From a virus: a stretch of 30,874 nucleotides of DNA. Under the pieces are notes generated by a model that was not told the DNA's origin, ran no database searches, and saw only the letters and a program-made list of their open reading frames with translations. The position numbers were made by a program, and so were the translations under genes. How positions within the stretch are numbered: the stretch's first letter is position 1; every line of letters begins with the position of its first letter. Positions 1-30,874 of this stretch are shown piece by piece. The stretch spans positions 1 to 30,874 of the IMG/VR virus record IMGVR_UViG_3300003321_000059. One strand, given 5' to 3'.

Positions 1-2
1 CG

Positions 3-1208
3 TTGAAGGACACACCGATCACTGCACTCTGGCCACCTACGTTCTCAAGTGGGGGAGGCGGGGGCGGCGGTACGACGTTCGCCTCGGCGCTTACTGCATG
101 GGTAGCTGACGCAGCACAGTCCAACTTCGGTTCGCCCTGGACAGGTGAAGGTCACCTGCCAAACTCGACAGGTGCGGTCACGTCAGTCTCGACATCGGCG
201 GCGCTGACCACAGCGATCAACGGTGCCGTAGACGGGGCGATCATCGAGCTTGCGTCAGGGACATACCAGAACATCTCGATATCGAATAAGACGCATTCGC
301 CGTCGAACCCGGTTACGATCCGTCCTGCCGCGGGAGCGGTCGTCCACATCACGACGCCGACTGGATCGGGCACGCACGCTTGGTACATGACGAACTGCCA
401 GGGCTTCAAACTTGTCAATCTGACGTTCGACTATGCCCGCTATTGCTCGATCAAACTCGACACGCACGTCAAGGACATCGAGATCATCGGTTGTACCTTC
501 ACGCAGTATGCGCAGTTTGACTCGGGGCACGGTATTCTCGTGGACTTCGAGTGCGAGCGCATCGCCATCTGGAACTGCAAGACCTACAACGGCGGCGACC
601 ACGGCCTCTACCTTGGTTCTCAGGGCCAGCCGGTTTCGACCGCGCTGTTCGGTGTCAAGGGGCTTATCGTCGGCAACCACATCTCGTATGACAACTACAA
701 GGGTACCGGGGCATCGTCGGGTGCGTCGGCCGGGTTCGGCATCCAGCTTGGCGACTCGGTGGTTCATGCGCGAGTTGTCAACTGCACATGCGATGGCAAC
801 GGCATTGGTGGGGTCTCTCCTGGTGGATTCGCCTTCTACACGCAGGGTTCGGTCACAGGTGACAAGGGAACCGATGTCTGCTTCTACAACAACATGAGTA
901 CCAACAACACAGGCAGTGGCTTCTACGAAGGCGGTACATCACCGAACGCAGCAACGAACAAGGTGTCGTACAACCTGACGAACGGCAACTCAGGTTCTGC
1001 CTACTACACGACCGGCGCGTCGCTGTTCACGATCGTCGCGCCTAACTTCACCGGCAACCCTCTGTATGCCAACCGTACCGGAAAGGACTTCAGGCCATCC
1101 ATTTCCGGGCCAGCGCATAACGTGGGAGATCCGACCTGGACACCTGCAACGGACTTCGCGGGTGCGGCCAGAACAACCCCCGACCTAGGTGCCTTGGCAT
1201 CGGCCTAA
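3..1208 (+). CDS. Tail spike / pectate-lyase-like beta-helix protein, probably 5'-truncated
   Basis: Likely a receptor-binding or polysaccharide-degrading tail protein on the virion. After a short N-terminal piece and a run of seven glycines, the protein shows about 300 residues of short beta repeats rich in N, G, T and V, with cores such as 'FKLVNLTFDYARYCSIKL', 'VKDIEIIGCTF' and 'ERIAIWNCKTYNGGDHG'. This is typical of right-handed parallel beta-helix (pectate lyase-like) folds. The C-terminus (fDFRPS..GPAHNVGD..., ending PDLGALASA) resembles the closing segment of such helices. The frame is open from the window edge and the first possible start is a TTG at position 3 without a visible ribosome site, so the true gene probably begins upstream. 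The tail-collar gene follows after 12 bases. No catalytic residues can be assigned by eye. The substrate is unknown. Confidence 0.75.
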   Translation: MKDTPITALWPPTFSSGGGGGGGTTFASALTAWVADAAQSNFGSPWTGEGHLPNSTGAVTSVSTSAALTTAINGAVDGAIIELASGTYQNISISNKTHSPSNPVTIRPAAGAVVHITTPTGSGTHAWYMTNCQGFKLVNLTFDYARYCSIKLDTHVKDIEIIGCTFTQYAQFDSGHGILVDFECERIAIWNCKTYNGGDHGLYLGSQGQPVSTALFGVKGLIVGNHISYDNYKGTGASSGASAGFGIQLGDSVVHARVVNCTCDGNGIGGVSPGGFAFYTQGSVTGDKGTDVCFYNNMSTNNTGSGFYEGGTSPNAATNKVSYNLTNGNSGSAYYTTGASLFTIVAPNFTGNPLYANRTGKDFRPSISGPAHNVGDPTWTPATDFAGAARTTPDLGALASA

Positions 1209-1220
1209 CAAGGAGTAAGA

Positions 1221-2087
1221 ATGCAAAGAGTAAAGACCTTCTTGTCAGATGGGTCGAACCCAAATGGCCGGTGGTTCGCGACGGATGCCAACGCGATTCA
1301 GGATGCAGCCGCTGCATTGACCGATCTGGCACAGCATATCTCGGTTGCGGATCTTGCGATCGGTGAGTCGAGCCTGCTCCTGTCCCGTTTCGGGGCAGGA
1401 CAGGCTCAGCTTGCCGGGATGCTTCGCGTGACGGCAGGAATGCTCCCAGGCGTCTTCACGACGACGCAGCGTGACGCAATTGTCTCGGGCAAGCGGCCGA
1501 CCGGGATGGTGATCTTCAACTCGACCACTGGCCAGCTTGAAGTAAACGTCGGCTCTGATACGACTCCGAATTGGCAGGCAGCAGGAACGGCCGTGTCAGG
1601 TGATCTCAAGATGTCGGCGTTGGCAGTTGCACCGACAGGATGGCTTCCGTGCGATGGTGCCGCGATCTCGCGTTCAACGTATGCCGCCCTCTTTGCGGCC
1701 ATCGGCAGTGCGTATGGAGCAGGAGACGGATCAACTACGTTCAACGTTCCTGATCTTCGCGGTCGCATGCCTGTTGGGCTTGGTACTCACACCGATGTGA
1801 ACACACTCGGCAAGAATGAGGGCGCCGCACTTGGTAATCGTCGTCCAGCGCACAAGCATACGGTCAACGATCCGTCGCATACGCATCCGCTGACTGTCAC
1901 CCTCAGTCTCGGCGGAGCTACTTTGCGGCCAAAAGATGAGCCTGCGTCATCGAACGGTCAGACAATCGCAGGTGGCGCTAACGGAGTGCAGGCGGCAACT
2001 ACTGGCATCACAGTTGGCCCTCAGACAGGTGCTGAGCCAACCGATTCTGCGGCGTTTGCAGTTGTCAACTTCTTCATAAAGATGTAG
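1221..2087 (+). CDS. Phage tail collar domain protein
   Basis: A virion tail-fibre or tip component. The middle part, from 'GDLKMSALAVAPTGWLPCDG' through 'YGAGDGSTTFNVPDLRGRMPVG' (about residues 130-190), is the classic phage Tail Collar domain (PF07484 type). It is followed by a His-rich motif 'HKHTVNDPSHTH', which in related fibres binds metal along a trimer axis. The C-terminus 'AFAVVNFFIKM' is the usual ending of collar proteins. The N-terminal 120 residues contain the 'TTQRDAIVSGKRPTGMVIFNSTTGQLEVN' type segment common in tail fibres. The ATG at 1221 has a good ribosome site (AAGGAG, 8 bases upstream). Gene order (spike, collar, endolysin) fits the end of an actinophage structural module. 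Confidence 0.85.
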   Translation: MQRVKTFLSDGSNPNGRWFATDANAIQDAAAALTDLAQHISVADLAIGESSLLLSRFGAGQAQLAGMLRVTAGMLPGVFTTTQRDAIVSGKRPTGMVIFNSTTGQLEVNVGSDTTPNWQAAGTAVSGDLKMSALAVAPTGWLPCDGAAISRSTYAALFAAIGSAYGAGDGSTTFNVPDLRGRMPVGLGTHTDVNTLGKNEGAALGNRRPAHKHTVNDPSHTHPLTVTLSLGGATLRPKDEPASSNGQTIAGGANGVQAATTGITVGPQTGAEPTDSAAFAVVNFFIKM

Positions 2088-2106
2088 CTCGAAAGGAGTG
2101 GCGGGA

Positions 2107-3099
2107 ATGACAACTACAATGCTCGACTTCGACCCCGACATCCTTCACCCTGACGATCCTGATCGGGTTCAACCAGACCACGACGAGTCATTGTCACCCT
2201 GGCTTGTTCCCGAAGAGGACGAGTCAACCACACTCTGGACGCCGCCTACCAACATCGAGGTTTCGCAACTGAAGCCTCGCTCGCTTATGGACGCGACTGC
2301 AACGGCGGCGCCTGATGTCAAGTTCATGCGAGAGATCCGACAGGGGATGGTTGGCAAAGATGTGGTTGCGCACAAGCGTGCCCTCTCGCGTGCGCGTCCT
2401 GATCTCTATCCCTGGCCGACGAAGGACGGCTTTACGCCGCTTGCAGGCTCACTGTTCCTCGATGCTGTTGTCAAATACAAGAAGGCGCATCGCCTTGGCA
2501 CTGCACGTGTGCTCGGCGGCGTAGCTCATGAGTCGCTTGAGCGCCAGCATCGTAAGGGTCATCCGACTGAATGGGCGTTCGACGCGTTGGCAATTCAGCT
2601 TGCCAAGGAATACTGGGACGAGCATCACATCTCACCAGAAACTCGCGTGCGCAACGCCATCGTGTCGGCAGGGTTCTTCTGGTACTCGCATCGTTTCAAC
2701 ATCGCCTACTCGCAGTACCGCCCCTTCCAGCTTGGCAAGCCGCCGTTTGTGCCCAGCCGCTGGGACTGCTCAGCCTTCACTACCAACTGCCACTATGCGG
2801 GAGGTGCGCCGAACCCGAATGGCAGGCCGTGGGATCATCTCGGCTATACCGGAACGTTGATGTCTCGTGGCACTAAAGTTGGCAGTGTCACATACCTGAA
2901 GCCAGGTGACATGATCTTCTACGGCTTCGCGAGCGCGAGTGCGGCTTTTCCGGCGGGGTCACCTACGCACGTCGCTCTTTACGTTGGCAAGATCAATAAC
3001 CAACACATGGTGCTCTCGATGGGTTCCTACCCAATGAAGTACGTCGTCTACAGCTACCGGCATGACGTCAACCACTTCAGGACGTACACGGTCGCATGA
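2107..3099 (+). CDS. Endolysin with peptidoglycan-binding-like region and NlpC/P60 peptidase domain
   Basis: Predicted to cut the host peptidoglycan peptide stem at lysis. The C-terminal half carries an NlpC/P60 cysteine peptidase signature: 'WDCSAFTTNC' with nucleophile Cys221, and 'THVALYVG' with His288, preceded by 'YLKPGDMIFYG'. The N-terminal part, about residues 75-145 ('RQGMVGKDVVAHKRALSRAR ... FLDAVVKYKKAHRLG'), looks like a PG_binding_1 repeat, where a short helix bundle recognises cell-wall stems. The first 70 residues are acidic and Pro-rich, possibly a linker. The ATG at 2107 is chosen over the in-frame GTG at 2098 because AAAGGAG lies at 2092-2098, 8 bases before it. No signal peptide is present, so release would need a holin. 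Several such candidates follow directly. Confidence 0.85.
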   Translation: MTTTMLDFDPDILHPDDPDRVQPDHDESLSPWLVPEEDESTTLWTPPTNIEVSQLKPRSLMDATATAAPDVKFMREIRQGMVGKDVVAHKRALSRARPDLYPWPTKDGFTPLAGSLFLDAVVKYKKAHRLGTARVLGGVAHESLERQHRKGHPTEWAFDALAIQLAKEYWDEHHISPETRVRNAIVSAGFFWYSHRFNIAYSQYRPFQLGKPPFVPSRWDCSAFTTNCHYAGGAPNPNGRPWDHLGYTGTLMSRGTKVGSVTYLKPGDMIFYGFASASAAFPAGSPTHVALYVGKINNQHMVLSMGSYPMKYVVYSYRHDVNHFRTYTVA

Positions 3100-3368
3100 T
3101 CCTTGGCACTAGTACGGGCGACCCGCTAATCGATCTACTCCTGAATGGCACGCCATACGCAATCTTGGTAGCCATCATCATCGCGTTTTTCACGGGACGG
3201 ATTCTTCCGGGCAAGCAGGTTGAAAAACAGATAGCCAATATGGAAACCAAACATGACAAGGAGATTGCCCAGCTTCGTGAGGAACGCGACACTGCCTTGG
3301 CATTTGTACGAACGCAGGCTGAAATCGCGCAACGTGCGCTTGAGGTAAGTGAAAAGGTCAAGGGATGA
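3096..3368 (+). CDS. Small membrane-anchored coiled-coil protein (holin or spanin-like)
   Basis: The 90-residue product has one hydrophobic segment at about residues 19-37 (YAILVAIIIAFFTG), followed by a charged, heptad-like coiled coil ('QIANMETKHDKEIAQLREERDTALAFVRTQAEIAQRALEVSEKV'). The start overlaps the endolysin stop as ATGA, which suggests translational coupling. Small proteins with one membrane segment and a coiled coil next to an endolysin are often holins, holin antagonists or spanin-like proteins, but no family is recognised here. Its place directly after the endolysin is the main clue. Confidence 0.7.
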   Translation: MILGTSTGDPLIDLLLNGTPYAILVAIIIAFFTGRILPGKQVEKQIANMETKHDKEIAQLREERDTALAFVRTQAEIAQRALEVSEKVKG

Positions 3369-3553
3369 ACCTACTGCGGTTCCGACGACGCAAAGAACAC
3401 GAGATGCCCGATACAACACAAGAGCATGAGGATGTAGCGCGTGAGTTGGATGAACATCGCCAACAGATGGAAAACAACGCAAAGCGTCTGCGTTGGCTAG
3501 AGATCGAGGCGGGAATCTACAAACCATCACCGATGAGGAGGAAAGACAACTGA
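3365..3553 (+). CDS. Small charged protein in lysis cluster, unknown function
   Basis: A 62-residue, strongly charged protein with an Arg-rich N-terminus (LLRFRRRKEHE) and a helical acidic/basic middle ('EDVARELDEHRQQMENNAKRLRWLEIEAGIY'), probably a short coiled coil. It has no membrane segment or signal peptide. It starts at an ATGA overlap with the preceding stop and ends in a CTGA overlap with the next gene, so it appears to be part of a coupled lysis operon. No family is recognised. Confidence 0.6.
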   Translation: MNLLRFRRRKEHEMPDTTQEHEDVARELDEHRQQMENNAKRLRWLEIEAGIYKPSPMRRKDN

Positions 3554-3948
3554 TCGCCTTCGCCATATGGCACGCCACGCTGATCGAGATGCTGTGGACA
3601 CTGATTGGTGTCATCGGGATGTATTTTGGCGTTCATAACTTGTCAGTGTCGCGTGCCGATATCAAACGGCTACAGGAGATGAACGGTAACCGTCTCGCCG
3701 CGCATGACGTGATGAGGGTGATTGCCTACGGCCACTTCCGCAACGACACTTTCCGGCTTGCCAAGCATTCAACGATCACGATGATTGGCTTGTTCTCGAT
3801 GCTCTTGCCGCCAGCACCAGGAACGTCGTCGCATGTAACGCCTGCCGGGGCAACCATCACTGCTGGGTTCTTCACTATCTCGATCCTGCTTGTGTTGGCA
3901 AGTGCGCTTGATCGGAAGCAACGAGAGGCATTGGAGGAAATGAAGTGA
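3550..3948 (+). CDS. Membrane protein with two to three TM segments, probable CTG start
   Basis: The 132-residue product has a hydrophobic N-terminus (IAFAIWHATLIEMLWTLIGVIGMYFGV), a charged central helix ('SRADIKRLQEMNGNRLAAHDVMRVIAYGHF'), and two further hydrophobic stretches ('TITMIGLFSMLLPPA', 'ITAGFFTISILLVLASA'). I place the start at CTG 3550. It overlaps the previous stop as CTGA, and an AGGAGG lies at 3536-3541 with an 8-base spacer. The first in-frame ATG (3589) has no ribosome site and would remove half of the first membrane segment. The role is unknown; a holin or envelope protein is plausible from the context. Confidence 0.65.
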   Translation: MIAFAIWHATLIEMLWTLIGVIGMYFGVHNLSVSRADIKRLQEMNGNRLAAHDVMRVIAYGHFRNDTFRLAKHSTITMIGLFSMLLPPAPGTSSHVTPAGATITAGFFTISILLVLASALDRKQREALEEMK

Positions 3949-4709
3949 GACTTGGCAAGTTAGCGCATAAGCATGACGATCGCACACTGATGATGGCGGC
4001 TTTCATGGCGCCGCCTGAGATGGCCTACCCAGACCATTTCGACTGGGATCAGCATCGTCGCGCTCTACCGACTGACCGTGGCTGGGGAAACTTCGAATAT
4101 GGCGACTGCGTTCTGGCTGCGCGTGCCAACGATCTGGTGCGCAAGGAGCGTGTTGAGACTCGCCACACCGTGCCGCTCAAGGCCGAGATGGTGATTGACA
4201 AGTATAAGCAGCTTACGGGCTGCTCGACGCCAGGTGATCAGAACGACACTGGCCTTGTCATGCTGGACACGTTCAACGATTGGCGTGTCGGGTGGGATCT
4301 CCCGTTCTATGGCGGTCGCAACTACAAGATCGATGTTTTCGGCGGTCTGCATTACTCCGACAGTGAGGAACTGCGTGCGGCCATCTTCCTCCTCGGCGGG
4401 GTTCATTTCGGCCTCGCACTTCCGCTTTCGGCTCAAGATCAGTTGTCAAGCGGAACGTGGAATGCCGTCGATGGGCCGAACTCCGAGTGGGGATCGTGGG
4501 GCGGTCATGCTGTTTTCTGCAAGAAGTACGACACAGGCGGTATCTACTGCATCACCTGGGATCAAGAGGTTTACATGACCAATGCTTTCATTGACAAGTA
4601 TGCCGATGAAGTGTGGACGGCCGTGGATGCTCTTGAGACTCACTCGCGCTGGCTGGACGTGGAAAAGCTCCGCGAGTACCTGCGCGATATCGGTGCTACC
4701 GTCCACTGA
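3945..4709 (+). CDS. Papain-fold cysteine peptidase-like protein
   Basis: A 254-residue protein. The segment 'GNFEYGDCVLAARAND' puts a candidate nucleophile at Cys55. A distant 'WGGHAVFCKKYDTGGIYCITWDQE' supplies a His (about 188) and a following W-D/N element, the order seen in papain-like (C1/C39-like) folds. Similar proteins are common near phage and actinobacterial cell-wall genes, and most are uncharacterised. There is no signal peptide or membrane segment. It starts with a GTGA overlap and sits between a membrane protein and a secreted Rpf-like enzyme, so a role in lysis or envelope processing is inferred. It might instead act on a protein substrate during infection. The fold call is moderate; the substrate is unknown. 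Confidence 0.6.
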   Translation: MRLGKLAHKHDDRTLMMAAFMAPPEMAYPDHFDWDQHRRALPTDRGWGNFEYGDCVLAARANDLVRKERVETRHTVPLKAEMVIDKYKQLTGCSTPGDQNDTGLVMLDTFNDWRVGWDLPFYGGRNYKIDVFGGLHYSDSEELRAAIFLLGGVHFGLALPLSAQDQLSSGTWNAVDGPNSEWGSWGGHAVFCKKYDTGGIYCITWDQEVYMTNAFIDKYADEVWTAVDALETHSRWLDVEKLREYLRDIGATVH

Positions 4710-4761
4710 CGCCGCCGCAGAGCGTATCTGCGAGGACTCGTAACCAACGCAAGGAGAGCAT

Positions 4762-5253
4762 GTGAGGAAGCTGCTCGTACTTAGTGCCGTTGTCTTGGCA
4801 CTCTTCGGCACGACATCGACAGCGTATGCACATACTGGCAAGACTGCCAAGGAAAGGTACTACCACGCAAACGGCATCGTCAAGTGGATCGGTGCCCATG
4901 CCAAGTTCACACAGTACCATCCTGATCCGAAGAAGAAGCGCCATTGGCAAAAGGCTGTTCACTTCTGGATCAAGGTTCGGCGTGAGGCATGGGCCGAGAT
5001 GCATCCGGCGCCCAGCGTGAGCACATCATCTTGGCAAGCAACAGTCAAATGCGAGAACGGTGGCAACTGGAATGACTCGCCTGGTTACTTCTACCTCGGT
5101 CTCCAATTCGATCCAGGGACGTGGGCAAACGCTGCTTCACACACTGGGCATTGGGGAACGAGTCCAGAGGATCAGGTGATCAACGCAACATGGACTGCCA
5201 AGAACTCTTCGGCCGATCCCTGGCCCAACTGTCCTGACCCATACTGGGGGTGA
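4762..5253 (+). CDS. Secreted Rpf/transglycosylase-like muralytic protein
   Basis: The N-terminus is a clear Sec signal peptide (MRKLLVLSAVVLALFGTTS, cleavage near TAYA-HTG). The C-terminal 75 residues match the resuscitation-promoting-factor lysozyme-like domain of actinobacteria: 'WQATVKCENGGNWND' with catalytic Glu98, 'YFYLGLQFDPGTWANA', 'SPEDQVINATWTA', and a terminal 'WPNCPDPYWG' with the second disulfide Cys. This domain cleaves the glycan strand of peptidoglycan. The middle region is Lys/Trp/His-rich. The GTG start has AAGGAG 6-8 bases upstream. A phage enzyme with its own signal peptide could act outside the membrane without a holin. The domain is strong evidence for an actinobacterial host. 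Confidence 0.85.
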   Translation: MRKLLVLSAVVLALFGTTSTAYAHTGKTAKERYYHANGIVKWIGAHAKFTQYHPDPKKKRHWQKAVHFWIKVRREAWAEMHPAPSVSTSSWQATVKCENGGNWNDSPGYFYLGLQFDPGTWANAASHTGHWGTSPEDQVINATWTAKNSSADPWPNCPDPYWG

Positions 5254-5256
5254 CAA

Positions 5257-5382
5257 GTGCCTACAGCGGTTATCGCTTTCGTTCTTCTCGTGATCCTGCT
5301 CGCAGTGATCCTGGGGGCAGCGGTCAACTCGTGGTTCTGGCTCGTCCTGCTTCTTCTCGTCATCGTGATCTTCTTCCTGTAG
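5257..5382 (+). CDS. 41-residue double-membrane-segment protein, holin-like
   Basis: A very short gene encoding an almost wholly hydrophobic peptide with two membrane segments (VIAFVLLVILLAVILGAAV and WFWLVLLLLVIVIFFL) and no charged residues. It starts at a GTG directly preceded by the GGGGGTGACAA block, three bases after the Rpf-like gene stop. Tiny hairpin-type membrane proteins like this are common holin or pinholin candidates. The position, between a secreted muralytic enzyme and another holin-like gene, fits. The call rests on hydrophobicity and context only. Confidence 0.65.
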   Translation: MPTAVIAFVLLVILLAVILGAAVNSWFWLVLLLLVIVIFFL

Positions 5383-5399
5383 AAAGGGGGTGACAAGTA

Positions 5400-5654
5400 A
5401 TGGAAACTAAACCCGGCATCTACACGACCGAGTTCTGGTTCACCCTGATCACCGCACTGGGGGTGCTGGTGAACTGGGCAGGACTTTGGGACTGGGCATC
5501 CAACTGGCACGGCGGCATCGTCGGTGCCATCGTTCTCGCTGCGTACAACTACGCACGTGGGCAGGCGAAGAGCGGAGTACCGGCAGACCCTGCGGTGCCT
5601 GCCAACTTCACGCTTCTCCCGAAGCAGCGCGACGCAGTTCATCGCAGTCGCTGA
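5400..5654 (+). CDS. Holin-like membrane protein
   Basis: The 84-residue product opens 'METKPGIYTTEFWFTLIT', a pattern seen in many actinophage holin-like proteins. It has two hydrophobic segments ('FTLITALGVLVNWAGLWDWA' and 'GGIVGAIVLAAYNYARG') and a hydrophilic, basic C-terminus. It would oligomerise in the cytoplasmic membrane to control lysis timing. The ATG is preceded by AAAGGGGG with a 9-10 base spacer that contains TGACAA. It is the last gene before a structured non-coding block with strong hairpins, which fits the end of the late operon. Confidence 0.75.
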   Translation: METKPGIYTTEFWFTLITALGVLVNWAGLWDWASNWHGGIVGAIVLAAYNYARGQAKSGVPADPAVPANFTLLPKQRDAVHRSR

Positions 5655-5660
5655 CAAGTT

Positions 5661-5725
5661 CACCCGCTCGTCGGGTGATACGGGCAGTCGGTTCGGTGGA
5701 TCCCGCCCCCACCGGCCGACTGCCC
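5661..5725 (+). terminator. Tandem hairpins after lysis operon
   Basis: Two stem-loops follow the holin-like gene. The first is CACCCG/CGGGTG (5661-5676). The second is long: GGGCAGTCGG (5682-5691) pairs with CCGACTGCCC (5716-5725), and an inner CGGTGG/CCACCG extends the stem. No U-run follows, so this could be a factor-dependent terminator, an mRNA 3' end stabiliser or part of a larger structured RNA. Its place at the late/early gene boundary supports a transcription-end role. Confidence 0.6.
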
Positions 5726-5755
5726 ACAAGCTCTCAGGCGCGTTTCTAGGGCGTT

Positions 5756-5788
5756 AGGAGGGCCAGGATGATGTCTGAGTCGTCTTGA
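5756..5788 (+). other. Possible six-codon leader peptide with strong ribosome site
   Basis: AGGAGG at 5756-5761 is followed after 6 bases by ATG ATG and a frame that ends at TGA 5786-5788, encoding MMSESS. A hairpin begins two bases after the stop. A strong ribosome site before a tiny open frame, followed by alternative hairpins, is the layout of translational or transcriptional attenuators. No promoter is recognised upstream and the codons do not point to one amino acid beyond three serines. It may be chance. Confidence 0.35.
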
Positions 5789-5789
5789 C

Positions 5790-5828
5790 CCTGTGAAGCC
5801 CTCAGAACGGCTCCTGTGGCCTCACAGG
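5790..5828 (+). other. Stem-loop after leader peptide
   Basis: CCTGTGA (5790-5796) pairs with TCACAGG (5822-5828), and an inner GCC (5798-5800) can pair with GGC (5818-5820). The stem starts directly after the six-codon frame and could be disrupted by a ribosome stalled there. Confidence 0.5.
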
Positions 5829-5882
5829 CAACTTGACGATGGAGGGCAGATGCGCAATGATCCCGCAACGGTGGGTCGGCTA

Positions 5883-5909
5883 GGGGGAGGGGCTACGGCT
5901 TCCTCCCCC
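5883..5909 (+). terminator. GC-rich terminator-like hairpin
   Basis: GGGGGAGG (5883-5890) pairs perfectly with CCTCCCCC (5902-5909) around an 11-base loop. It is followed by ATTCTCCCC rather than a full U-run, so intrinsic termination would be weak. It lies about 40 bases upstream of the first replication-module gene. The stretch 5829-5882 between the hairpins holds nothing I can assign. Confidence 0.5.
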
Positions 5910-5949
5910 ATTCTCCCCGATTCGCCATCGATCCCCGAACCGAAGGTAG

Positions 5950-6231
5950 GTGACAAGTTTGACCGAGGTAGCGGTGTCTAGCCGTCCTCTGCGGCATTCG
6001 AAGCAGAGCAGGAGCTTGGATCGCCTTGAGCAAGACCTAATGGCTGCCAAGAATTCCGGCAAGCTGGTCGCGTTCGATCTGGCAGTGTCCACCCGGCACA
6101 CGGATTCTGAGGGAACCGTTCATGGGAAGGTCTGCCAGGTTGACAAGTACGCCGTCCAGGTGGAAGTGGCAGGGAAGAATACCCGGATCTGGATTGCCAA
6201 GGCAATGATCGTGACCTTGGAGATCCAATGA
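5950..6231 (+). CDS. Small Sm/Hfq-like protein (tentative)
   Basis: The 93-residue protein ends in a compact beta-rich domain. The segment 'LVAFDLAVSTRHTDSEGTVH' is followed by 'GKVCQVDKYAVQVEVAG' and 'IWIAKAMIVTLEI'. The order V.L..G..V.GkV..vD.yaVqV...G....I.K..I.tl matches the Sm1/Sm2 pattern of Hfq and LSm proteins: a bent sheet with an I-x-K-x-x-I strand near the end. If so, it may form a ring that binds RNA. The GTG at 5950 has AAGGTAGG upstream; an internal ATG at 6040 is an alternative that would keep the whole domain. It is the first gene after the structured leader. The Sm assignment is from pattern only and needs a profile search. Confidence 0.55.
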   Translation: MTSLTEVAVSSRPLRHSKQSRSLDRLEQDLMAAKNSGKLVAFDLAVSTRHTDSEGTVHGKVCQVDKYAVQVEVAGKNTRIWIAKAMIVTLEIQ

Positions 6232-6431
6232 ATCCTTCTCAGGGTGACAAAAACACCCCAAAAAAGGGGTGTCTTCCCCCTCTGAAAGAGGGGCGTGTGC
6301 ACGCGCACGCGCGAGGCGAGGTTCGTCCGTGGGTCGCCAGGATGGGTAGTTTGGCGCGAATCTTCAACCTTCGTGCTGATCCTGAGGGTCGTCTTCCGTG
6401 GATCATGGAGCGTGTAGATCGTGAGCGTTGA
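6228..6431 (+). CDS. Small hypothetical protein, uncertain
   Basis: A 67-residue frame begins at an ATGA overlap with the Sm-like gene and overlaps the helicase start by 11 bases. Its C-terminal half ('MGSLARIFNLRADPEGRLPW') looks protein-like, but the N-terminal half is encoded by two back-to-back hairpins and an alternating GTGCACGCGCACGCGC run, so that part may be non-coding. An internal ATG at 6342 is possible. No family is recognised. Confidence 0.4.
   Translation: MNPSQGDKNTPKKGCLPPLKEGRVHAHARGEVRPWVARMGSLARIFNLRADPEGRLPWIMERVDRER
6246..6293 (-). terminator. Tandem hairpins; intrinsic terminator on the minus strand
   Basis: ACACCCC (6253-6259) and GGGGTGT (6266-6272) flank a loop of six A. 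Read on the minus strand, the stem is followed by TTTTGTC, the layout of a Rho-independent terminator. A second stem, CCCCTC/GAGGGG (6277-6282 with 6288-6293), follows on the + side. As all genes are on +, the element would stop antisense transcription into the late region. Confidence 0.5.
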
Positions 6432-7779
6432 AACCCTCACGATTGCCAAGGTTGTCGAAGATGGTGGTGCCGCACTTCGTAGGCTCTACTCAGCCGGAAT
6501 CTCTGCCTCAGACTTTTCAGTCTACGAGGAAGAGTTCCGTTGGGTCGAGCGCCGCATCTCCCAGCGGAAGCCGCTGAACCGGCGCACGTTCCGTCAGAAG
6601 TTCCCTGACTTCGAATGGAATGGCGTGCCAAGTGAGGACGTGGCCGATCTCGCTGCCGAACTGAAAGAGGAGCGTGCCTACGAGGAACTTGCGAAGGTGC
6701 TCTCCACGATCAGTGACAACCTGGAACGCGACAATGCGCTAGAGCTTGCGATCCAAATGCGGGAGCATCTTGGCAATGTGACCAAGAAGTTCCATCCGAT
6801 GGCCGATGTGGAACTCGACTCCGACGTGCGCGGCGTGATCGAGGAAATGCGCAAGGGGATGGCGCTAGCGAAGGCCGGACTGTCGAGCGGGATACCAACT
6901 GGCTTTCCGCATCTCGACCATCACTGGGGCGGCCTGATGCCAGGCGTCTTCATCGAGGTACTTGGCAGAACGGGCGAAGGCAAGTCGCTCAAGGTGAGCG
7001 CGATGGGATGGAGCGGGAAGAAGAATGGATACAAGGTTGGCATCTTCACTCCCGAGTTCAATGAGCACGAGGTTCGCTGCCGGTACCACTGCATCGCCTC
7101 GGCTGACAAGGACGTGCAAGCGGCCGTCGGCCTTGAGCGAAGCTTCCGGCATCGTGCTCTACTTTTCAAGCATGGCTTCAACCTCAAGAGCTATCAGCGG
7201 TTCATGGAGTACCTGCGTGACTCTTCCGGCCGCATGCATCTCCTGAGCGGCGTTCACATGCGGGACAGGATGAGCGTCGGTTACATCGAGGATCGCCTGG
7301 TAGACCTTGAGCTTGATCTTGTCATCGTGGATCCCATCTACCTGCTCAAGCCGGTACGAACTACACGCGACGGCAACAATTGGCAGGAAATCGCGTGGAC
7401 GGCCGAAGCTCTGCATCACCTGAGTGAGCAATACAACATCCCCATCGTCTTCACGAACCAAGCGAATGACAAGCAGAAGGGGTCGGCTCGCGAGGATGCT
7501 CCGCACAAGTCAGACAGCTTTGGCAGTCAGTCGATGACGCACATCGTTGACTACGTGTTGGGAGTCAAGCATGTGAGCGAAGAGAACCACATGATCTGCC
7601 GCGGTACCAAGTCTCGCTTCGGTCAGAACTTCCGCTACGAGTTGGGCTTCTTTGCCAACACTGGCGTGATCAAGCAGAAGACCGCCCTCAAGGGTAGTTA
7701 CTGGAACGGACATGATGAGGACACCGACGAAGATGATCTAACCCAGATGGTCAACAGCGCCATCGGGAAGGAGGACTAA
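6421..7779 (+). CDS. DnaB-type replicative DNA helicase
   Basis: The hexameric helicase that unwinds the phage replication fork. The C-terminal RecA-like domain shows Walker A 'GRTGEGKS' at about residues 182-189, Walker B 'LVIVDPIYLLKP' around residue 300, and a conserved 'FTNQANDKQKGSARED' region that fits the DnaB/DnaB-like motif after the H4 segment. The N-terminal 150 residues are helical, as in DnaB. At 452 residues it has the usual size for a phage DnaB. The start is GTG 6421, which overlaps the end of the preceding frame; the ribosome site is weak (GGAG). The C-terminus is acidic (DEDTDEDDL). It is followed by a TAATG junction and lies in one run with primase, SSB-like protein and polymerase. 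Confidence 0.9.
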   Translation: MSVETLTIAKVVEDGGAALRRLYSAGISASDFSVYEEEFRWVERRISQRKPLNRRTFRQKFPDFEWNGVPSEDVADLAAELKEERAYEELAKVLSTISDNLERDNALELAIQMREHLGNVTKKFHPMADVELDSDVRGVIEEMRKGMALAKAGLSSGIPTGFPHLDHHWGGLMPGVFIEVLGRTGEGKSLKVSAMGWSGKKNGYKVGIFTPEFNEHEVRCRYHCIASADKDVQAAVGLERSFRHRALLFKHGFNLKSYQRFMEYLRDSSGRMHLLSGVHMRDRMSVGYIEDRLVDLELDLVIVDPIYLLKPVRTTRDGNNWQEIAWTAEALHHLSEQYNIPIVFTNQANDKQKGSAREDAPHKSDSFGSQSMTHIVDYVLGVKHVSEENHMICRGTKSRFGQNFRYELGFFANTGVIKQKTALKGSYWNGHDEDTDEDDLTQMVNSAIGKED

Positions 7780-8009
7780 TGCCTGATGCCAAGTTCGTGA
7801 AGGTGCGCGAGCATCTGAGGCGCATGAACCAAATGCGCAAGGGAACGGGTGGCAACATCTTGGAGATTCAGGAGATCGCGCCACAGAAGGGTGAAAAGAT
7901 CATCGACACGCATGCTGAGCGCGTCACTCGTGCGACCGGCGGCGTTACTCGCCTCGGTGGTGGCGATCATGGCAAGATCGAGAAAGGGGTGAAGCGCCTT
8001 GGTCGCTAG
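7779..8009 (+). CDS. Small basic hypothetical protein
   Basis: A 76-residue protein, strongly basic, with helical N-terminus ('FVKVREHLRRMNQMRKGTGG') and a Gly-rich end. The ATG shares its A with the helicase TAA stop and is preceded by GGAGG. No domain is recognised. Position between helicase and nuclease genes suggests a replication accessory role, but this is only context. Confidence 0.65.
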   Translation: MPDAKFVKVREHLRRMNQMRKGTGGNILEIQEIAPQKGEKIIDTHAERVTRATGGVTRLGGGDHGKIEKGVKRLGR

Positions 8010-8331
8010 TTCCGGCTACTTCCTCTGTGGTTGTCATCCGAATGAGAAGCGTCACTATTCAGGTGATGTTGTCAATGGCGTTTATACGGACAGGCGCTTC
8101 GATAGTCAGGGTTTTGAAGTTTGCCCGGAGCATGGTGAGCGCTTGTATGGTTTTGCCTCGGTGCCAACTTCGGACGAAGCTGGGTTTCGTCCTGACTTCA
8201 GGTACAAGTCCAGGCATGCTCTTAGCAACCTGACTGTCGATTACGAGGATCGGCGTGACAACCGCGATCCCGAAGAGGTTTATGCTGAGCGTCAGCGCGA
8301 GAAAGCACAGTTGTCAAACGGTCATGGCTAG
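7999..8331 (+). CDS. Hypothetical protein with Cys/His cluster
   Basis: The 110-residue product starts at TTG 7999, which has AAAGGGG 9 bases upstream and overlaps the previous stop. The segments 'YFLCGCHPNEKRHYSG' and 'FEVCPEHGERLYG' give a C-x-C-H...C-x-x-H set that could bind one zinc ion. The C-terminus is charged and probably helical. No family is recognised. Confidence 0.65.
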   Translation: MVASSGYFLCGCHPNEKRHYSGDVVNGVYTDRRFDSQGFEVCPEHGERLYGFASVPTSDEAGFRPDFRYKSRHALSNLTVDYEDRRDNRDPEEVYAERQREKAQLSNGHG

Positions 8332-8677
8332 TCCCTACGGCCCATATCCTGGCGTAGTCGAGCTTGTCCATGACGGCGACACGATCTATTGCGCACTCGA
8401 TCTTGGCTTCGATCTCACGGTGCATACCAAGGTGCGTGTCCTTGGGATCAATGCGCCTGAGTTGAGCACGTCTGAAGGCAAGGAAGCTCGTGACTTTGCG
8501 CAAGAGGCGCTTCCAATAGGTGCCAAGGTTCAGATCATTTCCTACGGCTGGGACAAGTACGGTGGGCGAATCGATGGCTCAATTCAGATGCGCCACGCCG
8601 TGAATGCCAACGGCACGCTCTACACCGACTTCGCAAGCCTGATGATCGACACTGGGCATGCGGTGATGATGCCGTGA
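8324..8677 (+). CDS. Thermonuclease (staphylococcal-nuclease-like)
   Basis: A 117-residue SNase-fold protein that would cut DNA or RNA phosphodiester bonds in a calcium-dependent way. Seen in order: 'VVELVHDGDTI' (the metal Asp strand), 'KVRVLGINAPE' (Arg and Glu equivalent to the catalytic R35 and E43 of staphylococcal nuclease), 'SEGKEARDFAQEAL', and 'DKYGGRIDG' (second catalytic Arg). The start at ATG 8324 overlaps the previous stop; there is no signal peptide, so it acts inside the cell, perhaps on host DNA or in recombination. It ends with a GTGA junction. Confidence 0.85.
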   Translation: MASPYGPYPGVVELVHDGDTIYCALDLGFDLTVHTKVRVLGINAPELSTSEGKEARDFAQEALPIGAKVQIISYGWDKYGGRIDGSIQMRHAVNANGTLYTDFASLMIDTGHAVMMP

Positions 8678-8874
8678 TCGAGACACTTGACAAGATCCGC
8701 CACAAGATTCCGTTCTGGTGGTGGATGACCTACGACACGCTCGTGCTTCTTGTCATTTTATGGGGGGTGCATCCACGCGATATGTGGTTCGTCATCGGTC
8801 TCATCATCCTTGGCATTGCAGTTGTCATCGACACGATTGAGTTCATCGTCAAGAACCCCTGGCGGAAGAGATGA
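8674..8874 (+). CDS. Small membrane protein, two TM segments
   Basis: A 66-residue protein with a basic N-terminus and hydrophobic segments 'FWWWMTYDTLVLLVILWGV' and 'MWFVIGLIILGIAVVID', ending 'KNPWRKR'. Starts as GTGA on the nuclease stop and ends in an ATGA overlap with primase. No family is recognised; membrane proteins inside replication modules sometimes tether replication to the membrane, but nothing here shows that. Confidence 0.65.
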   Translation: MIETLDKIRHKIPFWWWMTYDTLVLLVILWGVHPRDMWFVIGLIILGIAVVIDTIEFIVKNPWRKR

Positions 8875-9893
8875 TTTACGACGGTCGCTATATCGATGTG
8901 CTCGCCTTGTGGGGTGAGTTCGTGGACTTGCCTGATCACATCGAGGATCCGTTGCCGACCTACTTGCCAAAGGTTCGCTGCCCAAATCCCGACCACGACA
9001 CACACAAGGCGCACTTCCAGATCAATACGAAGCAGCCGCTCGTCCATTGCTTTGCCAACTGCGGGATCAGCGGCACATACGAACATGCCATCTCGGTGAT
9101 CAAGGGGTGTAGCGAGCGTGACGCAAGACGCACTATTCTCCGAGCCTCCCGCGTACCACTTGCGGGAGACATTGCAACGGCAGGCGGAGTTGGCAAGCGT
9201 AAGACGGTTGCAGTCGATTCCGAGATGGAGAAGGACAGGAGGGCACTTGAAGGCGGACGGTTCACCTTCCTGCCAAAGCCAGCTAGACACTTCCTCGATT
9301 ACCGTGGCATCGATGGCTCCTCACGAGGCAAGTGGCAGATCGGGTTCGATGAAGACACGGATAGACTTGTCATCCCAGCCTACGACGAGCGCAATGTCTT
9401 TCGTTTCCTGATCCGGCAGAGGATCGACGGCATCTCGCGAGCGAAGTACCTCTACACGCCAGGCGGGATCAAGACTGGGATTCTGTTCGGTGCTTGCTAT
9501 CTGGACAGGGAGACGGTACGATCCCGCGGCCTGATCCTCTGCGAAGGGCCGCTGGATGCGATTCGCCTTCATCAGTTGGGTTTCGCCAATGCGGTCGCGA
9601 TACTTGGCACCGGGATCAGCAGCAGTCAGGTTCGCCTGATTGACAAGATACACCCGAAGCGTATCTACCTGATGTTCGATAAAGACGAAGCAGGCGTTCA
9701 CAACATCGAGCTTGCCAAGACTAGGATCCGCAAGGTTCCTCTTTTCGTCTGCCGGTATCCAAAGGGCAAGAGCGATCCGGGTGAAATGACAAACCACGAA
9801 GTAGAAAGGAGCATTGATCGAGCGTTGACAACTTTTGAGTTCAGTCGTAAATCCCGAAGTGCAATCAAGACGAAGGTAGGTGTTCATGGCTAA
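8871..9893 (+). CDS. DNA primase (CHC2 zinc finger + Toprim)
   Basis: Makes RNA primers for phage replication. The N-terminus carries a CHC2-like zinc finger: Cys37, His42, the His59-Cys60 pair and Cys64 in 'VRCPNPDHD...VHCFANC'. The DnaG core follows with 'LDYRGIDG', 'DRLVIPAYDERNVFRFLIRQ' and 'YLYTPGG'. A Toprim domain then shows 'LILCEGPLDAIRL' (catalytic Glu near residue 224) and 'YLMFDKDEAG' (metal Asp pair near 270). At 340 residues it is a short primase lacking a large helicase-interaction domain, so contact with the separate DnaB-type helicase may use the short C-terminus. The start is an ATGA overlap; its end overlaps the next start by 8 bases. Confidence 0.88.
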   Translation: MIYDGRYIDVLALWGEFVDLPDHIEDPLPTYLPKVRCPNPDHDTHKAHFQINTKQPLVHCFANCGISGTYEHAISVIKGCSERDARRTILRASRVPLAGDIATAGGVGKRKTVAVDSEMEKDRRALEGGRFTFLPKPARHFLDYRGIDGSSRGKWQIGFDEDTDRLVIPAYDERNVFRFLIRQRIDGISRAKYLYTPGGIKTGILFGACYLDRETVRSRGLILCEGPLDAIRLHQLGFANAVAILGTGISSSQVRLIDKIHPKRIYLMFDKDEAGVHNIELAKTRIRKVPLFVCRYPKGKSDPGEMTNHEVERSIDRALTTFEFSRKSRSAIKTKVGVHG

Positions 9894-11172
9894 GAAAACT
9901 TGGCAGGTCGCCAGGATTCGGGACGAAGAGGACTACAAGACCGGAGGCAACTCGGACTTCCTCTCGCTCGATGAGGGTGAAAACTTCCTCGGCTACTTCC
10001 TCGGTGAAGCCGACGAGAAGATCGAGGATCCCGCGTTCTTCCCGTACAAGGTTCACTGGATCAACAAGGGCAGTGTGCCGTGTGCTGGTGAGGATTGCCC
10101 GTACTGCCAGGATGGCGACCGGCCGCGTGCCAAGGCGTTGACCCTCTGGCTCGTGACCCGCAACCCGCGCGGTGACAAGACCGAAGACGGCGAATTGATG
10201 ATCTGGGACATGCCCGTCACGGTCATCCGCCAGCTTCGCGAGTTCCGCGCTGAGGACGAACAAGTCAAGGGCCGCATGTTCCGCGTTGGCAGGCCGGAAG
10301 AGAAGCAGTACGCGCTCATGCCGAAGACCGATGTGCTCAAGGCCAAGCAGATCAAGGAGGCGCTGAAAGAGGCGCCCGACTTCGAGCAGATGCTTACCAA
10401 CAAGCTCCGCAAGGCGTTGGAGGGTGTCGCGCTGTCTCGTGTGTTGGAGGATGACGTGTTGGAGGATGACGACGATGATGATGAGCCGAAGGGCAAGTCG
10501 AAGTCGTCTTCTGCCAAGTCGTCCAAGAAGGGCAAGACCAAGGACGACGATGACGAGGCGACCACCGACGAGTGGCCGGATGACGGTCTCGACGGTGAGA
10601 CGGTCACGGTTGTCAAGGTGGAGAAGGAAGGTCAGTGGGTCGAAGTCGAAGCTGACGACTACGACGGCAAGATCAAGGTCTGGACGACCGACGACATCGA
10701 GTTCGACCTGACCGATCTGTCCAAGGGCGACAAGGTTACGGTCACGACCGGCGAGAAGGACGACGACGGCGAGTACGTGCTGACCGAGGAGCCTGAGACT
10801 GCCGGTGAGTCGAGCGATGGCGATGACGACGAGACGGGTGACAACAACCTTCCTGAGTCCATCGAGGATGCCGAGTTCGAAATCACCGAGATCGACACTG
10901 CCAACCAGACCATCGAAGTGAAGAACGACGAGTACGAGTTCACGCTGTTCTTCCTCGACAAAGGCCCGGCATCGAAGGTGGACTTCGATGACTACGAGGC
11001 TGGCAACAAGGTCACGTTCTCGGCCGAGAAGGATTCGGTCGGTGACATGGTTGCCACTTCGATCCCCGAGGTTGTCAAGGAGAAGGCCGCCAAGGGCGGA
11101 AAGAAGGGTGGCGGTAAGGCGTCCGGAAAGTCCGGCAAGAAGTCGGGTAAGGGCGCCAAATCCAAGAAGTGA
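9886..11172 (+). CDS. Large single-strand-DNA-binding-like protein with acidic linker and basic tail
   Basis: A 428-residue protein starting at ATG 9886 (AAGGTAGG 5-12 bases upstream). Residues 1-180 resemble phage gp32-type ssDNA-binding cores: 'ENFLGYFLGEADEKIED', a Cys trio 'CAGEDCPYC' (66, 71, 74) as in zinc-containing gp32 proteins, then 'KALTLWLVTRNPRGD' and 'EDGELMIWDMPVTVIRQL'. A highly acidic stretch (about 186-200) and a Ser/Lys linker follow. Then come two similar beta domains (about 237-305 and 328-392; 'VEVEADDYDGKIKVWTTDDI' and 'IEVKNDEYEFTLFFLD'), and last a Lys/Gly/Ser tail of about 35 residues. The basic tail is the reverse of the acidic tip of bacterial SSB. The ssDNA-binding role is inferred from the N-terminal pattern and from the primase-HU-polymerase neighbourhood. 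Confidence 0.7.
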   Translation: MAKKTWQVARIRDEEDYKTGGNSDFLSLDEGENFLGYFLGEADEKIEDPAFFPYKVHWINKGSVPCAGEDCPYCQDGDRPRAKALTLWLVTRNPRGDKTEDGELMIWDMPVTVIRQLREFRAEDEQVKGRMFRVGRPEEKQYALMPKTDVLKAKQIKEALKEAPDFEQMLTNKLRKALEGVALSRVLEDDVLEDDDDDDEPKGKSKSSSAKSSKKGKTKDDDDEATTDEWPDDGLDGETVTVVKVEKEGQWVEVEADDYDGKIKVWTTDDIEFDLTDLSKGDKVTVTTGEKDDDGEYVLTEEPETAGESSDGDDDETGDNNLPESIEDAEFEITEIDTANQTIEVKNDEYEFTLFFLDKGPASKVDFDDYEAGNKVTFSAEKDSVGDMVATSIPEVVKEKAAKGGKKGGGKASGKSGKKSGKGAKSKK

Positions 11173-11178
11173 CAAACC

Positions 11179-11251
11179 AGAAGTGGGCGTCGGCTCGATT
11201 CTTCATCACGCAAGCCTGGCGTGTAAGCGACCATATGTGGTGCCCACTTCT
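11179..11251. repeat. 10-bp inverted repeat between SSB-like and HU-like genes
   Basis: AGAAGTGGGC (11179-11188) is a perfect inverted repeat of GCCCACTTCT (11242-11251). The 53-base interval contains a smaller hairpin CACGC/GCGTG (11207-11211 with 11219-11223). No U-run follows. The RNA would form a long stem 20-odd bases before the HU-like ribosome site, so it may be a leader structure, a processing site or a partial terminator. Confidence 0.55.
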
Positions 11252-11277
11252 GACTCAACCGACGAAAGGATGACAAT

Positions 11278-11613
11278 ATGGCTACGACGTACAAGCTGAC
11301 CCAGACCGAGCTTGCCGAGGAGATCGCATCCGAGCTTGGCTGCTCGCGCTCCGAGGCCAAGAAGTTCCTCGACGCTGCCTTTACGGTGGCTGCCAGCAAC
11401 GTGAAGCAGGGCTACCGCGTGGAGATCGCAGGCATCACCATCGAGCCGAAGCTTCGTCCGGCTGCCAAGGCACGGATGGGCCGCAACCCGCAGACCGGCG
11501 AGCCGGTCAAGATCGCGGCTCGCAAGGAGTCGGTACAGGTCAAGGCGCGTGTCTCCAAGAAGATGAAGGATCAGGCGCCGAAGCTGGCGAAGCTCAAGGA
11601 GATGCTGGGGTAA
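11278..11613 (+). CDS. HU/IHF-family DNA-bending protein
   Basis: A histone-like protein that bends and compacts DNA. The N-terminal helices ('LTQTELAEEIASELGCSRSEAKKFLDAAFTVAASNV') and the arm region 'AKARMGRNPQTGEPVKIAA' with the RNPQTG motif are diagnostic of HU/IHF; the arm inserts in the minor groove. A 20-residue Lys-rich C-terminal tail ('VSKKMKDQAPKLAKLKEM') extends beyond the usual 90-residue HU. The ATG is preceded by GAAAGGA and the TGACAA motif in the spacer. It sits between the SSB-like gene and the polymerase, so it may shape the replication origin or the packaged genome. Confidence 0.9.
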   Translation: MATTYKLTQTELAEEIASELGCSRSEAKKFLDAAFTVAASNVKQGYRVEIAGITIEPKLRPAAKARMGRNPQTGEPVKIAARKESVQVKARVSKKMKDQAPKLAKLKEMLG

Positions 11614-11614
11614 G

Positions 11615-14600
11615 ATGACAACTGCACCCGACCTACACGTCCACTCGACGTTTTCAACCTACGATGGAATGGGGTCGCCGAAGGCGGTAGTCGCGCGTGC
11701 AGTTGAACTGGGCTGGGGTGCTGTTGCGCTGACCGAACATGGTTGGCTTGGCAGCGCCCCAGTTCTCTATCAAGAGGCGAAGAAGGCTGGGATCAAGCCG
11801 ATCATCGGTTGTGAGATGTACGTCACCCCGGAGGATGACCTGCGTGATGGTGACAAGTCCGTACTCAAAGAGCGGCGGCATCTCACAGTGCTGGCTCTCA
11901 GTTTCGAGGGTTACCAGAACCTTGTCACCTGGGTCAATGCCTCGATGGAACGGCCGCTCTATTACAACGGGCCGCGGATCTCAGTTGAGCGGATGGTGGA
12001 CATTGCCAAGTGGCCGCTCCATCACAACGTGATCTTGAGCGGCTGTCTCGGCGGCGAGCTATGCCAGTGCCTCTTGCATGGCAACGGCAACGCTGACTAC
12101 GCGGCCGAGTCCCTGGTCGGAGCGATGTCCGTAGCCTTCCCGAATTTCTACATCGAGATCCAGAACCATCAACATGACAAGTTCATGGAGCGTGGATTGT
12201 CGAATTACGAGGAAATGGTGACGAGCCAAGCAGTCGTCAGGGACAGACTCCTCGATTTGGCATCCACACTCGATGTACCTGTCATCGTCACGAACGATTC
12301 GCACTATCAGTCGCAGGATCAACGCAAGGCGCACATGGCGATGCTCGCCCGGAAGCAGTGGCGTCGTGCAAGAGACGCGCACGAGGGCGAGACGCATGAA
12401 GCCGAAGCCACGGGGTTCGCCGGTCAGTACGCATACTGGCTGAGCTATATGCGGCCGATGGAGAAGATTGCGGCCTCACTGCCAAGGTGGGCTGAGAAGC
12501 AAGCAATCGAATCGATCTATGAAATCGTGGAAGAAGCCAATGTCCGACTCGACCCTCTTGACAAGTTTAGTTACTCCGTCCCGCGGTCGGGTTACGATTC
12601 TCCTGTTGAAGAAGTCTGTCGTCGTTCTAAGGCCAGGCTCAAGTCAATGGTTCTGCGGCATGGTCAAGTGGCGGCTGACCGCTTCGAATATGAACTAGAC
12701 GCGATGAAAGACTTTGCGGACTACCTCGTACTTGTCAGTGACGTAGTTCGCATGGCGCGGCACTCAGGCATCTACACCTGGACGCGAGGCTCTGCCGCCA
12801 ACTCCCTGGTCGCGTACTGCCTGAAGATCCACGACATCGATCCCATCCATTACAAGCTGATGTTCGAACGCTTTGTCAACCCCGAGCGGATGAAGTTGCC
12901 GGACATCGACCTGGACATTGAGGGCCATCGTCGCGATGACGTGGCTCGCATGGTCGTGGAGCACATGAGCGAGATCGAGGGTGACAACAACGTGCGAGGT
13001 ATTTGCACGTTCTCCACGATCAACAATCGGGCGGCCTTCCGGCTGATGGCATCGGCCGCTGGCGTGCCAGAGGAACGGATCGATGAACTTGCCAAGATCC
13101 TGCCGCAGATGATCGATAGTGGTCTCGTGGAATCCGACGAAGAAGCCTACGAGATGCTGAAGGACGAGTACCCGGATCTCTACGACTTGGTATCGGACGT
13201 GTTCGATTCAATCGGCGGCGTCTCCCAGCATGCCTGTGCCTTCGTGATCGGTACCAAGGAACGGCCGCTGGAAACGTGGGTACCGAACTACAGGATCGGT
13301 TCGTCCGATGCGCTTGTCACTCAATACAACATGAAGGCCATCGAGGAACTTGGCTTCCTGAAGCTCGACTTGCTCAAGTTGGACACGCTCTCGATCATGC
13401 ACAATGTCGCGAGGATGCTTGGCAAGGACATGAAGTGGCTCGACTCGATCATGGCCACCGAGACCGGCATCTACGATGAGGAGGATGCGGCCACCTTCGA
13501 CCTTCTCAGGCAGGGCCGCACAGAGGGCATCCACACGATGCAGGGAGCCACGCAGAGGCGCGGATGCATCGAGGTAGGGGTTGAGACCGATGACGACCTT
13601 GTGGCCGTCCAGGGGCTTTACAGACCGTCAGGGACGCGTACTGGACTCGACAAGGCATTCGTCAATCGCAAGCACGGCCGTGAGGATTGGGAGAGCGTCA
13701 ACGAGTTGGCAGGTGAATTCCTCGATGAGACCTACGGCATCGCCATCTTCCAAGAGCAGATCATGGAGATGGGCAGCGCGATGGGCATGACCGGCGCCGA
13801 GATCGATGATCTCTACAAGGCGATCAAGACTGCCAAGGGCGTAGGCCGCGGTGCCAGGGAGCTTTTCGAGAAGTTCGAACCGACGTTCCGCAAGTACGCT
13901 GACAAGCTCATGCCCAAGAGCGAGGCCGACGAGCTATGGGCTGAATGGGAGAAGCTACAGGGGTACACGTTCAACCGCGGTCATGCAACGAGCTACGCGA
14001 TCTTGGCACTAAAGACTGCGTACCTGAAGGCGCACCACCCCCAGGAGTTCTTCGTGGCCTTGCTCGACCGCTATCCGAACAATCCTCGATACTTGGCAGC
14101 AGCTATCGCAGAAGGCTTCACCTTTGAAGCCCCCGATGTCAATGCGTCAGGAGGGAGTTTTGCCAAAGGATCAACTGACAAGTCTATTCGCATCGGTCTT
14201 TCCAAGATCAAAGGCGTTGGCCCAGGTGCTGTTTCGGAGATCACCCGCAATCAACCGTTCGCTTCCGTTGATGACCTTCGAGAGAGAACGAGTGGGCATC
14301 GCGTCAAACAACCAACCATCAATGCACTTGCAGCAGTCGGTGCGTTTCAATCGCTTGGCATTGAGGGCGAGAAAGACGACCTGACCGACTTCGAACTGAT
14401 GGAGTTCATCCCGAGGAAGCCGCAAGCCTTCAACGGATGCAAGCCACAGATCCGTCTCAAGCGCGGTGGCAACTGGGAGTTCACCGGGCTAGAGCGCGGA
14501 GTCACCGTGGCGCAAGGCAAGTCCTTCTGTGCCAAGCTGTTCTGGCTCCTACCCGTGAGTGACAACTTCACGATGAAAACGAGCGCGACCGGCAAGGTCA

Positions 14601-14899
14601 ACGCATTTCTGCTCACTGCGGTGGACGAGAACGGCATCCCCTTCGACCTGATCGTTCCCGACATCGAGCGCAAGGCGAGCGAAGTGAAGCTACTCAAGCT
14701 GCTTGCCAAGCGCGGCAAGGATGTCGTGGTTTGCGCCGAGGGACAAGTAAGCATGCCTTTCCTGCGTGGCGGCAACACTGGCTTCAAGCTCTGGGGGATC
14801 GCTGGTGCAGAGCAAGGAAATCCGAACGTCTGGAATGCCGACGAGGATCTGGCCAAGATGATCATTCACTTGGCAGATCAGAAGAGGAGAAAAAGATGA
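11615..14899 (+). CDS. dnaE: DNA polymerase III alpha subunit (DnaE type) with PHP domain
   Basis: The phage replicative polymerase, 1094 residues against about 1160 for E. coli DnaE. The N-terminal PHP domain is intact in its metal motifs: 'DLHVHSTFSTYDG' (H8, H10), 'ALTEHG', 'IIGCEMYV', 'VTNDSHYQ', so it may have proofreading activity. The palm has 'LPDIDLDIEG' with Asp430 and Asp432, and the third catalytic Asp585 in 'FLKLDLLKLDTLSIM'. Finger and thumb signatures include 'GVSQHACAFVIG', 'VQGLYRPSG', 'YGIAIFQEQIMEMG' and 'GYTFNRGHATSYAILALKTAY'. A helix-hairpin-helix follows ('IKGVGPGAVSEI', about 864). The C-terminus is short, without an obvious clamp or tau-binding tail. It begins two bases after the HU-like stop region; most phages carry a family A or B polymerase instead. 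Confidence 0.93.
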   Translation: MTTAPDLHVHSTFSTYDGMGSPKAVVARAVELGWGAVALTEHGWLGSAPVLYQEAKKAGIKPIIGCEMYVTPEDDLRDGDKSVLKERRHLTVLALSFEGYQNLVTWVNASMERPLYYNGPRISVERMVDIAKWPLHHNVILSGCLGGELCQCLLHGNGNADYAAESLVGAMSVAFPNFYIEIQNHQHDKFMERGLSNYEEMVTSQAVVRDRLLDLASTLDVPVIVTNDSHYQSQDQRKAHMAMLARKQWRRARDAHEGETHEAEATGFAGQYAYWLSYMRPMEKIAASLPRWAEKQAIESIYEIVEEANVRLDPLDKFSYSVPRSGYDSPVEEVCRRSKARLKSMVLRHGQVAADRFEYELDAMKDFADYLVLVSDVVRMARHSGIYTWTRGSAANSLVAYCLKIHDIDPIHYKLMFERFVNPERMKLPDIDLDIEGHRRDDVARMVVEHMSEIEGDNNVRGICTFSTINNRAAFRLMASAAGVPEERIDELAKILPQMIDSGLVESDEEAYEMLKDEYPDLYDLVSDVFDSIGGVSQHACAFVIGTKERPLETWVPNYRIGSSDALVTQYNMKAIEELGFLKLDLLKLDTLSIMHNVARMLGKDMKWLDSIMATETGIYDEEDAATFDLLRQGRTEGIHTMQGATQRRGCIEVGVETDDDLVAVQGLYRPSGTRTGLDKAFVNRKHGREDWESVNELAGEFLDETYGIAIFQEQIMEMGSAMGMTGAEIDDLYKAIKTAKGVGRGARELFEKFEPTFRKYADKLMPKSEADELWAEWEKLQGYTFNRGHATSYAILALKTAYLKAHHPQEFFVALLDRYPNNPRYLAAAIAEGFTFEAPDVNASGGSFAKGSTDKSIRIGLSKIKGVGPGAVSEITRNQPFASVDDLRERTSGHRVKQPTINALAAVGAFQSLGIEGEKDDLTDFELMEFIPRKPQAFNGCKPQIRLKRGGNWEFTGLERGVTVAQGKSFCAKLFWLLPVSDNFTMKTSATGKVNAFLLTAVDENGIPFDLIVPDIERKASEVKLLKLLAKRGKDVVVCAEGQVSMPFLRGGNTGFKLWGIAGAEQGNPNVWNADEDLAKMIIHLADQKRRKR

Positions 14900-15150
14900 G
14901 CGTGCATGATGCCAATTACAAGAAGATCAAGAAGGAACTTGGCGTTCCTGAGGATGAGCCGATCTTCATTCTTCGCGGCAAGGACGACTTGGCAGCAGCC
15001 ATCGTCGCGCGATACAAGAACATGGCAGCGGGGATCGAGGATCCTGCCAAGATGCCGAGTGAGGAGTGGTTCATGGGGATGGAGTCGGTCTGTCGTGAAT
15101 TCAACAACTTCCGCAATGACAACCCTGATCTCGTAAGGGTGCCCGACTGA
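14896..15150 (+). CDS. Small hypothetical protein after polymerase
   Basis: An 84-residue protein ('EPIFILRGKDDLAAAIVARY') that starts at ATG 14896, overlapping the polymerase stop as ATGA with GAGGAG upstream. The centre looks like a helical domain ('PSEEWFMGMESVCREFNNFR'). Phrases of the type 'IFILRGKDdLAp.ai..Y' are common in small phage proteins of unknown role. Translational coupling to the polymerase suggests co-expression. Confidence 0.7.
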   Translation: MSVHDANYKKIKKELGVPEDEPIFILRGKDDLAAAIVARYKNMAAGIEDPAKMPSEEWFMGMESVCREFNNFRNDNPDLVRVPD

Positions 15151-15530
15151 TGCCCCGCCTGTCGATGGAAGAGTACGCTGACCTTACCGGGCGGAACATC
15201 TCGCTTCGCGACTTCCATCTTCGCCAGGTCGAAGCTGTTGGCACTTTCGACTGGGAGGGTGAAGACCGGCCGGTATGGACGATTCGCTTCCGTGGCGGTG
15301 GTCAGATCCACAACTACGATCCGACAATCTTGGCACCGTCTCATATCGTCGGCGCTCAGTTGAACCTCGTCGTCCTCGGTGCGCATGATCCGGTCACAGG
15401 ACAGGCACGCACGGAGATGCGCTTCGGCCTGAATCCCGTCTACCTCAATCCGCTTGAGTACGCGATGCAGGATCCAGCAGTGACGGATGACAAGATCGTC
15501 TTTGCCCAAAGAAGCAGGGCAAACCTATGA
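15150..15530 (+). CDS. Hypothetical protein
   Basis: A 126-residue protein starting at a TGATG junction. The sequence has a mixed beta content ('RPVWTIRFRGGGQIHNYDP', 'AQLNLVVLGA') with no signal peptide, membrane segment or recognised motif. It ends in an ATGA overlap with the next small gene, so it belongs to the run behind the polymerase. Confidence 0.65.
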   Translation: MPRLSMEEYADLTGRNISLRDFHLRQVEAVGTFDWEGEDRPVWTIRFRGGGQIHNYDPTILAPSHIVGAQLNLVVLGAHDPVTGQARTEMRFGLNPVYLNPLEYAMQDPAVTDDKIVFAQRSRANL

Positions 15531-15730
15531 AGGTGCGCGGCTGGCTGATGATCGGCGACGCGAGCGCCTCGTACAGCCTCCCTCCGGGGAACGACGTGCT
15601 GGGCGGGAGTCTGAGGCTGGGAGGGCCGCTGCCGAACGCATCGGACTATCAGCCGGGCGACTGGATGCGCTGGGCGCCTACGCCGGAAGTAGGCCCAATG
15701 ACGCTCGTCTGCGTGGACATTCCGCTCTAG
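15527..15730 (+). CDS. Small hypothetical protein
   Basis: A 67-residue product ('MKVRGWLMIGDASASYSLPP') started by an ATGA overlap. It is rich in Gly, Pro and Trp and looks like a short beta fold. A longer frame overlaps it in another phase but has no ribosome site. No family is recognised. Confidence 0.55.
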   Translation: MKVRGWLMIGDASASYSLPPGNDVLGGSLRLGGPLPNASDYQPGDWMRWAPTPEVGPMTLVCVDIPL

Positions 15731-15769
15731 ATCAGCGCACTCACAACATCAATCAAAGGAGTGACAAAG

Positions 15770-16033
15770 ATGACTGATACACCTGACAACTACCCGATGG
15801 AGATCAAGTGGTGGGAGAACGCTGACGGTGAGTTCAACTGGCATGCCTTGGCATCAAATGGCGAGGTTCTTTTTGGCAGTGTTCAGGGCTACGTCAACAA
15901 GACCGAGATGCTTCAGTACGTTGCCGCGTGGTTCCCGCATGCCACCATCTCACCGCGCGATGGCGAGCCGCAGTCGTCTACGTCTATTGCTGCGGCACAG
16001 CTTCAGGAGTCCGGCCAGTCTGAGCCTGTTTAG
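15770..16033 (+). CDS. Small protein with DUF1508/YegP-like repeat (tentative)
   Basis: The 87-residue protein contains 'MEIKWWENADGEFNWHALAS' and 'NGEVLFGSVQGYVNKTEMLQ', which follows the YegP/DUF1508 pattern (…G.w.WhL.A.NGe.i..S.gY..K...). That family has a small alpha/beta fold of unknown function. The C-terminal 35 residues are low-complexity Ser/Ala/Gln. ATG 15770 is preceded by AAAGGAG with the TGACAA motif in the spacer; the GTG at 15761 lies inside the ribosome site region. Confidence 0.6.
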   Translation: MTDTPDNYPMEIKWWENADGEFNWHALASNGEVLFGSVQGYVNKTEMLQYVAAWFPHATISPRDGEPQSSTSIAAAQLQESGQSEPV

Positions 16034-16036
16034 TAG

Positions 16037-17110
16037 ATGCCAAGGAAAAGCGCACTGACGAAGAGTGGTGGCGCGGCGGCAACACTTGCTGCTCGCGTCA
16101 ATTCCGCCATGAAGCGGAATGTTGTCACGATGGCAAGCGATCCGCGCTTCGAAGTGAAGCGAGTCCCGACGGGTTCACTTGTCATTGACAGACTGACGGG
16201 TGGCGGCTTCGCAAGAGGCCGCCATGTTCTCCTCTACGGCGACTTCATGGTTGGCAAGTCGCTCATCCTCTACATGACGCTCGTGCTTGCGCAGCAGCGT
16301 GGCGAGGTTGTTGCGCTGGTGGATGGTGAGAAGGTGTTTGATCCAGCGTGGTTCACTACGCTTGGGGGCGATCCTGATCAGCTTGTCATGTTCCAGCCTG
16401 AGGAGCAGTCCTTCTCGGCCAACGAGATCGGCAATGTCCTACGTCTACTTGTTGACAAGTCCGCTGGCATGGAAGCTGCCAGCATCGTCGGCGTGGATTC
16501 GGTGGCAAGTCTGATCCCCGAGGAGGAGCTACTGCACGACCTTGAGGAAGGGGATGCTCGCGTAGCCAGCCAAGCTCGCCTGATGAGTCTCCTCCTTCGT
16601 ATCCTGACAAGTCAGAACGATGACACCCTGTTCATCTGGACGAATCAGTGGCGTGACAAGATCAGTCGTATCCCTGGCCAGCGTTCGACTCCTGGTGGCC
16701 GCAGTCTCGGCTTCTACGCCAGTACGATGATCGAGATGATGAAGGGTGACAAGGAGACGATTCCGCACTCTGTGCCGTACAAAGGCAAGCTCGTGGAGCG
16801 CAAGATGGTCGAGGGTCAGTGGGTCAACTGTACGCTTACCAAGGAGAAGACCGGCGCTCGTCCCTTCGACACGCTTTCCTTCATGCTGGACTACGAGACA
16901 CGCCATATCGACCGTGCCAGGGAGATCATCGATCTTGGCATGCGTGATGGCGCAATTGAGCGCAAGGGCGACTACTACGAGATGGCATCGCCGGACGGCG
17001 GCGTCGTCCGCGCTCATGGGATCAAGCGAGCCGTTGCTAGGATCAACGACGACGAGGAGCTTCGTGAATTCCTGGTGACATGCATCGAGGAGGCTGGTTC
17101 CGGTGTCTAG
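16037..17110 (+). CDS. RecA-family recombinase
   Basis: Strand-exchange ATPase for recombination-dependent replication and repair. Residues show 'PTGSLVIDRLTGGGFARGRH', Walker A 'GDFMVGKS' (68-75), a catalytic Glu strand 'VVALVDGEKVFD', Walker B 'IVGVDSVASLIP' (Asp154), and an L2-like region 'TNQWRDKISRIPGQRSTPGG' then 'LGFYASTMIEMMKGD', which closely follows the RecA order. At 357 residues it is full length. The N-terminus MPRKSALTKSGG resembles the starts of two other genes here. The ribosome site is poor, so translation may depend on readthrough coupling from the gene 3 bases upstream. Its end overlaps the next GTG start by 8 bases. Confidence 0.9.
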   Translation: MPRKSALTKSGGAAATLAARVNSAMKRNVVTMASDPRFEVKRVPTGSLVIDRLTGGGFARGRHVLLYGDFMVGKSLILYMTLVLAQQRGEVVALVDGEKVFDPAWFTTLGGDPDQLVMFQPEEQSFSANEIGNVLRLLVDKSAGMEAASIVGVDSVASLIPEEELLHDLEEGDARVASQARLMSLLLRILTSQNDDTLFIWTNQWRDKISRIPGQRSTPGGRSLGFYASTMIEMMKGDKETIPHSVPYKGKLVERKMVEGQWVNCTLTKEKTGARPFDTLSFMLDYETRHIDRAREIIDLGMRDGAIERKGDYYEMASPDGGVVRAHGIKRAVARINDDEELREFLVTCIEEAGSGV

Positions 17111-17327
17111 CGTGAAGGTCTGTGACAACTGCGGCAAGGTGATCCACGAAACGAAGAACCCTATCGTCGCCAAGCTCTACTTGGCACCTTACGTGGCTGG
17201 CAAGACACGCGCACTGCATAGTCACTACACGGCCAGCATGGATCTCGGCCGCTGCTGCGCTGAAACGATGATCTCGCAGAAGCGATGGGTCAAGCGCAAG
17301 GCGAGGGCACGTCAAAATGGGCGTTAA
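17103..17327 (+). CDS. Small zinc-finger-like protein
   Basis: A 74-residue basic protein starting at GTG 17103. 'KVCDNCGKVIHETKN' gives a CxxC knuckle and 'DLGRCCAETM' a later Cys pair, together a possible zinc site. The C-terminus is Arg/Lys-rich ('RWVKRKARARQNGR'), suggesting nucleic-acid contact. It lies between RecA and an Hjc-like nuclease with overlaps on both sides, so a recombination accessory role is plausible. Confidence 0.65.
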   Translation: MSSVKVCDNCGKVIHETKNPIVAKLYLAPYVAGKTRALHSHYTASMDLGRCCAETMISQKRWVKRKARARQNGR

Positions 17328-17664
17328 AACCCCTTGGGAGCGTGCTACAGCCGCTCGTAGGGCCAAGAGGAGTGAAACCCAGGCCGCGGCATCTGACGGC
17401 GGGAGAAGGGTTCCTGCGAGCGGGGCGCTCCGTGGCAACAAAGGCGACGTGCGGACGCTCGACTATCTGATCGAGGACAAGTTCACCGATGCCGAATCGT
17501 TCACGATCAAGTTGTCAATGCTCCGCAAGACCGTGCAGGAAGCTCTACAGATGCACGGCCGCTTGCCAATGTGGAGAATCACGATCCGGGGCGAGCGGTT
17601 TCGCCTGATGCGCGAGGACGACTATCTCTACCTGAAGGCCCAAGCGGATGCCAACTTCGACTGA
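17317..17664 (+). CDS. PD-(D/E)XK Holliday-junction-resolvase-like nuclease
   Basis: A 115-residue protein. The core has the archaeal Hjc/phage resolvase layout: 'VPASGALRGNKGDV' with Asp44, then 'YLIEDKF' with Glu53 and Lys55, then 'TIKLSMLRKTVQEALQMHGR' and a final strand pair 'MWRITIRGERFRLMREDDYL'. The SGA...KGDV...E.K order is typical of small phage PD-(D/E)XK junction or flap nucleases. The N-terminal 35 residues are basic and likely disordered. It overlaps its neighbours on both sides and sits next to RecA and a second PD-(D/E)XK nuclease. Function in DNA branch processing is inferred. Confidence 0.75.
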   Translation: MGVKTPWERATAARRAKRSETQAAASDGGRRVPASGALRGNKGDVRTLDYLIEDKFTDAESFTIKLSMLRKTVQEALQMHGRLPMWRITIRGERFRLMREDDYLYLKAQADANFD

Positions 17665-18589
17665 GCGGCGGATCCTTCAGCGCCGCCAGGCTCAAGAGAG
17701 CGGCGCCCTCCTCGTGCCGATCCTTGAGGAGCTACTAGAGCGCGAGTGCATTCCCGAAGACGAGGACGACTTCCGCTTCATCGATATGCTGCTTCGGGTT
17801 CGTGCGATGCCAAGGTCGAAGGGCGTCTTCTCCCCTTCGATGCTGGGTAGCTGTGTGCGTCAGGCATGGTTCTCCAAGCGCGGTGAGAAGAAGCATTTGG
17901 CACACAGCCCTCAGACCAACGGTTACTTCCTCACCGGCAACTTCGTCCACTTCAAGTGGCAGTTTGCGATGTGGAAGGCGCATCGCAAAGGACTCCTTGA
18001 GCTTGCCAAGATTCCTGCCGAGAATCGACAGGTCGCATGGGAGACCGACGATGCTGTTCGTGGCCCGTGGCGCTGGGCCGTCGAGGTACGCGTCATCGAC
18101 GGAGACTTCGGCGGCACCATCGATGTGATCCCCATTCTTGGTAAAGCGCACGTCACCGACTTCAAGGGGATCAACCTGATCGACTTTCAGCGCACGGTCA
18201 AGCGTGGCGCTCCGATCCCGTACCGGCGGCAGATCGTCGGCTATTCGCGGATCGCTGAGCGCGTACTTGGCATCGAGTTCGGAGATGCGCTTCTGATCAG
18301 CGAGTGTAAGGCTGGGCCGGTCAGTGGTATCGACTCGCCGTTGGCGCTCCACGAGACCCGCGTGCCGCTTGAAAAGTTCGACGGCGATCTGAAGCGGCGC
18401 CTGAAGACTCTCCGCTGGTATGACCATCGTGACGAGATGCCAGAGGCCGAGTGTGTATCGACGCGGCATATGAGTTTTCAGGAATGCCCATTCAACCGCT
18501 TCTGTCTCGATGAAGTCCGCGAGGCGCAGAAGGAGCACGAGGCGAAGCTTCGTCGGCGTGCCAAGAGCTTGCGCGTATCGCGTGGCTAG
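17648..18589 (+). CDS. Cas4/RecB-like PD-(D/E)XK exonuclease
   Basis: A 313-residue nuclease of the RecB/Cas4 superfamily. The N-terminal 'FSPSMLGSCVRQAWF' resembles the entry motif of Cas4, with Cys69. The active site is 'GTIDVIPILGKAHVTDFKG' with Asp159, Asp171 and Lys173, followed by a QxxxY-like 'RRQIVGYSRIAERVLG'. Three more cysteines near the C-terminus (269, 280, 286; 'FQECPFNRFC') could complete an iron-sulfur cluster, though the spacing of the first one differs from the standard Cas4 set. It probably resects DNA ends for RecA. There is no Cas1 or Cas2 nearby, so a CRISPR role is not suggested. Confidence 0.8.
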   Translation: MPTSTERRILQRRQAQESGALLVPILEELLERECIPEDEDDFRFIDMLLRVRAMPRSKGVFSPSMLGSCVRQAWFSKRGEKKHLAHSPQTNGYFLTGNFVHFKWQFAMWKAHRKGLLELAKIPAENRQVAWETDDAVRGPWRWAVEVRVIDGDFGGTIDVIPILGKAHVTDFKGINLIDFQRTVKRGAPIPYRRQIVGYSRIAERVLGIEFGDALLISECKAGPVSGIDSPLALHETRVPLEKFDGDLKRRLKTLRWYDHRDEMPEAECVSTRHMSFQECPFNRFCLDEVREAQKEHEAKLRRRAKSLRVSRG

Positions 18590-18794
18590 AAAAGCCTCTA
18601 CTGCCAAGATCGTAGAGATCGGACGCATCCACTTCCTGGTGGAGTCGAAGTCCGAAGAAGGTTGGCACTGCGTTGACCTTGAGCCCGTGGACGACGACTG
18701 GCCCAAGGGAGGATGCACTTGTCGCGGATTCACCGTGCGCAAGGAATGCAGCCACGTCGATGCGGTGCTGGATCTCCTGCGCAGCCAGGTTTGA
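18582..18794 (+). CDS. Stand-alone SWIM zinc-finger protein
   Basis: A 70-residue protein starting at GTG 18582, overlapping the nuclease stop. The C-terminal 'GCTCRGFTVRKECSHVDAVL' fits the SWIM motif CxCx(n)CxH, which binds zinc and is found in nucleic-acid-binding and recombination-linked proteins such as Shu2/Sws1. The preceding strands 'IHFLVESKSEEGWHCVDL' are the usual SWIM beta part. An upstream frame extension exists but has no ribosome site. Its position behind RecA and nucleases fits a recombination-mediator role. Confidence 0.75.
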   Translation: MARKASTAKIVEIGRIHFLVESKSEEGWHCVDLEPVDDDWPKGGCTCRGFTVRKECSHVDAVLDLLRSQV

Positions 18795-18818
18795 CAGGTC
18801 AGACTTTTCTGGTAAACT
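18791..18818 (+). promoter_or_regulatory. SigA-like promoter with extended -10 (P1)
   Basis: TTGACA (18791-18796), a 16-base spacer and TAAACT (18813-18818) with TGG directly before the -10. The block TTTCTG(G/C)TAAACTCTC is shared with the promoter at 23799. A short inverted repeat (CCCT/AGGG, 18821-18832) lies at the expected start site. It would drive the genes from 18856 on. Confidence 0.75.
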
Positions 18819-18855
18819 CTCCCTGGTTAGGGTCTGTCTACTAGGAGGTTGGCCT

Positions 18856-19113
18856 ATGGATCTGAATTGGGACTGGCCTGAGTTTCCCGCTCGAGTTGCC
18901 AAGTTCATCGAGACCGGGTATATCGCTGTTCACAGTGCCCGTGTTCCGCATGTCGAGGGTGGTGCAGTTCTTTGGGATGAGTCTAGACTTGTCACTGTTG
19001 ATCTCGATGCGTGGGTAGAACCGCTGAACTTCTGGGAAAAACTCATCATTGCTGGGTGTGTGATGGCAATGGTTTTTGTCTTCGCCACGATCATCTATTG
19101 GGTGTTCGCCTAG
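18856..19113 (+). CDS. Small C-terminally membrane-anchored protein
   Basis: An 85-residue protein starting at ATG 18856 with AGGAGG 7 bases upstream. The first 60 residues are soluble; the end is a single membrane segment ('LIIAGCVMAMVFVFATIIYW'). It is the first gene behind promoter P1, so it may be expressed early. No family is recognised. Confidence 0.75.
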   Translation: MDLNWDWPEFPARVAKFIETGYIAVHSARVPHVEGGAVLWDESRLVTVDLDAWVEPLNFWEKLIIAGCVMAMVFVFATIIYWVFA

Positions 19114-19692
19114 ATGGTCAAAGCCGGGCCAAAGAAGCGTCGTGCCAAGTCTGAGGCCGAGTTGATCGCGAGCGCCGTGGAGGAGCATGGCGCTCGCGGC
19201 ATGCAGGTTGGCAAGCGCAATGGCAAGGTCAGGACATACAGCTACAAGAAGCCGGTCAAGAAGAAGACCGAACCGAAGCGGAAACTCTCACTTGACAAGT
19301 CGGCTGAAGGTCTCAACGACCGCAACCGGCGAGACTGGGAGCCGTGGGAGGAGGCGATCCTATTCGTGGAACCGACGAAGGTACTCGATGAGTTGGTAAG
19401 GAAGCAGATCGAATGCGAGCACAAGCCGCTGAAGACCGCGCGGCCACTTGCCGTGCTAGGAGAAGAGCGCGAGTGGCGTACCTGCCCGACTTGTCAGTCA
19501 GTTCTCCGTTGGTGGGGGAGCTACACGACAACCCTTCAGGGCGAGTGGATGAGCTATCGCGTCGATGGTTACCCAATGGAGGAATGGGGCGAACTTTTCA
19601 CGAAGGACAAGTCCCTCTGGATCCCGATGATCGAGGAAGCCGCATACCTGAAGAACACCGACGAGGAGGTTGGCAATGAAGATGACAACTGA
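19114..19692 (+). CDS. Hypothetical protein with zinc-knuckle
   Basis: A 192-residue protein. The N-terminal 70 residues are Lys/Arg-rich ('SYKKPVKKKTEPKRKLSLDK') and could bind nucleic acid. A C/H set 'IECEHKPL ... EWRTCPTCQSVLRWWGSY' could bind zinc. The C-terminus is acidic. The ATG directly follows the TAG of the previous gene without a clear ribosome site, suggesting coupling. No family is recognised. Confidence 0.7.
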   Translation: MVKAGPKKRRAKSEAELIASAVEEHGARGMQVGKRNGKVRTYSYKKPVKKKTEPKRKLSLDKSAEGLNDRNRRDWEPWEEAILFVEPTKVLDELVRKQIECEHKPLKTARPLAVLGEEREWRTCPTCQSVLRWWGSYTTTLQGEWMSYRVDGYPMEEWGELFTKDKSLWIPMIEEAAYLKNTDEEVGNEDDN

Positions 19693-19903
19693 GAGTGTCC
19701 GCATCTGCCTAGATATCACCCTGCGTCATCCCCGCAACGGTCGTGGGCTGATTGATTTGGCCGACGCCATCGAGGATGTTGTCAGGGATCTTCGCTCTGT
19801 CGCATCTGTTCGTTGGGTCGAATCGACGGCGGCTGAGCCTGATTTCGACTACAGCGAGTGGAACGCCATCATGGTGACAAGGAGGGCGATGCGCAATGGC
19901 TAA
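19676..19903 (+). CDS. Small hypothetical protein
   Basis: A 75-residue product ('TESVRICLDITLRHPRNGRG') starting at ATG 19676, with GAGGAGG upstream and TTGGCA filling the spacer. The order strand, helix ('LIDLADAIEDVVRDLRSV'), strand ('SVRWVES') suggests a small ferredoxin-like fold. It overlaps the genes before and after. Confidence 0.65.
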   Translation: MKMTTESVRICLDITLRHPRNGRGLIDLADAIEDVVRDLRSVASVRWVESTAAEPDFDYSEWNAIMVTRRAMRNG

Positions 19904-20081
19904 GACGAAGCAGATCACAGTTGAGCTTGGCAATCCGCAGGAGAAGAAGTATGTTACACGCTACGACTTCGAAGAGCGGGACGATTCTGACGCGGCAATG
20001 TCGAGCGCGTACATCAGCAAGGAGGCGCTGAAGGAACTTGGCAACCCTGAGCGCGTCAAGATCACGATTGAGGCCGCCTGA
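19896..20081 (+). CDS. Small hypothetical protein
   Basis: A 61-residue protein with a short two-part beta sheet pattern: 'KQITVELGNPQEKKYVTRYD' and 'YISKEALKELGNPERVKITI'. Two LGNP elements are present, so it may be a small internal repeat. It starts at ATG 19896 behind AAGGAGG and ends in TGATG with the Spo11-like gene. No family is recognised. Confidence 0.65.
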   Translation: MAKTKQITVELGNPQEKKYVTRYDFEERDDSDAAMSSAYISKEALKELGNPERVKITIEAA

Positions 20082-20884
20082 TGGCAAGCGGCCGCAATTG
20101 GAGCGCCGTCCTCAATCATGCGGCAGCCATTGTCCGCAGCTACGACACGCGGGTGACGTTGCGGCAGTTGTTCTACCGGCTGGTTGCCGATGGCACGCTC
20201 CGCAATACGCGCAGCGAGTACGGGCAATTGAGTGCCAAGACCGCGCAGGCTCGTCGCGACGGATGGTTCCCCGATCTGATGGATCGCACGCGCTCTATCG
20301 AACGTGCTCGCACGTTCGACTCGCCAACTGATGCCAAGTCATGGTTGTCCCAAATCTATCGGCGGGATCGGACTGAGGGTCAGAACTACTGCATCTACTT
20401 GGCAGTCGAGAAAGCAGGTATTGTCAATCAGCTATGGGAGTGGTTCAGCGCCTACGGCTTGCCGATCCTGCCGCTTCAGGGCTATGCGTCTCAGAGCTTC
20501 GTTGACGAGGTTGCCGAGGACGTGATGGCGGACGGCCGCGAATCGGTGCTGATTTATGCTGGCGACTTCGATCCATCGGGCGAGGACATCGACCGCGATT
20601 TCTGCGAGCGCACCGGATGCTGGGACAACATCTATCGCATCGCCCTACTGCCAAGTCAGGTCGAGGAGTACGACCTACCGCCTGCGATGGGCAAGGCAAC
20701 CGACTCGCGTGCTTCGCAGTTCATCGCCAAGCATGGTGAGTTGGTACAGGTCGAGCTTGACGCTCTTCCTCCCGACGTTCTGCGAAGTCTGTACGAGAAT
20801 CAGGTGTTCGAATACTTCGATACCGACGCGTGGGAGGAAGTTGTCAACCGTGAGAGAAAGGAGCGTGATTCCCTTGTCGCATAA
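20081..20884 (+). CDS. Stand-alone Spo11/Topo VI-A-like protein (Mini-A type)
   Basis: A 267-residue protein with the two domains of type IIB topoisomerase A subunits. The winged-helix 5Y-CAP-like part has 'RVTLRQLFYRLVADGTLRN' with candidate catalytic Tyr32. The Toprim part has 'LAVEKAGI' (Glu110) and 'YAGDFDPSGEDIDRDF' (Asp162, Asp164). The middle 'YGQLSAKTAQARRDGWFPDL' is typical of this phage and bacterial family. No B subunit (GHKL ATPase) is found in the window. Such isolated A-like proteins are known as Mini-A in mobile elements. It may make or reverse double-strand breaks, or act as a nuclease in recombination. Activity is not established by sequence. Confidence 0.8.
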   Translation: MASGRNWSAVLNHAAAIVRSYDTRVTLRQLFYRLVADGTLRNTRSEYGQLSAKTAQARRDGWFPDLMDRTRSIERARTFDSPTDAKSWLSQIYRRDRTEGQNYCIYLAVEKAGIVNQLWEWFSAYGLPILPLQGYASQSFVDEVAEDVMADGRESVLIYAGDFDPSGEDIDRDFCERTGCWDNIYRIALLPSQVEEYDLPPAMGKATDSRASQFIAKHGELVQVELDALPPDVLRSLYENQVFEYFDTDAWEEVVNRERKERDSLVA

Positions 20885-21068
20885 GCACACACATGCAGTA
20901 GTTGTCAGTCGCATCGTGACGTCGTTCTCGTTCAATGAGGCACTTCAGTACGCCAAGACATACCGCGAGCGTGGCTACATCACTGAAGTGATCAGTATCG
21001 AGGAAGCGTGCAGGCGCACTGGCGAAGGCATGCAGCAGGATTTGACTAAGGTGGATCCAAGTGCCTAG
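20874..21068 (+). CDS. Small hypothetical protein, TTG start
   Basis: A 64-residue protein ('FSFNEALQYAKTYRERGYIT' then 'EVISIEEACRR'), alpha/beta in appearance. The start is placed at TTG 20874, 10 bases behind AAAGGAG; a GTG at 20865 is in frame but sits on the ribosome site. It overlaps the end of the Spo11-like gene and the start of the next gene. No family is recognised. Confidence 0.55.
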   Translation: MSHKHTHAVVVSRIVTSFSFNEALQYAKTYRERGYITEVISIEEACRRTGEGMQQDLTKVDPSA

Positions 21069-21480
21069 AAAGTCGATCACAGCCTTTTCACCCAAGTCCA
21101 TCGAGCGGATGGAGAACGAGGCCGTCGAGGAGTTCAAGATGGTTTCCGAGATCAAGTACGAGCTTGCCAAGGATGCTTACGATCTTCAGGATGACGAGAC
21201 CAAGGCCGTCATCGACCGGATCGTTGACACGCTCAGGCAGTACGCCAGTGGCTACATCACCATTCAGTTGAACCCGCCCGAGGGCGCAATGGTGCCGGTG
21301 AAGATCGAGAACAAGTACCTTGGCTACAACCTGCTTTGGTTGGCAGTTGAGATCGTCAAGGACTTGGCATTTACTGACATCCGTGTCGCCAACTTCGAAT
21401 TCCCACAATCTCTCTGTGCGCAGTGTGGCGCAGAGATCATTCCCGAGAAGCGGAGCGGAAGGAAGGCTGGCCGCGGATGA
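21061..21480 (+). CDS. Hypothetical protein with MPRKS start and CxxC end
   Basis: A 139-residue protein starting at GTG 21061. The N-terminus MPRKSITAFSP resembles two other genes here. The body is helical ('AVEEFKMVSEIKYELAKDAY') followed by a beta part ('YITIQLNPPEG') and a helix 'YNLLWLAVEIVKDLA'. A CAQCG knuckle near the end may be half of a zinc site. No family is recognised. Confidence 0.65.
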   Translation: MPRKSITAFSPKSIERMENEAVEEFKMVSEIKYELAKDAYDLQDDETKAVIDRIVDTLRQYASGYITIQLNPPEGAMVPVKIENKYLGYNLLWLAVEIVKDLAFTDIRVANFEFPQSLCAQCGAEIIPEKRSGRKAGRG

Positions 21481-21611
21481 TTGCTATTGGTCTAGGTATC
21501 GGTCTTGGTCTATGGTTCAGTGGCTGGGCGTTTGGCAATGGTTTGAGACGTGGTTTGGCCACTTTGGCGCTCGCCGTCATGGAGAAAAATAAGGAGGATG
21601 CCAATGCCTAG
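21477..21611 (+). CDS. Tiny Gly-rich membrane protein
   Basis: A 44-residue peptide (MIAIGLGIGLGLWFSGWAFG...) with one or two short Gly-rich membrane segments, beginning at an ATGA overlap and ending 8 bases inside the next gene. Function unknown. Confidence 0.55.
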   Translation: MIAIGLGIGLGLWFSGWAFGNGLRRGLATLALAVMEKNKEDANA

Positions 21612-22101
21612 AAAGAGCGCAATCCTCAAGATCACGGTGACCGGAATCCCGAAGGACTGGCGCTGGCAGCTTGACAACCTCAAGCGGCTCACGCCGGTAC
21701 CGGGCACCGAGGAGCACTACGCGCGATACGTCGGCATGGTCGAGAAGCGGCTGACCCAGCATGCGCGGTTCGATCAGGCATGCGATCTGTACGACGCGCA
21801 CATGACCGACGATGCGCGTGCGCTCATGCGTGAAGAGGGCAAGTTGCTCGATCAGCGCATGTCGGCTGAGATGGGCGCTCTCGACCGCTGGCGTTATGCA
21901 TGCGAGCACCTGAATGACAAGGTGCTGGTGGCTGAGGAAGAGGTACGTGCCGTCGTTCTTGCAAGCCTGAGTGACAAGTTGGAAGGCATCGACTTCTCAT
22001 TGAACCACGGACTGCTTGGGTCGAAGGTGGCGCAGGCGATCCGCAAGAACGTGTCCGAGGAGACGATGGAGGCGCCGCTGTGCCGGGAGCACGCACTTTG
22101 A
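21604..22101 (+). CDS. Helical hypothetical protein
   Basis: A 165-residue, mostly helical protein with start MPRKSAILKITVTGIPKDW. The middle 'HYARYVGMVEKRLTQHARFD' and 'RALMREEGKLLDQRMSAEMG' suggest a helical bundle. ATG 21604 has AAGGAGG upstream with TGCCA in the spacer. It contains only a few of the TGMCAA sites. No family is recognised. Confidence 0.65.
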   Translation: MPRKSAILKITVTGIPKDWRWQLDNLKRLTPVPGTEEHYARYVGMVEKRLTQHARFDQACDLYDAHMTDDARALMREEGKLLDQRMSAEMGALDRWRYACEHLNDKVLVAEEEVRAVVLASLSDKLEGIDFSLNHGLLGSKVAQAIRKNVSEETMEAPLCREHAL

Positions 22102-22334
22102 GACTCACAAAAGCACGCGCCAACCAGAGAGTTGACAAGATCGTGAAGTGTCGTGGCGATCTACGAGCGGCGAAGCATATGACCGATCAGTTTCTCCGTG
22201 AACTCGGTTCACGCAATCCAAACAACCTCTACCTCTATGACGATCTTGTCACCGTGAGCGTCCTTGCCGAACTGCTCGCCGAGAAGATGGGCCAGTTAGT
22301 AACCGCTACTGAGACTGTGAGTTGGCATGTCTGA
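22098..22334 (+). CDS. Small hypothetical protein, TTG start
   Basis: A 78-residue helical, basic protein ('TDQFLRELGSRNPNNLYLYD'). I choose TTG 22098, which overlaps the previous stop as TTGA and has GGGAG 9 bases upstream; GTG 22080 is an in-frame alternative. The C-terminal helix 'LVTVSVLAELLAEKMGQL' is amphipathic. No family is recognised. Confidence 0.55.
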   Translation: MRLTKARANQRVDKIVKCRGDLRAAKHMTDQFLRELGSRNPNNLYLYDDLVTVSVLAELLAEKMGQLVTATETVSWHV

Positions 22335-22545
22335 TCTCAGAGAAGCTGGAATCGATGTCGTCAACGATCTCGGCTTTTCACGTGTACGGATTGAACGGCC
22401 TGCGATGGCCAGTGGCTATCAGTTCTTCAAAGTGACAAGTGATCGGAGCACGTTCAACTTCTACGTCACGCCCAAGGGTTATCTGCGGGTGGAGCAGCCG
22501 CGCACTGTAAGCCGTTCTAAGGCAAAGGAGGCTCAAGGTGGCTAG
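22327..22545 (+). CDS. Small hypothetical protein
   Basis: A 72-residue protein with a beta-strand centre ('YQFFKVTSDRSTFNFYVTPK') and a basic end. ATG 22327 overlaps the previous gene; TTGGCA lies directly before the start. The next gene starts inside its end. No family is recognised. Confidence 0.55.
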   Translation: MSDLREAGIDVVNDLGFSRVRIERPAMASGYQFFKVTSDRSTFNFYVTPKGYLRVEQPRTVSRSKAKEAQGG

Positions 22546-23257
22546 GAAGACCGGGGAGACACTAAAAGGCCGTCAGAAAGGCTCACAGAGCCTCCCAGCA
22601 CCATCGATGAAGCGACCGGAGACTGGCCGGTCGTGGGCGGCAGTCGGAGTCGATACCTCGATGACGGCGATCTCGGCATGCGCGGTCGGGTATGACGTGA
22701 CAACCGGGAAGATGGTCGGGCCGACATGGGCCGAGATTCGCTGGCTTCCCGAAGACGATTACTTCTCGCGACTGAAGGCCGCTGCCAATGGCCACGAGTT
22801 GATCCTTGACGTGATCCATGAGCTATGGGTCATCGAGCTTGATCGAGTTGGCATCGCCATCGAGGAGCCGGTTCCCTTCGGAATGATCAAGCGAGCGCAG
22901 TCGGCATGGGTCAAGCAACAGTGCGAGATCGCAGGCGCCTTCAAAGGTTCACTTGCCAAGTGGGGATTCCCTCACATCTACGAGATCAACAATCAGCAGT
23001 GGAAAAAAGTGCTGCGCCATGAGGGAGTTGTCATCCGCAAAGGCACTGAGGGAAAGTGGGATGTGAAGGACTGGGCCATCCAAGCATTTGGCATGCCCAA
23101 CCTTCCTGACCTGATTTCCAAAGGGGGTGCCAAGATTCCGCGACCCGAAGGGTCGAAGGCCAAGGGCATCCAGCCACTCGATGTATACGACGCCGCGGCA
23201 TGCGCGGCATGGATGCAGGACGAGATCACCGAAGGAAGGAGCGTGCTCAATGGATGA
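22538..23257 (+). CDS. RuvC-like Holliday junction resolvase
   Basis: A 239-residue RNase H-fold nuclease. Acidic residues appear in the RuvC order: Asp39 in 'AVGVDTSMTAISACAVG', Glu109 in 'RVGIAIEEP', and the terminal pair Asp215 and Asp218 in 'PLDVYDAAACAAW'. The middle 'VKQQCEIAGAFKGSLAKWG' and 'IYEINNQQWKKVL' match the RuvC helix region. The N-terminal 30 residues are basic. It would resolve four-way junctions before packaging, and is the second junction nuclease in the window. GTG start with AAGGAGG upstream. Confidence 0.85.
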   Translation: MARKTGETLKGRQKGSQSLPAPSMKRPETGRSWAAVGVDTSMTAISACAVGYDVTTGKMVGPTWAEIRWLPEDDYFSRLKAAANGHELILDVIHELWVIELDRVGIAIEEPVPFGMIKRAQSAWVKQQCEIAGAFKGSLAKWGFPHIYEINNQQWKKVLRHEGVVIRKGTEGKWDVKDWAIQAFGMPNLPDLISKGGAKIPRPEGSKAKGIQPLDVYDAAACAAWMQDEITEGRSVLNG

Positions 23258-23384
23258 CAAGGCAATCAAATCCCTGTTTCCGTTCCTTGTTCCAGTGCCT
23301 GCACTTTTGCTGGCCGCTGGGCGTTATGTCGAGGCGTGCGCGTACTGCTCGCTCGTCGCTCTGATCGTTTGGGAGAAGCGATGA
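23250..23384 (+). CDS. Tiny membrane protein
   Basis: A 44-residue protein with hydrophobic segments 'FPFLVPVPALLLAAG' and 'YCSLVALIVW'. Starts at ATG 23250, overlapping the RuvC-like stop by 8 bases, and ends in an ATGA overlap. Function unknown. Confidence 0.55.
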   Translation: MDDKAIKSLFPFLVPVPALLLAAGRYVEACAYCSLVALIVWEKR

Positions 23385-23572
23385 CCGAATCCCTGTTACG
23401 TCACGTCCCTCTGCGCGTCGAGTTCGGCTGGAAGCCGGTCTGGAGGCGCGGCACGGTGCGTCTCCGCTGGCGGCCCATCAACGTGGCCGCCCCGACGTAC
23501 ATGCGGTTCCGGCGCCGCAACCCTGTCGATCACAAGGTCGTCCGCATCCGTCACTTGGAGGTGTGGTGGTGA
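23381..23572 (+). CDS. Small Arg-rich protein
   Basis: A 63-residue, extremely basic protein ('WKPVWRRGTVRLRWRPINVA', 'MRFRRRNPVDHKVVRIRHLE'). It may bind nucleic acid. The DNA is more GC-rich than its neighbours and holds no TGMCAA site, unlike the rest of the window, which may mean recent gain. Starts as ATGA. Confidence 0.5.
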   Translation: MTESLLRHVPLRVEFGWKPVWRRGTVRLRWRPINVAAPTYMRFRRRNPVDHKVVRIRHLEVWW

Positions 23573-23760
23573 GTCACGAAACCGCTGGAAACGGGCTGAT
23601 CGGCAAGCGCGCGACCATCGTCGGGTTCTCGACGGACGGCTCGCCGGATCACGGCTTCATCGCGCACGTTTGCCTCGACATCGAGGACGGCCCGCGCGTG
23701 TTCTTCGAGACGACCAACGAGTCTCACTCGCTGCGGATCGTCGAGGAGCCGCGTGACTGA
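23569..23760 (+). CDS. Small hypothetical protein
   Basis: A 63-residue beta-rich protein ('GLIGKRATIVGFSTDGSPDH', 'RVFFETTNESHSLRIVEEPR'). It starts with a GTGA overlap 7 bases behind GGAGG. Like its neighbour it is GC-rich and lacks the TGMCAA motif. No family is recognised. Confidence 0.55.
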   Translation: MSHETAGNGLIGKRATIVGFSTDGSPDHGFIAHVCLDIEDGPRVFFETTNESHSLRIVEEPRD

Positions 23761-23798
23761 TCGGCGTGACGTAATCCCGCTGTGCATTCCCATATTTC

Positions 23799-23822
23799 TG
23801 CTAAACTCTCACCATTGAGAGT
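23799..23822 (+). promoter_or_regulatory. Extended -10 promoter with start-site inverted repeat (P2)
   Basis: TGCTAAACT (23799-23807) is an extended -10; no good -35 is visible 16-18 bases upstream. ACTCTC (23805-23810) and GAGAGT (23817-23822) form an inverted repeat over the start site, a possible operator. The block TTTCTG(G/C)TAAACTCTC is shared with P1. It would drive the gene at 23841. Confidence 0.65.
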
Positions 23823-23840
23823 CTACGAGAGGAGTTGCCT

Positions 23841-24101
23841 ATGTCGAAGGAAGCAGCAGACCTTGGTTCCACTAAGTGCGTGTGTGGTCAGGTGATCGCG
23901 TTCCCGCAGTACCACTGGCCGCATTGCACTGCCAACCCGAACAACCTCACCGGCAGCGCGAAGGTTGCCATCGAGTCCAAGTTCACGAAGTCTGAGTTGG
24001 CAACTATCGCAACGCATGGCCCGATGCGTGACAAGCCGGTACGCAAGATGGGTGGCGTTGGCAAGCGCAAGCCGATGAACGGTGGTAAGAAGCGTCAGTG
24101 A
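23841..24101 (+). CDS. Small zinc-ribbon-like protein
   Basis: An 86-residue protein starting at ATG 23841 behind GAGAGGAG. 'TKCVCGQVIAFPQYHWPHCT' supplies a C-x-C...H-x-x-H-C set for zinc. The C-terminal half is basic ('MRDKPVRKMGGVGKRKPMNG'), suggesting nucleic-acid binding. It is the first gene behind P2 and is followed by the helicase relic. Confidence 0.7.
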   Translation: MSKEAADLGSTKCVCGQVIAFPQYHWPHCTANPNNLTGSAKVAIESKFTKSELATIATHGPMRDKPVRKMGGVGKRKPMNGGKKRQ

Positions 24102-24163
24102 AAGTGGACTCAATCCTCACTGTTGACAAGTCTGAGATGTCGAGGCAGGCGTGGGAGCGATGA
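24098..24163 (+). pseudogene. Relic N-terminus of the SF2 helicase gene
   Basis: A 21-codon frame (GTGA overlap at 24098, stop in the ATGA of the next gene) encodes 'VDSILTVDKSEMSRQAW' near its start. The intact helicase beginning at 24596 encodes 'VDSIISVSKEELSREQW' at the same place and in the same relative frame. About 11 of 21 positions are identical, while the third codon positions mostly differ. The simplest reading is that this is the original 5' end of the helicase gene, cut off by insertion of the HNH gene, which brought a divergent replacement N-terminus. It may still be translated as a short peptide. Confidence 0.7.
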
Positions 24164-24606
24164 AAATACCTGTTTGGAATAAGAGGGGTGAAGTTGTCGC
24201 AGTTACATTGATTGACAAGTGTGACTGCGATTTCGCTTTTGAGCGTAAGTGGTTCTTGTCATCAGAAGGGTATGCAATTTCAAAGGGGCAGTTGCTTCAT
24301 CGGCTTGTCATGCAAGCAGTGGCAGGTACTGAGGTAGATCACAAGAATGGTGATCGACTTGACAATCGACGTAGAAACTTGCGTACGGTTGATCGAAATG
24401 CGCAGGCACAGAATATTGCGTCACATGCCAACTCAACCTCACGGTATCGCAACGTCGCCTGGAATAAGCATGAGCAAAAGTGGGAAGTGCAAATCTGTTT
24501 GCACGGAAAGAAGCACTTCCTTGGACGGTTTGTCGATGAGGAAGAAGCCGCTGAGGTTGCTCGCGCATGGCGTCGTGAACACATGGAGTACGCAGTTGAT
24601 CGTTGA
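24160..24606 (+). CDS. HNH homing endonuclease with AP2-type DNA-binding domain
   Basis: A 148-residue free-standing homing endonuclease. The HNH part shows 'LLHRLVM' (His47), 'EVDHKNGDRLDNRRRNL' (His61 region with Asn69 and Asn73), and 'NAQAQN'. The AP2 part is 'RYRNVAWNKHEQKWEVQICL' plus 'GKKHFLGRFVDEEEAAEVAR'. This pairing is typical of mobile HNH genes in phages. ATG 24160 overlaps the relic stop. The DNA is clearly more AT-rich than its neighbours, a sign of transfer, yet it holds six TGMCAA sites. Its end carries the GGAG ribosome site used by the downstream helicase. Confidence 0.9.
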   Translation: MKIPVWNKRGEVVAVTLIDKCDCDFAFERKWFLSSEGYAISKGQLLHRLVMQAVAGTEVDHKNGDRLDNRRRNLRTVDRNAQAQNIASHANSTSRYRNVAWNKHEQKWEVQICLHGKKHFLGRFVDEEEAAEVARAWRREHMEYAVDR

Positions 24607-25984
24607 TTCTATTATCTCGGTCTCTAAGGAAGAGTTGTCACGCGAGCAATGGGCAAAAATGTTTCGGCGTTTGACGTATGTGGACTCCGATGAGATCGAA
24701 GTCTCGGCCTACGACTATGGCGGCGGCGTGGTACGCCTGCCGCGTGGCACGTGGGACATGCTCTCGGACTTGCCAGTTGAGGATCGTCGTTCATGCCCTC
24801 CGATGCCGAAGCTCTCCTACGTGAAGCAGCTTGACGCTCCCGGCTACGCCGGACAGTCAGCGGCGCTCAAAGTGATGTACGAACGAGAGCAGGGACAAGT
24901 CATTGCTCCTCCTGGGCGTGGCAAGACGGAGATCGGGCTGGCCTTCGCTGCTTCGTGCAAGACGCGCACACTTGTCATCGTGCATACGAATGCTCTGCTC
25001 AAGCAGTGGGTCAGTCGTGCAGAGGAGAGCGTGCCAGGGATGAAGGTCGGCATTATCCAGGGCCACACATGCCAAGTCGAACATCTGACCGTAGCAATGG
25101 CTCAGACGTTGAAGCGCCATATCCTCGACGGCGGCAAGTTCTGGCGCCAATTCGGTTGCGTGATCGTAGATGAAGCGCACCATGCTGCGGCCGAGACCTG
25201 GGAATGGTTGCTCAACGTTTGTCCTGCCAAGTACCGTTTCGGTATTACGGCGAGCGAGAAGCGGTCGGATGGTCGTCATCCATCGGTCAGGTTCAACATC
25301 GGCCCGGTGATCTACAAACTCAAGTTCGAATCAGCCGTGCCGATGGTTGTCAGGCCGGTGGAAACACGATGGCGCACGACGACGCCGCCACAGTTCTGGG
25401 CACAGATGATGCGGAAGCTGATCAACGACGAGGAGCGCAATGAGATCATTGCGCGTCTGATCGATCGCGAGGTAGCCGAGGGCAACTATACCTTGTGCTT
25501 GTCACGTCAGATCAAGCACTTGCAGAACATCGGTGACAAGTTGACGAGCACCGAGGGCGTGGTGCTTATCACTGGCAGACAATCACGCCGGATGCAGGCT
25601 CAGGGAATCAAGGCTCTGAGGGATGGAGACATTCACTGCATCCTTGGCACTCAGATGTTCGAAGAAGGCGTTGATATCCCGCGGATCAACCGCGTGATCC
25701 TCGCCTATCCCGGTACCGAGATCACGGTGCTACAGAAGATCGGCCGCGGCTCGCGCCAGGCCGAAGGCAAGACGGAGACGATCATCTATGACTTGGTTGA
25801 CGAGTTCGTGCCAAGTCTTGCACGACAGTTCTCCGACCGACGAAGTTGGTACAAGCGTAATGGGGTTCCTCTAGGAAAGGTGGTCAAGTATGCCGAAGCA
25901 ACAGGGAAAGAAGAGCGCAAAGCAGTCATCCGCAACGTCCAAGACGCAGCCACGTGGCTCAAAAGCCTCAAAGTCGCGCGTTGA
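24596..25984 (+). CDS. SF2 DEAH-box DNA helicase (UvsW/RadD-like)
   Basis: A 462-residue ATP-dependent helicase. Motif I is 'APPGRGKTE' (Lys110), motif Ia 'TLVIVHTNALLKQW', motif II 'CVIVDEAHHAAAE' (Asp192), motif III-like 'FGITAS', and motif VI 'QKIGRGSRQAEG' (about 383). It may remodel branched DNA or R-loops, as UvsW-like proteins do in phages. I place the start at TTG 24596, which has GGAG 8 bases upstream inside the HNH gene and aligns with the relic start. A longer open frame upstream is a shadow of the HNH gene. Its C-terminus shares 95 bases with the next gene. Confidence 0.85.
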   Translation: MIVDSIISVSKEELSREQWAKMFRRLTYVDSDEIEVSAYDYGGGVVRLPRGTWDMLSDLPVEDRRSCPPMPKLSYVKQLDAPGYAGQSAALKVMYEREQGQVIAPPGRGKTEIGLAFAASCKTRTLVIVHTNALLKQWVSRAEESVPGMKVGIIQGHTCQVEHLTVAMAQTLKRHILDGGKFWRQFGCVIVDEAHHAAAETWEWLLNVCPAKYRFGITASEKRSDGRHPSVRFNIGPVIYKLKFESAVPMVVRPVETRWRTTTPPQFWAQMMRKLINDEERNEIIARLIDREVAEGNYTLCLSRQIKHLQNIGDKLTSTEGVVLITGRQSRRMQAQGIKALRDGDIHCILGTQMFEEGVDIPRINRVILAYPGTEITVLQKIGRGSRQAEGKTETIIYDLVDEFVPSLARQFSDRRSWYKRNGVPLGKVVKYAEATGKEERKAVIRNVQDAATWLKSLKVAR

Positions 25985-26408
25985 CAAGTTGCTCAATCAG
26001 TACCACGACCTTCAGTTTCTCATCGATGAAACACGTCGGGACTCTGGCCTTCCTGAAATGGAGCAGGAGTTGGCAGACCTGAAGGCTGAGATCGACCGGA
26101 TGATCGTGGAGGAAGGCGTCGAGTACGACACCGACGGAATCCGCATCACTCGCGTGCAGGCGTTCAAGCGTGTCTGGAACGTTGACAAGTTGGAGCAGAT
26201 CATCCCGCGGCCGCTCTTCCGCAAGGTAATCAAGATCGACGTGGACGCCAACAAGCTTGATCAGCTTGTGCGTGAGGGCAAAATCGATGACAAGAAGATC
26301 GCGCCTGCCTACGAGGAGACGCCGAACAAGGCGTATGCCAAGTGGACATACAAGAGTGACAAGTCCAAGGGCGAGCAGGAGGCCGCAAGCCTCGCGGAGA
26401 AGTTGTGA
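25890..26408 (+). CDS. Coiled-coil hypothetical protein overlapping the helicase
   Basis: A 172-residue protein. The first 30 residues (MPKQQGKKSAKQSSATSKTQ...) are Lys/Ser/Gln-rich and are encoded in the last 95 bases of the helicase gene in another frame. Then follows a coiled coil ('LPEMEQELADLKAEIDRMIV') and a compact domain ('RITRVQAFKRVWNVDKLEQI', 'FRKVIKIDVDANKLDQLVRE'). It looks like phage nuclease-inhibitor or Gp157-type helical proteins in general layout, but no family is firmly seen. ATG 25890 has AAGG about 9 bases upstream. A TTG at 25989 is a weaker alternative. Confidence 0.65.
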   Translation: MPKQQGKKSAKQSSATSKTQPRGSKASKSRVDKLLNQYHDLQFLIDETRRDSGLPEMEQELADLKAEIDRMIVEEGVEYDTDGIRITRVQAFKRVWNVDKLEQIIPRPLFRKVIKIDVDANKLDQLVREGKIDDKKIAPAYEETPNKAYAKWTYKSDKSKGEQEAASLAEKL

Positions 26409-26695
26409 CAGTCAACACACTGCCTGAGCGGATCGAGTATTTGCGCAGTATTCTGCGGCGAGTTCAAGGCATGCAAGACGGGCATTCCTTTTTTCAGCCA
26501 GTGATGGTGACTGGCGAGATTGCTCGCGCGTATAACGAGATTCTTGACTTGGCAGAAGACGAACTGTTTTCAGGTAATGAATTGTGGGTGATTTGGCAGG
26601 CACTTCGTCAGTCTCACCACCCAACGGCGCGAGATTTGTCTGATCGAGTTCAAAAGATGCACAGGAAGCGAATCGCAGAAGGTTGGATGATTTAG
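26405..26695 (+). CDS. Small helical hypothetical protein
   Basis: A 96-residue, mostly helical protein ('LPERIEYLRSILRRVQGMQD', 'EIARAYNEILDLAEDELF'). Starts as GTGA on the previous stop. The DNA is slightly more AT-rich than the surroundings. No family is recognised. Confidence 0.65.
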   Translation: MTVNTLPERIEYLRSILRRVQGMQDGHSFFQPVMVTGEIARAYNEILDLAEDELFSGNELWVIWQALRQSHHPTARDLSDRVQKMHRKRIAEGWMI

Positions 26696-26877
26696 TGGCG
26701 TCGTCCAAGGCTAAGTTTGACATCGTTGTCGAAGTCCGTCGCGAAGACGATGGCCAGGTTTACTCGCGTGTTCTCAACCGCGCGGTAAATACGAACGGTG
26801 TTGACTTGACAAGAACGCGAGATGGCAAGCAGCGATATGTCGTCATTGATCGTGCTAAAGCGAGCGAAGGCAGGTGA
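26695..26877 (+). CDS. Small hypothetical protein
   Basis: A 60-residue beta-rich protein ('FDIVVEVRREDDGQVYSRVL', 'GKQRYVVIDRAKA'). I choose GTG 26695, which overlaps the TAG as TAGTG; TTG 26683 would add four residues. Ends in a GTGA junction with the MerR-like gene. Function unknown. Confidence 0.55.
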   Translation: MASSKAKFDIVVEVRREDDGQVYSRVLNRAVNTNGVDLTRTRDGKQRYVVIDRAKASEGR

Positions 26878-27158
26878 GTCCAATCGTCAACGTCGTCGGC
26901 AGTAAGGACAACTACCAACGCTGGAAGCCTGACAACCTACGGCACTACAAGACGATGGCTGAGCTATGTGCAGTGGTTGAACGCGACCGCTCGCGGATCT
27001 TCCAGCTTGAGCGTGCAGGAGTGATCCCCAAGCCGATCATGGTCAAGGTTGGCAGGCATCGTGTCAGGCTGTATAGTCCCGAGGAAGTTGCCGCCATAAA
27101 ACGGCACTTCCAAGACCCCGAGCGTCAGAAGCACAACGGCGGAAGGAGGAAGCGATGA
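26874..27158 (+). CDS. MerR-like helix-turn-helix protein
   Basis: A 94-residue DNA-binding protein. 'KTMAELCAVVERDRSRIFQL' is a helix-turn-helix, followed by the wing 'ERAGVIPKPIMVKVGRHRVR' and 'LYSPEEVAAIKRHF', the standard MerR/excisionase order. There is no effector domain and the C-terminus is basic (KHNGGRRKR). It could be a phage transcription regulator or a recombination directionality factor; no integrase is present in the window, so a regulator is more likely. Confidence 0.8.
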   Translation: MSPIVNVVGSKDNYQRWKPDNLRHYKTMAELCAVVERDRSRIFQLERAGVIPKPIMVKVGRHRVRLYSPEEVAAIKRHFQDPERQKHNGGRRKR

Positions 27159-27577
27159 CGACGAGCCGTAAACATACACGTGGTGCCAGTGCCAGTAAGG
27201 TGACAAGTTCACGTCAGAAGGGGCGCCGGTGGTCGCATGAGCTTGACGTGATCGGTTTGAAGTTTCGCTGGAAGCGCGATGCCAGGCGAGCACTGGCCGA
27301 CATGATTGCCAAGCGCGGATCCATCACCGGCATTCGCTTCGTCCGTGAACTTGACAACAAGTATGATGAGAACGCGATCATGGTCTGCCTTCCCGAGCGG
27401 ATCCAGGGTGGGAAGCAGCTTGGTTACCTGCGAGCCGAGACTGCCAAGGTGCTCGCGCCGAAGCTCGACGACGGCAGCCTCACCGTGGCCAGCGTTGTCC
27501 TGCATCACCTTGACGAGCGCGACGACTGGAACAGCGGCCCGATGGTGGCTACGTTTATCGATGTGATTCGCAAGTAG
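27155..27577 (+). CDS. HIRAN-domain protein
   Basis: A 140-residue protein. The C-terminal 100 residues fit the HIRAN domain: 'LDVIGLKFRW', 'ITGIRFVRELDNKYDENAIM' (the R-E-x-x-N-x-x-D-x-N-A-I signature) and 'QLGYLRAETAKVLAPKLDDG'. HIRAN domains bind 3' ends of single-stranded DNA, for instance at stalled forks, in HLTF and Rad5 helicases. Here it is stand-alone with a basic N-terminal 35 residues. Start is an ATGA overlap. It follows the SF2 helicase cluster and may work with it. Confidence 0.82.
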   Translation: MTTSRKHTRGASASKVTSSRQKGRRWSHELDVIGLKFRWKRDARRALADMIAKRGSITGIRFVRELDNKYDENAIMVCLPERIQGGKQLGYLRAETAKVLAPKLDDGSLTVASVVLHHLDERDDWNSGPMVATFIDVIRK

Positions 27578-27643
27578 TACCAACTTCCGCTCAACCAAGC
27601 CAAAAATTGGCAGTTGACAAGCAGAGGTTTGGTTGGTACTTTT
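27576..27643 (+). terminator. Large inverted repeat with T-run, overlapping a promoter
   Basis: AGTACCAAC (27576-27584, overlapping the HIRAN stop codon) pairs perfectly with GTTGGTACT (27632-27640), followed by TTT. The loop holds a second perfect hairpin, GCCAA-AAA-TTGGC (27599-27611). It may end transcription of the upstream operon. The right arm overlaps the -10 of the promoter at 27614, so it may also be an operator. Confidence 0.55.
27614..27642 (+). promoter_or_regulatory. SigA-like promoter with extended -10 (P3)
   Basis: TTGACA (27614-27619), a 17-base spacer and TACTTT (27637-27642) with TGG before the -10. It drives the H1-like gene. A perfect consensus -35 suggests strong expression. 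Confidence 0.7.
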
Positions 27644-27693
27644 GCTGGGTACACGGTTGGCATTCCCGACCGACACCGACGAAGGAGGTTGCT

Positions 27694-28542
27694 ATGCCGA
27701 ACGAGAAGATCCAGCTTCTGGCCAAGGCCAAGCTCGCAGGCATCGAGGGTTACCGGCGCATGAGCGAGGATGAGCTTCGCACGGCGCTCGTCAACGCGCA
27801 GGGTACGAAGGCCAACAAAGGCAAGTCACTCGCGAAGGCTTCGACCAACGGCAGCACGACCGCCAAGGGCAAGACGAAGGGTAAGACCGTCACACCCGCC
27901 AAGGGCAAGTCGTCTCCTGCCAAGGGCAAGACCACCACGAGCAAGTCGGCACCTGCCAAGTCCACGCGCAAGGCCGCGGTTCCCGCCAAGGGGAAGGCGC
28001 AGGCAGCGAAGGGCGTCCAGGCGAAGCGGCCGACCGCTGCTCGCGGCAAGGGCAAGGCCAGCGTCGCAAAGACTCCGGGCGCAGTTGGCACCCGCGCGGC
28101 TCTCGGCAAGATCAACTGGAACAAGCCGAGTAACGTGGGCACGACTGGCAAGCGCAAGGATGTGCTCGACGCACTCCGCGAGCACAAGGGTGACAAGGCG
28201 GCGGCATTCAAGTCGCTGAAGCGCAAGGCCACTCGGTACTACCCCGAGAAGGATCAGTACGAGGCTGAGCGTATGCTGGTTTGGCTGATCGGTCGCGTGG
28301 CATATGACTATGCGTTCAAGACCGGCCAGCACGAGCCTGCCGAGCGTGCTGCCTACGGCACGAGCACCCGCGCGGCCGACGTGAAGCGGCGCGAGGAGCG
28401 TGCGAAGGCACACAAGCCGCGGAGAGCCGCGAAGACGGCTGGGAAGGGTCGGAGCAAGGCCACGACCGCCAAGGGCCGCAAAACGGCTCCTGTGGCGTCC
28501 AAGGGCCGCTCAAAGAAGACGGCGAGCAAAGGCCGCCGGTAG
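27694..28542 (+). CDS. H1-like Lys/Ala-rich nucleoid protein
   Basis: A 282-residue, very basic protein starting at ATG 27694 behind AAGGAGG. The N-terminus ('LLAKAKLAGIEGYRRMSEDE' then LRTAL) looks like a SAP or Rho-N helix-extended-loop-helix. Residues about 45-135 are low-complexity repeats of A-K-G-K, P-A-K-G-K and similar, as in histone H1 tails. A folded part follows ('KRKDVLDALREHKGDKAAAF', 'YEAERMLVWLIGRVAYDYAF'), then a second Lys/Arg/Gly tail. It would bind DNA with little sequence preference and compact the phage or host genome. It has its own strong promoter. The coding DNA itself is repetitive and may be prone to length change. Confidence 0.8.
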   Translation: MPNEKIQLLAKAKLAGIEGYRRMSEDELRTALVNAQGTKANKGKSLAKASTNGSTTAKGKTKGKTVTPAKGKSSPAKGKTTTSKSAPAKSTRKAAVPAKGKAQAAKGVQAKRPTAARGKGKASVAKTPGAVGTRAALGKINWNKPSNVGTTGKRKDVLDALREHKGDKAAAFKSLKRKATRYYPEKDQYEAERMLVWLIGRVAYDYAFKTGQHEPAERAAYGTSTRAADVKRREERAKAHKPRRAAKTAGKGRSKATTAKGRKTAPVASKGRSKKTASKGRR

Positions 28543-28839
28543 GTGAAGGAGTTTGCGATCTGGGCGGCCATCCTCGTGGTGGCCGCCCTACTCGTATTTG
28601 TGGGGTTGCCCGTCGAGGCTGTCGGCGGCACCTTCGCTTTTGTCTGCTTCGTCGCGTGGATTGTCATCGAGTTCTGGAATCTGACAAGGATGGTTGCCAA
28701 GATTTCCGCTTGGCTAATGGGAGAACCGGCGCCCGGATCCGTGGACAGGACAATGGGACTGATGGATCGGCACGAGCGCGAATACGCAGGCACCCGAAAC
28801 GCCGCACAGGGTCTACGACGAGGGAGGCGCAATGGTTAG
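28543..28839 (+). CDS. Membrane protein with two TM segments
   Basis: A 98-residue protein with membrane segments 'FAIWAAILVVAALLVFVGLP' and 'GTFAFVCFVAWIVIEFW', then a basic tail. GTG 28543 directly follows the TAG of the H1-like gene without a clear ribosome site. Function unknown. Confidence 0.6.
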   Translation: MKEFAIWAAILVVAALLVFVGLPVEAVGGTFAFVCFVAWIVIEFWNLTRMVAKISAWLMGEPAPGSVDRTMGLMDRHEREYAGTRNAAQGLRRGRRNG

Positions 28840-29128
28840 AGTGCAGGACTGCAATGGCAACGAAATAAAGGTTGGGTCGGTTGTCATCTTTGGCGCACCC
28901 AACCCTGATGAGATCGAGGCGCAAACTGCCAAGGTAACTGCGATCTCAGATCCTGACGTTCTTTACAATCCGGTCACCGACGCCGACGACGGCGGTTATG
29001 CCCTGGTTGTCACTATCGAATTTTCCGATGGTGAAACGTCTGACATTCAAGTGAATTTCACATCTTCGGACGAGGACGGCGAGCTTTTCGAAGATGCAGG
29101 AGACTTGGAGGTTGTCACTCATGGCTGA
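28832..29128 (+). CDS. Small acidic beta-rich protein
   Basis: A 98-residue acidic protein with 'GNEIKVGSVVIFGAPNPDEI' and 'ALVVTIEFSDGETSDIQVNF', an SH3/KOW-like beta pattern. It could be a nucleic-acid or protein-binding small barrel. ATG 28832 overlaps the previous gene, with GGGAGG upstream. No family is firmly recognised. Confidence 0.6.
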   Translation: MVRVQDCNGNEIKVGSVVIFGAPNPDEIEAQTAKVTAISDPDVLYNPVTDADDGGYALVVTIEFSDGETSDIQVNFTSSDEDGELFEDAGDLEVVTHG

Positions 29129-29288
29129 GCGTGTGCTATGGAAGACGACCGGCGAAGTTGTCACGGTGATAGAGCGCAAGTTGAGGCACGTCCAGATTCG
29201 CGACAGTTACGGCTTCGTCGTCAACGTGCGCAAGCGGGATCTACAAGAACTGCGCGAAGATGACGAGCGGCGCACGTTCTCTACTTGA
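29121..29288 (+). CDS. Small beta-rich hypothetical protein
   Basis: A 55-residue protein ('VLWKTTGEVVTVIERKLRHV', 'IRDSYGFVVNVRKRDL') starting at ATG 29121 behind GGAGG. The pattern of paired strands suggests a small SH3-like barrel, similar in style to the gene before it. Its stop lies within the -35 of the next promoter. Confidence 0.6.
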   Translation: MAERVLWKTTGEVVTVIERKLRHVQIRDSYGFVVNVRKRDLQELREDDERRTFST

Positions 29289-29313
29289 CAAGTCTACCGA
29301 TCTTTGGTAACTT
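29285..29313 (+). promoter_or_regulatory. SigA-like promoter with extended -10 (P4)
   Basis: TTGACA (29285-29290), a 17-base spacer and TAACTT (29308-29313) with TGG before the -10. The leader then runs to AGGAGG and ATG 29343. The -35 overlaps the stop codon of the previous gene. Confidence 0.75.
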
Positions 29314-29342
29314 GTCACCCATCAGCTAACTAGGAGGTAGCG

Positions 29343-29741
29343 ATGGCAATCACGACACTGAACACAAGTGATCTGGTGCAGGAGCGCGAGGGGATCCAGA
29401 CCGACATCGAGCTTCACGAGGATGCCAAGAACGAAGGCGAGACCGATTCGATTTTCCTCATGGACGATGGCGACCTTCACGACGCGCAAAAACGGCTCAA
29501 AGCTCTCGATGAACTTCTGGACGAAGTTGGCAGAGAAGCAAGGTACGGTGTCATGTTGATCCGTGAGGACGGTTTCGAGGAGTACGCGCGGGAGGTTGCG
29601 AGCGAGTTTGCGCATGGGTATGAAAATGTCTCCGAGGACTGGCCGTTTTGTCATATCGACTGGGAGGCCGCGGCCGAGGCGTTGAAGCAGGACTACACCG
29701 AAATCGAGTTCGACGGCGACACTTGGCTCTATCGCGCGTAA
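29343..29741 (+). CDS. Acidic protein with ArdA-like C-terminus (possible antirestriction)
   Basis: A 132-residue, highly acidic protein. The N-terminal half is a coiled-coil-like helix ('DAQKRLKALDELLDEVGREA'). The C-terminal half 'VMLIREDGFEEYAREVASEF', then 'WPFCHIDWEAAAEALKQDYT' and 'EIEFDGDTWLYRA' follows the ArdA C-terminal order (…yid.da.A.DL..dYt.ve.dG..yw.R). ArdA proteins mimic DNA and block type I restriction enzymes. Only the C-terminal domain is similar, so it may be a related phage protein of other function. Having its own promoter fits early expression. Confidence 0.6.
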   Translation: MAITTLNTSDLVQEREGIQTDIELHEDAKNEGETDSIFLMDDGDLHDAQKRLKALDELLDEVGREARYGVMLIREDGFEEYAREVASEFAHGYENVSEDWPFCHIDWEAAAEALKQDYTEIEFDGDTWLYRA

Positions 29742-29761
29742 ACGTATGCGCCGTGCCAGGA

Positions 29762-29788
29762 GCCGCGGCCAAGTTTATAAACCGCGGC
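29762..29788 (+). terminator. Hairpin after ArdA-like gene
   Basis: GCCGCGG (29762-29768) pairs with CCGCGGC (29782-29788) around an AT-rich 13-base loop. It lies 20 bases after the gene stop. No U-run follows. The direct repeat GCCGTGCCAG flanks it on both sides. The region 29742-30151 otherwise has no convincing gene. Confidence 0.5.
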
Positions 29789-29810
29789 CGTGCCAGAGGG
29801 AAACGTCGCA

Positions 29811-29910
29811 TGCTATGCTGGCGGCTCGCGACGGCCGACTCCTAGCGGCACGGCGCGACGCATGACGGCAGACGAGGGGATTCCAGCGATGGGATCCCCT
29901 TCGTCATTTC
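29811..29910 (+). ncRNA. Candidate small RNA: extended -10 followed by terminator-like hairpin
   Basis: TGCTATGCT (29811-29819) is an extended -10 of the same style as the other promoters, but without a good -35. About 50 bases later GACGAGGGGAT (29871-29881) pairs with ATCCCCTTCGTC (29894-29905; one bulged T), followed by ATTTC. An RNA of about 85 bases from about 29826 is possible. The hairpin may instead simply terminate upstream transcription. Confidence 0.35.
29871..29905 (+). terminator. Strong hairpin with partial T-run
   Basis: An 11-bp GC-rich stem (GACGAGGGGAT/ATCCCCTTCGTC with one bulge) is followed by ATTTC. It is the best terminator-like element between the ArdA-like gene and promoter P5. 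Confidence 0.6.
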
Positions 29911-30069
29911 TGGGCACGCTGGCGCCATCGGCATGGTGGCCGATGCAAGCGCACGTAGAAACGCACGACCGGTTAGCCGCGCTCGTGGTTCCCCTGCTAC
30001 CGATGTCTAGTCAATCTCCCTCGTGGCGGATCCCCTCCTTAGCTTGATTGCCAAGTCTCACGATAGCAC

Positions 30070-30098
30070 TTGCGCTTTACTTGGCAAGCTGCTATCAT
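30070..30098 (+). promoter_or_regulatory. SigA-like promoter with extended -10 (P5)
   Basis: TTGCGC (30070-30075), a 17-base spacer and TATCAT (30093-30098) with TGC before the -10. The spacer contains TTGGCAA. It would drive the genes from 30152 on. Positions 29911-30069 hold nothing I can assign. Confidence 0.65.
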
Positions 30099-30107
30099 CC
30101 CTGGCGA

Positions 30108-30142
30108 ACGGCCGCGACTAGGATACGGCCGCTAGCTAGGAG
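30108..30142 (+). repeat. Imperfect 17/18-bp tandem repeat in P5 leader
   Basis: ACGGCCGCGACTAGGAT (30108-30124) is followed directly by ACGGCCGCTAGCTAGGAG (30125-30142). The second copy contains the AGGAGG ribosome site of the next gene. The CGGCCG cores can pair with each other as a hairpin, so the leader may fold. Confidence 0.55.
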
Positions 30143-30151
30143 GATGGACAG

Positions 30152-30310
30152 ATGACGAATCCGGCAGTAGCGAAGGGGCGCGATTATCGCGTCTTTCCGC
30201 GCGTCATGGATCCGGCGCCGCGCATCGCGCACGGTCGCACGGATGACAAGGCAGAGAAGATCCGGCGCCCCTTCGGTGCCGTGCCGCGGAAGGTAGGCGA
30301 TTGGCAGTGA
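30152..30310 (+). CDS. Small basic hypothetical protein
   Basis: A 52-residue protein ('AKGRDYRVFPRVMDPAPRIA', 'KIRRPFGAVPRKVGDWQ') starting at ATG 30152 with AGGAGG about 8 bases upstream. It is the first gene after P5 and ends in a GTGA overlap with the next gene. Basic and Pro-rich, probably without a large fold. Function unknown. Confidence 0.6.
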   Translation: MTNPAVAKGRDYRVFPRVMDPAPRIAHGRTDDKAEKIRRPFGAVPRKVGDWQ

Positions 30311-30807
30311 AGATTTGGCTAGACCACGAGAACCGGCGCCGCATCGATTATGAAACAGCCGTTGCCGAGATTGAGCGGATCGCGCGTGAGACTCAGGTAG
30401 TCCTCTATGAGACTCGCGCCGATGGTTTGGCAGTGCGCACGAGCCTACGTCCCGACCGTGCTACGGCCGAGTTTGATCGCGACTGTGGCACGCGCGGCAT
30501 GATGGTGCATCGTTGGCAACGTCGCAGTGCGTCTCCCTTCCATACGGAACGGAAGGTTCACGCCGTATGCTGGCATGGGCATTACGAATTCATGCGGCGC
30601 CTTTTCGAGCGATTCCCGGCCGCTCGCGTGCAAACGATGTCGGCCGACTATCGCGGCATTCATGACTTCGCTACCAAGTTTGAGGCTACCGGGTGGCGCA
30701 ACATTGGGGCGCCGATCATGCCCATTACGATGGCGGAGGCTTGTTACTGCTACGAGCGTGGCCACGATGACTACCTGATCCCGATCTCACTTCCCGAGGA
30801 AGACTAG
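30307..30807 (+). CDS. Hypothetical protein behind P5
   Basis: A 166-residue protein. GTG 30307 is chosen because AAGGTAGG ends 9 bases upstream and it overlaps the previous stop; TTG 30301 is too close to the ribosome site. The sequence has mixed alpha/beta elements ('YETAVAEIERIARETQVVLY', 'VHAVCWHGHYEFMRRLFERF', 'RVQTMSADYRGIHDFATKFE') and a Cys pair 'ACYCYERGHDD'. No family is recognised. Confidence 0.65.
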   Translation: MKIWLDHENRRRIDYETAVAEIERIARETQVVLYETRADGLAVRTSLRPDRATAEFDRDCGTRGMMVHRWQRRSASPFHTERKVHAVCWHGHYEFMRRLFERFPAARVQTMSADYRGIHDFATKFEATGWRNIGAPIMPITMAEACYCYERGHDDYLIPISLPEED

Positions 30808-30815
30808 GAGGAATC

Positions 30816-30874
30816 ATGCGTTACACTTGCACAGTTTGCACGCGCGAACTTGTCACCCGGAAGGACGAGCTTAC
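30816..30874 (+). CDS. Partial zinc-finger protein, cut by window end
   Basis: A frame starting at ATG 30816 behind AGGAGG runs off the window. The first residues MRYTCTVCTRELVTRKDEL contain a CxxC knuckle, so a small zinc-ribbon protein is likely. Confidence 0.6.
   Translation, partial: MRYTCTVCTRELVTRKDEL

Follow-up and report, generated by a model that had tools for sequence, protein, structure and literature searches.

Mini-A proteins resemble type IIB topoisomerases and are encoded by mobile elements; they were reportedly described by Takahashi et al. in 2020 (NAR Genom Bioinform lqz021). In the Topo VI-A/Spo11 enzyme class the active site is formed across a dimer. In reviews, Mini-A are Top6A homologues that are truncated, are encoded by archaeal viruses and bacteriophages and were described in 2020, and one review gives their function as unknown; no activity of any Mini-A was reported in the literature that we located. 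This agrees with an earlier note on the DNA analysed here, which had said that isolated Mini-A proteins are known in mobile elements and that their activity is largely unknown. The protein of Pseudomonas phage NP1 is the Mini-A example drawn in one review (PMC7614492). Among the related enzymes, Topo VI requires nucleotide-dependent DNA bending via its B subunit for cleavage (PMC5922973). Mouse SPO11 alone makes covalent 5′-linked breaks in vitro using Y138, E224, D277 and D279; it works with hybrid active sites, stays covalently attached to the 5′ ends, and is able to reseal nicks (PMC11922746).

The virus record and its Mini-A gene

The window, which is the whole stretch of DNA that was analysed (30,874 bp), covers the linear virus record IMGVR_UViG_3300003321_000059 completely. 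This tailed-phage contig carries genes for the tail, lysis and replication, and it is probably a fragment of a larger virus genome. It encodes a DnaB-like helicase (6421-7779), a primase (8871-9893) and a DNA polymerase III alpha subunit of its own, of the DnaE type (11615-14899; phrog_405, E 1.7e-205). A HIRAN-domain protein was found at 27155-27577 (PF08797, E 4.8e-11), and it is also kept in the sister locus L010. The features around the gene under study are:

16037..17110, + strand: RecA/UvsX-like recombinase (PF00154, E 1.7e-33; phrog_97, E 7.7e-45)
17317..17664, + strand: Holliday junction resolvase (phrog_2002, E 3.6e-16)
17648..18589, + strand: RecB/Cas4-like nuclease (phrog_1706, E 5.5e-10; phrog_1990, E 7.5e-4)
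19896..20081, + strand: small ORF of 61 aa, its stop overlapping the Mini-A start (TGATG)
20081..20884, + strand: Mini-A of 267 aa, similar to Topo VI-A/Spo11, with the winged helix at about 4-72, the Toprim domain at about 100-248, and Y32, E110, D162 and D164
22538..23257, + strand: possible RuvC-like protein, weak (phrog_159, E 0.17); syntenic in L010 with 51% identity
24347..25984, + strand: DNA helicase, ResIII/Helicase_C (PF04851, E 8e-20; phrog_16, E 4.7e-56)

The frame at 20081-20884 is open throughout; its ATG shares bases with the stop codon of the gene before it, and GAGG lies just 5′ of the start. Y32 is located within TLRQLFYRLV, E110 within LAVEKAG, and D162 and D164 within YAGDFDPSG. 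The 61-aa ORF is also found directly 5′ of Mini-A in L010, where it is 63% identical, and it had no relatives in the other sampled loci. It was therefore rejected as a Mini-A partner.

Family assignment and conserved residues

In the PHROG search the ORF matched phrog_6247 ("DNA topoisomerase") over residues 16-265 with an E value of 2.3e-45, far beyond chance. By tblastn the protein shared 34.3% identity with the NP1 Mini-A over residues 24-253 (E 2e-27), and matches were found in 68 phage records, NP1 included. Both homologies extend over most of its length. It clusters with the proteins of loci L010 to L016 at 47-66% identity. When viral_contigs was scanned with the single sequence no relative came up, and the alignment-based scan gave at least 569. 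Since homologues are present in phages and plasmids and the window is a tailed-phage contig, the location in mobile elements is that of Mini-A. No Pfam, NCBIfam or PADLOC model matched the window protein, and PDB sequence searches with it gave chance-level matches only. Its relatives gave marginal matches to DUF2399, TOP6A-Spo11_Toprim and TP6A_N; DUF2399 was matched by two of nine family members, and the NP1 Mini-A showed weak matches to JetD models. Judged by homology, the ORF at 20081-20884 encodes a phage Mini-A, a member of a widespread family.

R28, Y32, E110, K111, D162 and D164 were invariant in all 89 homologues, which had been retrieved partly by Tyr and DxD motif patterns. In the ascertainment check, the 19 sequences outside the Tyr pattern and the 17 outside the DxD pattern all kept both residue sets. 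Y32, E110, D162 and D164 were all kept in 76 of 80 cellular contigs (the exceptions being two short or truncated sequences and two with one substitution) and in six plasmid Mini-A copies that were found without patterns. The intact Tyr32, Glu110 and Asp162/Asp164 in the expected motifs, as read from this one sequence in the earlier note, are supported by this conservation.

Predicted structure

The AlphaFold (AF2) model of the window protein was built from 43 homologues and reached a pLDDT of 93.3 and a pTM of 0.89. It is composed of a winged helix, which bears Y32, and a Toprim domain, which holds E110 and the DxD motif, and Topo VI-A led the PDB matches for the whole model and for each domain. 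With Foldseek the best PDB matches of the whole model were the Topo VI-A chains 9o0g and 1d3y (probability 1.00, E 2e-4), in alignments of about 300 columns with an rmsd of 16 Å, a high value such as a different placement of the two domains relative to each other would give. A BFVD structure search with Mini-A gave nothing useful.

The Toprim part (103-245) was superposed onto 190-364 of 1d3y with Z 11.7 and rmsd 3.0 over 139 aligned residues. The offset of 87 between the start points of these ranges, taken from the range ends, places E110, D162 and D164 at 197, 249 and 251 of Methanocaldococcus jannaschii Topo VI-A, which we take to be its metal site. For the N-terminal domain (residues 1-98 predicted separately, pLDDT 84), the best match was again 1d3y, model residues 4-70 onto 72-143 with Z 7.2 and rmsd 2.3; next came further winged helices, linker histones and Fur/Zur among them, with Z within 1 of that of Topo VI-A, and Foldseek alone gave no significant match for this domain. 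The modelled likeness to the Topo VI-A winged helix, modest in Z when taken alone, is backed by the sequence motif and supports the relationship. When its profile was aligned to that of 23 archaeal Topo VI-A, Y32 fell on the last Tyr of TLRE(M/L)YY, a weak match (E 0.006, single pair), and DFDPSG paired with DGDPWS, with E110 unpaired. This last Tyr corresponds to the catalytic Y138 of mouse SPO11. The earlier note had named the comparison of a predicted structure with Topo VI-A as a check; the tyrosine-bearing winged helix and the Toprim domain it looked for are both in the model, and its description of a stand-alone Spo11/Topo VI-A-like protein holds in sequence, conservation and predicted structure.

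Search for a B subunit

No match to HATPase_c, HATPase_c_3 or Topo-VIb_trans was found in the 30,874-bp window record (probably a fragment), in the 72-kb contig of the syntenic sister L010, or in eight reference phages recorded as complete. HATPase_c and Topo-VIb_trans were likewise absent from six Mini-A plasmids, including the complete ones of 8,776 and 15,151 bp. Among 50 virus records HATPase_c gave no match above the cut-off in 49, the single match being in a 177-kb contig, and HATPase_c_3 gave none above the cut-off in the window, the eight phages or the 50 virus records. Topo-VIb_trans was found in none of the 17 records searched; in the controls four archaeal genomes were positive and the bacterial genomes negative, so ordinary bacterial hosts are not expected to supply this domain. 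No B subunit is fused to the window protein or encoded nearby in the window, as the earlier note had observed, or in the sister contig, and the wider search for a GHKL ATPase that it proposed gave no B-subunit gene in the window record, the L010 contig or the complete relatives. The GHKL ATPase and transducer B subunit that define a functional type IIB topoisomerase (Topo VI/VIII) were not found in these records.

In five sampled loci a gene for a GHKL ATPase-like protein with an HEFGH metallopeptidase-like C-terminus is located within about 1 kb of Mini-A (L046:7660-9126, L083:11378-12043, L099, L100 and L101). The two genes are on the same strand, in either order, and at least three distinct Mini-A lineages show the arrangement. 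Because of this proximity some Mini-As may use a GHKL partner. The family was near Mini-A in two of 89 Mini-A loci and is absent from the window; 29 of its own 33 loci contained no Mini-A in the fetched flanks, most had none within 10 kb, and most whole records tested had no Mini-A at all. As an obligate B-like partner, the GHKL-metallopeptidase gene of L046 and L083 was rejected, since it occurs mostly without Mini-A.

Gene neighbourhood

The 72-kb L010 contig is syntenic with the window from DnaE over RecA, the resolvase, the RecB-like nuclease, Mini-A and the RuvC-like protein to the helicase. Of the genes that were compared, Mini-A is the best conserved (66%). The earlier note had placed the protein next to RecA, two junction nucleases and a RecB-like nuclease, and had thought a phage break-and-repair role attractive. 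RecA, one resolvase and the RecB-like nuclease were matched; the second junction nuclease is weak (E 0.17), and "next to" is loose, RecA ending 3 kb upstream of Mini-A.

The surrounding RecA, resolvase, RecB-like, RuvC-like and helicase genes are kept only in the closest relative, L010. The 148 genes that lie one or two places away from Mini-A in 37 diverse loci matched 99 PHROG families; an HNH endonuclease family was matched twice and every other family once. Neither ORF clustering nor the PHROG scan of these 148 neighbours revealed an obligate neighbour or partner, and none was found by iterative searches with the replication and recombination genes of the window and NP1. With these queries RecA/Sak4 homologues were near Mini-A in about 11 of 89 loci; in eight of 11 they lay within 3 kb, compared with about 35% of sampled bases, the query sources (window and NP1) being counted. 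In NP1 a Sak4-like gene is directly 3′ of Mini-A, with a Cas4-type exonuclease close by. A break-and-repair role is consequently weakly supported: the recombination neighbourhood exists in the window and L010 but is diverse elsewhere and is not general to the family, as seen in the 37 loci and the small plasmids.

Mini-A on plasmids

Mini-A also sits on an 8.8-kb and a 15-kb plasmid, both complete and with no annotated recombinase. The Paenibacillus durus plasmid NZ_CP009289.1 that carries a Mini-A is a 15-kb circle whose 29 genes all share one strand and which encodes a Zot-domain ATPase, and it may be a small phage instead of a plasmid. The Mini-As of Streptomyces plasmids (L209, L212, L213, L214 and others) are about 40% identical to that of the window. 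This branch is located near plasmid ends (17 matches, median relative distance 0.21, KS p 5e-4, with p-values that ignore plasmid relatedness and assume every record to be complete and linear), and in 15 of 17 the gene is transcribed outward, toward the plasmid end. The four Streptomyces records that were opened are all linear. In two records an end-proximal "Helicase associated domain protein" is close to Mini-A. Common end-proximal blocks could explain the position without any function.

Possible mechanism and alternatives

We consider, with a probability of about 0.6, that Mini-A is a homodimeric, metal-dependent and ATP-independent tyrosine transesterase, a cleavage-only relative of the type IIB topoisomerase A subunit. 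It is favoured by the homology, the predicted fold, the invariant Tyr, Glu, Asp and Asp, the lack of a detected B subunit and the SPO11 precedent. Against it, Topo VI needs its B subunit to cut, so an A subunit alone could be inactive. In the proposed mechanism two Mini-A copies would meet on DNA, and Y32 of one protomer would attack a strand placed by the metal-holding E110, D162 and D164 of its partner. The break would be metal-dependent and ATP-independent, and a tyrosine-5′-phosphate link would join the protein to the 5′ end; as with Topo VI, a 5′ overhang of 2 nt would be left. As no ATPase was found, driven strand passage is not expected; the enzyme might cut and reseal, or leave breaks for repair. 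The target would most likely be the replicating or recombining DNA of the element itself, which is the least supported step. We might speculate, rather tentatively, that Mini-A is a partner-free, ATP-independent Spo11-like transesterase making programmed, protein-capped breaks in the own DNA of phages and plasmids, and that its branch on linear Streptomyces plasmids is tied to their ends.

A sub-case of the transesterase reading, somewhat doubtful in our judgement, is a programmed break-maker that starts recombination-dependent replication of the phage and passes the ends to the adjoining RecA and RecB-like proteins, as Spo11 does to Dmc1/Rad51. The RecA, resolvase, RecB-like and helicase genes flanking Mini-A in the window and L010 and the Sak4-like and Cas4-type genes of NP1 agree with it, as does RecA/Sak4 within 3 kb in eight of 11; however, the queries used brought up such recombinases near Mini-A in no more than about 11 of 89 loci, hardly any family recurs among the neighbours, and the 8.8- and 15-kb plasmids have no annotated recombinase. 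Mini-A could instead be a true topoisomerase whose ATPase partner comes from an unrecognised phage gene or from the host. The same-strand GHKL gene within about 1 kb in at least three lineages would fit, but its family lives mostly without Mini-A, reaches two of 89 loci and is not in the window, and none of the bacterial control genomes has Topo-VIb_trans; we regard this as unlikely.

A Toprim endonuclease like Wadjet JetD/MksG, cutting with metal and no tyrosine-DNA link to destroy plasmid, host or rival-phage DNA, is similarly improbable. MksG (8b7f) and JetD (7til) do rank after Topo VI-A in the fold searches, the weak JetD matches of NP1 and the DUF2399 matches point the same way, and MksG cleaves alone and ATP-free (PMC10123090). 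Yet MksG has no tyrosine candidate at the 5Y-CAP position (PMC10123090), whereas Y32 is present in the Mini-A motif TLRQL(Y/F)Y and invariant, which makes JetD-like hydrolysis less likely, and no SMC/kleisin partner was identified beside the window Mini-A. A protein that binds DNA without catalysis and is retained for structure or regulation would suit the lack of a demonstrated Mini-A activity in the literature located; the near-invariant Y32, E110, D162 and D164 in phages, cellular contigs and plasmids are hard to explain without catalysis, and we think this very improbable.

Comparison with known systems

The window protein and Topo VIII are both of type IIB and of mobile elements; Topo VIII carries a B-type ATPase part, and none was found with the window Mini-A. 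With JetD/MksG it shares a Toprim domain of similar fold (Z 10-11), whereas MksG lacks the 5Y-CAP catalytic tyrosine and is part of an SMC system (PMC10123090). The catalytic layout is like that of Spo11/Rec12, and SPO11 alone cuts DNA in vitro (PMC11922746); Mini-A is non-meiotic, has no Spo11 core or accessory proteins, and its kinship is detectable via Topo VI-A. The winged helix and Toprim fold, the TLRxxYY tyrosine motif and the Glu...DxD metal site are common to Top6A, which is however longer (about 360 aa against 267), and no B subunit was found for Mini-A.

Mini-A is the smallest known form of the cutting module common to Topo VI and Spo11. With a short, confidently modelled Mini-A and the 2025 finding of partner-free cutting by SPO11 dimers, the question of cleavage by a lone A subunit, and of its purpose, becomes directly testable in a phage. 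If true, the programmed-break reading would make Mini-A a viral counterpart of the meiotic break-maker. Compared with the described Mini-A of NP1, the window protein is alike in size, A-only layout, Tyr and Toprim residues and mobile-element location, and its N-terminus is shorter by about 30 residues. The family already has a name, and the window protein adds a member, not a new kind; the leads beyond known Mini-A are the end-proximal branch on Streptomyces plasmids and the GHKL gene adjoining Mini-A in a few phages.
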